The notes under the pieces were generated by a model, which saw only the letters and a list, made by a program, of their open reading frames with translations, did no database searches and was not told where the DNA came from. Source: Dyella jiangningensis (lineage in GTDB: Bacteria > Pseudomonadota > Gammaproteobacteria > Xanthomonadales > Rhodanobacteraceae). Taken from it: a DNA stretch of 64,000 nt. The stretch is from positions 2,108,001 to 2,172,000 of the forward strand of contig NZ_NFZS01000001.1 in assembly GCF_003264855.1 (NCBI RefSeq). The letters run 5' to 3'. Made by a program: the position numbers and the translations under genes. Of the stretch, positions 1 through 64,000 are shown piece after piece; the stretch's first letter is position 1; every line of letters begins with the position of its first letter.

Positions 1-40
1 TCCGTTATCTTCATGGCGGGGTAACCTCGGGGGGAGGGGA

Positions 41-334
41 ATGAACAGGCATCGCGCCGTTGCGTTTCGTGCCGTTGTTCAGAGTGGGCAACGGCAGTGG
101 CTGGTGCCGCTGCCGTTCGATCCGATCAGCCAGTGGTCCACGCCCGCGCGGCCGCTGTGGCGATGTGGCCACGGCCATCGCGTGCGCGGCAGCCTCAACG
201 GGCGCACCTTCAGCGCCTCGGTCGTGGAGCGCGCCGGCTCCTTCTGGTTGTTGCTGGAGGATTCGCTAGCCACCGCGGCCGAACTCGCCGCGGGCCAGCC
301 GGTGGACGTGCTGCTTGAGCCGGACGACGCCTGA
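41..334 (+). CDS. DUF1905-like small protein
   Basis: The 97-residue product resembles the DUF1905 beta-barrel family: an N-terminal strand, a W-L-V-P-L-P-F-D stretch around residues 20-27, a central V-R-G-S-L-N-G segment and a C-terminal Q-P-V-D-V-L-L-E-P-D ending match the usual pattern of that domain. Family members are small proteins of unknown biochemical role, alone or fused to YdeI-type domains. The ATG at 41 is preceded by a very purine-rich stretch (GGGGAGGGGA) acting as a strong ribosome-binding site. The gene stands alone, and no partner can be inferred because the upstream neighbour lies outside the window. The family call rests on pattern recognition only. Confidence 0.6.
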   Translation: MNRHRAVAFRAVVQSGQRQWLVPLPFDPISQWSTPARPLWRCGHGHRVRGSLNGRTFSASVVERAGSFWLLLEDSLATAAELAAGQPVDVLLEPDDA

Positions 335-439
335 TCCATTCGTGCACGCGTCGCTCACCTGCTCGGCGCATCGTCTGCGTGTATGCTCCGCCGTCGCGGC
401 AGTTCCGCGCGGACGCCGGAATGGAGTTCGGGAGGATCG

Positions 440-1258
440 GTGACAGTCAGGCCACAAATTCGTATCGTCGCCATCTATGTGCTGCTGGCGCTGGCATGGA
501 TTTTCCTGTCCGATCGCCTGGTGTTTTCACTCGGTTACAGCGAGCACACGCTGGGTCTCCTGCATAGTCTCAAGGGCACGCTGTTCGTGCTGTGCACGGC
601 GGTGCTGCTCTACTGGCTGATCGGGCGCGACATGCGGCGCCTGGACCGCCTCAACCACATGCTGCTCAACGGCAACGAGCAATCGCTGCGCGCCCTGGTG
701 TCGGCGATGGACGTGCGCCACAAGGAAACACGCGACCACTCCGAGCGCGTCATGCGCATGACCGTGGCGCTGGCACGCCAGGCCGGCCTGGAGGGCGATG
801 CGTTGCGCAACGTGCGTTTTGGCGCCTTGCTGCACGACATCGGAAAGCTCGCCTTGCCGGATGCGATCCTCGTGAAGCCCGGTCCGCTCACGCCCGAGGA
901 AACCACGGTGATGCGCACGCACACCACGCTGGGCCGCGACCTGCTCATGCGCACGGCGTTCCTTCGTCCCGCCATCGACATTCCGTTTGCGCACCATGAG
1001 CGCTGGGACGGCACCGGCTATCCGCGCGGCCTGAGTGGCGAAGAAATTCCGTTGGCGGCGCGCATCTTCAGCGTGGTCGACGTGTGGGACGCACTGAGCT
1101 TTCCGCGCGTGTACAAGCCGGCATGGCCCGAAGAGGATGTGCTCGACTATCTGCGCAATGCGGCAGGCGGCCAGCTCGACCCAAGCATCGTGGGATTGTT
1201 CCTTGAGCACTATGACGAGCTGAGGGCGATTGGCCTGGGACAGGCCACCGTCGACTGA
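440..1258 (+). CDS. Membrane-anchored HD-GYP domain protein (c-di-GMP phosphodiesterase)
   Basis: Predicted cyclic-di-GMP phosphodiesterase anchored in the inner membrane. The GTG at 440 was chosen over an in-frame ATG at 383 because GGGAGGA lies just upstream; it gives 272 residues. Two hydrophobic helices (about residues 7-23 and 42-61) precede a complete HD-GYP domain: the HD pair is H132-D133 in LLHDIGK, and the signature HHERWDGTGYP lies at 185-195. All hallmark metal-binding residues are present, so the enzyme should be active. No periplasmic sensor domain is visible between the helices, so any signal is probably sensed in or at the membrane. It is transcribed with, but 62 bp ahead of, the DUF350 operon. 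Confidence 0.9.
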   Translation: MTVRPQIRIVAIYVLLALAWIFLSDRLVFSLGYSEHTLGLLHSLKGTLFVLCTAVLLYWLIGRDMRRLDRLNHMLLNGNEQSLRALVSAMDVRHKETRDHSERVMRMTVALARQAGLEGDALRNVRFGALLHDIGKLALPDAILVKPGPLTPEETTVMRTHTTLGRDLLMRTAFLRPAIDIPFAHHERWDGTGYPRGLSGEEIPLAARIFSVVDVWDALSFPRVYKPAWPEEDVLDYLRNAAGGQLDPSIVGLFLEHYDELRAIGLGQATVD

Positions 1259-1320
1259 GCGCCAGGCGTCTGGCTACACTGGGTCGGCGCCCAGGACGGG
1301 CGCATCAACGGGGGAAGCAC

Positions 1321-1722
1321 GTGTTGCCGGATCTTTCCACGCTGCCGGCGTTCGCAGCGTATTTCGGGTTGGGTGTCCTTTTTCTCGCGATCTTCTGCAC
1401 GGTGCATCTCTGGCTCACGCCCCAGCGCGAGCTGGCGCTGATCAGGCATGGCAACCAGGCCGCGGCGATCAGCCTGGGCGGTGCGCTGCTGGGTTTCGTG
1501 GCGCCGCTCGCGAGTGCGATGGCGCACAGCGTGAGCCTGCTCGACCTGGCGTTGTGGGGCCTGGTGGCGCTCATCGTGCAGTGGCTGACGCATCTGACGG
1601 TACGCCTGTTGATCCATGATCTCGCCGCGCAGATCGAAGCCGACAACCGCGCGGTGGCAGGCTTCGCCGCGGTACTGGCGTTGGCCGTCGGCGTGGTGAA
1701 CGCCGCGGCCATGACCTGGTAG
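1321..1722 (+). CDS. DUF350 family inner-membrane protein
   Basis: A 133-residue protein with four hydrophobic segments typical of DUF350 (E. coli YjfL type), including the LGGALLGFVAPLASA stretch around residues 56-70. Start is a GTG at 1321 preceded by GGGGGAAGCAC. It is followed after 6 bp by a DUF1190 gene and then by a glutathionylspermidine-synthase-like gene. This reproduces the yjfL-yjfM-yjfC type of operon, so the three proteins probably act together at the envelope. The biochemical role of DUF350 is not established. Confidence 0.85.
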   Translation: MLPDLSTLPAFAAYFGLGVLFLAIFCTVHLWLTPQRELALIRHGNQAAAISLGGALLGFVAPLASAMAHSVSLLDLALWGLVALIVQWLTHLTVRLLIHDLAAQIEADNRAVAGFAAVLALAVGVVNAAAMTW

Positions 1723-1728
1723 CGCGTC

Positions 1729-2148
1729 ATGGGTGACCTCAAGAAGTCCGATGACACGCGCACACCGCGTCGGCCGGATGCGCAGTTCCGGCCGTTGCGC
1801 GATCAGCCGCAGAAGAAATCCCATGCCGTGCCGCTGCTCATGCTGGGCGGTGCCGCCCTGGTGGGGCTGACGGCACTCGGTCGTGGCCACGACGTGCAGC
1901 GCAATCGCTACGACAGCCTGGAAGAGTGCGTGCACGACTATTCCACCGGCCAATGCGAGCTGGACAACCCGGTGGGTTCCAGCGGAAGCGGCGGTGGCGG
2001 ATTGCGTTACTACGGGCCGTGGTATCGCAGCGACCGCGGAGGCGGTGCATCGGACCCCGGACCCGGCCGTTCCGGTCCTCGCCTGGTCGAATTCGGCACG
2101 CGCGGCGGTTTCGGTTCCAGCAGCCGCGTGTTTGCGCGAGCGAGCTGA
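1729..2148 (+). CDS. DUF1190 family protein (YgiB/YjfM-like)
   Basis: A 139-residue protein with a basic N-terminus, one hydrophobic segment (about residues 33-47) and the NRYDSLEECVHDY...QCE region characteristic of DUF1190 (YgiB/YjfM), followed by a glycine- and serine-rich low-complexity tail. It lies between the DUF350 gene (6 bp upstream) and a glutathionylspermidine-synthase-like gene (2 bp downstream), the usual context for this family. The hydrophobic segment suggests a lipoprotein or membrane anchor with the rest outside the cytoplasm. Function unknown. Confidence 0.8.
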   Translation: MGDLKKSDDTRTPRRPDAQFRPLRDQPQKKSHAVPLLMLGGAALVGLTALGRGHDVQRNRYDSLEECVHDYSTGQCELDNPVGSSGSGGGGLRYYGPWYRSDRGGGASDPGPGRSGPRLVEFGTRGGFGSSSRVFARAS

Positions 2149-2150
2149 GC

Positions 2151-3257
2151 ATGCGCCGTCAGGCATGCGCGCCACGCGCGGACTGGCAGGCGCGACTCGA
2201 AGCGCAGGGTTTCGATTTCCATACGATCGACGCGCAGCCTTATTGGCGCGAAGACATCTGCTACGTCTTCGACGCCCGCGAAATCGATGAGATCGAAGCC
2301 GCGACCAACGAACTGCATGCGCTTTGCCTGGAGGCGGTGGATCGCGTGGTGCGCGACGGGCGCTACGACGACCTCGGCCTGGACGCACGTGCCGCGGCGC
2401 TGGTCGAACGCAGCTGGTGGGATCGCGAGCCGGCGCTGTATGGCCGGATGGATCTCGTCTACGACGGCAGCGCGCCGCCGCGTCTGCTCGAATACAACGC
2501 GGACACGCCGACGGCCTTGTTCGAGGCTTCGGTAGCGCAGTGGTACTGGCTGCAGGACGTCGCGCCCGAGGCCGATCAGTTCAATGCGATCCATGAAGCG
2601 CTGGTCGAGCGCTGGCGGATACTGCCGCCGTCTTCGCTCGTGCATTTCGCGGCGTGCTACGAGAGCTTGGAGGACGCACTCACCACCGACTACCTGATCG
2701 ACACCTGCCTGCAGGCGGGACACCGTGCGACGGCCCTGGATATCGAGCAGGTCGGCTGGTCGGGGCGCGACTTCATCGATATGGACAACCTGCCGATCGA
2801 CCGGCTGTTCAAGCTCTATCCCTGGGAATGGATGCTGGCCGAGCCTTTCGCGATGCACCTGCAGGGCTCCCGGCTCCGCTGGATCGAGCCCGCGTGGAAG
2901 ATGGTGCTGTCGAACAAGGCCGTGCTTCCGTTGTTGTGGGAGTTCTTCCCCGGGCATCCGAACCTGTTGCCGGCCAGCCGGCGGCGCAGCGACCTCGAAG
3001 GGCCTGTCGTGCGCAAGCCGTGCTGGGGCAGGGAGGGTGCGGGCGTGATCGTGTTGCCGCAGGGCGAGGCGGAAAGCGCAACCAGCGAGCGGTGCATCTA
3101 CCAGGCATTCTCGCCGCTGCCATCGTATGAAGGGCGGCACGCCCTGGTGGGTTCATGGGTGGTGGGCGATACCGCGGTCGGCATCGGCCTGCGCGAGGAC
3201 GATGGCCTGATTACCCGCAATACCAGCTGCTTCGTGCCGCATCGATTCGCGGGGTGA
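2151..3257 (+). CDS. Glutathionylspermidine synthase-like ATP-grasp protein (YjfC/YgiC family)
   Basis: A 368-residue ATP-grasp protein of the glutathionylspermidine synthase family. The start ATG at 2151 lies 2 bp after the DUF1190 stop; a longer frame beginning at 1926 would overlap that gene and was rejected. Visible family features are the LLEYNADTPTALFE region near residue 113 and the RKPCWGREGAGV ATP-binding segment near residue 288. As in E. coli YgiC and YjfC, the N-terminal amidase domain of true bifunctional Gss is absent. The likely chemistry is ATP-dependent amide-bond formation, but the YjfC/YgiC substrate is unknown, so peptide-spermidine ligation should not be assumed. Third gene of a DUF350-DUF1190 operon. 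Confidence 0.88.
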   Translation: MRRQACAPRADWQARLEAQGFDFHTIDAQPYWREDICYVFDAREIDEIEAATNELHALCLEAVDRVVRDGRYDDLGLDARAAALVERSWWDREPALYGRMDLVYDGSAPPRLLEYNADTPTALFEASVAQWYWLQDVAPEADQFNAIHEALVERWRILPPSSLVHFAACYESLEDALTTDYLIDTCLQAGHRATALDIEQVGWSGRDFIDMDNLPIDRLFKLYPWEWMLAEPFAMHLQGSRLRWIEPAWKMVLSNKAVLPLLWEFFPGHPNLLPASRRRSDLEGPVVRKPCWGREGAGVIVLPQGEAESATSERCIYQAFSPLPSYEGRHALVGSWVVGDTAVGIGLREDDGLITRNTSCFVPHRFAG

Positions 3258-3328
3258 GTCGCATGCAGTTCGTCATCAACGACGTGCACGGGCTGTTGAA
3301 ATCCTGGGGCGCCGTGCCGGCCTGAGCG

Positions 3329-4300
3329 CTAGGCAGCCCACAGCCTGCGCAGTTCCTCGACGATAACGTCGGGATACTCCTCGGGGAAGAACAGTTTGGC
3401 GCCGGGGATACGGCGGATGCCGCGGGGATTGCCCAGCGTTCGCTGCAGGTAGTCAGGACTCGCCTGCGAGAAGATGTCGTCGCCCGTGCCCCACAGGATG
3501 CGCGTCGGCACGCGACTGTGCTTCAGCTGGGGTTCGATGCCGGCCAGCGGGTTGGGCGTCAATCCCAGCGCATAGGCATGCACCCACGGCTTCTGGGCAG
3601 GCTGGCACAGCGGCGACAGGTAGTAGTCGAGCGCTTCGTCCGTGGGATGCTCGGGAAACTGGTAGCACATGCCGCCGATGCCTTGCGGGGATCGCGCCAG
3701 CGCCTTGTCGGCCAGCCATGGAGCGAGCCACTGGTCGACGAACCGCCCCTTGCGTGACATCTCGATGACCGGCTGCAGCGCTGCCGGCGGACTGTCGTTT
3801 TCCACATCGCAGTTGGTGAGCAGCAGCGTGCGTACACGCTCGGGGTGTCGCGTCATCAGGCATTGCGCGATGGCGCCACCACTGTCGTTGGCCACCACGT
3901 CCACCGTGACGACGTGCAGCAGGTCGAGCAGCGCGATCAGCATGTTGACCTGCGCGGCCGGCGTGACCGCCCGTCCCGGCGCGACATGCGTGTAGCCGAG
4001 CCCCAGCCAGTCGGGCGCGATGCAGCGCCGTTCGCCTGAGAGCTGTGCGATCACGCCGCGCCACTGGAAGCTGTTGAGCGGAAAGCCATGCAGGAACAGT
4101 GTGGCCGGACCGCGCCCGCGATCGAGATACGCGACATCGCCGCAGGGCAGATGGGCATGGCGGCGTTCGCGGCGGTAGGTGGCAGCGTCCAGCGTGATCG
4201 TGGGTGCCGAGCCGCTGGCCAGCGTTTTCCTGGTCGCAACGCCGAGGGTGCCGGCGGCGAGCGCGAAGCTCATGGTCTGCAGAAAGGTCCGGCGATGCAT
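3329..4300 (-). CDS. Tat-exported alpha/beta hydrolase with atypical catalytic residues
   Basis: A 323-residue alpha/beta-hydrolase with a twin-arginine signal (HRRTFLQTM plus a hydrophobic stretch to residue 22), hence probably periplasmic. The oxyanion motif HGFP is at 71-74. The nucleophile elbow reads VANDSGG, placing Asp139 where haloalkane dehalogenases and epoxide hydrolases carry their nucleophilic Asp. The acid-loop motif WGTGDD is at 270-275. The C-terminal segment GAKLFFPEE (300-308) has Leu where the catalytic His of GAGHF-type motifs is expected. The triad therefore looks incomplete or rearranged and the substrate is not predictable. It is divergent from an MmyB-like regulator, which may control it. 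Confidence 0.85.
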   Translation of the reverse strand: MHRRTFLQTMSFALAAGTLGVATRKTLASGSAPTITLDAATYRRERRHAHLPCGDVAYLDRGRGPATLFLHGFPLNSFQWRGVIAQLSGERRCIAPDWLGLGYTHVAPGRAVTPAAQVNMLIALLDLLHVVTVDVVANDSGGAIAQCLMTRHPERVRTLLLTNCDVENDSPPAALQPVIEMSRKGRFVDQWLAPWLADKALARSPQGIGGMCYQFPEHPTDEALDYYLSPLCQPAQKPWVHAYALGLTPNPLAGIEPQLKHSRVPTRILWGTGDDIFSQASPDYLQRTLGNPRGIRRIPGAKLFFPEEYPDVIVEELRRLWAA

Positions 4301-4431
4301 GGCGGTGCCTGGGTTCGGAAGGTGGGCAAATGGTTGATCCCGTCGTTCCTGCGGGCAATAACGCGGCGGGTCATGGCGACTTGACCTCGAAGGTCATGGG
4401 CGCCGCGTGCATCGGCCCTCTAAGATGCCTC

Positions 4432-5262
4432 ATGGCCGCCCGACTTCCGCTGTCCCCGCCACCTCCCGCGCCCACCTCGCGCGCAGGCATCCTGCTGCGT
4501 GAATGGCGGGCCGCCCGGCGCATGAGCCAGCTGGATCTCGCGCTAGCCGCCGATGTGTCGACACGTCACCTCAGTTGCGTGGAGACCGGCAAGTCGCAAG
4601 CGAGCCAGGACATGGTGATGCGCCTGGCCGATGCGCTGGAGATGCCGCTGCGCGAGCGCAACGCCTTGTTGATGGCGGCGGGTTATGCGCCGAGCTATCC
4701 GGAGACCGCGTTGACGACACCGGCGCTTGCGCAGGTGCGTCGCGCCACCGAGTTCATCATCGGCCAGCAGGAGCCGTATCCGGCCTTCGTGCTGAACTGC
4801 CATTGGGACATCGTGATGGCCAACGAGGCGGCGCAGAGGATCACGGGTTTCCTGCTGCGCGACGGCCGGCAGCACGGCAACATGATCCGCCATTTCTTCG
4901 ATCCCGAAGGCTTGCGCGCCGCCGTGGTGAACTGGGAGGAAGTGGCGGGCGATCTCGTTCGCCACCTGCACAGCGATGTCGCATCGGCGCCTTCCGACAG
5001 CGTGTCGCGCGCGCTGCTGGACGAAGCCTTGTCCTATCCCGGCGTGCCGGCACGCTGGCGCACGCGCGAGCCTGGCACGACGCCATCGCCTCTGCTCACT
5101 ACCGTGTTCCGGCGCGATGGCGTGGAGCTGCGCTTCTTTTCCACCTTCACCACGTTCGGTACGCCGCGTGATGTGACCGTGGATGAGCTGCGCATCGAAT
5201 GCTGCTTTCCCGACGACGAAGCCACCGCGGCGTTTTGCAGGAAGCAGGCCCCGGGCGCCTAA
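4432..5262 (+). CDS. XRE-family transcriptional regulator with MmyB-like ligand domain
   Basis: A cytoplasmic DNA-binding protein of 276 residues from the ATG at 4432; an in-frame ATG at 4396 would add 12 residues. A cro/CI-type helix-turn-helix lies at about residues 20-75 (WRAARRMSQLDLALAADVST...ETGKSQAS). It is followed by the MmyB-like PAS-related domain, recognisable by EPYPAFVLNCHWDIVMANEA and the downstream N-x-x-RHFFDP region. This architecture is widespread next to oxidoreductases and hydrolases and usually represses a neighbour. It is divergent from the Tat hydrolase at 3329-4300 and converges with the GlxA-like regulator, overlapping it by 4 bp. Confidence 0.9.
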   Translation: MAARLPLSPPPPAPTSRAGILLREWRAARRMSQLDLALAADVSTRHLSCVETGKSQASQDMVMRLADALEMPLRERNALLMAAGYAPSYPETALTTPALAQVRRATEFIIGQQEPYPAFVLNCHWDIVMANEAAQRITGFLLRDGRQHGNMIRHFFDPEGLRAAVVNWEEVAGDLVRHLHSDVASAPSDSVSRALLDEALSYPGVPARWRTREPGTTPSPLLTTVFRRDGVELRFFSTFTTFGTPRDVTVDELRIECCFPDDEATAAFCRKQAPGA

Positions 5263-6218
5263 GCCTGCGCGGCGCAGAACGTTCGCCGGTACTGCGTCGG
5301 GGAGGTGCGGTAGGCGCGCTGGAAGTGCTGACGCAACGTGACCGGCGAACCGAGCCCGATCGCCATCGCGATGCGTTCCAATGGCAGAGGCGTGGTCTCC
5401 AGGAGGCGCTGCGCTTCGCTCAGGCGCTGCGACAGCAACCAGTCGCCGAAGCTGCTGCCGGTCAGCTGGCGGAAATGGCGGGTAAAGCTGCGACGGCTCA
5501 TCGCCGCCTTCTCCGCCATGGCATCGAGGCTGTGTTCCTGGTCGAGATGGCGCTGCACCTGTTCCAGCAGCCGCGCCATGCGACGGTCCGTCGGCGCTTC
5601 GGGCACGGGTTGTTCGATGAACTGTGCCTGCCCGCCGCGGCGGAAAGGTGGTACCACCATGCGCCTCGCAATGCTGCTGGCCATGTCCGCGCCAAACATC
5701 TGGCGCACGAGGTGCAGGCAGCAATCGATGCCGGCGGCCGCGCCGGCCGAGGTCACGATGTTGCCTTCGTCGACGTAGAGCACGTCGGCATCGACTTCCA
5801 CGTCGGGAAAACGCTTGGCCAGATCACCCGCCCAGTGCCAGTGCGTCGTGGCCTTCCTGCCATCGAGCAGGCCGGCGTGGGCCAGCACATACGCACCCAG
5901 GCAGAGACCGACGACACGCTTTCCGCGCGCGGCGACGTTCCGCAGTTGCTGCAGCAAGGCGGCAGGCGGCACTTCGTTCGAGTCGCGCCAGGACGGCACG
6001 ATCACGACGTCCGCGTGAGCGAGTTCTTCCAGTCCGTAATCCATGCCGATGGAAAAGCCGGCGGCGCTGGTGATGCGGCGGCCTTCCGCCGAGCACACGC
6101 GCAGGCGAAATGGCGAGCGGCGTTCCGGCGTCGATGACTGGAACACCGCACAGGGCACGGAGAGATGAAAAGGCAGGATGCCTTCGAAGGCGACGACGGC
6201 GATACGGATGCGACGCAT
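5259..6218 (-). CDS. GlxA-family AraC-type transcriptional regulator
   Basis: A 319-residue regulator that joins an N-terminal DJ-1/PfpI (class I glutamine amidotransferase-like) domain, including VVGLCLGAYVLAHAG with the nucleophile-elbow Cys, to a C-terminal AraC double helix-turn-helix (SRRSFTRHFRQLTG and LGSPVTLRQHFQRAY). The ATG at 6218 was preferred over the 33-residue longer frame because MRRIRIAVVAFEG is the normal DJ-1 domain start. It is divergent from the isochorismatase-like cysteine hydrolase at 6333, its probable target, with about 114 bp of shared promoter space. Confidence 0.92.
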   Translation of the reverse strand: MRRIRIAVVAFEGILPFHLSVPCAVFQSSTPERRSPFRLRVCSAEGRRITSAAGFSIGMDYGLEELAHADVVIVPSWRDSNEVPPAALLQQLRNVAARGKRVVGLCLGAYVLAHAGLLDGRKATTHWHWAGDLAKRFPDVEVDADVLYVDEGNIVTSAGAAAGIDCCLHLVRQMFGADMASSIARRMVVPPFRRGGQAQFIEQPVPEAPTDRRMARLLEQVQRHLDQEHSLDAMAEKAAMSRRSFTRHFRQLTGSSFGDWLLSQRLSEAQRLLETTPLPLERIAMAIGLGSPVTLRQHFQRAYRTSPTQYRRTFCAAQA

Positions 6219-6332
6219 GGCAAGAAATCCCGGTGGCCCGATTGCATCGATAATTGTCCTTCGGGCCACTCGTGTGCAAGTGCCCGGCGGCGCACCATGC
6301 ACGCCATCCAAACTCACGCAAGGAGCTGTGCC

Positions 6333-6974
6333 ATGGCTGTCTCTCCCCGCCGCGCGCTGATCGTGGTCGACGTGCAGAACGAATATTTCACCGGCAACCT
6401 GCAGATCGAATATCCGCCGTCCTCCGGTTCGCTCGCCAACATCGCGAAGATCATGGACGCCGCCACGGCGGCCGGTATCCCGGTGGTCGTGATCCAGCAG
6501 GATTCACCGGCCAGCGCGCCCGCGTTCGCCGTGGGCAGTCATGGCTGGCAGTTGCACGACGAAGTCGCCAGGCGCCATCGCGACGCGCTGTTCAACAAGC
6601 CGCTGCCCAGCGCCTTCAGCGAGACCGGCCTGGCCGCATGGCTGGAAGCGCAGGGCGTCGACACCGTCACCGTGGTGGGCTACATGACCCATAACTGCAA
6701 CGACACCACCATCAAGCACGCATTCGATCGTGGCCTGGCGGTGGAGTTCGTGCACGACGCCTCGGGCGCGGTCTCGTATGCCAACCGTGCCGGCTATGCC
6801 AGCGCCGAGGAAATCCATCGCGTGTTCAGCGTGGTCGAGCACTCGCGCTTCGCGGCCGTGCTGAGCACGGAGGAATGGATGCATGCGCTGGCGACGGGCG
6901 CCGTGCCGGAGCGTGGCGACATCATCAGCTCCTATCGGGCCGCGCAGGCACGCAAGACGTCAGTGGCCGCCTGA
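6333..6974 (+). CDS. Isochorismatase-family cysteine hydrolase
   Basis: A 213-residue cytoplasmic hydrolase with the family triad Asp13 (LIVVDVQNEY), Lys89 (NKPLPSAF) and Cys122 (MTHNCND). Family members hydrolyse amides such as nicotinamide or N-carbamoyl compounds, or isochorismate; the substrate here cannot be deduced. The ATG at 6333 has AAGGAG at good spacing, and an upstream in-frame extension into the divergent promoter was rejected. Its 3' end overlaps that of aat by 15 bp. The divergent GlxA-type regulator is the likely controller. Confidence 0.92.
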   Translation: MAVSPRRALIVVDVQNEYFTGNLQIEYPPSSGSLANIAKIMDAATAAGIPVVVIQQDSPASAPAFAVGSHGWQLHDEVARRHRDALFNKPLPSAFSETGLAAWLEAQGVDTVTVVGYMTHNCNDTTIKHAFDRGLAVEFVHDASGAVSYANRAGYASAEEIHRVFSVVEHSRFAAVLSTEEWMHALATGAVPERGDIISSYRAAQARKTSVAA

Positions 6975-7691
6975 GGGAGCGATCTGGGCCAGCGGCGTGA
7001 ATTCCCTCCACAGGCCCGGCTGTCCGGGCAGGTGGGCCAGCTGGCTCACGGTGCGCAGGAACTGCGGGCGCGGGTATTCCACCGCGCCCAACTGCAGCAA
7101 ATGCGCATTGGTGACCTGCGCATCGATCCAGGGGAAGTCCCACCGGCGCAGCAGTTGCGCGAGGGCGGTGAGCGCGACGCGCGAACCGCCGCTCTCGCGG
7201 CTGAACATCGACTCACCGCAGAACAGGCGGCCAACCGCGATGCCATAGATGCCGCCGACCAACCGCTCTTGCTCCCACACCTCCACGCTGTGCGCATGCC
7301 CGAGCAGGTGCAGGCGCGTATAGGCATCGACCATGGCAGGCACGATCCAGGTCCCGCTCTGGCCGGGCCGGGGCGCGGCGCAGGCCTTCACGACGTCGCC
7401 GAAGGCGTGATCCACCGTGATGCGCCATGACACCTGTGCGAGACGACGGCGCAGGCTTCGGTTGGGTTTCAATGCGGCGGTATGGAAAACGCAGCGCGGA
7501 TCAGGCGACCACCACAGCAGCGGCTCGTCTTCGTTGAACCAGGGAAAGATGCCCTGCGCATACGCCGCCAGCAGGCGGCGCGGTGACAAGTCGCCGCCGA
7601 AGGCGAGCAGGCCGTTGGGCTCGTCCAGTGCCTTGCGCGGGTCGGGAAAATGCTCCGGCTTGGCCGTATCGAGCAGGGGCAGTCGAATCAT
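6960..7691 (-). CDS. aat: Leucyl/phenylalanyl-tRNA--protein transferase
   Basis: Aat transfers Leu or Phe from aminoacyl-tRNA to N-terminal Arg or Lys of proteins, creating N-end-rule degrons for ClpS/ClpAP in the cytoplasm. The 243-residue product has the conserved N-terminal blocks FPDPRKALDEPNGLLAFGGDLS and YAQGIFPWFNEDEPLLWWSPDPR, plus GGIYGIAVGRLFCGESMFS, all diagnostic of the family. Length is normal. The start at 7691 (MIRLPLLD) is favoured over a 15-residue longer frame because it matches the usual N-terminus. It converges on the cysteine hydrolase gene, overlapping its last 15 bp. Confidence 0.97.
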   Translation of the reverse strand: MIRLPLLDTAKPEHFPDPRKALDEPNGLLAFGGDLSPRRLLAAYAQGIFPWFNEDEPLLWWSPDPRCVFHTAALKPNRSLRRRLAQVSWRITVDHAFGDVVKACAAPRPGQSGTWIVPAMVDAYTRLHLLGHAHSVEVWEQERLVGGIYGIAVGRLFCGESMFSRESGGSRVALTALAQLLRRWDFPWIDAQVTNAHLLQLGAVEYPRPQFLRTVSQLAHLPGQPGLWREFTPLAQIAPSGGH

Positions 7692-7794
7692 GGCGCCTGG
7701 ATATTCGGTAAGGCGAAGCCGGGAAGAGAGGTACATGCTACCGGCATGGGGATGTGGTTAGCATGTTCCACCCTTGCAGCCCCCGGAAATTGGC

Positions 7795-9198
7795 ATGCGC
7801 TGTCGCGACTTGTGTTGGATGGTGTTGTTCGCTCCGGCGGCGATGGCGTCCTCGCCTGCCATGGATCCGGCGCTGGCCGGCCGCATCGACGCCGACGCGC
7901 AAGCGGTGCTGCAGCGAACCGGTACGCCGGGCGCCACCCTGGCCGTCTATCGGGATGGCGTGCCTCTCTATGTCCATGCCTATGGCCTGAGCGACCGGGA
8001 GCGAAAGACACCAGCCGCCGCGTCGACCCGCTACGAAATCGGCTCGATCACCAAGCAATTCACAGCCGCCGCGATCCTGCAGCTGCAGGAGGCCGGCAAG
8101 CTTGATATCCATGCCACGCTGGCCACGTACCTCCCCGATGCGCCGCATGCGAAGGAAGTGACGCTGATACAGCTGCTTTCCCATACCAGCGGCATGCCGG
8201 AATACCTCGACGGCGACGACGTGGAGACGTGGGCGGTCAAGCCGGCGACGTTCGCGCAGATCATGGCGCGCATCAAGGATCGTCCGCTGGATTTCCCGCC
8301 CGGCACGCGGTGGTCCTATTCCAACAGCGGTTATGTGCTGCTCGGCCGGGTGATCGAGGTGGCGTCGCACGAGTCGTACGAGCACTACGTGAGGACGCAC
8401 TTGCTGGCGAAGGCGGGCATGGGCCAGACGATCACGGTCGCGGAGGAGGCGCGCGCGCCGGCCATGGCGAAGGGCTACCGACATACGAATGGCAAGCTCG
8501 AGGCTGCGCCGACCATCCATGCCACCGTGGGCTGGGCCGCCGGCAATCTCGTATCCACCGTGGCGGACCTCGAACGCTGGAACATGGCGCTGCAGGGCGG
8601 AAAGATCGTCAGCCCCGCGGATTACGCGCTGATGGCGACGCCGGCGACGGGAAGTACCGACTACGGACTGGGGCTGTTCGTCGATACGCTCGACGAACAG
8701 CCGCGCGTCGGCCATACCGGCGGTTCGTTCGGCTTCACCACGTCGAACCAGTATTTCCCGAAGCAGGGCATCCAGATCATCGCGTTCACCAACGTGGGCG
8801 ACAATCCGGAGCCGGGCCAGATGCTGGTGTCCGCCACGTTCGAGGCGCTGTACCCGGACATCGCCGCGGCCGCGCGCAAGCCGGCGGCCGGCGAGAACAC
8901 CGCAACGACGGAGGCGGTGCGCAAGGCCTTCGCAAGGTTGCAGGGCAGGGGCGCCGATCTTTCCATGTTCGATGCGAGATTGAAGGCGAAGATGGGCGAC
9001 GGCCTTTCCGAGCGCATGGCCAGGCAGTTGTCGCCGTTCGGCGAGCCGTCGTCCTTCATCTACAAGGGCCAGCGTCCGGACAAGGAAAAGAACAGGACGT
9101 GGAACGATTACCGGATCGAGTTCGGCCCCGGCAACAGTCTTCCCTTCGGCGTGGAGCTGGATGCCGAAGGCAAGGTCGCGGGCATTTCCGTCGGCTGA
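7795..9198 (+). CDS. Secreted serine hydrolase, class C beta-lactamase/esterase fold
   Basis: A 467-residue penicillin-binding-protein-like serine hydrolase (Beta-lactamase family, PF00144). The active-site S-x-x-K is visible as GSITKQF near residue 82, the second motif Y-x-N as WSYSNSGYVLLG near residue 175, and the third as HTGG near residue 305. The N-terminus has a short hydrophobic signal-like segment (MRCRDLCWMVLFAPAAMA) when starting at the ATG at 7795; a TTG at 7774 is possible. A C-terminal extension of about 110 residues follows the catalytic domain. Likely periplasmic esterase or peptidase rather than a true beta-lactamase. Confidence 0.9.
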   Translation: MRCRDLCWMVLFAPAAMASSPAMDPALAGRIDADAQAVLQRTGTPGATLAVYRDGVPLYVHAYGLSDRERKTPAAASTRYEIGSITKQFTAAAILQLQEAGKLDIHATLATYLPDAPHAKEVTLIQLLSHTSGMPEYLDGDDVETWAVKPATFAQIMARIKDRPLDFPPGTRWSYSNSGYVLLGRVIEVASHESYEHYVRTHLLAKAGMGQTITVAEEARAPAMAKGYRHTNGKLEAAPTIHATVGWAAGNLVSTVADLERWNMALQGGKIVSPADYALMATPATGSTDYGLGLFVDTLDEQPRVGHTGGSFGFTTSNQYFPKQGIQIIAFTNVGDNPEPGQMLVSATFEALYPDIAAAARKPAAGENTATTEAVRKAFARLQGRGADLSMFDARLKAKMGDGLSERMARQLSPFGEPSSFIYKGQRPDKEKNRTWNDYRIEFGPGNSLPFGVELDAEGKVAGISVG

Positions 9199-9204
9199 AA
9201 AATC

Positions 9205-10344
9205 TCAGGACGACACGTGCGCGTAGGGGCTGTGTTGCAGCAGCTCCCTGGCGTAATCGTCGATGGCTTCCGCTTCGTGCGTCAGCGCCTGGCGCACGGC
9301 GTCGCGGAAACTCCCGTTCACCAGGTAGTGGCGCGAATGCGTGCGCACGGGCAGGAAGCCGCGCGCGAGCTTGTGTTCGCCTTGCGCGCCCGGCTCGAAG
9401 CGCTGCAATCCGTGGCGTATGGCGTGCTCGATGCCCTGGTAGTAGCACAGCTCGAAGTGCAGGCCGGGCACATCCACCGCGGCGCCCCAGTAGCGGCCAT
9501 ACAAGGTGTCGTTGCCTTGCAGGAACAGCGCCATCGCGACGATCTCATGGTCCATCCGTGCCAGCGCCACCTGCACGGCATCGCCCAGCGTCTCACCCAG
9601 GGCGGCGAAGAAGGAACGCGTGAGCGCAGCATGGTTGCCCTTCGCGTCGAAGGTGGCTTCGTAGAGCGCGTGGATGCGGCGCCACTCGCTCGTGCCCAGG
9701 CTGCCGCCGCCACGCATCTCGATGGAGAGCCCGCTTCCGGCGACATGGCTGCGTTCCTGCCGGATGTTCTTCCGTTTCTTGTGGTTGAGTGCGGCGAGGA
9801 AACCGGCGAAATCCGCGTGCCCATGGTTATGCCAGTGGAACTGTACGTCCGAGCGTTCGAGCCAGTCGCCATCGAAAGCGGCCAGCTCGTCGTCGCGAAG
9901 AAAGTTGGCATGCACGGACGAGAGATTCAGCTGTTCGGCGAGCCCTTTCATGGCCTTGGCGAGCAGGGCGTGGCGCGCCTGCGCGTGCGGTCCCCGTCCC
10001 GCGAGCAGGCGCGGGCCGGGCACGGGCGAGTAGGGCACGGCGTTGAGCAGCTTGGGGTAGTAGTCGCCGCCGGCACGCTCCCATGCACTGGCCCAACTCC
10101 AGTCGAACACGAACTCGCCGTGCGAATTACCCTTGAGGTATAGCGGCGCGGCGGCGATCAGTGCGTCGTTTTCGTAGAGACCGAGATGATGCGGGCGCCA
10201 ACCCCAGTCGGGACGGACGCAGCCGGTGCGCTCGAGCAGGGAAAGAAAGGCGTGCGAGACGAACGGGTTGTCGTCAGGCCGCAACGCGTCCCACGCCGTG
10301 GCGGGGATGCCGTCGATGCTGTCGTGGAAGCGGGCTTCGATCAC
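9205..10344 (-). CDS. GNAT-like protein of the PF04339 (peptidogalycan biosynthesis/DUF482) family
   Basis: A 379-residue protein of the PF04339 family, built from two GNAT-like lobes. Recognisable blocks are NPFVSHAFLSLLERTG, VFDWSWASAWERAGGDYYPK, LNHKKRKNIRQER and the C-terminal HLARGF-like GEHKLARGFLPV. The open frame continues upstream to 10506, but that extension translates an intergenic inverted repeat, so the GTG at 10344 is preferred. Family members are annotated as acyltransferase-like; their substrate is not established. It converges with the beta-lactamase-fold gene, 6 bp apart. Confidence 0.85.
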   Translation of the reverse strand: MIEARFHDSIDGIPATAWDALRPDDNPFVSHAFLSLLERTGCVRPDWGWRPHHLGLYENDALIAAAPLYLKGNSHGEFVFDWSWASAWERAGGDYYPKLLNAVPYSPVPGPRLLAGRGPHAQARHALLAKAMKGLAEQLNLSSVHANFLRDDELAAFDGDWLERSDVQFHWHNHGHADFAGFLAALNHKKRKNIRQERSHVAGSGLSIEMRGGGSLGTSEWRRIHALYEATFDAKGNHAALTRSFFAALGETLGDAVQVALARMDHEIVAMALFLQGNDTLYGRYWGAAVDVPGLHFELCYYQGIEHAIRHGLQRFEPGAQGEHKLARGFLPVRTHSRHYLVNGSFRDAVRQALTHEAEAIDDYARELLQHSPYAHVSS

Positions 10345-10376
10345 GTGACTCTGAATTCGCCGAACCGTTACATCCT

Positions 10377-10530
10377 CGTCATTCCGGCGCAGGCCGGAAT
10401 CCAGTTGCCGCTGGGTACGGTTATTGCGAAAGACTTCAGTATTGTCTTTTCGCGAAAACTCAGGACCGTCGCTACTGGATGACCGGCTTCGCCGTTGAAA
10501 AAGCACCTCCGGCCTGCGCCGGAATGACGA
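10377..10530. repeat. Intergenic inverted-repeat element, copy 1
   Basis: Two inverted arms (CGTCATTCCGGCGCAGGCCG, 10377-10396, and the reverse-complementary CTCCGGCCTGCGCCGGAATG near 10507-10526) flank about 110 bp. The inner right part, GGATGACCGGCTTCGCCGTT, recurs in copy 2 at 15517-15668. A single arm recurs at 39467-39493. It fills the gap between the PF04339 gene and trxB. This is a REP/BIME-like intergenic element typical of Xanthomonadales. On the minus strand it creates an artificial N-terminal extension of the neighbouring gene. Confidence 0.85.
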
Positions 10531-10590
10531 TCAAAGACAGGCCGGCGCATCTTCGGAATCACCGAACGAATGCGCCGGAAAGGTGAGCCA

Positions 10591-11565
<975 letters not shown>

Positions 11566-11764
11566 CTATCCGCCGACGGGGCGGTGGTGTTCTGGATGGG
11601 TGGAATCCGGCGCCGGTCGCCCTGGCGACCATGCTTCGGCGAATGGTGTTTCGGTGCGCCCCTATATGGAGGCTCCGAAGCTGGTTTTCATCAAGACAGG
11701 GCCTATCCCTTTGACTTTGCTGCAAGTGCGCAAAGGTGGTCTGCTCGCGCAGCGTAGCGGGAAT

Positions 11765-11795
11765 GTGAAAACGACCTGCCCGTCATGGTTATAAT
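11765..11795 (+). promoter_or_regulatory. Probable ald promoter in the 449-bp trxB-ald gap
   Basis: A perfect -10 hexamer TATAAT lies at 11790-11795, pointing toward ald, with only a weak -35 candidate (GTGAAA, 11765-11770, 19-bp spacing). It would leave a leader of roughly 200 nt before the ald ATG at 12006, unusually long for this gene. No known riboswitch fold was recognised in the leader, and the gap contains no convincing coding sequence. Confidence 0.5.
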
Positions 11796-12005
11796 CCTTC
11801 GGTTTGCTGGCGACTTGAACAGTCTTTCGCTCCATCCCTTGCAACGGTTTCTTCAGGCCGTATCGCAGGTGACGGAACGAGGCGTCCGAACCCGCAAGGA
11901 TGGGGAAGACGCGGGGCCGATTCAAGGCTGCTGGACAGGTTTGCCCGGCCATGTCACGGCGGGGCGTCGTTGCCACTTGAAGCTTTTCCACAGGATCCAC
12001 TCCCC

Positions 12006-13070
12006 ATGCGTATCGGTATTCCGTCCGAAACCAAGACCCTCGAGGGTCGTGTCGCCCTTATTCCCGCCGCTGCCGCCGACCTGGTGCGCCGTGGCCATGA
12101 AGTCTTCATCCAGTCCGGCGCCGGCGAGAAGAGCGGCTTCTCGGACGAGGCCTACGCCAAGGTCGGCGTGAAGCTCGTGCCGGACGCTGCCGCCCTGTAC
12201 GAAGCCGGCGAGTTGATCGTGAAGGTGAAGGAGCCGGTCGCCGGCGACCTCGCCCTGCTCAAGAAGCACCACCTGCTGTTCTGCTACCTGCACCTGGCCG
12301 CCGAGCCGGAGCTGACCAAGCGCCTGCTCGAGATCGGCCTGACCGGCGTGGCGTTCGAGTCGGTGGAAGAAAACGGCGGCCTGCCGCTGCTGCTGCCGAT
12401 GTCGGTGATCGCCGGCCGCATCGCCACCCAGATCGGCACGACGCTGCTGCATCGTCCGCAGGGCGGCAAGGGCAAGCTGCTGGGCGGCATGGCCTCCACC
12501 CCGCGCGGCAAGGTCGTCGTGCTGGGCGCGGGCGCTGCCGGTGGCAATGCCGCCGCGCTGGCCGCCGCTGCTGGCGCCAACGTCGTGGTGTTCGACAAGC
12601 GTCATGACCGCCTCGCCGAGATGATGGCGATGGGCCCGAACGTCACCGCGCTGTACGCCTACGAGTCTTCGGTGGCCGAAGAAGTCGCCACGGCCGACCT
12701 CGTGGTCGGCGCCGTGCTGATCCCGAGCGCCAAGGCGCCGCGCGTGGTCACCGAAGCCATGGTCAAGACCATGGAAAAGGGCAGCGTGCTGGTGGACATC
12801 TCCATCGACCAGGGTGGCTGCTTCGAGACCTCGCGTCCGACCACCTGGAAGGAACCGACCTACGACGTGCACGGCGTGACCCACTTCTGCGTCACGAATA
12901 TGCCGGGTGCCGTTCCGCAGACCTCGTCGGTGGCGATTTCTGCCGCTATCCTGCCGTACGTGCAGCGTCTGGCCGCCGGCAACGAATGGCGCCAGTTCGA
13001 ACCGCTGCGCGGGGGCATCAACGTCGAGAACGGCGAGCTGGTTCATCCGGCGCTCAAGGGCATGATCTAA
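12006..13070 (+). CDS. ald: Alanine dehydrogenase
   Basis: NAD-dependent interconversion of L-alanine with pyruvate plus ammonium in the cytoplasm. The 354-residue product begins MRIGIPSETKTLEGRVALIP, the classic AlaDH/PNT N-terminus. It has the catalytic-region block ELIVKVKEP (pyruvate-binding Lys) and FCYLHLAAEPELT (catalytic His), and a Rossmann motif VVLGAGAAGGNAAALA near residue 172. The ATG at 12006 matches the family start; 12 extra upstream codons in the open frame were rejected. It is preceded by a good -10 box and a long leader, and ends in a GC-rich hairpin before ftsK. Confidence 0.97.
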   Translation: MRIGIPSETKTLEGRVALIPAAAADLVRRGHEVFIQSGAGEKSGFSDEAYAKVGVKLVPDAAALYEAGELIVKVKEPVAGDLALLKKHHLLFCYLHLAAEPELTKRLLEIGLTGVAFESVEENGGLPLLLPMSVIAGRIATQIGTTLLHRPQGGKGKLLGGMASTPRGKVVVLGAGAAGGNAAALAAAAGANVVVFDKRHDRLAEMMAMGPNVTALYAYESSVAEEVATADLVVGAVLIPSAKAPRVVTEAMVKTMEKGSVLVDISIDQGGCFETSRPTTWKEPTYDVHGVTHFCVTNMPGAVPQTSSVAISAAILPYVQRLAAGNEWRQFEPLRGGINVENGELVHPALKGMI

Positions 13071-13103
13071 GGTCTAGCCTGCCGTTTCGACGGATGTAAC
13101 AAG

Positions 13104-13130
13104 GGCCGGCCGCCTTCGAGGCGGCCGGCC
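13104..13130 (+). terminator. GC-rich hairpin after ald
   Basis: A perfect 11-bp stem (GGCCGGCCGCC with GGCGGCCGGCC) closes a TTCGA loop and starts 33 bp after the ald stop. It has only a short T stretch, so it is a strong but non-canonical terminator. The in-frame ATG at 13133 lies immediately beside this stem, which argues against that ATG as the ftsK start. Confidence 0.7.
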
Positions 13131-13159
13131 TTATGACAGATCATAGGAAAAGGACCACG

Positions 13160-15490
13160 GTGCCGCGTAGCGCGAACGTCAAGAAGGAAAAGAAGCAGCG
13201 CGAGGGGCTCAGCGAAGAGCTGAAGCGCCGCCTGCGCGAGGCCGGTGCGCTGCTTTTGTTGCCGCTGGCGCTGTATCTGCTGGTCTGCCTGTTCAGCTAC
13301 AACGACCAGGATCCGAGCTGGGGCCATGTCGGCACGGTCGAGCACGCCCGCAACTTCGGCGGCTCCATCGGCGCCAACATCGCCAACGTGCTCCGCTACA
13401 TCTTCGGTGTGGTGTCCTATTGCTTCCCGCTGCTGCTGCTGTTCCTCGGCGTGCAGGTGCTGCGCCATCGCGGCGAGCGCACCGTGCAGCCGTGGGAGCC
13501 TTCGCTGCGCCTGATCGGTTCGGTGTTCTTCTTCATCACCGCGCCGGCGCTGCTCTATCTCAATTTCAATGACGAGCCGGTGCTGCCCCAGGGCGTGGGC
13601 GGCATCATCGGCATGTGGGTCGGTCGCGGCCTGCTGAGCGCGCTGGGCGACAAGGGCGCGCCGCTGCTGCTGCTCGCGCTGTTCCTGGTGGCGGTGACGC
13701 TGGCCACCGGCCTTTCCTGGTTCAAGGTGATGGACCTGACCGGGCAGGGCGTGCTCAAGCTTGCCGGCTGGTTCGGCGGCAAGCTGCGCGAGGCGCCGGA
13801 AGTGCTGGCCGCCCGGCAGGCGCGCGCCGAGCGCGAGGTGGTCAAGAAGACCGAGGCCGTGAAGCAGGCCAAGCGCGAGCCGGTGCGCATCGAGACGCCA
13901 CCGCCGCCGGTGGTCAAAAGCGAGCGCGCGAAGCTGGAAACGCAGATCCCGCTGTTCACCGGCGCCTCGGTGCCGGGCGAGCTGCCGCCGCTGTCGCTGC
14001 TGGATGAGGCGCCGCCGCAAGGCCCTGGCTATTCCGAGGAGACGCTCGAAGTGCTGTCGCGCCAGGTCGAGCTCAAGCTCAAGGATTTCCGCATCGAGGC
14101 GAAGGTGGTCGGCGTCTATCCGGGCCCGGTCATCACCCGCTTCGAGCTGGAGCCGGCCGCGGGCGTGCGCGGTTCGCAGGTGTCCAGCCTCGACAAGGAC
14201 ATCGCGCGCGGCCTTTCCGTGGTCAGCGTGCGCGTGGTCGACGTGATTCCGGGCAAGAACGTGATCGGCCTGGAAATCCCCAACGCCAAGAAGCAGATCG
14301 TCTATCTCTCCGAGATCCTGCGTTCGGAGAAGTACGACCAGATGAAGTCGCCGCTCGCGCTGGCGCTGGGCAAGGACATTGCCGGTCGTCCGTCGGTGGC
14401 CGATCTGGCAAAGATGCCGCACCTGCTGGTGGCCGGTACCACCGGTTCGGGCAAGTCCGTGGCGGTCAACGCCATGGTGCTGAGCCTGCTCTACAAGAGC
14501 AGCCCGAAAGACGTGCGCATGATCATGATCGACCCGAAGATGCTGGAGCTTTCGGTCTACGAAGGCATCCCGCACCTGCTCGCGCCGGTCGTGACCGACA
14601 TGAAGCAAGCGGCCAACGCGCTGAACTGGTGCGTCGCCGAGATGGAGCGCCGCTACAAGCTGATGGCGGCGGTGGGCGTGCGTAACCTCGCCGGCTTCAA
14701 CAAGAAGGTGAAGGAAGCCGAGAACGCCGGCCAGCCGCTGCTGGACCCGCTGTTCCGTCCGAACCCCGAGATGCCGAACCTGGCGGCCGAACCGCTGGAG
14801 CCGCTGTACCACATCGTGATCATCATCGACGAGTTCGCCGACATGATGATGATCGTCGGCAAGAAGGTCGAAGAACTGATCGCCCGCCTCGCGCAGAAGG
14901 CGCGTGCCGCCGGCGTGCACCTGATCCTCGCCACGCAGCGTCCATCGGTCGACGTGATCACCGGCCTGATCAAGGCCAACATCCCCACGCGCATCGCGTT
15001 CCAGGTGTCGTCCAAGATCGACTCGCGCACGATCCTCGACCAGTCGGGCGCGGAAACGCTGCTCGGTCACGGCGACATGCTCTACCTGCCGCCGGGTACG
15101 GCCACGCCGGACCGCGTGCACGGCGCCTTCGTGGACGACCACGAGGTGCACAACGTGGTGAACTGGCTGAAGGCGCAGGGCTCGCCGCAATACATCGAAG
15201 GCGTGCTGGAAGAGGTTCAGGCCACCAGCGACGGCAAGTTCATCAACGACTCCGGCCTGCCGCAGGACGGCGAGGAAGGCGGCGACGCCGACGCGCAGCT
15301 GTACGACAAGGCCGTGCGCATCGTCACCGAGACGCGCCGCGCCTCGATCTCCGGCGTGCAGCGCCACCTGCGCATCGGCTACAACCGCGCCGCCCGCCTC
15401 ATCGAGCAGATGGAGCAGGACGGCGTGGTGAGCGCGCCGCAGCACAACGGCAACCGCGAAGTGCTGGCACCGCCTCCGCCGAAGCATTGA
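13160..15490 (+). CDS. ftsK: DNA translocase FtsK
   Basis: Septal double-stranded DNA translocase that clears the chromosome terminus and activates XerCD at dif. The 776-residue product has a basic N-terminus, four membrane helices (about residues 20-190), a short linker and the RecA-like motor. The motor carries Walker A GTTGSGKS near residue 427, Walker [13 protein letters not shown] and the [12 protein letters not shown] segment. A C-terminal gamma winged helix ([20 protein letters not shown]) is present. The GTG at 13160, with AGGAAAAGGA upstream, is favoured over an ATG at 13133 abutting the ald terminator. The linker is short, as in SpoIIIE-length FtsK proteins. Confidence 0.97.
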
Positions 15491-15516
15491 CCGGAGAGAC
15501 ACCGCCGCTCTTGACT

Positions 15517-15668
15517 GTCATTCCGGCGCAGGCCGGAATCCAGTCGCGATGTTGCCGGGTCTTCGCCCAAAGACGGCGCGGCTGCCTTTCGCGACAAACC
15601 CGCCTTGCGGCAACTGGATGACCGGCTTCGCCGTTGTAAAGCGCCTCCGGCCTGCGCCGGAATGACGG
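15517..15668. repeat. Intergenic inverted-repeat element, copy 2
   Basis: Same design as copy 1: a left arm GTCATTCCGGCGCAGGCCGG from 15517 and an inverted right arm CTCCGGCCTGCGCCGGAATG ending near 15665, with about 110 bp between. The right-hand internal part (GGATGACCGGCTTCGCCGTT) is nearly identical to copy 1, while the left internal part has diverged. It lies between ftsK and lolA and may terminate or stabilise transcripts. Confidence 0.85.
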
Positions 15669-15744
15669 CTCAGAGAACCGTGCGATTTGCCGTTAAGCTT
15701 TCACTCTCCAGAATTCGCCCATCCGCCTACCCTCCAGGGCACCT

Positions 15745-16404
15745 ATGAAACGCTCGCTTCTTCTCGTTGCCGCCACCTTCGCCTTCGCGCTGGGCAGCTT
15801 CGCCCACGCCGCCGGTCCGGCGCGCACCCGGCTCGACGCCTTTGCCAACGGCCTGCATTCGCTGACCGGCAAGTTCTCCCAGACCATGACCGATGCCAAC
15901 GGCCATCCCGGCAAGCCCAGCGCCGGCACGCTGGCGCTGCAGGCGCCGCGCCAGTTTCGTTGGGAGACGCTGACGCCTTCGAAGCAGACCATCGTGGCCG
16001 ATGGCAGCCGCGTATGGCTGTACGACCCGGATCTGGAGCAGGTGACGGTTCGCGTGCAGAGCGCCGAGGAATCGCACAGCCCGCTGACCGTGCTCACCGA
16101 CGTGAAGCAGATGGACAAGGACTTCAACGCGGTGGAGCAGGGCGAGCATGATGGCCTGGTGTGGCTGCGGCTCACCTCCAAGGCCAAGGACCCGCAATTC
16201 GACTACGCCGACCTCGGCTTCGACGCCAATGGCCTCGCGCGCATGATGTTCCGAGACCAGCTGGGTGCGACGACGGACATCCGCTTCTCGGGCTGGCAGC
16301 GCAACGTGGATGTCCCTGCGTCCACCTTCAACTTCGTGCCGCCGCCGGGCGCCGATGTGATCGGCGACCTGCCGGTCATCCAGACCCAGCCGATCAAGAA
16401 CTGA
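15745..16404 (+). CDS. lolA: Outer-membrane lipoprotein carrier protein LolA
   Basis: Periplasmic chaperone that takes lipoproteins from LolCDE to LolB. The 219-residue product has a Sec signal peptide (KRSLLLVAATFAFALGSFAHA, cleavage about residue 22) and the LolA core: LTGKFSQTM, AGTLALQAPRQFRWET and the DGSRVWLYDPDLEQVTVR strand pair. It sits directly downstream of ftsK, the conserved gammaproteobacterial order ftsK-lolA-rarA. Here rarA has been displaced about 17 kb by inserted genes. Confidence 0.95.
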   Translation: MKRSLLLVAATFAFALGSFAHAAGPARTRLDAFANGLHSLTGKFSQTMTDANGHPGKPSAGTLALQAPRQFRWETLTPSKQTIVADGSRVWLYDPDLEQVTVRVQSAEESHSPLTVLTDVKQMDKDFNAVEQGEHDGLVWLRLTSKAKDPQFDYADLGFDANGLARMMFRDQLGATTDIRFSGWQRNVDVPASTFNFVPPPGADVIGDLPVIQTQPIKN

Positions 16405-16411
16405 CCGGGCC

Positions 16412-17080
16412 ATGTTGCGCCAGCTGCCGCGCTGGGCCTGGATGGGCGGTGGGCTGCTGGCATTCATCGCCGGCAGCATCAACACCGTCGGCTACCTGTG
16501 TTTCCGGCACCAGCCGATCACGCATCTGACGGGCACCAGCACCGAGCTGGGCATCGCGATGGCGAACCTGGATGCTGGCGAGATCCTGCACTGGGGTTTC
16601 ACCATCGGCGCGTTCCTGCTGGGCGCGGTGCTGAGCGGTTTCATCGTGCAGCAGCGCACGTTGCAACTTGGGCGGCGCTACGGTGTGGTGCTGATGATCG
16701 AATCGGCGCTGCTGTTCGTGGCGGCCCCGCTGCTGCACAACGCCAGCGACCTTGGACTGTATCTCGCCTCGATGGCCTGCGGGCTGCAGAACGCCATGGT
16801 CAGCACGTATAGCGGCGCCACGTTCCGCACCACGCATCTCTCGGGCATCTTCACCGACCTGGGCATCTACGTGGGCCAGCGCCTGCGAGGGCTGGAAGTG
16901 GATCGCTTGCGCATCCAGGTGTGTCTGCTGGTGGCCAGTCATTTCATCGCCGGCGCCGCGGCAGGTGCGCTGGGATTCGCCCTGTGGCAGGAGCGCGTGC
17001 TGCTGGTGCCCGCTGCCGTCACCGGCACGGTGGGATTGGGCTACACGATCTATCGCCATCGCATGATGCGCGAGGGCTGA
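16412..17080 (+). CDS. DUF1275 (YoaK-like) membrane protein
   Basis: A 222-residue integral membrane protein with about six hydrophobic helices and the DUF1275 features: AGSINTVGYLCF near the N-terminus, THLTGTSTELG, and the paired GLQNAMVSTYSGATFRTTHLSG motif. Function is unknown. It starts 8 bp after lolA and so is probably co-transcribed with it. It converges with the large GGDEF gene, 15 bp away. Confidence 0.9.
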   Translation: MLRQLPRWAWMGGGLLAFIAGSINTVGYLCFRHQPITHLTGTSTELGIAMANLDAGEILHWGFTIGAFLLGAVLSGFIVQQRTLQLGRRYGVVLMIESALLFVAAPLLHNASDLGLYLASMACGLQNAMVSTYSGATFRTTHLSGIFTDLGIYVGQRLRGLEVDRLRIQVCLLVASHFIAGAAAGALGFALWQERVLLVPAAVTGTVGLGYTIYRHRMMREG

Positions 17081-17094
17081 GCGCGCGCGAGCGC

Positions 17095-20000
17095 TTATTC
17101 CGCGGCCCTGGAGCGGTTGCGCCCGTCGTGCTTCGCCCGGTAGAGCGCACTGTCCGCACGCGACAGCCACTGCGAGAGCGATTCGCCTTCCTGGTAAGCC
17201 GCCACGCCGATGCTGATGGTGACGACAATGGCCTCGCCCTCGTGCTCGAACGGGGCGCCGGCGATGCTGCCGCGGATGCATTCGGCGATGACCATGCCCT
17301 GCGTCAATCCGGTGTTGGGCAGGCAGATCACCAGCTCCTCGCCGCCATAGCGCCCGACCAGGTCGACACCGCGGCACTGCATGCGCATCGCGTGGGCCAC
17401 ATGGTGGATCACCGCGTCGCCCACCAGATGGCCATACGTATCGTTGATGGCCTTGAAGCCATCGAGATCGAGCAGCGCGATGCAGGCTTCGCCTTCGCGC
17501 GACTCCTTTCTCACTTCCTCGGCGAGTTCGAAGAAGCGTCGACGGTTCAATGCGCCGGTCAGCGAATCGGTGCTGGCCAGCTCGTCCAGCCGCTGGTTGG
17601 CGATCAGCAGATCCTGCGTGCGCAGATCCACCTGTTGCTGCAGCTGCTGCGCCTGGCGGCGCAGGTACAGCGTGCGCAGCTGGGTCACCAGGTAGAGCAG
17701 CGCGAGCAGCAGCGCGCCGAAGCCGACCAGGGCGGCGATGGTTTCGTACCAGCGCGGCTCGATGCCGACCGCCAGCGCGCTTTCGATCACGCGCGGCTGC
17801 ATGCCATGGGTCTGCGCGCGCAGCCGCAGCACATAGTCGCCGTGCGGAAGATTGGTATAGATGGCCGTGGGCTGGCTGCCGCGGGGGATGGTGATCCAGT
17901 CTTCGTCCAGCCCGTCGAGGCGATAGCTGTAGGTCGTGTCTGCGGTCGCCTGGAAATCGAGCAGCGCGAAGTCCACGCGCAGGCTGCGGTTGTGCGCGGT
18001 GAGATGGAACGATTCGCCGGGACGCGGCAGCCGTCCGAACGGAAGCGGGTTGCCATTGATCGCCGCCTGCGTGACCGCGAGCGGCGCATCGGTGGATTCG
18101 GGCGGCTGCCAGTCCGGCCGCAATATGGTCAGTCCGCCCAAACCGCCGAACAGCAGTTCGCCGTCGGGTGCGCGCGCCGCGGCGGCGTATACATAGCTGG
18201 CGACATGCAGGCCGTCGCGCGCGCCCAGGTTGTGCACGGCATGGGTGTTGCCGTCGATCATCGAGATGCCGTTCGGCAGGCTGACCCACAGGTTGCCCTG
18301 GTCGTCGGACAGTGCGGCGTTGATGTTGTCGCTGGTCAGTCCGTTGCTGGTGTCGAAGCGCCGGAAGCGATAGGGCTCGCCGCCCGTGTGCGGCTCCAGC
18401 ATGGCGAGGCCGCCGTACGTGCCGATCCAGCGATTGCCCTGCGGATCGGTGGTGACCGAGCTGGCGAGGTTGTTGGGCAGGCTGGTCGGGTCGTCGGGGC
18501 GATTGAGCAGGTTCTCGAAGTTGCGATCCTGCGCGCCATTGGCCGCGATGCTGATGCCGCGGCCGGTCACGTACCAGACCTGGCTGCCGACTCGCGTGAT
18601 CAGTCGCACGGTGTCGCTGGCAAGGCTGCGCGGGTCGTTGGGGTCGTTGCCGAAGTGGGTCAGGGCGCGCGTGCGCAGGTCGTAGCGGTAGACCCCGTCA
18701 TAGGTGGCCACCAGCAGGCGCTCGCCATCGGGCATCAGGTGCAGGACCGGCGAAGCCTCCAGCGCCGGCACGACCGAACTCTGGATCTGGAACGTCGCCG
18801 GGTCCACTCGCGCCAAGCCCTGCGTGCCGACCCAGATCGCCCCGTCATGTGCTTCGGCGAAAGCCTGCACGTCGCGCCGCGTCTGGTCACCGTCCAGGTG
18901 AAGGTGGCGGATCATGCCGTGATCGAGGTCGATGACGTCGATGTTTCCCGCATTCATGCCGAGCCAGATGCGTCGGCGCGAATCGACGAAGATGGTGCGC
19001 ACGTTCGAGCTGGCGAGCGCGCGCCCGTCGTGCGTGGAGGGCAGCAGGGTGAAGGCCTTGCGCGCGCCGGCGTTGCTGCGTGCGACGCCCAGGTCGGTGG
19101 CGGCCCAGATGTTGCCCGAGCGATCGCGCATGAGCGCGCGCACGGCGTCGCCGGGCAGGGAGGAGGGCATGGCGGTGTCGTGGGTGATCGCGCGCAGCGT
19201 CCCGTCGCTGGGCGTATAGGCCAGCACGCCGTTGCCGTCGGTGGCCAGCCACAGCGTGTCCGGATCCACTTCGACGAAGTCACGCACCGTGGCGCGTCGT
19301 TCGCGATTCGGCTGCAACCCGCTGAAGCCCACGACCGGATGCCAGTGCTCGTCGGCATCGCGATAGACGGCGCCGGCCTTCGTGCTGCCCACCCACAGGC
19401 GCCCGGTGCGGTCCTCGTCCAGCGCCCAGATGCCATCGTCGAGCACGGCGTCCACGGCGGCGTTGCCCGAGGGGCGTGGCGCGCGTTCGAACGCGTGCGT
19501 GCCGCGCCGCCTGACGAACAGGCCGTTGTTGTTGCCCAGCCACAGATTGCCCGCGCGATCTTGCAGGATGCTGAAGTTGCGCGGCGATGTGTCGGCCCCG
19601 GTGGGTACGACGACGATCTGGTTGGTGCGCAGGTCGAGATGGTCCAGGCCGCGCTCGCCCGCGATCCACACACCGTCGTTGCCGTCGCGCGCGAGCGCAT
19701 AGATCTTGCGCGAACTGGTGCCGCCCTTGCCGACCGGGTACGTGTGGAAAGCGTTGCGCAGGGGATCGAAGCGGCTCAATCCACCCGAGTTCGTGGCCAC
19801 CAGCAGCCCGCCATCCGGCAGGGCCAGCAGGGCGCGCACGTAGGTGTCCGGAAGATCGGCCTTGGGGCCGCCAGTCGCGGTGAACACCTGCATGCGGTAG
19901 CCGTCGTATCGCACCAGGCCGCTCTGCGTGCCGATCCATACGAGCCCGCGCTGGTCCTGCGCGAGCGCCGTCGTCAGCGAATGCGGCAGCCCATCGTTGA

Positions 20001-20214
20001 CACCGACCCGGTCGAACCAGGGCATGTCGAACGGCGACCACGGATCCTCGGCGGCATGCGCGCGGGGCGATAGTCCTGCGAACAGCAGGAGCAGCCAGCA
20101 GCAGCGGAGGAGCCGGCTCAGCGGCGTGGCCATTGGCGACGGGGACATGCGCGCGGCAAGCACCTGCCGCATGCGGGCGCGTGGTCCGGGACGGCAGCTC
20201 GCTTGTATCGCCAT
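17095..20214 (-). CDS. Two-component-like sensor diguanylate cyclase (Reg_prop/Y_Y_Y/GGDEF)
   Basis: A very large (up to 1039 residues) membrane signalling protein. An N-terminal signal segment is followed by many WIGTQSGLVRYDG-type beta-propeller blades (Reg_prop repeats, roughly residues 60-750) and a Y_Y_Y domain (YSYRLDGLDEDWITIP). One transmembrane helix near residue 850, a coiled coil and a C-terminal GGDEF domain with RYGGEELVICLPNTG then follow. The active-site GGEEL is intact, so it should synthesise c-di-GMP in response to a periplasmic ligand. The start is uncertain: ATGs at 20214, 20172, 20148 and 20133 are in frame, and the last gives the most compact signal peptide. Confidence 0.92.
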   Translation of the reverse strand: MAIQASCRPGPRARMRQVLAARMSPSPMATPLSRLLRCCWLLLLFAGLSPRAHAAEDPWSPFDMPWFDRVGVNDGLPHSLTTALAQDQRGLVWIGTQSGLVRYDGYRMQVFTATGGPKADLPDTYVRALLALPDGGLLVATNSGGLSRFDPLRNAFHTYPVGKGGTSSRKIYALARDGNDGVWIAGERGLDHLDLRTNQIVVVPTGADTSPRNFSILQDRAGNLWLGNNNGLFVRRRGTHAFERAPRPSGNAAVDAVLDDGIWALDEDRTGRLWVGSTKAGAVYRDADEHWHPVVGFSGLQPNRERRATVRDFVEVDPDTLWLATDGNGVLAYTPSDGTLRAITHDTAMPSSLPGDAVRALMRDRSGNIWAATDLGVARSNAGARKAFTLLPSTHDGRALASSNVRTIFVDSRRRIWLGMNAGNIDVIDLDHGMIRHLHLDGDQTRRDVQAFAEAHDGAIWVGTQGLARVDPATFQIQSSVVPALEASPVLHLMPDGERLLVATYDGVYRYDLRTRALTHFGNDPNDPRSLASDTVRLITRVGSQVWYVTGRGISIAANGAQDRNFENLLNRPDDPTSLPNNLASSVTTDPQGNRWIGTYGGLAMLEPHTGGEPYRFRRFDTSNGLTSDNINAALSDDQGNLWVSLPNGISMIDGNTHAVHNLGARDGLHVASYVYAAAARAPDGELLFGGLGGLTILRPDWQPPESTDAPLAVTQAAINGNPLPFGRLPRPGESFHLTAHNRSLRVDFALLDFQATADTTYSYRLDGLDEDWITIPRGSQPTAIYTNLPHGDYVLRLRAQTHGMQPRVIESALAVGIEPRWYETIAALVGFGALLLALLYLVTQLRTLYLRRQAQQLQQQVDLRTQDLLIANQRLDELASTDSLTGALNRRRFFELAEEVRKESREGEACIALLDLDGFKAINDTYGHLVGDAVIHHVAHAMRMQCRGVDLVGRYGGEELVICLPNTGLTQGMVIAECIRGSIAGAPFEHEGEAIVVTISIGVAAYQEGESLSQWLSRADSALYRAKHDGRNRSRAAE

Positions 20215-20411
20215 GGCCTTCGCCCCACCGATATCCCCGCAGAAAACGCCCTGGGCGTCGATCGCATGATAGCGGCTGGAAGGCGATTTCCCGATATGCC
20301 CTATGATCGACGGATGACTGCACGACCGGTGTTACAACGTTGCGTCGCTCCGGACGCCTGCGTATCGAGTGTTTCCCAGGCTGGCGTCGTGTCGTTCGGG
20401 CGATCGTTCCC

Positions 20412-21074
20412 ATGCGGCTGTTGATCGTCGAGGATTCGCCCACGCTGGGGCCGGACTTGCGCATTGCGCTGACCCGCGATGGCCATGCGGTCGACCTCGC
20501 CGTCGATGGCGCCCAGGCGCTCGCGTTCGTGGCCTCCTATGCGTATGACGTGGTGGTGCTCGACCTGATGCTGCCCAAGGTGGATGGCTGGTCGGTGCTG
20601 CAGCGGATCCGCCAGGGCGAAGGCAGCCCGGGCGTGCTGGTGCTTTCCGCGCGCGACCAGGTGGCCGACCGCGTACAGGCGCTCAACCTGGGTGCCGACG
20701 ACTACCTGGTGAAGCCTTTTGCCTACGATGAACTGCTCGCGCGCGTGCTTGCCGTTTCGCGGCGCGGGCAAGCGCAGCAACCCTTGCTTCGCGCTGACGC
20801 GCTGGAGGTGGACTCACGCGCCCGCCTGGCGCGCGTCAACGGCCAGGTGCTGGCGTTGACGCCCAAGGAATATGCGTTGCTGGAGGCCCTGCTCGTGCAG
20901 CGCGGCACCGTGCTGGCGCGGGGCGAGCTGTTCGAGCGGCTGTACGACGCGCGCAGCGAAGCGTCCGACAAGGTGATCGAAGTGCTGGTGAGCACGCTGC
21001 GTGCCAAGCTGGCGCGCGCCGGCTTGCCCGAGCTGATCGAGACGAGGCGTGGATTCGGCTATGTCGTGGCGTAA
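20412..21074 (+). CDS. OmpR-family response regulator
   Basis: A 220-residue DNA-binding response regulator. The receiver domain begins MRLLIVEDSPTLGPDL, with the phosphoacceptor Asp51 in VVLDLMLPK and the conserved Lys in DDYLVKPF. The OmpR/PhoB winged helix follows (LTPKEYALLEALLVQ...DKVIEVLVSTLRAKL). The ATG at 20412 is the receiver-domain start; a longer frame upstream was rejected. The kinase gene overlaps its last 14 bp, implying translational coupling. Direct repeats upstream of the next two transcription units (22483 and 23185) are the likely DNA targets. Confidence 0.95.
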   Translation: MRLLIVEDSPTLGPDLRIALTRDGHAVDLAVDGAQALAFVASYAYDVVVLDLMLPKVDGWSVLQRIRQGEGSPGVLVLSARDQVADRVQALNLGADDYLVKPFAYDELLARVLAVSRRGQAQQPLLRADALEVDSRARLARVNGQVLALTPKEYALLEALLVQRGTVLARGELFERLYDARSEASDKVIEVLVSTLRAKLARAGLPELIETRRGFGYVVA

Positions 21075-22434
21075 CTGGCTGCTCCGATCCATCCACGGTC
21101 GCCTGCTGCTCACGCTGTGCGTCGGCCTGAGCCTGCTGATGGCGCTCATGTTCGTATCGCTCGACTACAGCATCGACCGCAAGATCTACCAGCGGCTCGA
21201 CGACGATCTGCTGCAGCGCGCGCGCGGTATCGCGGCGCTGCTGGAAACGCCGCCCACCGATGTGGCGATGGCCCGCCTGCAGACCCTGCATCCCGCCTAC
21301 GCCGGCGGTGGTCACACGGAGTACCTGCAGGTGTGGGATGCCGAGGGCCGCACCCTGGTGGTGTCCGGCAGCAACGCGGCGGGCCGTCTCGAGTTGCCGT
21401 CGGGCGTGAAAGCCAACGAGCCGCTGTTCTACGACCTCGCCTTGCCCGACGATCATCGCGGCCGCGCCGTGGCCTTGCGCCTGTTGTTCCCCGGTACGAG
21501 CACGCCGGCCACGCTGGCGGTGGCCGAGGAGCGTGAGCATGTCGACCGTTTCGAGCGCAGCGTGCATGTGGCGCTGTTGGTGGGCGTGCTCGCCACCGCG
21601 CTGTCGGCGGCACTGCTTGCCATCATCACGGTGCGACGTGGCCTGCGACCACTGCTGGCATTCGGCGAGGCGGCGCGTACGCCGGATGAAACCCCGCATC
21701 TGCCGCAGAAGCAGCTGCCGCGCGAGCTGACGCCTTTCGCCGAAGCACTCAACGGCGCCTTCGATCGCCTGCACGAAGGCATGGAGCGCGAACGGCGCTT
21801 TTCACGCGACGTGGCCCACGAATTGCGCACGCCGCTGGCCGAAATGCGCGCCGCGCTCGAAGTGGCGCAACGCGACCCCGCGCGATCGATGTCGCTGGAC
21901 AACGCCAACGCCGCGATCGACCGCATGCAACGTTGCATCGACAGCCTGCTGGCGGTCTCCAGCTACGAGTCGGGCCTGGCGCAACCGGAGCTGGAGCCGA
22001 TGGACCTGGTGCCCTTGCTGCGCCGGTCGATGGGAGCGGATGCACGGCTCGACGCGGCCTTGCCCGCGGAGGCCTGGGTGCAGTCCGATCCCGCCTTGCT
22101 GGAGCGCGTCCTCGACAACCTCATGGTCAATGCACGCGAGTACGCCGCGGTCGGCAGCCGCATCGAGGTGTCCCTGGCCAAGTCGCAGGGGCAATGGTTG
22201 TTGCGTATCGGCAATACCGCGCCCGAGCTCACGGAAGCGGACCTGCCGCATTTCGGCCAGCGTTTCTGGCGCAAGTCGCCGGCGCGCGAGGCCACGCGGC
22301 ATGGCGGCCTGGGCCTGGCGCTGGCCGGCACGCTGGCTGCCGTGCTTTCCACCGGGTTGCGCTTCGAGCTGCGCGAAGGTGTGTTGTGGGCCACGCTGGG
22401 CCCGTTGCCGGATATCGAATCGATCTCGGCCTGA
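21061..22434 (+). CDS. Sensor histidine kinase
   Basis: A 457-residue inner-membrane kinase paired with the overlapping OmpR-type regulator. Two membrane helices (about residues 10-30 and 165-190) bracket a periplasmic domain of roughly 130 residues. HAMP-like and HisKA regions follow, with the phosphorylated His253 in VAHELRTPLAEM, then a HATPase with N box DNLMVNAREYA and G box GGLGLALA. The start at 21061 (MSWRNWLLRS) gives a normal N-terminus. Gene order and the downstream metal-type RND pump suggest it senses a metal ion or envelope stress; this is inference. Confidence 0.94.
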   Translation: MSWRNWLLRSIHGRLLLTLCVGLSLLMALMFVSLDYSIDRKIYQRLDDDLLQRARGIAALLETPPTDVAMARLQTLHPAYAGGGHTEYLQVWDAEGRTLVVSGSNAAGRLELPSGVKANEPLFYDLALPDDHRGRAVALRLLFPGTSTPATLAVAEEREHVDRFERSVHVALLVGVLATALSAALLAIITVRRGLRPLLAFGEAARTPDETPHLPQKQLPRELTPFAEALNGAFDRLHEGMERERRFSRDVAHELRTPLAEMRAALEVAQRDPARSMSLDNANAAIDRMQRCIDSLLAVSSYESGLAQPELEPMDLVPLLRRSMGADARLDAALPAEAWVQSDPALLERVLDNLMVNAREYAAVGSRIEVSLAKSQGQWLLRIGNTAPELTEADLPHFGQRFWRKSPAREATRHGGLGLALAGTLAAVLSTGLRFELREGVLWATLGPLPDIESISA

Positions 22435-22482
22435 TGCCGTGTCACGACCGCGCCGTCGCAGTCGCTTGATGTGATCCCGAGT

Positions 22483-22500
22483 TTAAGCAGAACCAAAGCT
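22483..22500 (+). promoter_or_regulatory. Candidate response-regulator operator 1 (TTAAGC-N6-AAAGCT)
   Basis: TTAAGC at 22483-22488 and AAAGCT at 22495-22500 place two AAGC cores exactly 11 bp apart, the spacing used by OmpR/PhoB-type dimers. The same bases in the same spacing recur at 23185-23202. The site lies 80 bp before the cytochrome start. It also overlaps a perfect 7-bp inverted repeat, AGCTTCG-CATC-CGAAGCT (22497-22514). Confidence 0.55.
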
Positions 22501-22580
22501 TCGCATCCGAAGCTGGCCGTTGGCTGGGCATCGGGCATGTCTCGATGACCTTGCCCCGTGCCATTGTGAGAGATGTCATC

Positions 22581-23129
22581 ATGTCTGCTGCCCGTTACAC
22601 GCCATGGATGCGTCGCCTTCATTGGGCGATCGCCTGGTTCATCGTCTTCGCCCTCGTGTTGATCGAAACCAAGGGCTGGTTCCCGAAGGGCTCGACCGCG
22701 CGTACCGCGGTCAAATGGGGCCACATGCAGTTCGGCATCGCCGTGCTGCTGTTGATGGTGCCTCGCCTGCTGGTCCGCCTGCGCCATGCCGCGCCGCCGA
22801 TCACGCCCGAGCCGCCGCGTTGGCAGGCCGCGCTGGGCAAGCTCGTACATCTCGCGCTGTACCTGCTCGCTTTCGCGGTGCCGCTGCTTGGCGTATCGAT
22901 GATGTTCGTGGCCGGCAAGCCGTGGAACCTGCTGGGCCTGCCGTTGCCGGTGTCCGCCGTGCCCGATCCCGATCTCGCGCACACCCTGGAGGGCATGCAC
23001 GAGACCGTCGGCAATGTGCTGATGTGGCTCGCCATCGCCCACGTGGCCGCCGCGGTGTTCCATCACCTCGTGCAGCGCGACGACACACTGCTGCGCATGC
23101 TGCCCGCGGAGCGGAACCGCTTCCGTTGA
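22581..23129 (+). CDS. Cytochrome b561-type membrane diheme protein
   Basis: A 182-residue four-helix membrane protein of the bacterial cytochrome b561 (CybB/YceJ) family, which moves electrons between quinol and periplasmic acceptors such as superoxide. Heme-ligand-type histidines are visible in RRLHWAIAW, in WGHMQFG, in MHETVGN and in IAHVAAAVFHHL. The ATG at 22581 was chosen over an upstream in-frame ATG because it matches the family N-terminus and follows a GAGAG. It lies between the two-component genes and the RND pump, behind the first TTAAGC-N6-AAAGCT site, so it is probably part of the same stress regulon. Confidence 0.9.
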   Translation: MSAARYTPWMRRLHWAIAWFIVFALVLIETKGWFPKGSTARTAVKWGHMQFGIAVLLLMVPRLLVRLRHAAPPITPEPPRWQAALGKLVHLALYLLAFAVPLLGVSMMFVAGKPWNLLGLPLPVSAVPDPDLAHTLEGMHETVGNVLMWLAIAHVAAAVFHHLVQRDDTLLRMLPAERNRFR

Positions 23130-23184
23130 CGATGGCGCGATGCCATCGCCTGCGACGCGCTGCCGCGGCGATGGCCTGGTCGTC

Positions 23185-23202
23185 TTAAGCGGCTTCAAAG
23201 CT
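23185..23202 (+). promoter_or_regulatory. Candidate response-regulator operator 2 (TTAAGC-N6-AAAGCT)
   Basis: The same two hexamers with the same 6-bp spacer as at 22483-22500; the spacer bases differ (GGCTTC here, AGAACC there), so only the hexamers are conserved. It sits 44 bp upstream of the RND adaptor ATG and would position an OmpR-type dimer near the promoter of the efflux operon. Confidence 0.55.
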
Positions 23203-23245
23203 CGCGCTTCGGATACTCGCCAAAGAGTTGCCTTGGGAGAGTTCC

Positions 23246-24274
23246 ATGCGTCGTTGGTTGGCCGGCTTCGGGCTGGCGTCCCTGCTGGGTACGGTGGCCT
23301 GGGCGGCCGAGCCGGTGGCTGCGATATCGACGGCGCGCGTCGCCCGCGTCGATCGCATGCCGCTGAAGCCGTTGCCGGTCACCGTCAAACTTCCGCTGGA
23401 AGGAACGGCGGTGGTGGTCACGCCCCTGGGCGGCATCGCGCTCGACGTGCTGGTGCGCGAAGGCGATACGGTGAAGCGCGGCCAGGCCCTGGCGCGCCTG
23501 CAGAGCCGGGAGGCGATGACGCTAGGCGCTGAGCTGGCATCGGCGCAGGGCGCCTATCGCGTCGCCGCGGCGCAGGCGGAACGCGACCAGCAGCTGCTGA
23601 AGGAAGGCATCGTGCCGCAGGCGCGGGTGCAGGCCAGCCTTGCCTCGCGCGATGCGGCGTCGGCGCGCGTGCGCGAACTGCAGGCGGCGCGCGCCTGGGC
23701 GCCTGCAGCCACCGGCGCGGGCATGGGCGTCTACGAGTTGCGCGCACCGATCGATGGTCGCGTGGTCGAGCGTGCATTGCAGCCGGGCGGCAGCTACGAC
23801 GCGCTCGCCAAGGGCTTCGTGTTGATGGCCGGCCAGCGCGTGATGCTCGAACTGCGCGTGCCCGCGTCGCAGGCGGCACAGGTTCGTCGTGGCCAGGAAG
23901 TACGTACCCGCGAAGGTACCGTCGCGCGGGTCAGCGAAACCGGCGGTGCGCTCGACGCCGCCAGCCAGACCGTGCTGGTGCGCGCCGAAGGCGAGGCCGG
24001 CGGTCTGCTGCCCGGCATGCAGACCAGCGCCACACTCTGGTTGCCCGCAAGCTCCGACGCCGTTGCGGTACCAAACCAGGCGGTGATGGGAGAGGGCGAA
24101 TCGCTTCGCGTATTCGTGCGGTCCGCTGCGGGGTTCCGGCCGGTCGAGGTGACGCCCGTTGCCCGCGACGGCGATGCGCAACGCATCGTGCGTGGCAGCC
24201 TCAAGCCGGGCGACGAGGTGGCCACCGGCGCGCTCGATGCGCTGAACGCGCGCACGACCACGGAAGGGCCGTGA
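23246..24274 (+). CDS. RND efflux periplasmic adaptor (membrane fusion protein)
   Basis: A 342-residue exported adaptor bridging the RND permease and the outer-membrane factor. It has an N-terminal signal (MRRWLAGFGLASLLGTVAWA), a split lipoyl/barrel-sandwich motif (GGIALDVLVREGDTVKRGQALA and YELRAPIDGRVVERALQPGG), a coiled-coil hairpin between them and a C-terminal beta-barrel. It is shorter than typical CzcB and lacks its N-terminal metal-binding extension. Start ATG at 23246 follows GGGAGAG. First gene of a four-gene operon, 1 bp from the permease gene. Confidence 0.92.
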   Translation: MRRWLAGFGLASLLGTVAWAAEPVAAISTARVARVDRMPLKPLPVTVKLPLEGTAVVVTPLGGIALDVLVREGDTVKRGQALARLQSREAMTLGAELASAQGAYRVAAAQAERDQQLLKEGIVPQARVQASLASRDAASARVRELQAARAWAPAATGAGMGVYELRAPIDGRVVERALQPGGSYDALAKGFVLMAGQRVMLELRVPASQAAQVRRGQEVRTREGTVARVSETGGALDAASQTVLVRAEGEAGGLLPGMQTSATLWLPASSDAVAVPNQAVMGEGESLRVFVRSAAGFRPVEVTPVARDGDAQRIVRGSLKPGDEVATGALDALNARTTTEGP

Positions 24275-24275
24275 C

Positions 24276-27200
24276 ATGCTGCAGCGACTCATCGCGTTCT
24301 CGCTCGCGCAGCGGCTGCTGGTGCTCGTCGTGGCCGTGGGGCTGGCGGCGGCTGGCGTATGGGCTTTCCTGCGCCTGCCGATCGACGCCTATCCGAACAT
24401 CGCGCCCACCCAGGTCAAGTTGATCCTCAAGGCGCCCGGCATGACGCCGGAGGAAGTGGAAAGCCGCGTGGTCGTGCCGCTGGAAATGGAGCTGCTGGGC
24501 GTGCCCAACGCGGTGATGTTGCGCTCGACCGCCAAGTACGCCATCGCCGATATCACGCTCGATTTCCAGGAGGGCACCGACATCTACTGGGCGCGCCAGC
24601 AGGTCGCCGAGCGGTACGCGGGCGCATCGGATGCATTGCCAGGCGACGTGAGCGGCGGGCTCGCGCCGATGTCCACGCCGCTGTCGGACATGTTCATGTT
24701 CACCATCGAAGGCGGGCATCTGTCGCTCGCCGAGCGGCGCAGCCTGCTCGACTGGACCATCCGGCCCGCGCTGCGCACGATTCCCGGCGTCGCCGATCTC
24801 AACGCACTCGGCGGCGAAGTCCGCAGTTTTCTCGTGACGCCGGATCGTTCGCGGCTGTCTGCGGCGGGCCTGCATTTTCGTGACGTCGTCGATGCCATCG
24901 AACGCAACAACCGCAACGATGGCTCGGGCCGTTTGCGTGACGGCGGCGATGCGCTGATCGTGCGCGCCGCGGGCGCCATCGCCACGCTGGATGATCTGCG
25001 GCAGGTGGTGGTGACCATGCGCGGCGACGTGCCGATCCGCGTGGGCGATGTCGCCAAGGTCGGCTACGGCGCGCTGACGCGTTACGGCGCCGTCACCCGC
25101 GATGGCGAAGGCGAAGCCGTGGAAGGGCTGGTGGTCGGCCTGCGTGGCGCGGATGCCTCGCAAACCGTGTCCGCCGTGCGTGCACGGCTGGCCGAACTGC
25201 AGCGTGGCCTGCCTGCCGGCGTGCGCATCGAAACCTTCTACGACCGCAGCGGCCTGATCAAGCGCGCCGTCGGCACCGTGCAGAGCGCCCTGGTCGAAGC
25301 CAGCGTGCTGGTGGTGATCCTGCTGTTGCTGTTCCTTGGTGACGTGCGCGCGGCGCTGGTGGTCTCGGTGACCTTGCCGCTGGCTGCGCTCGGCACCTTC
25401 CTGTTGATGCACCTGGTCGGCATGAGCGCCAACCTGATGAGCCTGGGCGGCCTCGCCATCGCCATCGGCATGCTGGTCGATGCCGCCGTGGTAGTGGTGG
25501 AAAACACGGTGAGCCGCCTGTCGCCGCCGGAGCATGGCGAAGTCGCGCCGCTGCCGCGCCTGCATTGCGTCTACCGGGCTGCGCGCGAAGTCGCGGTGCC
25601 GGTCACGGCGGGCATCGTCATCATCGTGCTGGTGTTCGCGCCGCTGCTGAGCCTGCAGGGGCTGGAAGGCAAGCTGTTTGCGCCGGTGGCGCTGACCATC
25701 GTGTTTGCCCTGGCGACCTCGCTGCTGCTGTCGCTCACCGTGATCCCGGTGCTTTGCTCGCTGATCCTGCGTGAAGGCGCGCATCGCGAGCCTTGGCTGA
25801 TGCGCCAGCTCGAACGTGGCTATCGCCCGCTGCTCGACTGGTCGCTCGCGCATGGTCGCGCCATGGCGGTGATCGCCACCGTCGGCCTCGGCGTGGGCGT
25901 GGTGGCCTATCTCGGCACCGGCAAGACCTTCATGCCGACCATGGACGAAGGCGACATGCTGGTGCAACTGGTGAAGCCGGCGTCGGTCTCGCTGGAAACA
26001 TCGCGCGACCTCGACCTGAAGATCGAGCGCGCCATCAAGGCCCGGCTGCCGGAAGTGGAGCACGTGGTCGCGCGACTCGGCTCGGACGAGCTCGGCCTCG
26101 ATCCGATGGGCCTCAACGAAACCGACATGTTCCTGCAGCTGAAGCCGCGCAAGCAGTGGCGCGGCCCGGACAGCGCATGGCTGGAACAGCAGCTGCGCGA
26201 CGTGATGAGCGCGTTTCCCGAGGTCGAATACGGCTTCACCCAGCCCATCCAGATGCGCGTCTCGGAGATGCTCACAGGCAGCCGCGGCGACGTGGCGATC
26301 AAGGTGTTCGGGCCCGACCTGCAGGTGCTCAACGAACTGGCCAATTGCATCGCCGGCGTGCTGGAGCGCACGCACGGCAGCCAGGACGTGCTCGCGCAGA
26401 CGCAGGAAGGCATGCGCTATCTCGGCGTTCAGGTCGATCGCCAGGCGGTCGGTCGCTACGGGCTGGATGTCACGGCCGTGCAGGACGAACTCCGCGCCCA
26501 GCTCGAAGGAAGCCAGGCGGGCGTGGTGATCGAACAGCAGCGCCGCACGCCGATCCTCGTGCGCGGCGACGAACGTGTCGCCAACGCGCCGGAGCGCTTT
26601 GGCCAGATCAGCGTCGCACGCGGCGACGGCGGCGAGGTGCCGCTGGAACATCTCGCCAAGCTTGAAGCGACCAGCGGTCCGGTGCAGGTGCGCCGCGAGA
26701 ACGCCTCGCGCTACGCGCTGGTGCAGGCGAACGTCAGCGGGCGCGACCTGGTCGGTTTCGTCGATGAAGCGCGCGCCACGGTGGAACGCGACGTCCATCT
26801 GCCCTCGGGTTATCGCGTCAGCTGGGGCGGGCAGTTCGAGAACCAGCAGCGTGCCGCGGCGCGGCTCGGGCTGGTGGTGCCGGCCGCGATGGGCATGATT
26901 TTCCTGGTGTTGTTCTTCACCTTCGGCGCCGTGCGCGAGGCCTTGCTGATCCTCTGCAACATTCCCTTCGCCCTCGTCGGTGGCGTGGTCGCGTTGTGGG
27001 TGTCTGGCCAGTACCTGTCGGTGCCCGCGTCGGTGGGCTTCATCGCCTTGCTCGGCATCGCCGTGCTCAACGGGCTGGTGCTGGTGTCGTTCTTCAACCA
27101 GTTGCGCGAAGCCGGCATGCCGCTGCCGCAGGTCGTGCGCGAAGGCGCCTTGCGCCGGTTGCGCCCCGTGCTGATGACGGCCTCCATCACCGCGCTCGGG

Positions 27201-27347
27201 CTGGTGCCGCTGTTGTTCGCCAGCGGCCCCGGCTCCGAAGTGCAGCGTCCGCTGGCGGTGGTGGTCATCGGCGGCCTGGTGACATCCACCGCGCTGACCC
27301 TGCTGTTGCTGCCCGTGCTGTTCCGACGCTTTTGCGCCACGAGATAA
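24276..27347 (+). CDS. Heavy-metal-type RND efflux permease (CzcA/CusA family)
   Basis: A 1023-residue proton-driven inner-membrane pump with the twelve-helix, two-porter-loop layout of HME-RND proteins. The N-terminus (RLIAFSLAQRLLVL) and LPIDAYPNIAPTQV are family signatures. Helix 4 reads AIAIGMLVDAAVVVVEN, with Asp402 and Glu409; the first acidic residue of CzcA-type DFG motifs is Ala, as in CusA-type pumps. The porter segment LGLDPMGLNETDMFLQLKP instead resembles divalent-metal CzcA proteins. The substrate ion is therefore not assignable. Operon context: adaptor upstream, DUF3240 and outer-membrane factor downstream. Confidence 0.93.
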   Translation: MLQRLIAFSLAQRLLVLVVAVGLAAAGVWAFLRLPIDAYPNIAPTQVKLILKAPGMTPEEVESRVVVPLEMELLGVPNAVMLRSTAKYAIADITLDFQEGTDIYWARQQVAERYAGASDALPGDVSGGLAPMSTPLSDMFMFTIEGGHLSLAERRSLLDWTIRPALRTIPGVADLNALGGEVRSFLVTPDRSRLSAAGLHFRDVVDAIERNNRNDGSGRLRDGGDALIVRAAGAIATLDDLRQVVVTMRGDVPIRVGDVAKVGYGALTRYGAVTRDGEGEAVEGLVVGLRGADASQTVSAVRARLAELQRGLPAGVRIETFYDRSGLIKRAVGTVQSALVEASVLVVILLLLFLGDVRAALVVSVTLPLAALGTFLLMHLVGMSANLMSLGGLAIAIGMLVDAAVVVVENTVSRLSPPEHGEVAPLPRLHCVYRAAREVAVPVTAGIVIIVLVFAPLLSLQGLEGKLFAPVALTIVFALATSLLLSLTVIPVLCSLILREGAHREPWLMRQLERGYRPLLDWSLAHGRAMAVIATVGLGVGVVAYLGTGKTFMPTMDEGDMLVQLVKPASVSLETSRDLDLKIERAIKARLPEVEHVVARLGSDELGLDPMGLNETDMFLQLKPRKQWRGPDSAWLEQQLRDVMSAFPEVEYGFTQPIQMRVSEMLTGSRGDVAIKVFGPDLQVLNELANCIAGVLERTHGSQDVLAQTQEGMRYLGVQVDRQAVGRYGLDVTAVQDELRAQLEGSQAGVVIEQQRRTPILVRGDERVANAPERFGQISVARGDGGEVPLEHLAKLEATSGPVQVRRENASRYALVQANVSGRDLVGFVDEARATVERDVHLPSGYRVSWGGQFENQQRAAARLGLVVPAAMGMIFLVLFFTFGAVREALLILCNIPFALVGGVVALWVSGQYLSVPASVGFIALLGIAVLNGLVLVSFFNQLREAGMPLPQVVREGALRRLRPVLMTASITALGLVPLLFASGPGSEVQRPLAVVVIGGLVTSTALTLLLLPVLFRRFCATR

Positions 27348-27350
27348 GCC

Positions 27351-27662
27351 ATGCCGAACGAACTCAAACGATTGACCCTGGTGGCGCCGCGCGCGCTTGA
27401 AGAAGACCTCGTGTCCGTCTTGCTGGAGATGCATCCGGCCTTGCCCGGCTTCACCACGGCGCATGTCGCCGGCCATGGCGAAGGCTTCGAGCGGGCCCGG
27501 GTGGTGGAGCGGGTGCAAGGGCGCATCGACCGCGTGCTGCTGTGGCTGGTATTGCCCGCCGAGACCGTGGACCGCGTGCTGGCCCGGCTTTGCGACGTGC
27601 TGCCGCAGAGCGAAGTGGTGTGGTGGGTCGAGCCGGTGGAAACGATGGGGCGGCGGGCATGA
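27351..27662 (+). CDS. DUF3240 family protein
   Basis: A 103-residue cytoplasmic-looking protein of the DUF3240 type, a small ferredoxin-like or PII-like domain commonly found after CzcA-type pumps. Visible pattern: RLTLVAPRALEEDLVSVLLE, a GFTTAHVAGHGEG loop and RVLLWLVLPAETVDRVLARL. It starts 4 bp after the permease stop and its TGA overlaps the next ATG, so translation is coupled. A regulatory or metal-sensing role on the pump is plausible but unproven. Confidence 0.8.
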   Translation: MPNELKRLTLVAPRALEEDLVSVLLEMHPALPGFTTAHVAGHGEGFERARVVERVQGRIDRVLLWLVLPAETVDRVLARLCDVLPQSEVVWWVEPVETMGRRA

Positions 27663-28954
27663 AGCGATGCATGGCGTTTTTGCTGTTGGCCGGTTGCACC
27701 GTCGCGCACGCCGCCGACGCGGACGATCCGATGTTGCCTCCCGCCGAACTGGTGTTGAGCGCCATCGGCCATACGCCGGAGGTGCGTCGCGCCGAAGCCA
27801 ACCTGGGCATGGCCGATGCGCAGGCACGCATGCGCGCGTCCGGCAGTTACGAAGGACAGGTCACCGTGATTCCCCAGCGCCGTCGCGTGGAAGGCGACCG
27901 CACGTACAACGAGTGGGAGCTGGACGTGACGCGTTCGATCCGCCTGCCGGGCAAGGCCAGGCTGGATCGCGAGATCGGCGCCAGCGGGCGGCAGGCTGCG
28001 CAGCTTTTGCTGGAAGATGCGCACCACGCGGCTGCCCGGCGATTGTTGGCCGCATGGTCGGACTGGCAGCGGGCGAGGGTGGAGCGCGAGCAGATGCAGC
28101 AACTCGTCGACATCGCCCGCCGCGATCGCGGTGCGGTGGCGCGACGCGTGGCGCTGGGCGATGCCGCCGAACGCGAGCGTCTCGCCACCGAATCCGCCTT
28201 GGCCCAGGCGCAGGCGTCCCTGATGCGCGCGCAGTCGGCCCAGGCGCAGGCGGAGCTGGCGTGGCGCAGCGTGTTTCCCACCTTGCCGCTGCCCGGGCGC
28301 GAAGCGGGCAACGCGTATGCGCCGCCTGCGTTGCAAGGCGACGACGAGAACTGGGTCAAACAGATCGTGGCGCGCAGCCATGAAGTGGGTGCGAGCGAAG
28401 CGCTGGCGCGCCAGAAGGATGCGGAGGCACGCCGCGCACGCGCCGATCGCGTGCCCGATCCCAGCGTTGGCATCCGCATGCTCAACGACCTCGGTGGGCG
28501 CGAGCGCGCCTACGGCGTCGTGCTGGGCATCCCGCTGGGTGGCAGCTATCGACAGGCCGAAGCCGCGAGGGCGGGCGCCGACGCGCTGGCGGCCGAGGCG
28601 GATCTGGCGGTCGCGCGGCGTGATATCGAGCAGGGCGCGCGCACGGTGGTGGCCTCTGCGCGGGCCAGCCATGCCATCTGGGAAAGCCAGCGCGACGCGC
28701 TGCAGGCCGCGAGTGCGAGCGCGGCGAAGGCGGCGCGCGCCTATGCGCTCGGCGAAGCCGGTATCGCCGAACTGCTGGCCGCACGTCGTATCGAACAGGA
28801 AACAATGCTGGCCGAGCGCCAGGCCGCCATCGATGCACTGGAGGCGGTGACGCGCGTGCAGGTCGACGCGCACGCCATCTGGCATCGCCATGACGGCGAT
28901 GGCGACGAAACGCCGGCGTCCGGCATGCCGGCACTGCCCGATCTCGGGGGATGA
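27659..28954 (+). CDS. TolC-family outer-membrane efflux protein
   Basis: A 431-residue outer-membrane channel component. The ATG at 27659 overlaps the DUF3240 stop (ATGA) and begins a signal sequence with a possible lipobox (LLLAGC, residues 8-13). The rest consists of long alanine/arginine-rich amphipathic helices in two repeats (RAEANLGMADAQARMRASG and, later, EAARAGADALAAEADLAVA), as in CzcC/TolC-type factors. It completes the adaptor-permease-DUF3240-OMF operon. It is divergent in sequence from classical CzcC, so the call rests on helix pattern and context. Confidence 0.88.
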   Translation: MKRCMAFLLLAGCTVAHAADADDPMLPPAELVLSAIGHTPEVRRAEANLGMADAQARMRASGSYEGQVTVIPQRRRVEGDRTYNEWELDVTRSIRLPGKARLDREIGASGRQAAQLLLEDAHHAAARRLLAAWSDWQRARVEREQMQQLVDIARRDRGAVARRVALGDAAERERLATESALAQAQASLMRAQSAQAQAELAWRSVFPTLPLPGREAGNAYAPPALQGDDENWVKQIVARSHEVGASEALARQKDAEARRARADRVPDPSVGIRMLNDLGGRERAYGVVLGIPLGGSYRQAEAARAGADALAAEADLAVARRDIEQGARTVVASARASHAIWESQRDALQAASASAAKAARAYALGEAGIAELLAARRIEQETMLAERQAAIDALEAVTRVQVDAHAIWHRHDGDGDETPASGMPALPDLGG

Positions 28955-29032
28955 TCAACGTCCCGGCTTCGCCTCGCCCGGCATGGCACACTGGCGCCAT
29001 GACAGCCCAGGCGGGCAGGGGACGGACAGGTC

Positions 29033-31741
29033 ATGATGTTTCTATGGATGGTTATCGGTGCAGTGCTGGGCGGCCTCGTTTCGGAGGGGCGCCTCTACGG
29101 CTTCGTGTTCGGCGCGGCGCTTGGCCTGCTGTGGGGGCGCCAGGGCCAGTTGTCGCGTGAGCTGAAGGACGTACGCACGCGTCTCGCTTCCTTGTCGACC
29201 GCAGCCCGCACGCGGCCCGCGCCGGCCGACGAGCGTCCGTCGATGACCGCGACTGAAGCACGCGACACCTTGCGCGAACCCGAGCCGCCGGCCATTCCAC
29301 CTGCCGTACTGTCGACACCGCCGCGCATCGAAACGCCTGCTCCGGCCATGCGCCCGGCGCCGATGCCGCCAAGGCCCGAGCCTTCGGCGCCACGCCAGCC
29401 ATCCGGCCTGGATCGCCTGCTGCAGCGCGTGTGGCACTGGTTCACCGAAGGCAACGTGCCGGTGAAGATCGGCATGCTCGTGCTGTTCGCGGGCGTCGCG
29501 GCCTTGTTGAAGTACGCCTCGGATGCGGGGCTGCTGCATACACCGCCGGCGCTGCGGGTATCCCTGATTGCCCTCGCGGCCATCGCAGGCCTGGCGTTCG
29601 GATGGCGCAGGCGTCATGAACATCGTGTCTTTGCGCTGTCGGTGCAGGGCGGCGCCATCGGCGTGCTGGTCATCACCGTGTTCGCCGCGTTCCGCCTTTA
29701 CGACCTGCTGCCTGCCGGCGCCGCATTCGCCTTGCTGATCGTGCTGGTGGCCGGCATCGGCGTGCTGGCGGTGATGCAGGATGCGCTGGCGCTGGCGGTG
29801 CTGGGCCTGCTCGCGGGCTTCGCCGCGCCCATCCTGGTGTCGACCGGGCAGGGCAGCCACGTCGCGCTCTTCAGTTATTACGCGGTGCTCAACCTCGCCA
29901 TCCTCGGCATCGCGTGGAAGCGTTCGTGGCGCGTGCTGAACCTGCTGGGTTTCATCGCCACCTTCGGCATCGGCTCGGCCTGGGGCGTGCTGCGCTACGA
30001 GCCCGCGCTGTTCGCCAGCACCGAACCGTTCCTCGTGCTGAATTTCCTGTTCTATCTCGTCATCCCCTGGCTGCACGTGTTGCGTGCGCCGGTGGATCGC
30101 AAGCTGGTCATCGATGGCTGCCTGATGTTCGGCAACCCGCTGATCAGCCTGTTGCTGCAGGGTGCGCTGTTGCGCTGGGACGGCACGGGGCTCGCCATCT
30201 CGACGCTGGTCGCCGCGGCCATCTATCTGGCGGTTGCGTACGTGGCGCGTCGACATCCGGCGATGCGCCTGCTGCGCGATACCTGGGCGGTGCTGGCCGT
30301 GGCCTTCGCCACGCTGGCGGTGCCCCTGGCGCTGCGCGCGGACGTGACCGGCAGCATCTTCGCGCTGGAAGGTGCAGGGCTGATCTGGCTGGGCCTGCGC
30401 CAACAGCGGCGGCTCGCGTGCTGGAGCGGCCTTGCGCTGCAGCTGCTCGCGGCCGGCGCGCTGTTGCTGGATCGCTACCACCACGGTCATGGCGATTGGC
30501 TGCCTCTGCTCAATCGCGGTTTCATCAGCGCCTTGTTGCTGGTGGCGGCGGGTTTCGCGAGCAGTCGCGTCTATGCGCGTCTGGGTGGCGACGGCGCCGT
30601 GTCTCGCCTGCTCGCCGTGCTGCTGTATGCGTGGGGCGTGCTGTGGTGGTGGGGTGCGTGCGCGGAAGAGATCACCCGCTTCGTGCCGGCCACCTGGCAA
30701 TTCGCCGCGTGGCTGGGCTGGCTCGCACTGACGGCATGGGGTGCCGCGGAAGCGGCGCGCCGCAAGCCGCTTCACGAACTGGGCGTCGTGCTGTCCTTCA
30801 GTCCGGCCGTAGGGATGGCCATCACGCTGCCGTTGCTGCTTGGCGCCGGTATCGTGTCGCAACAGCCTTTGAAGAGCTGGGACCTGCTTGCCGTCGCCGC
30901 CGCGGCGGTGCTTGGTTGGCGCAGTCTGGTCTGCCTGCGCGACTTCGGCACGCCCGCGGCCCTGGCGCAGCTGGCGTGGCTGTGGCGCTGGGTGTTGATC
31001 GCCGCGGTTGTCCTGTACGTCTGGCTGGACCGCTCGCGCTGGCTGTCCGACAACTGGGTGATGCTGCTGGGCATCGCGCCGTTGCTGTTCGCCTTTGCGA
31101 TCGCACGGTGGCGTCCGCGCCTGCTGGCAGCGCCGTTGGCCGACTGCATGCCGCTATGGTTGCCGCCCTTGCGTTACTCGCTGCTGGCGGTGCTGGGGCT
31201 GCTCGGCGTGGTCGCGCTGTTCCAGGGTGGCGACGCCGCACCGCTGCGTTTCATCCCGCTGCTCAATCCCATCGAGTTGCTGATGCTGCTGATCGCGGGC
31301 AGCTACGCCGTATGGCTGACCGATCCCGCTTTGCCGTCGATGTGGAAGGCGTGGCGCGGCCCCGTGCTTGGCGGGATCGTGCTCGTGCTCGCCACCGACT
31401 TCACCCTTCGCGACGTGCATCAACTCGCTGGCGTTGACTGGGATGGCTCGCTGGCCAGCTCCAGCCTCGCGCAGATGTCGCTCACCGTGGTGTGGAGCGT
31501 GCTCGGCCTGTTCGCGTGGGTGTGGGGTTCGCGCCATGCGCAGCGCCTTGCGTGGCTGGCCGGTGCGGTGATTCTCGGCGTGGTGCTGGTCAAGCTGATC
31601 GTGGTCGATCGCCGCCATCTCGGAAACCTGTTCGGCATCGGTTCGTTCATCGCCTTTGGCCTGCTGTGCAGCGTGATCGGCTACCTGGCGCCGGCACCGC
31701 CGCGCCGTTCGTCCATGGAGGAGACCAGGCATGCGCCTTGA
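29033..31741 (+). CDS. DUF2339 multi-helix membrane protein
   Basis: A 902-residue polytopic inner-membrane protein of the DUF2339 family. After one N-terminal helix come a coiled stretch and a proline-rich linker (about residues 75-125), then the domain's many helices, beginning [23 protein letters not shown]. Function is unknown; the family is linked to envelope integrity in some bacteria. The gene overlaps the following DUF3999 gene by 11 bp, the usual pairing. An ATG at 29036 is an equally possible start. Confidence 0.93.
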
Positions 31742-33095
31742 TGTTCGCTGGGTCGCGTTGACCCTGTGCCTGCCGTTCGCCGTCGCGCGGGCCGCTACGG
31801 ACAACGATTACGCCTACGCGTTTCCGCTCGATACCAAGGAAGCCGCCGAGGCTTACCGCGTGGTGCTCAGCCCGGAGGTCTGCGCCTCGGTCAATCCATC
31901 CGCCGGCCTGCACGATCTCGTGGTGGTGAATGCACTGAACCGCCCGGTGCCATTCGGCGAACTGCCGCCATCGCCGCCGCCGCGGCATGACTTTTCGCTG
32001 GACGCGCGACTGCTGCCGGTGCCGGTCAATGCCGCCACGCACGAAGGCGTGCAGATTGAACGCAATACCAGCGGCGGTATCGTGATCAGCCAGCCGCCGA
32101 ACAACCCATCGCCGCAGCATCCGCGGCAGTGGCTGGTCGATGCGGGGCGCGCCGTCACGCTCGATCACCTGGAACTTGACGCCTCCACGCTGAAGCAGGA
32201 TTTCCAGGCGCATCTGGCCGTCGACGCCAGCAACGACCTGCGCCAGTGGATGCCACTGTCCGGCGACATCGGCGTCACCCGCGTGCACGGCGAGAGCGAC
32301 CAGGTCGAACAGTTGTCGCTGCCGCTGAGCGGTTCGATGGCCGGCCGCTACTACCGCATCCGCCTGATCGACGGCGACGTGGACTGGAGCGACGACCATG
32401 TGCCGTCCGTCCAGCTCGCGGGCAGCTATACCGATGCCATTGCCGATCGCCTGTCCCAATTGCAGTGGCTGCAGGCAACCCATACGGGAAGCAACGGCAA
32501 CGATTACGACTACACCTTGCCTGCCTCGCTGCCGTTGGAAGCGGTGAAGGTCCAGCTGCCGGCCGCGAATACGGCTGCACGTGTGCACCTGCAAGGGTCG
32601 CAAGGCGAGGGTGCGTCGGCATGGTTCGATATCGCCACGCTCGACCTCGTGCGCACCGCCGGCAAGGACGGTGATGCACAGAGCCCATTTGCAGCGCGCA
32701 ATCTGCAGCACCTGCGCCTGCACAGCGAAACGCCGCTGGCCGCCGCACCGGTACTCAGTGTCGGCTGGCTGCCACCGCAGTACTTCTTCATGGCCGAAGG
32801 CGGCGGTCCGTATCGCCTGCTGGCCGGCAGTTACGCGTCGCGCCGCGGCGAGTATCCGGTGACCGAAGCCTGGAATCGATTGCGCGCCAGGTACGGCGAG
32901 GAATGGGCGCCACCGGTGGCGACGATCGGTTCGCGTGTCGACGAGGTGGGCGCGGAAGCACTCAAGGCGCCCAAGGTGCCTTACGACTGGACGCGACCGC
33001 TGCTGTGGGGCGTGCTGGTGGTTGGTGCGCTGGCGGTTGCAGGCATGGCGCTGAGCCTGCTGCGACAGGCCAGGCGGGAAGACACGGGCCCCTGA
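31731..33095 (+). CDS. DUF3999 family envelope protein
   Basis: A 454-residue exported protein with a signal peptide ([12 protein letters not shown]), a long beta-rich periplasmic region and one C-terminal membrane helix ([18 protein letters not shown]). The block [20 protein letters not shown] and the ending [20 protein letters not shown] match DUF3999. It overlaps the DUF2339 gene by 11 bp, so the two are translationally coupled and probably form a membrane complex. No enzymatic motif is visible. Confidence 0.92.
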
Positions 33096-33162
33096 CCGGG
33101 TCCCCAAGCGAGCGCGGGCGCAATCGGCGTCCGCGTCGCGCCGATGCCCTATCATGCAGGGC

Positions 33163-34500
33163 ATGTCACGCAGCGATATGTACGACGCGCCGGGCCTGTT
33201 TGCCGAGCCCGACGATCTCAAGCCCCTGGCCGAACGCATGCGGCCGCGCACGCTCGATGAAATCGTGGGCCAGCAACGCGTGCTGGCGCCCGGCAAGGCG
33301 CTGCGTCGAGCGCTGGAAGCCGGCCGTGTGCATTCCATGATCCTGTGGGGCCCGCCGGGTTGCGGCAAGACCACGCTGGCCTTGCTGGTGGCGCGCTATG
33401 CCGACGCCGATTTCCGCGCGATCTCGGCCGTGCTCTCCGGCCTGCCCGAGGTGCGCAAGGCGCTGGCCGAGGCGGAGGCGAACTTCGCACAGGGGCGGCG
33501 CACCGTGCTGTTCGTGGATGAGGTGCATCGCTTCAACAAGGCCCAGCAGGATGCCTTCCTGCCGCATATCGAGCGCGGCGTGATCATCTTCGTGGGCGCC
33601 ACTACCGAAAACCCCTCGTTCGAACTCAACTCCGCCTTGCTCTCGCGCTGCCGCGTGCACGTGCTGGAAGCGGTAACGCCGGACGACATCGTGATGGCGC
33701 TGCGGCGTGCGCTGGAAGACAACGAGCGCGGCCTCGGCACGCTGCAGCTGGAGATTTCCGACGACTCACTGCGCCTCATCGCGCAGGCCGCCGACGGCGA
33801 CGTGCGCCGCGGCCTGACCCTGCTGGAGATCGCCTCGGAACTGGCCGAAGACCATCGCATCGACGAGGCCACGCTGACCCAGGTGCTGGCCGATCGCACG
33901 CGCCGCTTCGACAAGGGCGGCGAGCAGTTCTACGACCAGATCTCGGCGCTGCACAAATCGGTGCGTTCGTCCGATCCCGATGCCGCGGTGTACTGGCTGA
34001 CCCGCATGCTCGACGGCGGCGTCGATCCGCTGTACCTCGCGCGCCGCATGACGCGGATGGCGGTGGAAGACGTGGGCCTCGCCGAGCCGCGCGCCTGGCG
34101 CATGGCGCTGGATGCATGGGACACGTACGAACGCCTCGGCAGCCCCGAGGGCGAGCTGGGCCTCGCGCAGCTGGCGATCTGGCTGGCCATCGCGCCCAAG
34201 AGCAACGCCGCCTACATGGCCTACAACCAGGCCCGCGCCGTGGTGCGCGAAACCGGCACGCTGGAAGTGCCCATGCACCTGCGCAACGCGCCCACCAAGC
34301 TGATGAAGGGCCTGGGCTACGGCAAGGGCTACCAGTACGACCACGACGCCGAAGGCGGCATCGCGCTCGACCAGCAATGCCTGCCAGATGCGCTCGAAGG
34401 CATGACGTTCTACGAACCGGTCGAACGCGGCCTGGAACTGAAGCTGCGCGAGAAACTGCTCAGCCTGCGCGAAGCCCGCAGCCAGGCACGCAAGAAGTAA
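33163..34500 (+). CDS. rarA: Replication-associated recombination protein A (MgsA/RarA AAA+ ATPase)
   Basis: A 445-residue AAA+ ATPase of the clamp-loader clade acting at stalled replication forks. It has Walker [10 protein letters not shown], Walker [20 protein letters not shown], sensor 1 [14 protein letters not shown], arginine finger SRCRVH, and the C-terminal tetramerisation domain ([32 protein letters not shown]). The ATG at 33163, preceded by GCAGGGC, was favoured over 33154. In relatives rarA follows lolA directly; here about 17 kb separates them. Confidence 0.97.
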
Positions 34501-34534
34501 AACCCGTTGCCCACGCGGCGCTTGAGGATTCGCC

Positions 34535-35164
34535 ATGTCGATCGTCTGGTACTACGACTTCGTCTCGCCGTTTGCCTGGCTGCAATGGCCCAAGATCAAG
34601 GCGCTGGCCGCGGAACAACCGGTCACGCTGCGCCCGATCCTGTTCGCGGGCATCCTCGATCTGTGCGGACAGAAGGGCCCCGCCGAAATTCCGGCCAAGC
34701 GCGAGTTCACCTATCGCTACACGCTGTGGCGCGCGCAACAGGCGGGCGTGCCGCTGCACTTTCCGCCGTCGCATCCGTTCAATCCGCTGGCCGCGTTGCG
34801 GCTGTGCATCGCGGCGGGCACCACCGTCGCCGCCACCGAAGCCATCTTCAGCTGGATCTGGGGCCATGGCCGGGCAGGCGACAACATCGACGCGTTGGCG
34901 CCGGTGGCGGAAGCGCTCGGCATCGATGATCCGGCCAAGGCCATTGCCGACCCCGCCGTCAAAGCCCAGCTGCGCGAGAACTTCGATGCCGCCGTGAAAG
35001 AGGGCGTGTTCGGCGTACCGACGCTTTCGCTCGACGGCCGACTGTTCTGGGGCGACGACGCCCACGCGTTCGCGATGGCCTGCCTGCGCGACCCTTCGCT
35101 GTGGAACGAGCCGGAAATGCAGCGCGTCGCCTCGCTGCCCATCGGGGCCGCGCGCCAGCCCTGA
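34535..35164 (+). CDS. 2-hydroxychromene-2-carboxylate isomerase family protein (DsbA fold)
   Basis: A 209-residue thioredoxin/DsbA-fold protein without a CxxC. It begins WYYDFVSPFAWL, with Ser11 in the position of the glutathione-activating Ser of kappa-class GSTs and HCCA isomerases. The cis-Pro loop EGVFGVPTLSLDGRLFWGDD is near residue 155. These enzymes use glutathione to isomerise aromatic degradation intermediates, but many homologues lie outside such pathways, as here. It follows rarA by 34 bp. Confidence 0.88.
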   Translation: MSIVWYYDFVSPFAWLQWPKIKALAAEQPVTLRPILFAGILDLCGQKGPAEIPAKREFTYRYTLWRAQQAGVPLHFPPSHPFNPLAALRLCIAAGTTVAATEAIFSWIWGHGRAGDNIDALAPVAEALGIDDPAKAIADPAVKAQLRENFDAAVKEGVFGVPTLSLDGRLFWGDDAHAFAMACLRDPSLWNEPEMQRVASLPIGAARQP

Positions 35165-35230
35165 GACTTGCGGCCGCCGTCTCGACGGTCATAGATTGGC
35201 CGGGCCAACACTCACGCGGGGAGCGCCGTC

Positions 35231-35806
35231 ATGCGGGTACTCGTAGCAGCTCTGATGGGCGGTATCGTGATGTTCCTGTGGGGCGCCATCGCACACATGG
35301 CGCTGGGTCTGGGCAATGTGGGTATCCGCCAGCCGGTCAGCGAAGACATCGTGCTCGCCGCACTGCAGCCGGGCCTTGGCAACCAGGCAGGCGTCTACAT
35401 CCTGCCTTCCATCGACCCGGCCAGGATGCACGACAAGATCGCGATGGACGCCTATTCGGCCAAGTCCAAGGGCTCGCCGTACGCCTTCATGGTCTATCTG
35501 CCGCAGGGCGAAGACCTGTCCGACATGGGCGCCCAGCTGCCGCGCCAGTGGGCTTCGGACACGCTGTCCGCGCTGGCCTTGGCCTTCGTGATGGGCCTGG
35601 CCGCGTTCAGTTTCTCCACCCGGGTGAGTATCGCGCTGGCCGCCGCGGTATTCGCCTGGCTCAGCACCCTGGTGCCGTACTGGAACTGGTACCGCTTCCC
35701 CACCAACTTCACGCTCGCTGCGCTGGTCGAGCAGGTGGTGGGATGGCTGATAGCCGGGGCGGTGATGGCGTGGTGGCTGGGACGCAACCACAGCCGCACT
35801 ACCTGA
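35231..35806 (+). CDS. Hypothetical membrane protein
   Basis: A 191-residue protein with an N-terminal hydrophobic helix (LVAALMGGIVMFLWGAIAHMALGLG), an extracytoplasmic domain of about 80 residues, and three C-terminal helices ending WLIAGAVMAWWLGR. Family members are common in Xanthomonadales and other proteobacteria, with no known role. The ATG at 35231 follows GGGGAGCGCC. It is alone between the isomerase gene and a repeat-rich gap. Confidence 0.8.
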   Translation: MRVLVAALMGGIVMFLWGAIAHMALGLGNVGIRQPVSEDIVLAALQPGLGNQAGVYILPSIDPARMHDKIAMDAYSAKSKGSPYAFMVYLPQGEDLSDMGAQLPRQWASDTLSALALAFVMGLAAFSFSTRVSIALAAAVFAWLSTLVPYWNWYRFPTNFTLAALVEQVVGWLIAGAVMAWWLGRNHSRTT

Positions 35807-35830
35807 CCTTGCATGGCGTAGAGCCCCCTT

Positions 35831-36282
35831 GTAGGAGCGCACCCAGTGCGCGACCGCCTTTCGCCTCGGTCCTTGCGTTCGTCGCCCCGGCGCAGGCCGG
35901 GGCCTAGAGCCCCGGTCTTCGTCTGTCGCGTTATCGCCAGCGTGCCTGCCTCCGACCGAAGGGAGTCCCTGTGGGGCGGCGGCCTTCCAGACCTCTGCGC
36001 GGCCTGATCACTTTCTCTTTGCGTGGCGCTCCCCTGTAGGAGCGCACCCAGTGCGCGATCGCCTTTCGCCCCGGTCCTTACGTTCGTCGCTCCGGCGCAG
36101 GCCGGGGCCCAGAGCCCCTGTCTTCGTTTGTCGCGTTATCGCCGGCGTGCCTGCCTCCGACCGAAGGGAGTCCCTGTGGGGCGGCGGCCTTCCGGATCTT
36201 TGCGCGGCCTGATCACTTTCTCTTTGCGTGGCGCTCCCTTGTAGGAGCGCACCCAGTGCGCGATCGCCTTTCGCCCCGGTCT
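35831..36282. repeat. 205-bp direct tandem repeat, two full copies plus a partial third
   Basis: The sequence GTAGGAGCGCACCCAGTGCG begins at 35831, 36036 and 36241, an exact 205-bp period. Copies 1 (35831-36035) and 2 (36036-36240) differ at about a dozen positions. Copy 3 matches for about 43 bp and then diverges. Each copy starts with a small hairpin (GCGCAC-CCA-GTGCGC), carries a GCCCCGGCGCAGGCCGGGGC-type palindrome, and ends CACTTTCTCTTTGCGTGGCG. No gene is supported in the unit. Confidence 0.92.
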
Positions 36283-36850
36283 CCATCTTGCTCGTCATTC
36301 GTAGGCCGGAGACGCTTCACAACAGCCGCAGGCTGGTCATCGAGGGCCTCGGTCTTCGGTTGTTGCCTCACGCGACCTGGCTCGCCTGCCGCGGGCTTCC
36401 GGACCGCTGCCGCGGCCCGGGTCACTTTCTCTTGCTTGCCCAAGTCCCACAGGGATTAGCTTCGCGTCAGAAAGTAACCAAAGAGAACCGCGCCCCGCAT
36501 GGCGCTGTCCGGGCTGCGCCCAGCCAGTCCGCGAGGGGCGGCCGGGCTTTTCGACCGGGCTCCTGCCCGGACGAAAAGTGCCCGACGTCCTGTCGGGCAC
36601 CCCTGCGGGGCCTGATCGTCCACCCCTCACCGCCACACAGGGGGGGGCGTGACGGCTCGTGCCGCTGCGCGGCACATCGCGTTGCGGAGATGGAGGGCTC
36701 TGTTCTGATGGTGGCCTCTGCTCTTTTGTAGGAGCGACCCAGTGCGCGATCGCATTTCGCCTCAGTCGCCCTCGCTGGTAGCCACCTCTTCACTTGTGGG
36801 AGCGCGCCCTGTGCGCGACACCCTTTCGCCCCGGTCTCCATCATCATTCC
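36283..36850. repeat. Rest of the repeat-rich gap: further repeat heads and hairpins
   Basis: Continuation of the 1.2-kb gap between 35807 and 36999. Degenerate copies of the repeat head occur at 36728 (GTAGGAGCGACCCAGTGCGC) and 36796 (GTGGGAGCGCGCCCTGTGCG). A perfect hairpin, GTGCCCGAC-GTCCT-GTCGGGCAC, is at 36578-36600, and GAAAGTAACCAAAGAG near 36470 is inverted relative to the CTTTCTCTTTG ends of the 205-bp unit. The open frames crossing it are repeat translations. No coding sequence is supported up to the RBS at 36985. Confidence 0.75.
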
Positions 36851-36999
36851 ATCGGCCCCTGCATGCGTGACACGCGCAAGGCACTCAACCCGGCCCGCCT
36901 CCCGCATCCGCTAGCCAGCAAAAAATCCCCGCCCATGTCGAAACCCTCGCCACCCAAACGTCGCCATAGAGAAAGCACCACAACCAAGGAAACCCGCCG

Positions 37000-37644
37000 A
37001 TGCGCCCACTCATCCTGAAGATGTCCATATCGCTCGACGGTTTCGTGGCCGGGCCGAACGGTGAGATCGACTGGCTGTTCCGCAGCAGCGACGAAGGCAG
37101 CCGCTGCTGGGTGGAAGAAACGCTTTGGCAGGCGGGGCTGCATGCCATGGGCAGCCGGACATATTTCGACATGGCGCGCTTTTGGCCAACGGCAAACCAC
37201 CCCATGGCCGCGCCCATGAACGAAATACCCAAGGTCGTTTTCACGCGGCAGGAATCCCTCGACCTCCATGCGGGCCAGACCACCGCCGCCCTGCGCGACG
37301 CCCAGGCGCAGGAAGGGGCTGGCGAGACACCGGCGCAGTCGGCCAGCCTCAAGAGCTGGGCCGAGGCCGAGGTGGCTCATGGCGACCTGGCGGCCGAGGT
37401 CCTTCGGCTCAAGCAGCAGCCGGGCAACTTCATCCTGGCCCACGGCGGCGCCAACTTCGCGCAAAGCCTCGCGGCGGCCGGGCTCATCGATGAATACCGG
37501 TTGGTCGTGCACCCGGTCGTGCTGGGCAAAGGGCTCCCGCTTTTCAGCCAGGTCGCCACGCCGATGGATCTGGAGCTTCGCTCAACAACCGTCTTTCGCT
37601 CGGGCGTGGTCGCGCACGTCTACCGGCCCGCGAAACAGTCCTAG
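37000..37644 (+). CDS. Dihydrofolate reductase family protein (RibD C-terminal-like)
   Basis: A 214-residue cytoplasmic protein of the DHFR-like/RibD_C fold. It begins LILKMSISLDGFVAGPNGEIDW and has the LHAMGSRTYFDM helix, the FILAHGGANFAQSLAAAGLIDEYRLVVHPVVLGKG region and a beta-rich C-terminus. Homologues (YwjB/YyaP type) are NADPH-binding reductases of unknown substrate. The insert at residues 90-140 is longer than usual. The ATG at 37000 has AAGGAAACC upstream. Confidence 0.9.
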   Translation: MRPLILKMSISLDGFVAGPNGEIDWLFRSSDEGSRCWVEETLWQAGLHAMGSRTYFDMARFWPTANHPMAAPMNEIPKVVFTRQESLDLHAGQTTAALRDAQAQEGAGETPAQSASLKSWAEAEVAHGDLAAEVLRLKQQPGNFILAHGGANFAQSLAAAGLIDEYRLVVHPVVLGKGLPLFSQVATPMDLELRSTTVFRSGVVAHVYRPAKQS

Positions 37645-37780
37645 CGCCATCCGGGCACGGCCGCAGGCCAGCCGCCAGCCCGCCGCGGTCGGCCGGGGTG
37701 GGCCATTCCCACCCGCTTCGGCCTGCAACATTGCGACCCCCGGCGCCCGGCGGCGATAATCCCCGGTTCCGATGCCCTGA

Positions 37781-39073
<1,293 letters not shown>

Positions 39074-39083
39074 GCCCGACGCC

Positions 39084-39443
39084 ATGAGCACCCAGCGCTG
39101 GGACAAGGTCGAACTCGCAGCCAGCTACACGCTGCTGACCATCCTGGCCACCGAACTGCTGACCCGCCTCGGGCTGGTCAGCATGTTCGAGATCCCCATG
39201 GCGGACCTGGTGCTGAGCATCATCGCCACCGTGCTGGTCCTCGGCGCCTTCTGGTTCGCCCGCCACAGCCGCAAGCTGCGCTTCGCCGTGATCGCCTTCG
39301 CCTCAGCCACCCAGCTGGTGCCGATGGTGATTCGCCAACCAGTGTTGCTGCTGCCCCTAATCGGCGCCGCCGTGCCGGTGGGCATCATGCTGTGGGCGAT
39401 GATCGCGTTGTCGAAAAAGGGGCAGGGAAGAGCCCATTCCTGA
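39084..39443 (+). CDS. Small hypothetical membrane protein
   Basis: A 119-residue protein predicted to have three or four membrane helices (YTLLTILATELLTRLGLV, ADLVLSIIATVLVLGAFWFA, IGAAVPVGIMLWAMIAL) and a basic C-terminus. The ATG at 39084 lies 10 bp after the serS stop, so it is probably co-transcribed with serS. No family was recognised. It is the last gene before the tRNA-Ser island. Confidence 0.75.
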   Translation: MSTQRWDKVELAASYTLLTILATELLTRLGLVSMFEIPMADLVLSIIATVLVLGAFWFARHSRKLRFAVIAFASATQLVPMVIRQPVLLLPLIGAAVPVGIMLWAMIALSKKGQGRAHS

Positions 39444-39466
39444 TAGGATGGCGACCCTTAAAGCTC

Positions 39467-39493
39467 GTCATTCCGGCGCAGGCCGGAACCCAG
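39467..39493. repeat. Single arm of the GTCATTCCGGCGCAGG intergenic repeat
   Basis: GTCATTCCGGCGCAGGCCGG followed by AACCCAG matches the left arms at 10377 and 15517, but no inverted partner follows. The partner may have been lost when DNA was inserted just downstream. It lies 31 bp before the broken tRNA-Ser. Confidence 0.75.
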
Positions 39494-39523
39494 TAGCCGC
39501 AGTGCTCAACTGGAAACAAGCCC

Positions 39524-39562
39524 GGAGTGATGGCCGAGCGGTTTAAGACGGCAGTCTTGAAA
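39524..39562 (+). pseudogene. Broken tRNA-Ser: 5' half only
   Basis: GGAGTGATGGCCGAGCGGTT starts a serine-tRNA 5' half that runs through acceptor, D arm and anticodon loop (GCAGTCTTGAAA) and then stops resembling a tRNA (TTGGCTGTTTAG). Acceptor and D-arm bases differ from the intact tRNA at 39680, so this is not a simple duplication of it. The break immediately after the anticodon loop suggests an integration or recombination event. The matching 3' half was not found in the window. Confidence 0.8.
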
Positions 39563-39679
39563 TTGGCTGTTTAGAAGTGCTGATGTCGCGTTTTGCAGCG
39601 AAAAAACAATGAATTGCGCGGGCAGTGCGGCAGTCTTTGAAGTTCCAGTAAGCAGGTTGTAATCGCCAGCAGAAAATAC

Positions 39680-39769
39680 GGAAGCGTGGCCGAGTGGTTT
39701 AAGGCAGCAGTCTTGAAAACTGCCGAGGGGGTAACCCCTCCGTGAGTTCGAATCTCACCGCTTCCGCCA
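39680..39769 (+). tRNA. tRNA-Ser(UGA)
   Basis: A complete 90-nt class II tRNA including encoded CCA. The acceptor GGAAGCG pairs with CGCTTCC, followed by discriminator G and CCA. The anticodon loop CTTGAAA gives anticodon TGA. The long variable arm is GAGGGGGTAACCCCTCC, and the T loop is GTTCGAATC. It reads UCA/UCG-type serine codons. It lies 117 bp after the broken tRNA-Ser and at the left edge of the accessory island. It was probably carried in by the element to replace the disrupted gene. Confidence 0.97.
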
Positions 39770-39849
39770 CATCAAGCTAAAAAGGTGGGAATTTTCTTCG
39801 TATAAAGAACTTCCCCGTCCTCTTACCCTACTAGCGCGACCATTGAATG

Positions 39850-39874
39850 AAAAAAAGCCGCCGTTTCCGGCGGC
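39850..39874 (-). terminator. Intrinsic terminator of the ParA operon
   Basis: On the minus strand GCCGCC-GGAAAC-GGCGGC is followed by seven T residues (seen as AAAAAAA at 39850-39856 on the plus strand). It starts 9 bp after the ParA stop. It also separates minus-strand island transcription from the tRNA-Ser gene. Confidence 0.92.
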
Positions 39875-39882
39875 TTGTTCTT

Positions 39883-40887
39883 TCAAGCTGCTTCTTCTAC
39901 CAATCCGATAATCGTCTCGGTCATCTGAAAAAACAGCTCTTCAGTATTCCGAGCGCGCTGCACATGCGCCCCCATCAAGCCATCCTGCGCTGTGCAGTCA
40001 TAGATTGGCTTCCTTGCTTCCTGCGAATACGGCACAAGGCTATGCAAGTTCGGGATGGCGCCCAAGTCGTAGGAACCGTCATCCCAAGTGATGACCTGTC
40101 GTAGCGGGCGCAATTTATTCACGATGTTTTCTTGGACGGCTTCTTCTACACGCCCACCGAAAATTTGCCAGCCGCGCGTCATGCCCTCCTCGTTGTTCCT
40201 AGTGTTGTATTGCTGACGCACGTATCCAAGGAAGCGCGGTGAGCCCTTCGGAAGATCGATATCTTCGAGCTGCCCGGCAGTGCGAATGATGTCCCACTCT
40301 TGCCTCCACCCGACAAGCTTTTCCCCCAAGTTCTGGGTGCCGCGAATCGAGAAGAGGTCCGGCGAAATGGGAACAATGAAATCATCGCAGGAAGTCAGCG
40401 TTGTCCTATTGAGCGGGCCGAGGTTTGGACCCATGTCGATGAAGGTGACTTGAGCGTCAACCTGCGCTTCAGCCCACTTCACATAGCGATAGATGCCCGA
40501 TTGCTTCCTCAAGTCGGCGGGATTGCCGCCGCGCGCGCGATTCCACGTATCACCCAATGTGTCTTCAAAGCGACTGAGCGCGGGATCACCGGGCACGAGC
40601 CAGAGCGTCGGATAATGGTCGGGGTTTGGCTGCAAAGGTCCGCGATTTCGGATATCGCCCATGCTCTCATGGAGTGGCTCAATCGCAAGGAAGATACTGT
40701 TCCCGCGATCCGGTCTCCACGCACGCTCGACCGCGTTGTCTGGCAAGCAATACGCCGTGAGATTGCATTGCGGATCGGCATCGACCAGCAAGACTCGAAT
40801 CCCGCGACGCGCGAGCGAATATGCGATGTGGTAGAGGTAAGTCGTCTTCCCTACGCCCCCTTTGTTGTTGAAGATTCCAAGAATCAT
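39883..40887 (-). CDS. ParA-family ATPase
   Basis: A 334-residue deviant-Walker ATPase of the ParA/Soj type, starting MILGIFNNKGGVGKTT with signature lysines at 9 and 14. It has a Walker A' region LLVDADPQCNLTAY and switch II FIDMGPNLGPLNR. The ATG at 40887 has a near-perfect ribosome-binding site (GGAAGGAGGGG). Such proteins partition plasmids or integrative elements, normally with a ParB partner. None is visible; the adjacent upstream gene encodes a 93-residue protein of another type. The position beside a tRNA-Ser is typical of the ParA/Soj end of integrative elements. GC content is lower than in the core genes. Confidence 0.93.
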   Translation of the reverse strand: MILGIFNNKGGVGKTTYLYHIAYSLARRGIRVLLVDADPQCNLTAYCLPDNAVERAWRPDRGNSIFLAIEPLHESMGDIRNRGPLQPNPDHYPTLWLVPGDPALSRFEDTLGDTWNRARGGNPADLRKQSGIYRYVKWAEAQVDAQVTFIDMGPNLGPLNRTTLTSCDDFIVPISPDLFSIRGTQNLGEKLVGWRQEWDIIRTAGQLEDIDLPKGSPRFLGYVRQQYNTRNNEEGMTRGWQIFGGRVEEAVQENIVNKLRPLRQVITWDDGSYDLGAIPNLHSLVPYSQEARKPIYDCTAQDGLMGAHVQRARNTEELFFQMTETIIGLVEEAA

Positions 40888-40956
40888 GTACCCCTCCTTC
40901 CCCTTGCGCTGCCGTTGATGGAAGTGATGCGGCGCCCGCGGACGCCGCATCATCTG

Positions 40957-41238
40957 TTACCTCACCATCCGCTTATCAGGCGGATCAGAGTCGCGACGTT
41001 GTCGCCACGTTTGCGAGCTTCGGCTCCACACGACATCGTTAGGCGTCAGCTTGCGGAACTCTTCAAGGACTCCCTTGTTGATGCCCCAGTTGCGCTGACG
41101 GTTCCTGTAAACACGGTGATCGCCGAAGTTCTTTCGGATGCCGTGCGCCGCGGTGGATTGCACCAAGCGGCTGTACCGCTGGTATTGCTCAAGCATCGAC
41201 AACGCAACGGCTTTTTCCTCATCGGTCGAAGCAGTCAT
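40957..41238 (-). CDS. Hypothetical small protein upstream of ParA
   Basis: A 93-residue soluble, strongly charged protein starting at 41238 behind GGAGAAGG. It has an acidic N-terminal helix (TDEEKAVALSMLEQYQRYSRL) and a conserved-looking core, GINKGVLEEFRKLTPNDVVW, followed by a basic tail. It is co-directional with ParA (69 bp gap), so it may be the ParA partner or a regulator in place of ParB. The Leu/Val-rich NKGVLEEFRKL segment could be helix-turn-helix-like, but no family is assigned with confidence. Confidence 0.7.
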   Translation of the reverse strand: MTASTDEEKAVALSMLEQYQRYSRLVQSTAAHGIRKNFGDHRVYRNRQRNWGINKGVLEEFRKLTPNDVVWSRSSQTWRQRRDSDPPDKRMVR

Positions 41239-41732
41239 TGCCTTCTCCAGTACCCGGGAGGCTTATGCGGCTCGAAGTAACGGGAGGCGCCCCGAAGAGC
41301 GCTCCCAGGTGCTGCGCTTAGCCCGGAGGGCTGCGCCAATGTTGGCAGACGTACTCCAGACGGCCCTTCCGGAGCCGGGTGTACGAGCAAACATGCACCG
41401 TCTTCGCACCGGCCATATGGCCTCCACAAGACGGGGTTGTGAGGGCGATATCGGAATTCCGGGCCTGGAGGGGTATAATCCCCTTGCTGTACCGGGCCTC
41501 GGACCGGCAGAGGGACGCCCCCACTGCCATGCCGTGATGCCGGTGCGGGCGTTTCGGACCACCGTTGAGACCACCTTTGCCGAGGTGAGTCCAACGCCGA
41601 AACGACACCGCCCCCGCGTTTGCCTACCTAACGCCTCAACTCAAGCCTATTTCGCGACGGGAAACTTGAGCTGGGGCGTTTCCTTTTCTGGGCTTCCCGC
41701 GGCGGTAGTCAGCGGGAAGCCGCGACCTAATG
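41239..41732. other. 494-bp gap in the island with overlapping open frames and structured DNA
   Basis: No gene is assigned. The minus strand keeps three long overlapping open frames (ending at 41235, 41263 and 41318), an unusual density. The frame at 41318-41530 (VHVCSYTRLRKGRLEYVCQH) looks the most protein-like. GGGG-TATAAT-CCCC at 41470-41483 is a -10-like element framed by an inverted repeat. AACGCCTCAACTCAAG (41630-41645) pairs with CTTGAGCTGGGGCGTT (41665-41680) as a near-perfect 16-bp hairpin allowing G-U pairs. Confidence 0.45.
41691..41721 (-). terminator. Hairpin downstream of the DUF5343 gene
   Basis: GGCTTCCCGC (41691-41700) and GCGGGAAGCC (41712-41721) form a perfect 10-bp stem with an 11-nt loop, starting 11 bp after the minus-strand DUF5343 stop. 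There is no T tract, so it may act as an mRNA 3' stabiliser or a weak terminator. Confidence 0.55.
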
Positions 41733-42488
41733 TCATGAATCCTCCTCGGCTTCCGCGGCCTGCTCCGCCATCGTTTCGCGGTAGTTCTGCAGGATGAACT
41801 CGGTCATCTTGATCACGTTGGTCCACTGTTTCTCGGTCATGTTGCCGGGCAGATAGATCACGCCATCGGAGCCGCCGTAGATCGGAATCGGAATTGCGAC
41901 CATGTCTTCCCGGGGCGCCCGCGGCGTTTTTTGTGCCAGGTGCGGGTCAGGAGTGACAACGGGGTTAATGGGCGCCGGGGCGAGCACCGGCTTGGACTTA
42001 CGCTTCGCGCCGCCGTTTGAAGACGCTACGGGCGCTTTCACGAGCGGACTCACCGGGATTCCTGCGTCCTTCGCCGCTGCCAAGAAGAAGCTGATGCACT
42101 TGTAGAGCGTGGAGCCGGAAATGTCGTATTGGCGGAACTGCTCCGCCATCTGGTTCGTGGTTGCACGGCGCAGATCGAACTTGCCATCGGTGATCAGCGA
42201 GTAGGACTTTTCCACCATCGACTTGAGCATCGGCACGCTCTTGCTTTCGTCCGTCTCGACGTAATCGTGCAGGAGCTGCGTCGGCGTGCCGTCATCCTCG
42301 ATCAGCTCGAACCACTTCAACGCTGCAATCAGTGCGGACTGTTCAGAACCGGAGCGCTTATGCAGCAGGCTACGGTCGATCACGGAGGGCACCACTTGAT
42401 GTGCGCGCACGTATTCGCGCAGCTCGCCGATCAGGTTCTGGAAGCTCCGATAGGACGTGTACGGCGGCTTGAGCGACTTGTCGTTCAT
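41733..42488 (-). CDS. DUF5343 domain-containing protein
   Basis: A 251-residue soluble protein. The N-terminal 150 residues match the DUF5343 pattern: PYTSYRSFQNLIGELRE, VPSVIDRSLLHKRSGSEQSALIAALKWFELI, an LLHDYVE segment and YDISGSTLYKCISFFLAAAKDAGIPVS. The middle is a proline/lysine-rich linker, and a C-terminal segment (IYGGSDGVIYLPGNMTEKQW) ends in an acidic helix. Family proteins are carried by mobile elements and some are near defence or abortive-infection genes, but no activity is known. The ATG at 42488 is preceded by AGGGGTAG. No partner gene is obvious. Confidence 0.8.
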   Translation of the reverse strand: MNDKSLKPPYTSYRSFQNLIGELREYVRAHQVVPSVIDRSLLHKRSGSEQSALIAALKWFELIEDDGTPTQLLHDYVETDESKSVPMLKSMVEKSYSLITDGKFDLRRATTNQMAEQFRQYDISGSTLYKCISFFLAAAKDAGIPVSPLVKAPVASSNGGAKRKSKPVLAPAPINPVVTPDPHLAQKTPRAPREDMVAIPIPIYGGSDGVIYLPGNMTEKQWTNVIKMTEFILQNYRETMAEQAAEAEEDS

Positions 42489-42539
42489 GGACTACCCCTG
42501 TGCCGAGAAGGCCGGATGACGCGCATCACATCACAACGA

Positions 42540-42690
42540 AGCGGAAGTTGCAAGCGACGTTTGGCATTATCTGGTTAAAAGATTGTTAATTGCAAGTGAT
42601 CGAAGAAGATCGTTTAAATAATTTACTTGCGCATCAGTTATTTGCGATGAATTTATAATTTCTTCCGTATCTCTATCTGAGACGCTTCGC
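42540..42690. other. AT-rich segment in the 480-bp gap between divergent island genes
   Basis: This stretch (with AAAGATTGTTAATTGC, GATCGAAGAAGATCG, TTTAAATAATTTACTTGCGC and TTTATAATTTC) is far more AT-rich than anything else in the window. It lies between the minus-strand DUF5343 gene and plus-strand genes. TTGCAAGT and ACTTGCGC form imperfect inverted words around the centre. It most likely holds divergent promoters; a relic origin or iteron-like region of a former plasmid is also possible. No coding sequence is supported between 42489 and 42968. Confidence 0.5.
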
Positions 42691-42968
42691 CAGAGCAGAA
42701 GTGCAATCAGGAGCGTTCGCCCGGGCGATCCACTCAGATCGACCGGGCGCAGAGGCCTGCGCGTCGAACAAATGGGCTTCCCCTGCCAGTCTGCATCGGG
42801 CTTTGTGGACCCTTTTCAAGGCCGCGGCGGATTTATGGAAAAGCCCATTTGGGACCCGCGCCCAATAGGGACCGCGGGGCGAGACACCAACCCTTGGAAG
42901 TCTTGTTCTCGCCGGTCACGAGCGAGTTCAGCGCGTCAGCCTTGAGCCCGAAGCGCACGCAGTATCAG

Positions 42969-43301
42969 ATGCAGCTCAAAGGCGCCGGCCCGGTCGAACT
43001 CGAAACGGCCGCGGTCACCGCGATTGCCACGGAGGATGTCGTGCTTGCCGCGGCCATCGTGACGGTTGTGGACCGCATTCCGCGCAATGACCGTCCGTTT
43101 TCCGTCGCCGACTTCGCCGAGCGGATATGGGGCCGGCAGCACGCCGAAGTCACGGCAAAGCTCAAGGGCGTGATCCACGCCGAACGCACCGCGCGCGCCG
43201 CCGACAACGAATTTGTCCGCGGCAAGGCCGATCCGCTCGTGAACCTTTCCAACCAGCTTGCCGCGCGTGCGATTGCCGAAGCCACGCCCGAGGGGGCATG
43301 A
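42969..43301 (+). CDS. Hypothetical island protein
   Basis: A 110-residue soluble protein from the ATG at 42969; the open frame extends upstream to 42849 without a better start. The N-terminal half is hydrophobic and acidic (ELETAAVTAIATEDVVLAAA), followed by IPRNDRPFSVADFAERIWG and a basic helix (AEVTAKLKGVIHAERTARAA). The pattern resembles small plasmid-encoded accessory proteins, but no family is recognised. Its stop overlaps the next ATG (ATGA). Confidence 0.6.
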   Translation: MQLKGAGPVELETAAVTAIATEDVVLAAAIVTVVDRIPRNDRPFSVADFAERIWGRQHAEVTAKLKGVIHAERTARAADNEFVRGKADPLVNLSNQLAARAIAEATPEGA

Positions 43302-43435
43302 ACCGCTCGCACATGCCCGGGTCCGTCCCGAACGTCCGCAAGGCGAAGGCGATCCACGAAACGAAGCGCGCGGAGCGCACCGCAAAGATCAACAAGCCCA
43401 AGACGCGCGCGGCGGCGACGAAGTGCCCGCGCTGA
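43298..43435 (+). CDS. Small basic island protein
   Basis: A 45-residue, very basic protein rich in Lys, Arg and Ala (VRKAKAIHETKRAERTAKIN), starting in a 4-bp ATGA overlap with the preceding gene. The overlap and composition suggest a coupled small nucleic-acid-binding protein, but it is short and unverified. It overlaps the next frame by 13 bp. Confidence 0.4.
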   Translation: MNRSHMPGSVPNVRKAKAIHETKRAERTAKINKPKTRAAATKCPR

Positions 43436-43740
43436 AAGAATCGGGGCTCTCCGCCGTGGATGCATCATGCAACGTGCCTCCGTTGGCGGCGGGGAGCCCT
43501 GACCAAACAGTCGAAGCCGGCGCGCAGACGGGACGGGGTGATGGCGCCTGCGCGCCGGCCGAGGCTGGCTCACGCCAAGCGCAACGCACGCGCGAGGCGA
43601 TGGCCCGGCTATGGGCCGATCCCGACTGCCGCGCGCACATATCCGCGCTGATGAAAGCGCGCTGGCAGAATCCTAGCTATCGGGCGCGCGCCGGTGAGCA
43701 AAACCGGGGTCAAAAAGTGCACTCTGACCCCGGTTTTTGA
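43423..43740 (+). CDS. Hypothetical protein with NUMOD-like C-terminal motif
   Basis: Up to 105 residues from a GTG at 43423. The C-terminal part, REAMARLWADPDCRAHISALMKARWQNPSYRAR, contains two W-x-(D/N)P-x-(C/Y)R units resembling NUMOD-type DNA-binding repeats of homing endonucleases. The last residues are translated from an inserted repeat hairpin (43700-43737), so the native 3' end has probably been replaced. The start is uncertain. Possibly a remnant. Confidence 0.4.
   Translation: MPALKESGLSAVDASCNVPPLAAGSPDQTVEAGAQTGRGDGACAPAEAGSRQAQRTREAMARLWADPDCRAHISALMKARWQNPSYRARAGEQNRGQKVHSDPGF
43700..43737. repeat. GACCCCGGTTTT inverted repeat (terminator or mobile-element fragment)
   Basis: AAAACCGGGGTCA (43700-43712) and TGACCCCGGTTTT (43725-43737) form a perfect 13-bp inverted repeat around AAAAAGTGCACTC. 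The GGGGTCAGAGTGCA-type sequence (read on the minus strand) is familiar from REP-type and small transposon fragments in proteobacteria. With the trailing T run it can also terminate plus-strand transcription. It marks the junction between plasmid-like genes and the dmeF module. Confidence 0.75.
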
Positions 43741-43770
43741 GGTGGTTTTAAGCGCCGCTTGAAGGATAAG

Positions 43771-44754
43771 TCAGAGACTTTTCGTCAGGGCGTGCTGTTT
43801 GGTGGGACAGAACACCATGGCTGGCGCGTCTGCCTTGGCAATCTCCACGGTGACATGCACCAGCTCTTCATGGACCGCCAGATACCCGCGCACCACTGCT
43901 GGCGACAGAGGTTGGTCCGTTACCAGGCCGAGGATGCAGGCGTAACGGCCTTTGCCGACACGCCAGACATGTAGATCGGTGATGGCTGTGCCAGGGAGCT
44001 TTTCAGCAACCACTTCCCGGATCTCTTCGACCACCGGGGCGTCCATGTCCGCATCGAGCAGGACGCGGCTGGACTGCTTGATCAGACTGACCGCCCACTG
44101 GGCCACCAGCACGGCGCCGACAATGCCCATGACGGGATCCAGCCACTGGATGCCGAGGAACTTGCCGCCCACGAGCGCCAGGATGGCTAGCACGGAGGTG
44201 GCCGCATCCGCCATCACATGCAGGTAGGCCGAGCGTAAGTTCAGGTCATGGTGATGGTCGTGGCTGGCGTGATCATGAGCATGTCCATGGTCGTGACCGT
44301 GATGGTGGGCATCCTTCAACAGCCAGGCGCACAGCAGGTTCACCAGCAAGCCCACCACCGCGATCGGGATGGCTTGGTCGTAGTGAATGGGGGCCGGGTG
44401 CACCAGGTGCTCCACGGACTGAACCAGCATCAGGACCGCCACGACGCCCAGCAGAAGGGCGCTGCTGTAACCGCCCAGCACCTCGATCTTCCACGTGCCA
44501 AAGGCAAAGCGCCGATCCGTGGCCAGCCGGCGGGCAAGCACATAGGCACCCGCCGATACCCCCAGCGCGAGGGCATGGGAGCTCATGTGCCAGCCATCGG
44601 CCAGGAGCGCCATGGAGTTGAGGGCGTAACCGCCAACGATCTCCACCACCATCATGATCGAGGTGATGACGACGGCCCGCAGGGTGTTCTTCTCGGCCAG
44701 AGGATTGCCCTCGTTGAACTGGTGGGAGTGCTGGAAGGGCTTGGGGTCGGGCAT
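43771..44754 (-). CDS. dmeF: CDF-family cobalt/nickel efflux protein DmeF
   Basis: A 327-residue cation diffusion facilitator that exports divalent metals (Co, Ni) from the cytoplasm in exchange for protons. Six membrane helices carry the metal-site residues in ADGWHMSSHALALG and HVMADAATS. A histidine-rich cytoplasmic loop (DAHHHGHDHGHAHDHASHD) precedes helix V, and a C-terminal metallochaperone-like domain follows. Start ATG at 44754; a GTG 48 bp upstream would run into the operator. It is divergent from dmeR, with the operator between. Confidence 0.94.
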   Translation of the reverse strand: MPDPKPFQHSHQFNEGNPLAEKNTLRAVVITSIMMVVEIVGGYALNSMALLADGWHMSSHALALGVSAGAYVLARRLATDRRFAFGTWKIEVLGGYSSALLLGVVAVLMLVQSVEHLVHPAPIHYDQAIPIAVVGLLVNLLCAWLLKDAHHHGHDHGHAHDHASHDHHHDLNLRSAYLHVMADAATSVLAILALVGGKFLGIQWLDPVMGIVGAVLVAQWAVSLIKQSSRVLLDADMDAPVVEEIREVVAEKLPGTAITDLHVWRVGKGRYACILGLVTDQPLSPAVVRGYLAVHEELVHVTVEIAKADAPAMVFCPTKQHALTKSL

Positions 44755-44779
44755 GGTCACAGGAGCTATCTCAAAGAAG

Positions 44780-44796
44780 GTATACCCCCCTATACT
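44780..44796. promoter_or_regulatory. DmeR/RcnR-type operator
   Basis: GTATACCCCCCTATACT: a C6 tract flanked by TATAC repeats, the arrangement used by RcnR/DmeR-type regulators (G/C tract with AT-rich flanks). It is centred between dmeF (44754, minus) and dmeR (ATG at 44820), so one bound repressor could silence both genes. Confidence 0.85.
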
Positions 44797-44819
44797 ATGC
44801 ACCTCGTCAGGAGATCACC

Positions 44820-45086
44820 ATGTCTCACACCGTCCAGAACAAGAAATCCCTGATCACCCGCGTGCGCCGGATCGGCGGGCAAGTGGCCTCATTGGAGAAT
44901 GCCTTGGAGGCCGATGCGGACTGTGACGTGGTGTTGCAACAAGCGGCCTCGATCCGTGGGGCGGTCCAGGGGCTCATGAGCCTGCTGCTGGAAGATCACC
45001 TGCGGGAACATGTGGCCGCCAGCAATCCGAAGGCCTTGAAAGAGTTGGAGCCCGTGATGGCGGTGCTGCGCAGCTACCTGCGGTGA
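44820..45086 (+). CDS. dmeR: RcnR/DmeR-type metal-sensing repressor
   Basis: An 88-residue all-helical repressor of the CsoR/RcnR family. The metal-site residues are His3 (MSHT), Cys35 (DADCDVV), His60 and His64 (LLEDHLREH), the His-Cys-His-His set of nickel/cobalt sensors rather than the Cys-His-Cys set of copper CsoR. Metal binding should release the C-tract operator 24-40 bp upstream. The ATG at 44820 follows AGGAGATCACC. Divergent from dmeF. Confidence 0.94.
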   Translation: MSHTVQNKKSLITRVRRIGGQVASLENALEADADCDVVLQQAASIRGAVQGLMSLLLEDHLREHVAASNPKALKELEPVMAVLRSYLR

Positions 45087-45845
45087 CCCTTTATAGGTGG
45101 GGTGCGATAGTGAGGTTGCGCGGCTATGGGGGCATGTGAGTTACGCCCGGTATCCGCGTTCAGTTGGTCTGACTCGCCGCCTCCTGAAAAGCGAGCGTGG
45201 TTCGCGGGATGATTCGGAGCGCATTGTTGGTCTGCCGCACAGATACATCGAATTCTGATCGATAGGCATCAAGTCAATGTCTGCTGACGTGCGTGTCGGT
45301 ACAGAGTCGACTCGCTGTGTGGTGATCACTGACAGGCCGGGCGGATGCTTTTTGCTACTTTCGACAAGCCACTGCGGCTCTGCTGAAGGCCGTCGCTAGT
45401 GGCCTCGACACCATGTCGAGAAGCGCGGGCCGCATGAGCGGCAACTCATACGACCCGCTGACCATCACCAACTAGCTTAGAGTTGATCATGGCTATCCGC
45501 GATCATACGGGACACATTCGCCCGTCCATTCCCCTCGATGGCACCCTCACTTCCTGTTCCGGCATCCAGCGTGCCAAGTCCAGGGCAGCTCACAGCCGCG
45601 CGTGTCAGCTTTCGCCGACAACGGCTATAGGCGGTGGATAAATCCCGCGCTCCCCGCTGCAAGGCTTGATACCAAGCCGGAAGTGAGCATTTCCCGCACC
45701 CAGTGATCGTTTTCGCGACGCATCGGCCTGCTTGCCGCTGCGCCGCATCTCAGCGATCACTTACATCGTCCCCGGCATATGCCGACACGGAAGCCTGTAG
45801 GGCTTGATCCGTCGTTGAGCCGTGCCTGACAGGAAAGGAAGCCTT
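45087..45845. other. 759-bp gap, mostly non-coding; one decayed reading frame
   Basis: No intact gene is recognised between dmeR and the antitoxin gene. A 49-codon open stretch at 45326-45475 (ending AAGRMSGNSYDPLTITN-like, TAG at 45473) has coding-like codon use but no plausible start or upstream continuation. It may be the 3' remnant of a lost plasmid gene. Composition is less GC-rich than the core. Confidence 0.4.
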
Positions 45846-46157
45846 ATGTACCTCATCAAGATCGATCCGCTGATGGACTTTGACTCGTCGGAATTGCTAC
45901 GCAGCCCCGGCGAGGTGCTGCTGACCGATTATCTCCAGCCAAATGCCATGCCGCTCGCACGCTTCGCGCGCCGCACTGGTATTCCCATGACCATGTTGCG
46001 GCAGATCAGCCTCGGGGCACGGCACATCGACGCCGAGCAGGCGTTGCGTCTGTCGATGGCGTTGGAGCCGACGGCGGCGTACTGGCTGGTACTGCAGGCG
46101 CGCTACGACTTGGCGTTGGTGAGCGCGCTGTGGGAAGGCCGTCGGCCTCCGAAGTAG
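45846..46157 (+). CDS. HigA-family antitoxin (orphan)
   Basis: A 103-residue helix-turn-helix protein with the HigA/VapI pattern: SPGEVLLTDYLQPNAMPLARFARRTGIPMTMLRQIS, then HIDAEQALRLSMALEPTAAYWLVLQARYDL. The ATG at 45846 follows AAAGGAAG. HigA antitoxins are normally encoded next to a RelE-like HigB toxin. No HigB-like frame is visible within about 500 bp on either side, so this is an orphan or the remaining half of a broken module. DNA binding should be retained. Confidence 0.88.
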   Translation: MYLIKIDPLMDFDSSELLRSPGEVLLTDYLQPNAMPLARFARRTGIPMTMLRQISLGARHIDAEQALRLSMALEPTAAYWLVLQARYDLALVSALWEGRRPPK

Positions 46158-46440
46158 GGTCGGGTGTGAGATATCAGAGCGGGTATGACCCGCGAAAAGT
46201 AGCCGCCTAGAAGTCCGTAGTTCTACTTAAGCGGAATCCGTTGAACTGCGGATACCAGTGCCATTTCGTGGCCAATACGCATGGCCACCGCACGCGGCCA
46301 GAGTGCTTATTTTGCCATCGCGATTACACGCTGTTTCCACGGGCATTGCGCCAAGCTGACGGACGCACCAAGTGTCGGACATCGCCCAGATGGCGTTGGG
46401 CGAGCGCGTGTCATCACACCGCCCAGGGAGTACGAAGGTG

Positions 46441-46818
46441 ATGAACCAGCGTTTTGTTGGGCGCCGCCTCAGCGCGGCGCAGTTCACCGTTGCCGTGCGT
46501 GGTCTACGCGTGTCGCCTCGCAATATCGAGCTTGCCCGTGCAGCCTTGGTCGATGGCGTTCCGACATCGGTACTGGCGGCCCAGTCGCAATTGACTCGTG
46601 GCGCCATTGATCGCACGGTGCGCCGCATCTATGAGGCCCATCTCGCAAGACACGACGCCCCCATGGAGTGGCGCGAAGTGCACCTCACGGTGCCTCGTAG
46701 CATGGCGGAGCGATTTGAAGCCCAGGCGGCCGCCGTGATTGCCGAGCATGACTTTGCGCGCCGCCTCGAAGTCGCCGTCGGCCGGCAGTCTTCAGGCAAA
46801 AGAGGGGCGGGCGGATAA
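46441..46818 (+). CDS. KorA/TrfB-like plasmid regulator
   Basis: A 125-residue DNA-binding protein resembling the KorA/TrfB family. The N-terminal block RRLSAAQFTVAVRGLRVSPRN leads into ARAALVDGVPTSVLAAQSQLTRGAIDRTVRRI, the TrfB helix-turn-helix. A C-terminal dimerisation-like segment follows. The ATG at 46441 has GAAGG upstream. In IncP-type plasmids KorA represses replication and transfer operons; no such targets remain here, supporting a plasmid or ICE origin for the island. The 283-bp gap before it shows only a small GCGGGT-ATG-ACCCGC hairpin. Confidence 0.75.
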   Translation: MNQRFVGRRLSAAQFTVAVRGLRVSPRNIELARAALVDGVPTSVLAAQSQLTRGAIDRTVRRIYEAHLARHDAPMEWREVHLTVPRSMAERFEAQAAAVIAEHDFARRLEVAVGRQSSGKRGAGG

Positions 46819-46923
46819 AGCGGCATCGTGGGCAGCTGCACACATCCGGAGTGCATGCACTGGCTTCCACATCGGGCTCACCGCACCGAGGAGGCTTGTG
46901 CATCCTCGGCACGGTCATGCCTG

Positions 46924-47970
46924 CTAGTCGTCGAGGTCGTCGGCCTTGACGATGGCGATGCCATTGGTGGCGGCGCTGTTGAGCGTGACGCTGCTCTTCA
47001 AATCGAAATTGCCGTCGTCATCGACATTAAAGATGGAGACATGCGATGCGGGCCCGTTGCTGTCGATGACCGCTGCGAGATTGTCACGATAGGTGATATC
47101 GGTGGGCGCGCCGTTGAACGACGCGATGACAGCGGCCTCTTGCACGATGGAGCGCCCTGACACCACGTAGCGCGACACCGAGTGACTGGGCGAATTGGCC
47201 GAGAAGAGGTATGGCCCATCCAGGGCAACCCAACACGGCGCCATCTGCGTACCGGAGCCGGTGACAGTCAGCACGGCGTCGTTGCGCACGAGGCCGATTT
47301 CGTTGGCGTGCGCAATGGTCACGTAGGCGTTGTCACCGCGCGTGGCAAGTCCGAAGGGTGCGTTGACGTTCACCGGGATATTGGCCACCAGGTGGGTCGC
47401 GCCCGCCACCGCGCCGCCGTTCGCCAGGTTGACCGTTTCGATGGCATTGCTTTTCTCGGTGATGATCAGCTGACCACCGATGACGCCCACCTGGGCTGCA
47501 GAGCCGTCGGCATGGACCAGTTGCGCATGACCGTCAGCGACCGGGTCGACGCCGCGGCGATCGATGGCGTGGGATTCGATATGGGTGGCCGTAAGAATGT
47601 AGAGATGGTGATGGCCGAAGGCGACGCTGACCGGGTTGCTGATCGCCGGCACCAGCTTGGCCCACTGCAGCGGGGCGATGTCGCTGTTCTTTCGGAAGAT
47701 CGATACATTGCCTGATCCGAAATTGACGACTGCAAGCAGGTCGTGGTTCTGCGCGATGCCACCGGCGTTGCCGCTCACGCCTCCGGTGCCGCCGGTTTTC
47801 GCCTGTTCGATCAGCACGCCATGGGTGTTGTAGACAAGCAGCGCGTTATTGGTCGCGTTCGATGCGGTAACGATGAGATCGCCATCGTTCCATTGCGCGC
47901 CATCGCGCGCATGGACGGCACCCGCCACCATACAAGCGAGCAGCGCTGATCCAATGATTGCCTTGTTCAT
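46924..47970 (-). CDS. Secreted beta-propeller protein
   Basis: A 348-residue exported protein: signal peptide MNKAIIGSALLACMVAGAVHA, then repeated strands of about 45 residues (LIVTASNATNNALLVYNTHG, DLLAVVNFGSGNVSIFRKNS, AYVTIAHANEIGLV, YLFSANSPSHSVSRYVV). This is the layout of 6-phosphogluconolactonase/YncE-like seven-bladed propellers. No catalytic residues can be assigned. Start ATG at 47970 follows GGGGAAC. It is the first gene after the island on the right and may be chromosomal. Confidence 0.82.
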   Translation of the reverse strand: MNKAIIGSALLACMVAGAVHARDGAQWNDGDLIVTASNATNNALLVYNTHGVLIEQAKTGGTGGVSGNAGGIAQNHDLLAVVNFGSGNVSIFRKNSDIAPLQWAKLVPAISNPVSVAFGHHHLYILTATHIESHAIDRRGVDPVADGHAQLVHADGSAAQVGVIGGQLIITEKSNAIETVNLANGGAVAGATHLVANIPVNVNAPFGLATRGDNAYVTIAHANEIGLVRNDAVLTVTGSGTQMAPCWVALDGPYLFSANSPSHSVSRYVVSGRSIVQEAAVIASFNGAPTDITYRDNLAAVIDSNGPASHVSIFNVDDDGNFDLKSSVTLNSAATNGIAIVKADDLDD

Positions 47971-48340
47971 GATTGTTCCCCGATGCAAGCGTAGGTAATT
48001 GCGGCAATGCGAATTGCCGCGCCAGTTCGCCAACAGCGACCGCACATGTCGGTCATCAGTTATTCGACTGACTTGCCGGGTTGGTTACGTCGCAGGGAAC
48101 AAAGTCACGCGAGAGGGAAGAAGAAGGCGCCAAGAGTTCGCTTGCGCGTGTCGCCCATGAAGCACTTTGGTTCTCGCGTTCAAGAGGCGGTTATCGCGCT
48201 TCGCGCGGATGCTCTTGTTTTTTTGCAGATAAACGGTGGGCCTTGGAGCAGTGCCTGACACTGGGACGACTTGTGGGAGATCGATATGCCGACCGCTTTT
48301 GGCGCACTCCTTGGGCCGCCTCGCAGACGTGCCTGGCGAA

Positions 48341-48373
48341 ATGGGCCGGCGCACAGACGCTGCGCCGGCCCAT
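48341..48373 (-). terminator. Terminator of the YadA-like gene
   Basis: ATGGGCCGGCGCA and TGCGCCGGCCCAT form a perfect 13-bp stem with a 7-nt loop, beginning 14 bp after the minus-strand YadA stop and followed on that strand by TTTCGCC. The rest of the 417-bp gap between the propeller and adhesin genes shows no gene. Confidence 0.85.
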
Positions 48374-48387
48374 TCGTCTTGCGTTGC

Positions 48388-51240
48388 TTACAGATCCACG
48401 CCGAGGCCGGCACCCACCGACGTCTGCGAGCTGCTGGCCGTGGCGCCCACGCTGACGTGCATGCGACTGCCCAGCGGTGCGGCATAACCCACCGAGATCG
48501 CGGAGCGGCCCGACTGCATGCCTACGCCTGCCGCAAGGCGTCCGTTGCCGGTGGCGCCTGCCGCATTGATCGCCATCTGGGTCGACGCCGCGCTCATCGC
48601 ACCTTCCTCATCAATGTGCCTGTTGACCTGCTGGAACTGGTCGTTGGTCTTGCTCATCAGCTGGTTGGCGTAGGCGTTGGCGGCGTTCAAGGTCTGCTGG
48701 GAGCTGGCATCCGTATAGCTCTTGGCCGTCTGCAGCGCCGCGTTCACCTGGGTCGAAACCTGGCCGACATTGGCCGCATCGGTGGCATTCACGCCAGCAG
48801 CAACATTGGTGATCTGGCGCTGGTTGGTGGCGGAGCCGACGGAGACGGTGTTGGCCGTATCAGCCACCGAGCCCTGGCCCAGGGCCACGGCGTTGTTGGC
48901 CGTCACCGATGCGCCTTGGCCGATGGCCGTACCCGAGGCTGCGGTGACGCTGGTGTCGGCGCCGACTGCCACGGCATTGGTCGCCGCTGCGCTGATCGTG
49001 GCGTTGCTGCCCACGGCCGTGCTGCCGTTGGCGCCGATCACCGCACCGTTGCCGATGGCGGTGTCGCGCCCGTCGGTGGCGACGCTGCTGTGACCCACGG
49101 CCAAGCCATTGCCGGTGCCCATCGGGGCGCCACCCGTCACTGCGGTGGCAATCTGATTGCTCAGATTGGTGATGCTGGTCAGTGCTCCCGTCATGCTGCT
49201 GTCCAGTGCGGAGAGGGCGCCGCCCACGTCGCTATAGGTCGAGCCCTGGACCAGGTACGAAGGCGCGGTGAAACCACTCGCACCGTAGCTTGCCGAGCCA
49301 CCCAGCAGCTGTGCAACGGCGCTGCCCATGGCGCCCATCGAGCCATTCACGGTGGTACCCATGCCAGTCAGGGCCAGGTTCAGCTGGGCCACGTTGACCG
49401 CATCGGTGTCGGCGGTGCCAGCGGAGACATTGGTGATACGGCTGGTGAACTTGGTGCCACCCGTGCTGCCGTCATTACCCACCGACACCGTGTTGCTGGT
49501 CTCGGCCAGGGCGCCGGCACCCAAGGCGACTGCGTTACTGGCTGTGGCTTTGGCACTGGCGCCCAGCGAGACCGAGCTAATGGCCGTGGTTTGCGCACTG
49601 GCGCCCAACGCGAGCGAGTTGCTGGACGAGGTAAGCGAACCGTAGCCCAACGCAACTGCGCCAGTGGTCTGCGCGGCCGCGCCGGACTGCGTCTTCACTG
49701 CTGCGTTAGTGCCGATTGCCACGGAGTTGGTCGGCATATAGTTCTGCGGCGCTGTCGGGTAGTTATACAAACCGTTGAAATCGAAGACCGAGGCACCCGA
49801 TCCAAGCGCAACGTCATTCTTGCCTGCCAAAGCCTGCGCACCCACCGCCGTACCGGATTGCGCTGCAATGGTTTGGTTACCGAGGGCCGTAGTGTTGGCG
49901 TAGTAGTGACTAACCCCAGCGGTATCCTGGTACGCCAGGCTCATCGCATTGTTGCCCAGGGAGACTGAGCCGCTGCCGTCGCCGACCGCACTGTTACCAA
50001 TGGCGATGCCCCAGGTGCCCATCGCTTCGGAGTAATTGCCAATGGCAATTGTGTCTCTCGAACCAGTGAGCGCGAAGGGACCAATGGCGACCGCCGACCC
50101 TCCCACGGTGGTCATGGCGTTGAGTCCGATCGCGACCGAGGCGCCCGTCTGAGTCATCGCGTAGTAACCGATCGCAATGGACTGGTCACCCATGGCGGAC
50201 GAGTAAGCACCGACACCCACCGACGATGTACCGCTGGTATAGGAGTAAGGGCCGACAGCCACCGACCCACCGCCTGCTGCAGTGGCCGTGTAGCCGCTGG
50301 CGACGCTCTCGTTACCGAGCGCCTGTGCCGAAAAGCCCGTGGCTACGGCGGCCGAGCCCTGCGCCAGCGACGCAACGCCCATGGCCATGCTGTAATCGCC
50401 TGTGGCCGTAGCGGAGTTGCCCATGGCCACGGAGTTCGCACCCATCGACACGGTGCCCACGCCAAGAGCGATGGAGCCGTGGCCCGAAGCCACCGCACTG
50501 GCGCCGATGGCCGTGGCGAGATCACCGGTGGCGGCCGCGGCCTGCGGGTTGCCGGATGCATCGAAGAATTCCGCGTTACCGCTAGTGTCGACCGCCACGC
50601 CACCCATCGCCACGCTGCTGCGACCGGTCGCCTGCGCATTGGCGCCAACGGCCACCGTGTTGAAGTTCGTGGCACCTGCGCCGAAGCCGATCGCCGTTGC
50701 ATAGTCGGCACCGGTGTAAGCGCTATGGCCGATCGCCGACGCGCCGACGCCGATCGCCTGCGTGTTGCCGCCCAGCGCCGTGGTGTAGTCGTCCGAAGCG
50801 TAGCTGTGGTAGCCCAGGGCTGCGCTTTCGGCGCCCAGGGCCGTGCTGAGCGTACCGATGGCGGCACTGTTGGTGCCGAGTGACAGGCTGCTGTAGCCCA
50901 CGGTGACGCTTCCGTCGCCCACGGCCATGCTCATCGCGCCAGCGGCCACGCTATTGGCGCCGATCGACTGGGCGTTGTCGGTGCCATCGGCGGCGCCGTC
51001 GGCAGAGAAATAGACAGGCGTGCCGGGAACAGGCGTAGGTACGATAGTTTGTGGCGTCACTTGGCCTGCTGCCATCGCAGGGGTCGCCGAAAGCGCCATA
51101 CCGATGGCCAGCGACAGCGCCGCCACGCCGGACTGCACGCGCTTGGCACGACCGCCCTTGCCGTTGGCCTTGGCGAACTCGCTGGCAACGATGGTGGCGC
51201 CCAGCGACTTGCTCCAGATCTTGCTGTGAATCTTGTTCAT
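48388..51240 (-). CDS. YadA-like trimeric autotransporter adhesin
   Basis: A 950-residue type Vc secreted adhesin. The ATG at 51240 begins an extended signal peptide (MNKIHSKIWSKSLGATIVAS, ESPR type) followed by a hydrophobic segment ending ATPAMA. A long YadA-head region of 14-residue left-handed helix repeats (NSVAAGAMSMAVGDGSVTVG-like) follows, with two neck/stalk transitions (TDAVNVAQLN and TDAANVGQVS) and short coiled coils. The C-terminal YadA anchor of about 80 residues ends SVGAGLGVDL. The earlier in-frame codons to 51435 lack the ESPR context and were rejected. It is probably displayed on the cell surface for adhesion or aggregation. Confidence 0.95.
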   Translation of the reverse strand: MNKIHSKIWSKSLGATIVASEFAKANGKGGRAKRVQSGVAALSLAIGMALSATPAMAAGQVTPQTIVPTPVPGTPVYFSADGAADGTDNAQSIGANSVAAGAMSMAVGDGSVTVGYSSLSLGTNSAAIGTLSTALGAESAALGYHSYASDDYTTALGGNTQAIGVGASAIGHSAYTGADYATAIGFGAGATNFNTVAVGANAQATGRSSVAMGGVAVDTSGNAEFFDASGNPQAAAATGDLATAIGASAVASGHGSIALGVGTVSMGANSVAMGNSATATGDYSMAMGVASLAQGSAAVATGFSAQALGNESVASGYTATAAGGGSVAVGPYSYTSGTSSVGVGAYSSAMGDQSIAIGYYAMTQTGASVAIGLNAMTTVGGSAVAIGPFALTGSRDTIAIGNYSEAMGTWGIAIGNSAVGDGSGSVSLGNNAMSLAYQDTAGVSHYYANTTALGNQTIAAQSGTAVGAQALAGKNDVALGSGASVFDFNGLYNYPTAPQNYMPTNSVAIGTNAAVKTQSGAAAQTTGAVALGYGSLTSSSNSLALGASAQTTAISSVSLGASAKATASNAVALGAGALAETSNTVSVGNDGSTGGTKFTSRITNVSAGTADTDAVNVAQLNLALTGMGTTVNGSMGAMGSAVAQLLGGSASYGASGFTAPSYLVQGSTYSDVGGALSALDSSMTGALTSITNLSNQIATAVTGGAPMGTGNGLAVGHSSVATDGRDTAIGNGAVIGANGSTAVGSNATISAAATNAVAVGADTSVTAASGTAIGQGASVTANNAVALGQGSVADTANTVSVGSATNQRQITNVAAGVNATDAANVGQVSTQVNAALQTAKSYTDASSQQTLNAANAYANQLMSKTNDQFQQVNRHIDEEGAMSAASTQMAINAAGATGNGRLAAGVGMQSGRSAISVGYAAPLGSRMHVSVGATASSSQTSVGAGLGVDL

Positions 51241-51436
51241 TGAATTTCTCGGAATGTTGGATCCGCGATGGATGTCCCCGCGCGTCGATAGTTGGCAGCG
51301 GGACGCGTCATACAGCGGATGTCGGACGTCTTGTCGTCCAGAAGTGAGATGAGATGGCGCCGACTTCCGTGACTCGAGGACAAGCCGTCCCCGCGGCGGC
51401 TTCAAGAAGCCACCCAAGTCGAAAGGAAGATCCACC

Positions 51437-51470
51437 TGTCAGGAGCCCGGGGTAGGCCGAGCTCCTGGCA
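51437..51470 (-). terminator. Terminator of the S53 peptidase gene
   Basis: TGTCAGGAGC and GCTCCTGGCA form a 10-bp stem (one G-U pair) 23 bp after the peptidase stop. On the minus strand it is followed by GGTGGATCTTCCTTTC, a T-rich but imperfect tail. It separates the peptidase from the adhesin transcript. Confidence 0.65.
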
Positions 51471-51492
51471 GTTCAGGCAGGCGCCCGACCGC

Positions 51493-53733
51493 TTACTGGT
51501 AGCTGGCCACCACGCTGACTCCGCTGAAGATCGCGTTGGCACCCGTGACGGTCAGGTAGTAGGTACCTGCCGCCGGCAGACGGATTGTCACCGATTCGGT
51601 GTTGGTGTTCGCATGCGCCGACATGTAGTCGTACGACGTGGCGCTGGCAGCGCTACCGTTCTTTTCATAGATCGACACGTCACCCGTGCCGCCCGAGGTG
51701 CGGAACGTCAGGGTGGTCTTGCCGGCTGGCACCGTCAGGTAGAACTGCTGTGCAACACCGGGCGTGCCCTGCGTGGTGACTGCAACATTGTTGGTCAGCT
51801 GGGTGGGTGTCGGCGGCGGCGTGGCGCCCGACGGCGGCGTGCCGTCACCCCAGGTATAGGCCAGCAGGTTGAACGCGCTGATGTCGAGCGAACCAAAGCC
51901 CGTGGTCAAGTCCCAACCCGCAGCGGCGTTGTTGCCATAGGTCGTGCCAGCGTAATACACGCCGTTGTTGCCCGTTGTCACGTCATGAAACACGGACGGG
52001 TGGCTCGGGAAATCCGCATACATGTGGCTCGCCGGGAAGCCGATCGAGTTGTTTGCGTAGGTCTGTGCGCGCGCGAACGTACCAACGAAGATCGGTGAGG
52101 CAAGGCTGGTGCCGCCGACGCCATACTTCTGGCCCTGGATATAGATGACAGCACCCGTGACCGACGAGGCATCGAAAGCGATGTCCGGCACCTGGCGCGC
52201 GGTCGCGCCCAGCACCGAGGCCTGCCATGCGGGCGCCGCCTCGAACGCGCTCACGCCACCACCGGTGGCCCAGATGCGGTTGTTGCCATCACCGGCATCC
52301 GCGATGCCGTCATTCCAGGCGATTTCGCCCGCATAGGCGGTACCGTTAGTGGTCACTTCGGTGCCGCCGACGGCGATCACGTTCGGCGACGTCGCCGGCT
52401 CACTCTGCGAATAGTTGCTGAGGCTGAACGGTGCGGGCAGAACCACGCCAGCGTTGGTTTCGAATTCGCCACCGGTCGCGGTGTACACGCCCTGGTCACC
52501 GGAAGAAACCGAGAAGGTCTGACCCTGCGCCACGGCCTGGGCGAAGATCGCGTCGTCCGCCGCCTGGTTGCCCGCCTCGTGGGATGCCGTCTCGTCTTCG
52601 CCCAGCGACACGTTGATGATCTTGGCGATGTTGTCGGTGACCGCCTTGTTATAGGCGGCCGTGATGCCGGCGTCGGTCAGTTCGTCATCTGCGCCGCCAT
52701 AGAGACCATTGGCCACATCGTAGAACACCAACTGCTTGACGCCGCCCGAGGTGCCCGTGATGGTCTGCGAATCCAGGTTCCACTCGCCGTCACCGCCCGG
52801 ATCATCGGAGAAGTCCTTCTCACCCGAAAGCGTCACCTTCACTACCTTGGTGTTGACCGGATTCAGGCCGTTGACCGTCGTCATGGTGTTCAGATCCGCC
52901 AGCGTCTGGGTCAGGTCGCCCCAGGTGATGATGCCCACCGTGGTGTTGTAGGCCGTCGGCGTGTTGCCGGCGTCATAGATCAGCGGGAACTGCGTCGGCG
53001 GATGCAGCACATTGGTCGGGCCGGTCTGCGTGGTCTGCGGAGCCGCCGAGGAAATCTGTGCACCGATGTGGCTGAGCGGATGCTTCACGCTGACGTTCTG
53101 CAGGCCGGTCACTGCGCCGATGATGCCGCTCAAAGCCTGCGGCACCATGGCGTCGCTGTCGTTGGCGAACTTCAGCTTGCCATTCTCGGTGTACGACTTC
53201 ATCGTCGCATTGAACGCGGTGCTCACGGCGGCGGCATTGCCGTCGGCATACACCAGGGTGTTGTTCGGCGAAACTTCGATGTTGGTGAAACCCGACTGCT
53301 GCAGGTGCGCCACGACGGCCTGCACCTGCGCGTCGGTCGGCGCGTAAGCCGCCTTGAACTGGTCCGGGGTAAGGAACTTGCGGTAGTTGGCGCTGCCTGG
53401 CGTATTCACGCTCTTGTTGAAGGCCTGCAGCTGGTCGACGTTGCGCAGGTTCACGCTGACGGCCACATGCATCACCTTGCTGCTGTCCAGCGCCGTGACC
53501 TGCGCTTTCACGGCAGGCTTGCCGTGCGCATTGATCACATAACCAGAGGCAGACGCCTGACCGACGCCGGTGGGCGACACCGATGCGGCCTTCAAAAGCG
53601 CAGCGTGCGTCTTGATGGGAGCCCACGAGGTGGCGGTGGCCGCATGGCCGCACAACGGGCTCACTGCCAGGGCAAGCGCCATGGGCAGCAATGCCTTGTT
53701 GCAGGTCTTCAGCTCTTGAATACGTCCAAACAT
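51493..53733 (-). CDS. Sedolisin (S53) serine-carboxyl peptidase, secreted
   Basis: A 746-residue secreted acid-active peptidase. A signal peptide (KALLPMALALAVSPLCGHA) precedes a kumamolisin-type activation prodomain (residues about 60-240). The subtilisin-fold catalytic domain follows, with the Glu/Asp region SLGEDETASHEAGNQAADDA, oxyanion Asp in SVSSGDQGVY and nucleophile Ser543 in GGTSLASPIF. A proline/threonine linker leads to a C-terminal PPC-type beta domain (about 650-746). Related enzymes degrade proteins at low pH outside the cell. Start ATG at 53733 follows GGGGATAAAAG. Its leader holds a terminator-like hairpin. Confidence 0.94.
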   Translation of the reverse strand: MFGRIQELKTCNKALLPMALALAVSPLCGHAATATSWAPIKTHAALLKAASVSPTGVGQASASGYVINAHGKPAVKAQVTALDSSKVMHVAVSVNLRNVDQLQAFNKSVNTPGSANYRKFLTPDQFKAAYAPTDAQVQAVVAHLQQSGFTNIEVSPNNTLVYADGNAAAVSTAFNATMKSYTENGKLKFANDSDAMVPQALSGIIGAVTGLQNVSVKHPLSHIGAQISSAAPQTTQTGPTNVLHPPTQFPLIYDAGNTPTAYNTTVGIITWGDLTQTLADLNTMTTVNGLNPVNTKVVKVTLSGEKDFSDDPGGDGEWNLDSQTITGTSGGVKQLVFYDVANGLYGGADDELTDAGITAAYNKAVTDNIAKIINVSLGEDETASHEAGNQAADDAIFAQAVAQGQTFSVSSGDQGVYTATGGEFETNAGVVLPAPFSLSNYSQSEPATSPNVIAVGGTEVTTNGTAYAGEIAWNDGIADAGDGNNRIWATGGGVSAFEAAPAWQASVLGATARQVPDIAFDASSVTGAVIYIQGQKYGVGGTSLASPIFVGTFARAQTYANNSIGFPASHMYADFPSHPSVFHDVTTGNNGVYYAGTTYGNNAAAGWDLTTGFGSLDISAFNLLAYTWGDGTPPSGATPPPTPTQLTNNVAVTTQGTPGVAQQFYLTVPAGKTTLTFRTSGGTGDVSIYEKNGSAASATSYDYMSAHANTNTESVTIRLPAAGTYYLTVTGANAIFSGVSVVASYQ

Positions 53734-53745
53734 CTTTTATCCCCG

Positions 53746-53790
53746 AAAAAAAGAAATGGAAGGCCGCCGCAGCGAACGCTGCCGGAAGCC
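53746..53790 (-). promoter_or_regulatory. Terminator-like hairpin in the S53 peptidase leader
   Basis: On the minus strand a GC-rich hairpin (core GCAGCG-TT-CGCTGC, 53769-53782, extended by flanking G/C pairs) is followed by TTCCATTTCTTTTTTTCGG, so a T7 run sits 13 bp before the peptidase ATG. The order hairpin, T run, RBS, ATG resembles an attenuator or a terminator inside the 5' leader. No alternative antiterminator pairing was worked out. Confidence 0.45.
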
Positions 53791-54462
53791 TCGTTTTTGA
53801 CATGCGCCGCAAGGCGCGTACGCAAAGCGCAGAGGGCGCCATTCGGTGAAGCGAACAAGGCGTGCTGCTTGCCGATGCGATGCATGCATCGTTACGCCGG
53901 ATCACCCACCTCCCCGTGAGTGCAATCCACCAAGCGCTGCTCGCCGTTGCTGACTCCGTCCGCCAATCGCCAGTGGACCGGCGATCCTCCCGAGCCAACA
54001 TTCCGCCCAAGCGTGGTTGGCTGTCATCCACACAACATCGCGGTACCTAACCAAAATCGGTGAGCTGCCAACGAAGTAGCGGAGCTCATTGTTTCGATTC
54101 GAAACTTCCTGCGAAATCGGTCTCACTCCCACGGGCGGGAGTGCAGTTCGAGGTGGTTCCCGGAGCCCGTTGGCACGAGTGCGCAATGAGTGCCGCGTGG
54201 CGCCGGAATGGGTGAGGGAACCGCGAGGATTCGGTGCGCGACAGGCGCAGCGTTACGGAATCGGCGGCCGCGATAATCGGTGCCTGGCCGATGGGCGGTT
54301 TCTAGAGATCGCCGGACGCGGCAGCACCGCTGTCGCCAATGCAACAGGAACGAGCAATGACGGGGAAAATCGATCTATCGGATGCTATGACCGAATTTCG
54401 TTCAAGCCCTTCGGTTGGCGTCACGAAGGGCAGGGCGAAATGACAGATGTCTAGCCCGGGCA
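53791..54462. other. Rest of the 729-bp gap between peptidase and response-regulator genes
   Basis: No gene is supported. Two small symmetric elements stand out: a perfect 7-bp palindrome GTTTCGA-T-TCGAAAC at 54091-54105, which looks like a protein-binding site, and the hairpin CACTCCC-ACGGGC-GGGAGTG at about 54124-54142. The gap presumably contains the peptidase promoter. Confidence 0.5.
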
Positions 54463-55326
54463 CTAGGGTCTCTTGACGAACAAATAGCCCGTGCCACGTG
54501 AGGTGAGCAGCGGGTTTTGCCCGCAGTTGGCATCGCCGAGCTTGCGCCGAAGGCGATAGACGAGCATGTCGAGCCGATGGTGGTCAAAGGAGAAGGGATC
54601 TTCACCCAGCGCTTCGATGAGCGCTTCGCGCGTCACGGGTGATCCATCGGCGCCGATCAAGGCATTCACGATGGAACGCTCCGTCGATGTCAACGCGAAG
54701 ATTGCCCCGTTCGGCGCCACGAGACACCAGCCGGTGGTGTCCAGATGCCATTCGCTCGGCGCGGCCGGGGGCGCACCACTCGCTGCGGAAAGGCGTCGGG
54801 CAAGGCTGCGCAACGTCACCGCAAGCACGTCGACATCCATCGGTTTGGGCAAATACATGTCCGCTCCATCCGATAGGGCCTGAATGCAATCCTGTCGCTC
54901 GACGCTGGATGTGAGCATGACCAGGCCGATCTTTGCATCGAGTTGCCGCAAGTGCCGGACAATATTGAGGCCGCTGTCGTCCGGCAGTCCGATATCCAGC
55001 ACGATGATGTCGAACTGGCGCGACAGCATGATCTTGTAGAGCTCGCCGGCCGAACCGGCGCCCACCACGTCGAAGCCGAAATCGCAAAGCCCCGGGACGA
55101 GCACCGCTTCGCGAAAGCGCTCTTCGTCCTCCACGATCGCCACGCGCAGGGCGGCTGTTACCGGAGGGATATCATGTTGCTTCAGGCCGGGCATCGTCAT
55201 TCCATCGAGTGCGCTGGACGAACACGCGGGATGTCGATCTAAGCCATCCGAGGATGCACTGGCAATAGGAGACTTTACCCATGCGGCTCGCATCCGGCGC
55301 GGTGACGAGTCTGCGGACCGCTTCAT
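54463..55326 (-). CDS. OmpR-type response regulator coupled to the HDFxN kinase
   Basis: A 287-residue response regulator. The receiver domain starts at RVAIVEDEERFREAV (about residue 61), with phosphoacceptor Asp111 in IIVLDIGLPDDSG and Lys in YLPKPMD. A PhoB-type winged helix (LTSTERSIVNALIG...HHRLDMLVYRLRRKLGD) ends the protein. The ATG at 55326 forms an ATGA overlap with the kinase stop, favouring it despite a 60-residue Ser/Ala-rich N-terminal extension. ATGs at 55200 or 55194 would give a normal length. The likely targets are the peptidase and adhesin genes downstream; this is inferred from position. Confidence 0.9.
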   Translation of the reverse strand: MKRSADSSPRRMRAAWVKSPIASASSDGLDRHPACSSSALDGMTMPGLKQHDIPPVTAALRVAIVEDEERFREAVLVPGLCDFGFDVVGAGSAGELYKIMLSRQFDIIVLDIGLPDDSGLNIVRHLRQLDAKIGLVMLTSSVERQDCIQALSDGADMYLPKPMDVDVLAVTLRSLARRLSAASGAPPAAPSEWHLDTTGWCLVAPNGAIFALTSTERSIVNALIGADGSPVTREALIEALGEDPFSFDHHRLDMLVYRLRRKLGDANCGQNPLLTSRGTGYLFVKRP

Positions 55327-56717
55327 GCGCCGGCGCCTTGGGCTGTCTCAATGCGCTCCAGCAAAGGAAGTCGCAACTGGAACGTTGTGCCCTCGCCAAG
55401 CTTGCTGTCGATCGTCACGCTGCCGGCGGCATCGGCAAGGATGTCGTATACCGCGGAAAGGCCAAGGCCCGTGCCATAGCCCCACGGCTTGGTCGTGTAA
55501 AAGGGTTCGAAAGCATGCTGCTGGACTTCTTCGCTCATGCCGCTACCTGTGTCCTGCACCGCGAGCGTCAGCATCTTCTCGTTGACATCCTCGCCCAGCC
55601 GAATGATGAATTCGCCTCCGTGCGGCATGGCATCGGCGGCGTTGGCTGCCAGGTTAAGCAGCACCAATTCGAACTGACCTCGATCCATCGTGACATGCAG
55701 GCCGGTTTTCGGGGCTTCCAGGCGAAGACGTGTGTTCTTGGCGAAAAACTGGTGCAGCATCGGCTGCAACTCATGCACCGCGATCGCCGCATCGAAGGTG
55801 TCGGATCGAACGACATCCTTGCGTCCAAAGGTGAGCAACTTTCGGCTGATGGACAGCGCGCGCCTGGCCTGCAGCTCGATGTCCTCCATCGCCCCCATGA
55901 CGGCAGGCATGCCGCGATCGGCCAGGCGATCGCGATGGGCGGCATAACCGAGCACCACGTTCAGCACATTGTGGAAGTCGTGCGCCACGCCGGTGGCGAT
56001 GCGGCCCACTGCTTCGAGCTTCTGGGCGTGAATGAGGTGGTCCTGTGCCTTCTCACGCATGACGATTTCTTGCCCCAGGTGGGCATTGAGCTTTTCCAGT
56101 TCCAGCCCTCGCAGCTGGGACTCGGTCAAGGCTGCGCGCAGAGGTGCCATAGTCTGGTCGACGATGACCGCGGTAATCAGGAAGACCATCGTGCGCTCTA
56201 TTCGCAGCGTGATGAGCGGTACAAGGCTCGCCGGATGAGCAGCGATGACCACTGCGACCAAGCCCAGGGTCATGCAGGCTACCAGCGCCAGGTAGGTCAT
56301 CCACAACGCTCTTCTGCCCAGTATTTGTCCGGCCAGAGCGAGAACGATCCAGGTGGTCGGATCTCCCGCGGGTTGATTTAGCCCAGCGGTCACCATTTCG
56401 CCGCTCGCGAAGACACCAAGGAGGATGGTCAGGAATTGCAGGGCGGCTTGGCGGAAATGACCGCGCCTCGTCAGGAAGAGGCCGGTCCATGCGGATGCCG
56501 TGATCAGCGCGTCCGTCCCCACATCCAGCACCTGGTAAAGAAGTGGCTCCCTGTGCATCTCGGCACCGAGCATTTTCGCGCCATACGACGCGACCTTAAG
56601 CGCAGGAACGACGATGCCGACGGTCACGAACAGCAGCTGCATGAACGATGCGTAGTGCTGGCCGATCGGATCGGAAATGGGGGTGCTGTTCAACCAGCTG
56701 CGCAATCGGTGCCACAT
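55323..56717 (-). CDS. Membrane sensor histidine kinase (HDFxN type)
   Basis: A 464-residue kinase with six predicted membrane helices in the first 190 residues and no periplasmic domain, then a coiled linker (LRGLELEKLNAHLGQEIVMRE). The HisKA phosphorylation site is His246 in GVAHDFHNVLNVVLGYA. A HATPase follows, with LNLAANAADAMPHGG, DTGSGM and GYGTGLGLS. The HDFxN motif is typical of NtrB-like or hybrid kinases; here the kinase is paired with an OmpR-type regulator, an uncommon combination. Membrane-embedded or cytoplasmic sensing is expected. Confidence 0.93.
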   Translation of the reverse strand: MWHRLRSWLNSTPISDPIGQHYASFMQLLFVTVGIVVPALKVASYGAKMLGAEMHREPLLYQVLDVGTDALITASAWTGLFLTRRGHFRQAALQFLTILLGVFASGEMVTAGLNQPAGDPTTWIVLALAGQILGRRALWMTYLALVACMTLGLVAVVIAAHPASLVPLITLRIERTMVFLITAVIVDQTMAPLRAALTESQLRGLELEKLNAHLGQEIVMREKAQDHLIHAQKLEAVGRIATGVAHDFHNVLNVVLGYAAHRDRLADRGMPAVMGAMEDIELQARRALSISRKLLTFGRKDVVRSDTFDAAIAVHELQPMLHQFFAKNTRLRLEAPKTGLHVTMDRGQFELVLLNLAANAADAMPHGGEFIIRLGEDVNEKMLTLAVQDTGSGMSEEVQQHAFEPFYTTKPWGYGTGLGLSAVYDILADAAGSVTIDSKLGEGTTFQLRLPLLERIETAQGAGA

Positions 56718-57540
56718 GGCGTTTCAACCCCATTTCCGTTGGTGTGAGAGTTCGCGAGTGGAGCTCGAAGCACTGTTCCGCGGCCGAGTGCAAGTGGTGC
56801 GTCGGCGGCGGTCGCCAGCGCGGAAGGACTGTCGCAGCGAAGTGGCTCCGCGCGTGTTCGCGGATCGCGGCACGTGTCGCGACAGCGATTCGCCGGAGGA
56901 GATTGCGGCAGCCTCCAGATAGCGAGGGCGAAGGAGCGTGGCGCTGTGAACGGACAGGGCTATCTGGCGCAGGTGCGATCGGCAGGCTCGCAAGCGGAGG
57001 CACCGTCCATCCATAGTGCGCGAGAAATTGTGTCTCTTCCGCGTCATCGTACGAGGAGCTGTGTGGCCTGCTTGGCCGATAAGGGATTCACCAACGGCGG
57101 CGTAGTTTTCTTCTCTAGCCACACGACCGCAATTCCTTGCGACTCACAGTACGCCTCAATCTTGTTCCGACATGACTACCTGTCGAGGCTATCGACCCGA
57201 AACATGGCCACCCCATCCAAGATGGGGGGCATGACCAAAGAAATGCGAAAGGTCGCCGGGCGTGACGCATTCCGGCCTGCCTGCCGGGAGCGCTTCGCCA
57301 TCCGAATGCCTCCCGTGTGTGTCCGATGAATACAGCGAACAGAGCTACGTAAATTTACGCTGCCAGAGCCACGTAGATTTGCCGTCACACCCTTTGGGCT
57401 TTCGCGCGCATGATCAGCAGGTTGGCTGCGCCGTGGAAAAGCGATCTCCATTCAACGAGTGGTTCCGAAGCGCTCGTTGCGCATGTCGAGTTGGCATGAA
57501 AGCGACCGGGCAGGGGCGTTGCCGTTAGCAGGTAACTCAC
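56718..57540. other. 823-bp gap without a supported gene
   Basis: Several open frames cross this stretch on both strands, but none has a convincing start, ribosome-binding site, codon bias or recognisable product. The frames at 57176-57451 (minus) and 56874-57329 (plus) were inspected and not accepted. The composition is slightly less GC-rich than neighbouring genes. It holds the upstream region of the histidine kinase gene. Confidence 0.5.
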
Positions 57541-57888
57541 ATGGCTACACACGCATCGCCAGATTTCGTTGCAGAGATTTGCCTGCTTCCCACGGCGTTC
57601 GGCGACTGCCGGGGCCACCTTTCGGGCGGCGCATGGCGGACCGTGTTGGAAATAGACCACGAGTTCTGGTCCGCGACCGTCCACTTCGACGGGGAGCATG
57701 TGCCGGGCGAATCGTTCGAGGCCGAGGTCTGGCTGCTCCTGCCGGAGGTGGCACTTCCGATGTTCGAGCAAGGCGTGCGCTTTGCTTTGTGGGAGGACGA
57801 GTCCGAGGCACTGGGCATCGTGAAGCGGCTGACTCGCGCTTGCGTGCGAGAGGGCGTGGATCGGCGCGGAAACCGTCGTAACCAGTAG
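57541..57888 (+). CDS. Hypothetical beta-barrel protein
   Basis: A 115-residue soluble protein: DFVAEICLLPTAFGDCRGHLSGG, WRTVLEIDHEFWSATVHFDG and PGESFEAEVWLLLPEVALPMFEQGVRFALWE. The alternating strands and the closing GVRFALWEDESEALGIVKR resemble the C-terminal beta-barrel of elongation-factor-Tu-like proteins, a pattern seen in small uncharacterised proteobacterial proteins. The resemblance is tentative and no function is claimed. Stand-alone gene. Confidence 0.65.
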   Translation: MATHASPDFVAEICLLPTAFGDCRGHLSGGAWRTVLEIDHEFWSATVHFDGEHVPGESFEAEVWLLLPEVALPMFEQGVRFALWEDESEALGIVKRLTRACVREGVDRRGNRRNQ

Positions 57889-58133
57889 ACACCTTCGACT
57901 ATGTGCGCGCCGCGATCTGGTCGCGCCAGTCAAGGGGAAGGGGCGATCTCTCTTAGCCTATGGCGTCCCTGCGTTATGCCGCTCGCGGTGCGGAGAAGCC
58001 GGTCATCATCCACTGGACACCTTTCGTCACGTTCTTCTTGTTGCTCCAGTCTTGCTCCTCCATTGTCGAACGCCAGTATGCCGGTCTGATGATGCGCACT
58101 GCATCTCCATGGCCGACCAAAAGCGAGGTCCAT

Positions 58134-59093
58134 ATGGCGATTCGGAAATGGAAGATGGATGTTCCAACTTTGATGAGGAACGCAGGTATCGTTTTGATAC
58201 TCGGTGCCTCGCCTGCATGGGCATTCGCACAGGGCGAGCCGTTGAGGTCGGTGACCAAACCTCTGTCGGCGCCGAAATTGTTCCCGCCTGAAACCCAATG
58301 GCCTGGTGGTGACGATTCGGCGCCTGCGTTTACGCCCGACGGCAATACCGTGTTCTTTACCCATCGGGACGAGGCCATCACCATCATGATGGCGACGCGG
58401 CATGAAGGCGCCTGGTCCAAGCCGCAGGTGGCGCCGTTTTCCGGACGCTGGCGTGACATCGAGCCGGCCATGGCGCCCGACGGCTCTTACCTGGTGTTCG
58501 TTTCCAATCGTCCTGCGAAGCCGGGCGGTGCGCTTCTCGACGGTTATTTCGGTGGCAAGGTGCAATCGGGCAAGGGCGGCAATATCTGGCGCGTCGATCG
58601 TCGAGGCGATGGTTGGGGCGAGCCTCAGCGGTTGCCTGACATCATCAACAGCAACTCGGCCATTTATTCGCCAGCCGTTGCCGGCGATGGAAGCATCTAC
58701 TTCAACCAGCCGGATCCGGTAACGAAGAAGAGTCACATCTATCGCGCTCAGGCCAAGGGCGATGGATTCGAGAAGCCCGTGGCGCTGTCGATCAGCGACG
58801 GAACGCATCCCGGCTACGACGTGGCAGTGGCGCCGGATGAATCCTTCCTTGTGTTCTCAGCCAACCGTGAGCCTGCGGCGAAGAATCAAGCGTTGCTGTT
58901 CATCGCCTTTGCGAAGGACGGCCAATGGAGCGAGCCGCAAGCGCTCGATCCGCATCTCGAGGGCATCGAGGCGAGGCTTAGTCCCGACCTCACGACGCTC
59001 TACTTCGAGGCCGACGATATCGCGAAGGGCAACGCGCATGGCCGTATCTTCCAAGTGCCTTTGAAGGCCTACGTGTCCGCGCACGGCGATTGA
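58134..59093 (+). CDS. PD40/TolB-like beta-propeller protein, exported
   Basis: A 319-residue protein from the ATG at 58134 (RBS GCGAGG); the frame is open from 57960 but without a better start. A signal-like segment (NAGIVLILGASPAWAFA) is followed by repeated WD40-like PD40 motifs: DSAPAFTPDGNTVFFT, IEPAMAPDGSYLVFVSN, YSPAVAGDGSIYFNQ, YDVAVAPDESFLVFSAN and IEARLSPDLTTLYFE. Such periplasmic propellers mediate protein or glycan contacts. No enzyme signature is present. A strong 17-bp hairpin follows the gene. Confidence 0.88.
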   Translation: MAIRKWKMDVPTLMRNAGIVLILGASPAWAFAQGEPLRSVTKPLSAPKLFPPETQWPGGDDSAPAFTPDGNTVFFTHRDEAITIMMATRHEGAWSKPQVAPFSGRWRDIEPAMAPDGSYLVFVSNRPAKPGGALLDGYFGGKVQSGKGGNIWRVDRRGDGWGEPQRLPDIINSNSAIYSPAVAGDGSIYFNQPDPVTKKSHIYRAQAKGDGFEKPVALSISDGTHPGYDVAVAPDESFLVFSANREPAAKNQALLFIAFAKDGQWSEPQALDPHLEGIEARLSPDLTTLYFEADDIAKGNAHGRIFQVPLKAYVSAHGD

Positions 59094-59193
59094 TCCGGGC
59101 ATGATGAGGCGATTGCTGAGCCACACGGCAGAGAGCTGCATCCAGCTCACCATTCGCCGGGGGATGTTCGCTTGCGCCGGTCGTACGCGTCTC

Positions 59194-59239
59194 GACGCCC
59201 GCGGCCATGGCGGTGCGCCGAACCATGGCCGCGGGCGTC
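59194..59239. terminator. Perfect 17-bp hairpin after the PD40 gene
   Basis: GACGCCCGCGGCCATGG (59194-59210) and CCATGGCCGCGGGCGTC (59223-59239) are perfectly complementary around a 12-nt loop, 100 bp after the PD40 stop. There is no T tract. It is one of the longest perfect inverted repeats in the window and may be a terminator, an mRNA stabiliser or a protein-binding palindrome. Confidence 0.7.
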
Positions 59240-59347
59240 CGGGAGGGTGCGCAAAGGCGGGCGCAGGTGATCCGGCCTGGGCATTTCCGATCGTCCATTG
59301 ACTCCATGCGCTCCGTGTCGTAGTTCTGGCATCGATCCACAGGAGTC

Positions 59348-60850
59348 ATGCGCTTGCCGGTCGCCTTACTCATCGTGCTGCTCACGGCGCATCTGGCGCT
59401 GGCCTACGCCTGTGGTCGTGCCGAGGCGGTGCCGCCCCAGCTTGCCATGTTGCTGGTGCAGGCGATGGCGGCGTGGGCGGTATTCACGCGCTATCGGCGC
59501 AGCCCGTCGCTGATCCGCCTGCCGTGGCTGCTGCTGGCCGTGGCCGTGCTGATGCAGATGTTGTGGGACAGCACGAACGTGCTGGCGACCGTGCTGGGAG
59601 ATACGGACGGCTATCTGGCCGCGCTCGCGACCGTGCTGTCGGGGCTGTACGTCATCCCTTGCATGTTCATGTCGACGCGCTCGTTTACGCAGCATGAGCC
59701 GCGCGCCGTGGCCGTCCTCGATCTGCTGCTGTTGTGCATGGTGGCCGCGCTGGTCTACCACTTCTTCACCACGCTGTTGAGCGGGCCGCTGGCTGCCGAT
59801 CCAGCCAGCATCCAGGTAGTAGTCGCCCAGGCCGACGCCATCGATTTTTCGCTGGCCGCCATGGCCATCGTGCGCCTGCTTGGCGCGCGAAGCTTCCGCT
59901 GGCGTTTCTTCTACTACACGGCCGGCGCCTATCTGCTGGTCAATGCGATCGTGGCCTGTATCTACAACCGGATCGAAATGCACGGCCTGCCGTGGTGGGC
60001 AGGATCACTGATCGATGTGCCGCACACCTTGCTGGTGGTGCTGGCGCTGCGTCAGCCGCCGCGGTGGTTGCGCTCCTATCATCCGTCGCTGGCTGTGTCC
60101 CAGACCATCGCCTCGTTCGCGCCGATTCTGCTGTCGACGATGGTGGTCATGCTGTGCATCAGCACGTCGCGCATCAACTTCGTGCCGAGCTTGCTGGTCG
60201 GCGCGTCGGCCGTGTTGTTCTATGGACTGCGCGTGGCGTTCATCCAGAGCCGCCAGATCGATCACCAGCGCGCGATCGACCAAAGCGCATGGCGACTGGA
60301 GCAGCAGGTCGGTCGAGATCCGCTCACCGGGATCGCCAATCGCACCACGCTGGACAAGGGCCTGCGTGAAGCCTTGGAAGAGGGACGGCGGACCGGCCGG
60401 TTCTGCTCGCTGCTGATGATCGATATCGATTACTTCAAGCAATACAACGACAGCCTCGGCCACATCGCTGGCGACGCGTGTCTGGTGCAGGTGGCCGGCG
60501 CGCTGAGCCGCAGCCGGGTGCGCGTGCACGACCTGGTGGCACGCTACGGTGGCGAAGAGTTCGCCATCGTGCTGATCGACACCAGCCGGGAGATGGCCCA
60601 AGAGGTTGCGCGCCGTTTGATCGTCGCGATCGAGCAGTTGCAGATTGCCCATCCGGCGTGTCCCCTCGGACGCCTCTCGATCAGCATCGGGCTGGCCGCA
60701 CAGGCCGAACACACGCCGGTCGACCCGGTCTCCATGCTGGCGGAAGCCGATCACGCGCTGTATCGCGCCAAGCGCAATGGCCGCAATCGTTTCGAGGCTG
60801 CTGGCGAGGATGATCCTTCGGCCTCGCTGGCCGATGCGAGCAGCGCCTAG
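59348..60850 (+). CDS. Membrane diguanylate cyclase (GGDEF)
   Basis: A 500-residue inner-membrane protein with about nine or ten hydrophobic helices in residues 1-300, resembling MASE-type integral sensory domains. A coiled linker (RAIDQSAWRLEQQVGRD) and a GGDEF domain starting DPLTGIANRTTLDKGL follow. The active site reads RYGGEEFAIVLID, so c-di-GMP synthesis is expected. An RxxD I-site four residues before GGEEF is not obvious. Start ATG at 59348 has ACAGGAG upstream. Short C-terminal tail after the NRFE ending. Confidence 0.93.
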   Translation: MRLPVALLIVLLTAHLALAYACGRAEAVPPQLAMLLVQAMAAWAVFTRYRRSPSLIRLPWLLLAVAVLMQMLWDSTNVLATVLGDTDGYLAALATVLSGLYVIPCMFMSTRSFTQHEPRAVAVLDLLLLCMVAALVYHFFTTLLSGPLAADPASIQVVVAQADAIDFSLAAMAIVRLLGARSFRWRFFYYTAGAYLLVNAIVACIYNRIEMHGLPWWAGSLIDVPHTLLVVLALRQPPRWLRSYHPSLAVSQTIASFAPILLSTMVVMLCISTSRINFVPSLLVGASAVLFYGLRVAFIQSRQIDHQRAIDQSAWRLEQQVGRDPLTGIANRTTLDKGLREALEEGRRTGRFCSLLMIDIDYFKQYNDSLGHIAGDACLVQVAGALSRSRVRVHDLVARYGGEEFAIVLIDTSREMAQEVARRLIVAIEQLQIAHPACPLGRLSISIGLAAQAEHTPVDPVSMLAEADHALYRAKRNGRNRFEAAGEDDPSASLADASSA

Positions 60851-61010
60851 TGGGATCAGGTAACCGGCGCACCGGCGATGCGAGCGTTCGGCTGCTTGCA
60901 CCTGATGGTTCCGCCCTATGGTCTTAAAAAGTGAGACGCCGCCGTAGGACAGTGTCGTGAACCCGGTTAAGCTTGCCGGCCCTCGAATCTCCTGTCTCGC
61001 GAATCGCCCG

Positions 61011-61358
61011 ATGAATCTCCGCATCACCCTTCTGGTCGCCGCGCTCGCCTGCGGCCTGGCATCGCCCGCCGCTTGGGCCGGCAAATCACTGACGCATGCC
61101 GTGCATGTGGGGTCGTACCGCGTCGAGCGCGATGTGAAGCCCGGACGCAACAAGGTGGTGGGCACGCTGTCCAATACCGGGCACGTGCGCGTGCATACCG
61201 CCAAGGTCAGCTTTCGGCTGTACGACGCCAAGGGACACGTGGTGGGCCGCGCCAGCGACCAGGTGCACAACCTCAAGCCGGGACAGACGTGGAAATTCCA
61301 CGCGCTCGCACGCGGCAACGTCAGCCGTGCGCGACTGGTCAAGGTCGAGGCGGAGTAG
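61011..61358 (+). CDS. Secreted FxLYD-like protein
   Basis: A 115-residue exported protein with signal peptide NLRITLLVAALACGLASPAAWA and a single immunoglobulin-like beta domain. In that domain VVGTLSNTGHVRVHTAKVSFRLYDAKGHVVG and NLKPGQTWKFHA match the FxLYD pattern of small envelope proteins. The ATG at 61011 starts the signal peptide; the frame is open from 60957. Its stop codon lies inside the loop of a perfect hairpin. Function unknown. Confidence 0.8.
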   Translation: MNLRITLLVAALACGLASPAAWAGKSLTHAVHVGSYRVERDVKPGRNKVVGTLSNTGHVRVHTAKVSFRLYDAKGHVVGRASDQVHNLKPGQTWKFHALARGNVSRARLVKVEAE

Positions 61359-61370
61359 CGCCTCGACCTT
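61341..61370. terminator. Bidirectional hairpin overlapping the FxLYD stop codon
   Basis: AAGGTCGAGGCG and CGCCTCGACCTT form a perfect 12-bp stem whose 6-nt loop (GAGTAG) contains the TAG stop at 61356-61358. It lies between convergent genes (61358 plus, 61403 minus) and can serve both. The final codons of the plus-strand gene form one arm. Confidence 0.75.
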
Positions 61371-61402
61371 GACCGCCTCAAAGCAACCCGGGCCTGGGCG
61401 GT

Positions 61403-62041
61403 TCAGTGCGACCAGGACGAGTGCAGGATGACGCTGCAGATGTCGACGCGCTGGAATGCCGGGTCCTTGCATGCCAGGAAGTCGTCGTTGAACGTTCCGA
61501 ACGTGGTGGCCGGGCGATCCTTCAGGCTTTCGTAGAAGGTATCGATGATGCGCTGCTTGAAGCGTTCTTCGCGCGGATAGGCCGCCACCACCGCTTCGCG
61601 TTCCTCGGCGGTGAACTGGTCGTACGCGCGGCCGGCGACGTCCATGCCGGCGCCTACGTGGAGCAGCGCGGCTTCCGGATGCAGGAATTCTGGGATGCCG
61701 GGCGTGGTATGCAACGCGATGGCCGTCCATACCTTGTGGACGTCCACATCGGCGATGCCGTGGCTGCGAAGGAAATCGCGCGCGGCGTTGGCGCCATCCA
61801 CTTCGAAGCGCAGCGCGCTGGCATGGAAGCCTTCGGTGAGGCCGAAGTCATGGAACATCGCGCCGACGTACAGCAGTTCCGGGTCGAAGGCGAGCGCACG
61901 GCGGCGGGCGAGCAGGGCACTCCACAGGTACACCCGCATCGAGTGCTGGTAGAGCAGGTCGCTCGCCGTATCGCGTAGAAGTTGCGTCGCCTCCCGCGCC
62001 ATCGCGCTGTCGGGGATGCGTACGCCGTGAATGCTGGGCAT
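61403..62041 (-). CDS. HD domain-containing phosphohydrolase
   Basis: A 212-residue cytoplasmic HD-superfamily protein. Metal-ligand candidates are His33 (YQHSMRVYLWS), His64-Asp65 (GAMFHDFGLT) and His111 (ALHTTPGIPEF). Related proteins are annotated as cyanamide hydratase-like or nucleotide phosphohydrolases; the substrate is not predictable. It is the last gene of a three-gene minus-strand run (cupin, AhpD-like, HD), with 15 bp to the AhpD-like gene. It may be controlled by the divergent MocR-type regulator. Confidence 0.88.
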   Translation of the reverse strand: MPSIHGVRIPDSAMAREATQLLRDTASDLLYQHSMRVYLWSALLARRRALAFDPELLYVGAMFHDFGLTEGFHASALRFEVDGANAARDFLRSHGIADVDVHKVWTAIALHTTPGIPEFLHPEAALLHVGAGMDVAGRAYDQFTAEEREAVVAAYPREERFKQRIIDTFYESLKDRPATTFGTFNDDFLACKDPAFQRVDICSVILHSSWSH

Positions 62042-62056
62042 GGTTCTGTCCCTCGC

Positions 62057-62518
62057 TCAGTGATCCGCACCGCGGGCCGCGGCCGGCGGATTGCGGAAGC
62101 TGATGGCGAGCCGGTTGTAGGCATTCATCAGGCCGATGGCGATGGTCAGGTCGACCAGTTCCTTTTCGTTGAACACCTTGGTGGCCTGCTCGAAATCCTC
62201 GTCCGGCACGCCGGTGTGCGCCACGTTCGTGACAGACTCGGCCCAGGCCAGGGCGGACCGTTCCCTGAGGTCGAACAGTGCGCCGGCTTCGCGCCACGCC
62301 TGGAGCAACGCGAGCTTCTCGATGGCGACGCCTTTCTTCAGCAGGTCGCGCGTGTGCATGTCGAGGCAGTACGCGCAGCCGTTGATCTGGCTGATGCGCA
62401 GGTAGACGAGATCGATCAGGCGGGGATCGAGACCGGATTTGGCGACATAGCCGTAGACATCGCCGAGCGCCTTGACGCCGGCGGGCGATACCTGGGCGTA
62501 GTTGATGCGTTGAGACAT
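62057..62518 (-). CDS. Carboxymuconolactone decarboxylase/AhpD-family protein
   Basis: A 153-residue helical protein with the AhpD active-site motif C48-A-Y-C51-L-D-M-H55 (CxxCxxxH) and the LVYLRISQINGCAYCLDMHT helix. Such proteins act as alkylhydroperoxidase-like thiol antioxidants. The downstream half (ERSALAWAESVTNVAHTGVPDEDFE) is typical of the family. It is 5 bp from the cupin gene, and the set suggests an oxidative or electrophile response operon. Confidence 0.93.
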   Translation of the reverse strand: MSQRINYAQVSPAGVKALGDVYGYVAKSGLDPRLIDLVYLRISQINGCAYCLDMHTRDLLKKGVAIEKLALLQAWREAGALFDLRERSALAWAESVTNVAHTGVPDEDFEQATKVFNEKELVDLTIAIGLMNAYNRLAISFRNPPAAARGADH

Positions 62519-62523
62519 GGGGA

Positions 62524-62937
62524 CTACTTCTGCGTGGTGGTCAAGGGGGCGTCGTTGGTATCCACGACGAATACGGCGAGCAGCTTGGCGGGTTCGGTCT
62601 TGCTCGCGTTGCGGCTGACCCGATGACGGGCGCCGGGCTCCTCGTAGAACGACTGGCCCGCGGTGTAGACGCGTGCCGGCTGGTCATTCACCTGGCTCTC
62701 GATCGCGCCCGAGACGACATAGGCATAGATGAAGGCCGACTTGGCGTGGCTGTGCGGAAGCGATGCGGCGCCCGGCGGATACGTCACCTCCACGGCGATG
62801 ATGGATTTGCCGGGGATGTTGGTGATGGCGTGGGAGAAGTTCGGCGTGACCGTCTCGTCAGGTGCGTGCGCCTGTGCGGCGGCCATGAACATGAGTGCGG
62901 TGGAGGCCAGCAGTGCTGAACGGAATCGCTTTTTCAT
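62524..62937 (-). CDS. Exported cupin-domain protein
   Basis: A 137-residue protein with a signal peptide (MKKRFRSALLASTALMFMAA, cleavage near QAHA) and one cupin barrel. Metal-type residues appear in LPHSHAKSAFIYAYVVSG and the second motif in YEEPGARHRVSRN. Start ATG at 62937; the longer frame to 62988 was rejected because the signal peptide begins here. First gene of the cupin-AhpD-HD run, divergent from the MocR regulator with a 93-bp intergenic promoter region. Confidence 0.88.
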   Translation of the reverse strand: MKKRFRSALLASTALMFMAAAQAHAPDETVTPNFSHAITNIPGKSIIAVEVTYPPGAASLPHSHAKSAFIYAYVVSGAIESQVNDQPARVYTAGQSFYEEPGARHRVSRNASKTEPAKLLAVFVVDTNDAPLTTTQK

Positions 62938-63030
62938 GAGTGGCGTAGGGAGTTGGGTTGGAGCTATCCTGCGACGCCACAGGTGCAATGAAAAGAACCA
63001 AGAATTGAACTTTTCGATGTACCATGATGC

Positions 63031-64000
63031 ATGGGGTCAGCACTGCACATCCGGATCGACCGCTCGGCCAAAACCACCTTGGCCGAACAGATCCGCCAGG
63101 GTGTCATCGCGGCGATCAGCAGCGGCGCCCTCGGCCTCGGAGCCAGGTTGCCGTCGTGGATCACCCTTGCTGCGCAGCTGGGCGTGTCGCGGGGGACGGT
63201 CAAGTCCGCCTATGAGCGATTGATCGACGAGCAGGTCATCGTCTCGTCGCGCGCGGGCGGCACCCGCGTGGCGAGCCATCCTCCTGTCGGTCGGATGGTC
63301 GCGCCGGAAGCAGCGCATTCGGCACCTGCGCCGCATCAGCGCCGACTCGCCGTTCCCGCCATTTTCCAGATGGGCGTACCCGCCCCGGACAGCCTTCCCA
63401 AGCCCCTCCTGGCCCGCTTGCGCGCACATGCCGCGCGCATGGAAGTGGAGGCGCCTGCCGTCTATCCCGATCCAGGCGGCGAGCTTGAATTCAGGCGTGA
63501 AATCGCGGCGCACATCGCGTTGGCGCGCGGCCTTGCATGCAGTCCATCGCAGGTATTCATCACTGCCGGTTTCGCTGGTGCGCTTGGCCTGACGCTGAGT
63601 GTGCTGGGCCTGGAGGGTCGCGAGGCGTGGGTGGAAAATCCGGGGTTCTTCCAGAGCCGCAGGGCACTCGAATTCGCACGGCTAGTGCCTGTCGCCGTTC
63701 CCGTGGATGACGATGGTCTGGACGTCCGTTGCGGAATGCGGACATCGCCCGGCGCGGCCCTCGCATTGGTGACGCCCGGCCAGCAGGCGCCACTCGGTGG
63801 AACGCTGTCGCTGGAGCGGCGGCTGGAGCTGATTGCATGGGCTGCGCGCACGGGTGCATGGATCATCGAGGACGACTATCTCGGCGAACTCCAGCTCAAC
63901 CGGCGGGCAGCGCCGGCGCTGGCATCACTCGACAGTGGCGGGCGCGTGATCCACATCGGATCGTTCAGCAAGACAGTGAGCCCCGCGCTCAGGCTCGGCT
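63031..64000 (+). CDS. MocR-family (GntR/aminotransferase) transcriptional regulator, truncated by window end
   Basis: The first 323 residues of a PdxR/MocR-type regulator. A GntR winged helix (LAEQIRQGVIAAISSGALGLGARLPS...LGVSRGTVKSAYERL, residues about 15-70) is linked to a fold-type I aminotransferase-like domain. In that domain IIEDDYLGEL and GSFSKTVSPALRLG are present, with the PLP-binding Lys at 314. The C-terminus lies beyond the window. ATG at 63031. It is divergent from the cupin operon and is its probable PLP-responsive regulator. Confidence 0.93.
   Translation, partial: MGSALHIRIDRSAKTTLAEQIRQGVIAAISSGALGLGARLPSWITLAAQLGVSRGTVKSAYERLIDEQVIVSSRAGGTRVASHPPVGRMVAPEAAHSAPAPHQRRLAVPAIFQMGVPAPDSLPKPLLARLRAHAARMEVEAPAVYPDPGGELEFRREIAAHIALARGLACSPSQVFITAGFAGALGLTLSVLGLEGREAWVENPGFFQSRRALEFARLVPVAVPVDDDGLDVRCGMRTSPGAALALVTPGQQAPLGGTLSLERRLELIAWAARTGAWIIEDDYLGELQLNRRAAPALASLDSGGRVIHIGSFSKTVSPALRLG

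Follow-up and report, generated by a model that had tools for sequence, protein, structure and literature searches.

The form described for PmrA boxes is CTTAAG-N5-XTTAAT; that of Klebsiella pbgP consists of CTTAAT and CCTAAG with five bases between them (PMC3973317, excerpted text). BqsR, an activator, has the box TTAAG-N6-TTAAG (PMC4682146, excerpted text). In Geobacter sulfurreducens, the PII-NG protein of the locus GSU2134-2137, which also encodes a CzcABC pump, is upregulated by cobalt (PMC7726332, excerpted text). For Acidithiobacillus ferrivorans, cb561 is listed with cusF, cusA, cusB and cusC in gene-organisation legends (PMC7463520, excerpted text).

The locus analyzed here is of this well-known kind and represents an ordinary type of bacterial switch; its gene set was not found described, and a search of open-licence papers returned no description of its regulator or regulon. 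It is located in the window, i.e. the whole analyzed stretch of 64,000 nucleotides, as a series of co-directed genes in the order regulator, kinase, cytochrome b561, adaptor, HME-RND pump, DUF3240 PII-like protein and outer-membrane channel. One copy of a short repeated sequence (box 1) falls between the kinase and b561 genes, and a second (box 2) between the b561 and adaptor genes. The features are the following:

20412 to 21074, plus strand: OmpR/PhoB-family response regulator, receiver and winged helix (PF00072 and PF00486 above cut-off)
21061 to 22434, plus strand: sensor histidine kinase with 2CSK_N periplasmic domain, HisKA and HATPase_c (Pfam matches)
22482 to 22499, plus strand: box 1, TTTAAGC-agaa-CCAAAGC, 11-bp direct repeat 5' of the b561 gene
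22509 to 22514, plus strand: predicted -10 hexamer GAAGCT of the b561 promoter (weak), an A2/T6 hexamer at 9-10 nt
22581 to 23129, plus strand: cytochrome b561 (PF01292, 97.9 bits, gathering score 30.1)
23184 to 23201, plus strand: box 2, CTTAAGC-ggct-TCAAAGC, 11-bp direct repeat 5' of the efflux operon
23212 to 23217, plus strand: predicted -10 hexamer GATACT of the efflux operon promoter, an A2/T6 hexamer, GATACT also in relatives
23246 to 24274, plus strand: periplasmic adaptor (MFP; TIGR01730 above cut-off; best PDB relative ZneB)
24276 to 27347, plus strand: HME-RND pump, CusA/CzcA family (TIGR00914, 1023 bits, cut-off 701)
27351 to 27662, plus strand: DUF3240 PII-like protein (PF11582, 101.6 bits, gathering score 21)
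27659 to 28954, plus strand: outer-membrane efflux channel (OEP; PF02321; order same in relatives)

The kinase gene, with its start taken from the sequence, overlaps the stop of the regulator gene. The cluster, with or without b561, is conserved in relatives, where regulator, kinase, adaptor, RND pump, PII-like protein and outer-membrane channel are all found. The b561 protein matches NF008566 below its cut-off, and the PII-like protein matches the PII-like structure 3ce8 (E 0.0006). A gene for a large diguanylate cyclase, with a Reg_prop propeller and a Y_Y_Y domain (window 17095-20214), is divergent from the regulator gene.

The regulator is a member of the OmpR/PhoB group, as both Pfam domains exceed their gathering scores; among the best 25 models listed, no curated cut-off was passed. 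Its best NCBIfam matches, cztR/silR/copR and PmrA, are both below cut-off: it reaches 182 for the TIGR01387 regulator subfamily (cut-off 279) and 177.8 bits for the PmrA (BasR) equivalog NF007928 (cut-off 330). The kinase scores 160 for the TIGR01386 subfamily (cut-off 293), and matches the cztS/silS/copS, QseC and PmrB models below cut-off. BasR/PmrA structures (8jo2, 4s04) are among the best full-length PDB matches of the regulator.

The locus resembles the CzcRS and CusRS systems in having an OmpR-type regulator and a kinase beside a CusA/CzcA-family pump, and differs from them in its subfamily scores, which are below cut-off, and in the presence of b561 and DUF3240 genes. The CusR box is an inverted repeat, whereas the box found here is a direct one. 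The locus and the PII-NG-czcABC clusters both combine a PII-like protein with a CzcABC pump; in the excerpted text on Geobacter, no adjacent regulator-kinase pair is mentioned for GSU2134-2137, and the b561 protein GSU0593 belongs to another locus (PMC7726332). The cus clusters of Acidithiobacillus ferrivorans are similar in that cytochrome b561 is listed with the pump genes, and different in that the excerpted work is a study of copper, whose excerpts describe no regulatory sites (PMC7463520).

The original prediction had placed the motif TTAAGC-N6-AAAGCT at 22483-22500 and 23185-23202, with AAGC repeated at 11 bp; both sites are found there with 0 mismatches, and the repeat is as described. 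The distances from the start codons are 80 nt (b561 ATG at 22581) and 43 nt (adaptor ATG at 23246), where 80 and 44 had been given. By comparison with relatives, the unit was refined to YTTAAGC-N4-YCAAAGC, an 11-bp direct repeat, with half-sites at 22482-22488 and 22493-22499 (box 1) and at 23184-23190 and 23195-23201 (box 2); the final T of AAAGCT is a preference only, present in ~56% of 28 sites.

Both boxes are direct repeats with an 11-bp step, as are the PmrA and BqsR operators. The likeness to the PmrA (BasR) box extends to hexamer half-sites arranged head to tail and to CTTAAG as the first half-site (PMC3973317, excerpted text), and the regulator is similar to BasR over its length. The second half-site is different, being YCAAAGC rather than TTAA-based, and so are the targets, here a metal pump and b561; the second half-site of the Klebsiella pbgP box, CCTAAG, is one base from the CCAAAG found here (PMC3973317, excerpted text). 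The box of BqsR (CarR) of Pseudomonas aeruginosa shares TTAAG-N6 followed by a second pentamer, at an 11-bp step (PMC4682146, excerpted text), while the second pentamer is CAAAG and not TTAAG at the present locus, and the targets are others. A large regulon is described for BqsR in the same text (PMC4682146), whereas only two exact sites stand out here. The half-sites are not both TTAAG-like, the second one being CAAAG in both window sites; in 24 of 30 loci TTAAG is confined to the first half-site, the 26 strict sites among them having been picked with CAAAG.

The motif TTAAGC-N6-AAAGCT occurs exactly twice in the genome (7 contigs, 4,758,053 bases), both times at this locus, and its reversed form, used as control, never. 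It is thus not common genome-wide away from promoters, a point on which the original prediction had been made to depend. Within the 64-kb window the two matches compare with a mean of 0.01 in 100 shuffles, and no further site was found at up to 2 mismatches. The looser 11-base pattern TTAAGC-N5-CAAAGC is not rarer than its control in the genome, since each gives 2 matches. When up to 2 mismatches were allowed, the pattern gave 118 matches and the reversed control 217; no enrichment beyond the two exact sites is seen, and no further regulon members are therefore recognizable in the genome by this pattern scan.

In the window, no such box was seen 5' of the regulator gene. A clade of related regulators has a CCACAGC-N4-CCAAAGC repeat ~100 bp before the regulator gene (L137, position 1578; L140, position 1651; both oriented to place the regulator on the plus strand), suggesting autoregulation there, and not in the window.

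Conservation was evaluated in 40 loci, namely those of the best 39 of 79 regulator matches (window included) and that of genome G008; five further loci (L148-L152), taken for unlinked pattern matches, are outside this set. The pattern TTAAG-N6-CAAAG, searched on both strands of the corresponding 428 kb, produced 26 matches, all of them within gaps between kinase and adaptor genes and 0 elsewhere; these gaps total 16 kb, in which 0.003 matches are expected from base composition. The motif is accordingly kept in orthologous loci of several genera, as the original prediction required, and always in this gap. The strict box is found in 20 of the 30 adaptor-bearing loci, in six of them twice. Another four (L122-L125, one genus) carry the close variant CTTAAGC-N4-CTGAAGT, and the last six (L135, L137, L138, L140, L141, L145) a looser YCAAAGC- or CCACAGC-type repeat with the same 11-bp step, recognized only after the fact. 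Two boxes are present in all six loci where b561 lies between kinase and adaptor, and one box in the other 14 strict-box loci. None of the 10 adaptor-less loci contains the strict box; in six of these the sequence runs out no more than 340 bp after the last recognized gene, and the informative ones, which extend for more than 2 kb past the kinase, are only L128, L129, L133 and L146.

Pairwise agreement among the 20 adaptor-side sites is 98% for the core (12 positions), a value largely built in since 10 of the 12 positions were fixed by the site-picking pattern, as compared with 33% for the 4-bp spacer, 31% upstream and 35% downstream. In nine more distant loci, the corresponding figures are 95%, 33%, 31% and 31%. 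The useful part of this comparison is that the surroundings are little alike while the box stays.

Twelve fixed bases found at two places 0.7 kb apart might also be produced by chance, or by a local duplication devoid of function. Within each of six genomes, the flanks of site 1 and site 2 are 15-48% identical, which rules out a recent local duplication of the box; a chance origin is ruled out by the rarity of the motif and by its position, all 26 matches in the 40 loci sharing one gap. An explanation of this type is regarded as extremely improbable.

The VSTLR recognition helix is common to related regulators whose half-sites vary. An argument based on two regulators with the helix VFGLRRKL and no box (L146, L147) was dropped, as the sequence of L147 stops 339 bp beyond the regulator gene and no adaptor gene is present in L146.

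The sequence following the boxes was inspected for -10-like hexamers, which had no part in picking the sites. A hexamer with A at its second and T at its sixth position starts 9 or 10 nt past CAAAGC at each of the 26 strict sites (20 adaptor-side, 6 b561-side), whereas pairs of offsets without 9 or 10 show one in only 0-5 of 26. On the adaptor side this hexamer is GATACT in most close relatives. All 26 sites thus have the activator-type (class II) layout, with the box at a fixed short distance 5' of the -10. The spacing to the -10 is similar for PhoB and PhoP boxes. Such a fixed -10-like element points to an activator-dependent promoter, with the putative activator bound just upstream, and it is because of this fixed distance that activation is favoured. 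Some OmpR-family regulators repress, and the boxes could in principle serve a repressor. A repressor site more often overlaps or follows the -10, whereas the strict sites, without exception, stop 9-10 nt before the -10-like hexamer; repression by the adjacent regulator is considered quite improbable.

A perfect inverted repeat, AGCTTCG-CATC-CGAAGCT (window 22497-22514), shares bases with the end of box 1 and with the -10 hexamer that follows. On visual comparison, L034 and L035 retain this repeat and L033 nearly does, but L037 and L113 do not. It is possibly a second operator.

The search was extended to 197 genomes of the family, where TTAAGC-N5-CAAAGC gave 40 matches in 30 genomes. By coordinate comparison, 21 of these (16 genomes) are no more than 3 kb away from an ortholog of the regulator. 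Matches of the reversed control sum to 44, so that it is the position of the matches, and not their number, that is non-random. The base preceding CAAAGC is C or T in all 21 linked matches, and G in 13 of the 19 unlinked ones; since, in addition, the match in G129 (L148) is contained in a long open frame spanning 5323-8856 of that locus, the idea that every family match is a regulator site was rejected. One of the 19 unlinked matches is the b561 site of G089, discussed below; for the others, the matrix scan covered L149-L151. No exact 11-base match was found within 3 kb of 40 lower-ranked regulator relatives (52-57% identical). The spacer GGCGG is common to nine of the 19 unlinked matches. Among these unlinked matches, the sequence TTAAGCGGCGGCAAAGC recurs nine times in several genera (e.g. 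G169, G092, G102, G113), away from any regulator match, and is perhaps a conserved coding stretch.

When a matrix was used instead of a pattern, scores of at least 17 were reached at none of 1.28 million shuffled-window positions (control) and at 24 of 1.36 million positions of the loci collected; these 24 are strict sites used to build the matrix, two b561 sites and four sites in pattern-chosen loci. A scan of named genomes for kinase relatives, in which scores of at least 11.5 were considered, yielded 80 loci, mostly of distant kinases; a box is located downstream of the kinase match in L213-L216, and TTAAG-N6-TTAAG sequences are found in loci of distant kinase relatives (L227, L237, L262, L283). 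Three TTTAAG-N6-CTAAGC-like sequences surround a kinase relative in a Rhodoferax genome (L245, positions 6011, 8152 and 12823, minus strand), a possible further half-site variant.

The association of the box with b561 was analyzed in 31 chosen genomes, of which 29 have regulator relatives at E <= 1e-60. In 29 of the 31, one b561 copy (the best match yielding a locus) was taken and the 500 bp preceding it were scanned; G134 and G147 gave no scanned copy. A box is present 5' of a separate b561 gene in three regulator-bearing genomes (G031, G089, G179), ~107-200 bp upstream, with scores of 17.9-23.3, and none was found 5' of the other 26 scanned copies, where scores are at most 6.1 and some copies are only distant homologues. 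In G135, one of these 26, b561 is 71% identical and located ~7 kb upstream of the regulator, without a box. The membership of b561 therefore varies by lineage. In L137 and L140, both from genus g9, the gene after that for the channel (~9.6-10.2 kb, oriented) encodes a distant homologue of b561 (28%).

Three congeners (G009, G012, G013) have no ortholog of the regulator and show CTAAGC-N5-CAAAGC before b561, with scores of 18.1, 13.4 and 4.5, respectively. Each also encodes 9-11 OmpR-type paralogs of the regulator (E <= 1e-30), up to 44% identical. The protein that actually binds the boxes could then be another OmpR-type regulator with its gene elsewhere, the adjacent one being only linked; both the similar sequence kept by these congeners and their supply of paralogs are in favour of this, and the CTAAGC-N5-CAAAGC sequence may indeed be read by another regulator. 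However, the box tracks the adjacent regulator, whose ortholog lies beside 21 of the 40 family matches, and the first half-site is altered to CTAAGC in the congeners that have no regulator, consistent with decay. A different binder is regarded as quite unlikely. In G009 (L038, 3415-4029) b561 is directly beside the GGDEF gene, and in G012 (L036, 6869-7423) it comes after genes resembling, by eye, those beyond the channel gene of the window. The neighbours of b561 in these two congeners are thus genes that border the cluster in the window. The simplest reading of the congeners is that regulator and pump genes were gained or lost around b561, whose operator would then decay.

The two boxes are most probably operators of the adjacent response regulator, activating both promoters, a reading to which a probability of about 0.87 is assigned. 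The original prediction had likewise understood them as sites of the adjacent OmpR-type regulator, and the meaning it gave to the motif is very probably right: the rarity of the motif, the common gap of the 26 matches and the -10 geometry all support it, and a direct repeat with an 11-bp step is compatible with a dimer of OmpR type. We infer from the arrangement of the sites both that the adjacent regulator is the binding protein and that it activates rather than represses. According to this model, the kinase would activate the regulator, presumably on metal or other envelope stress. The regulator would dimerise, and its two DNA-binding domains would occupy, at each promoter, half-sites lying head to tail and one helical turn apart. 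As the box sits in the -35 place, followed at 9 or 10 bp by a poor -10 hexamer, the bound regulator would recruit RNA polymerase. The b561 gene would thereby be switched on separately from the adaptor-pump-PII-channel operon.

The exported ion, like the signal, is an inference. The best solved relative of the pump is ZneA (4k0e), ahead of CusA, and the adaptor aligns to ZneB (3lnn) over residues 43-327 of 342. Methionines 573, 623 and 672 of CusA, which we take to be its copper/silver site, correspond in the pump to Q564, E615 and E664. Because of these replacements a divalent cation is favoured, and a copper/silver pump is not; the ion exported is most likely that of a divalent metal, for instance zinc, cobalt, cadmium or nickel.

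The gene for b561 is repeatedly found under the same putative operator, both inside the cluster (genera g1 and g40) and elsewhere in the genome (genera g13 and g40), and b561 may be a dedicated partner of a divalent-metal efflux system and not a bystander. That b561 has this role and, jointly, that the regulator is the founder of a subfamily reading the unequal TTAAGC/CAAAGC repeat is proposed tentatively, as a reading somewhat more likely to be wrong than right. In such a role, b561 might, under metal stress, provide electrons at the membrane or divert them.

What is new here is the conservation across genera, the fixed -10 geometry, the separate b561 loci with a box and the placement of the box beside PmrA/BqsR-type operators. 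For a regulator not found described, the analysis provides a concrete predicted operator and a minimal regulon, and predicts from sequence alone which promoters a metal-stress regulator would switch on across the family. The variation of half-sites among regulators with a common VSTLR helix would be useful for studying how DNA is read, and the recurring inclusion of b561 offers a testable link between metal efflux and electron transfer at the membrane.
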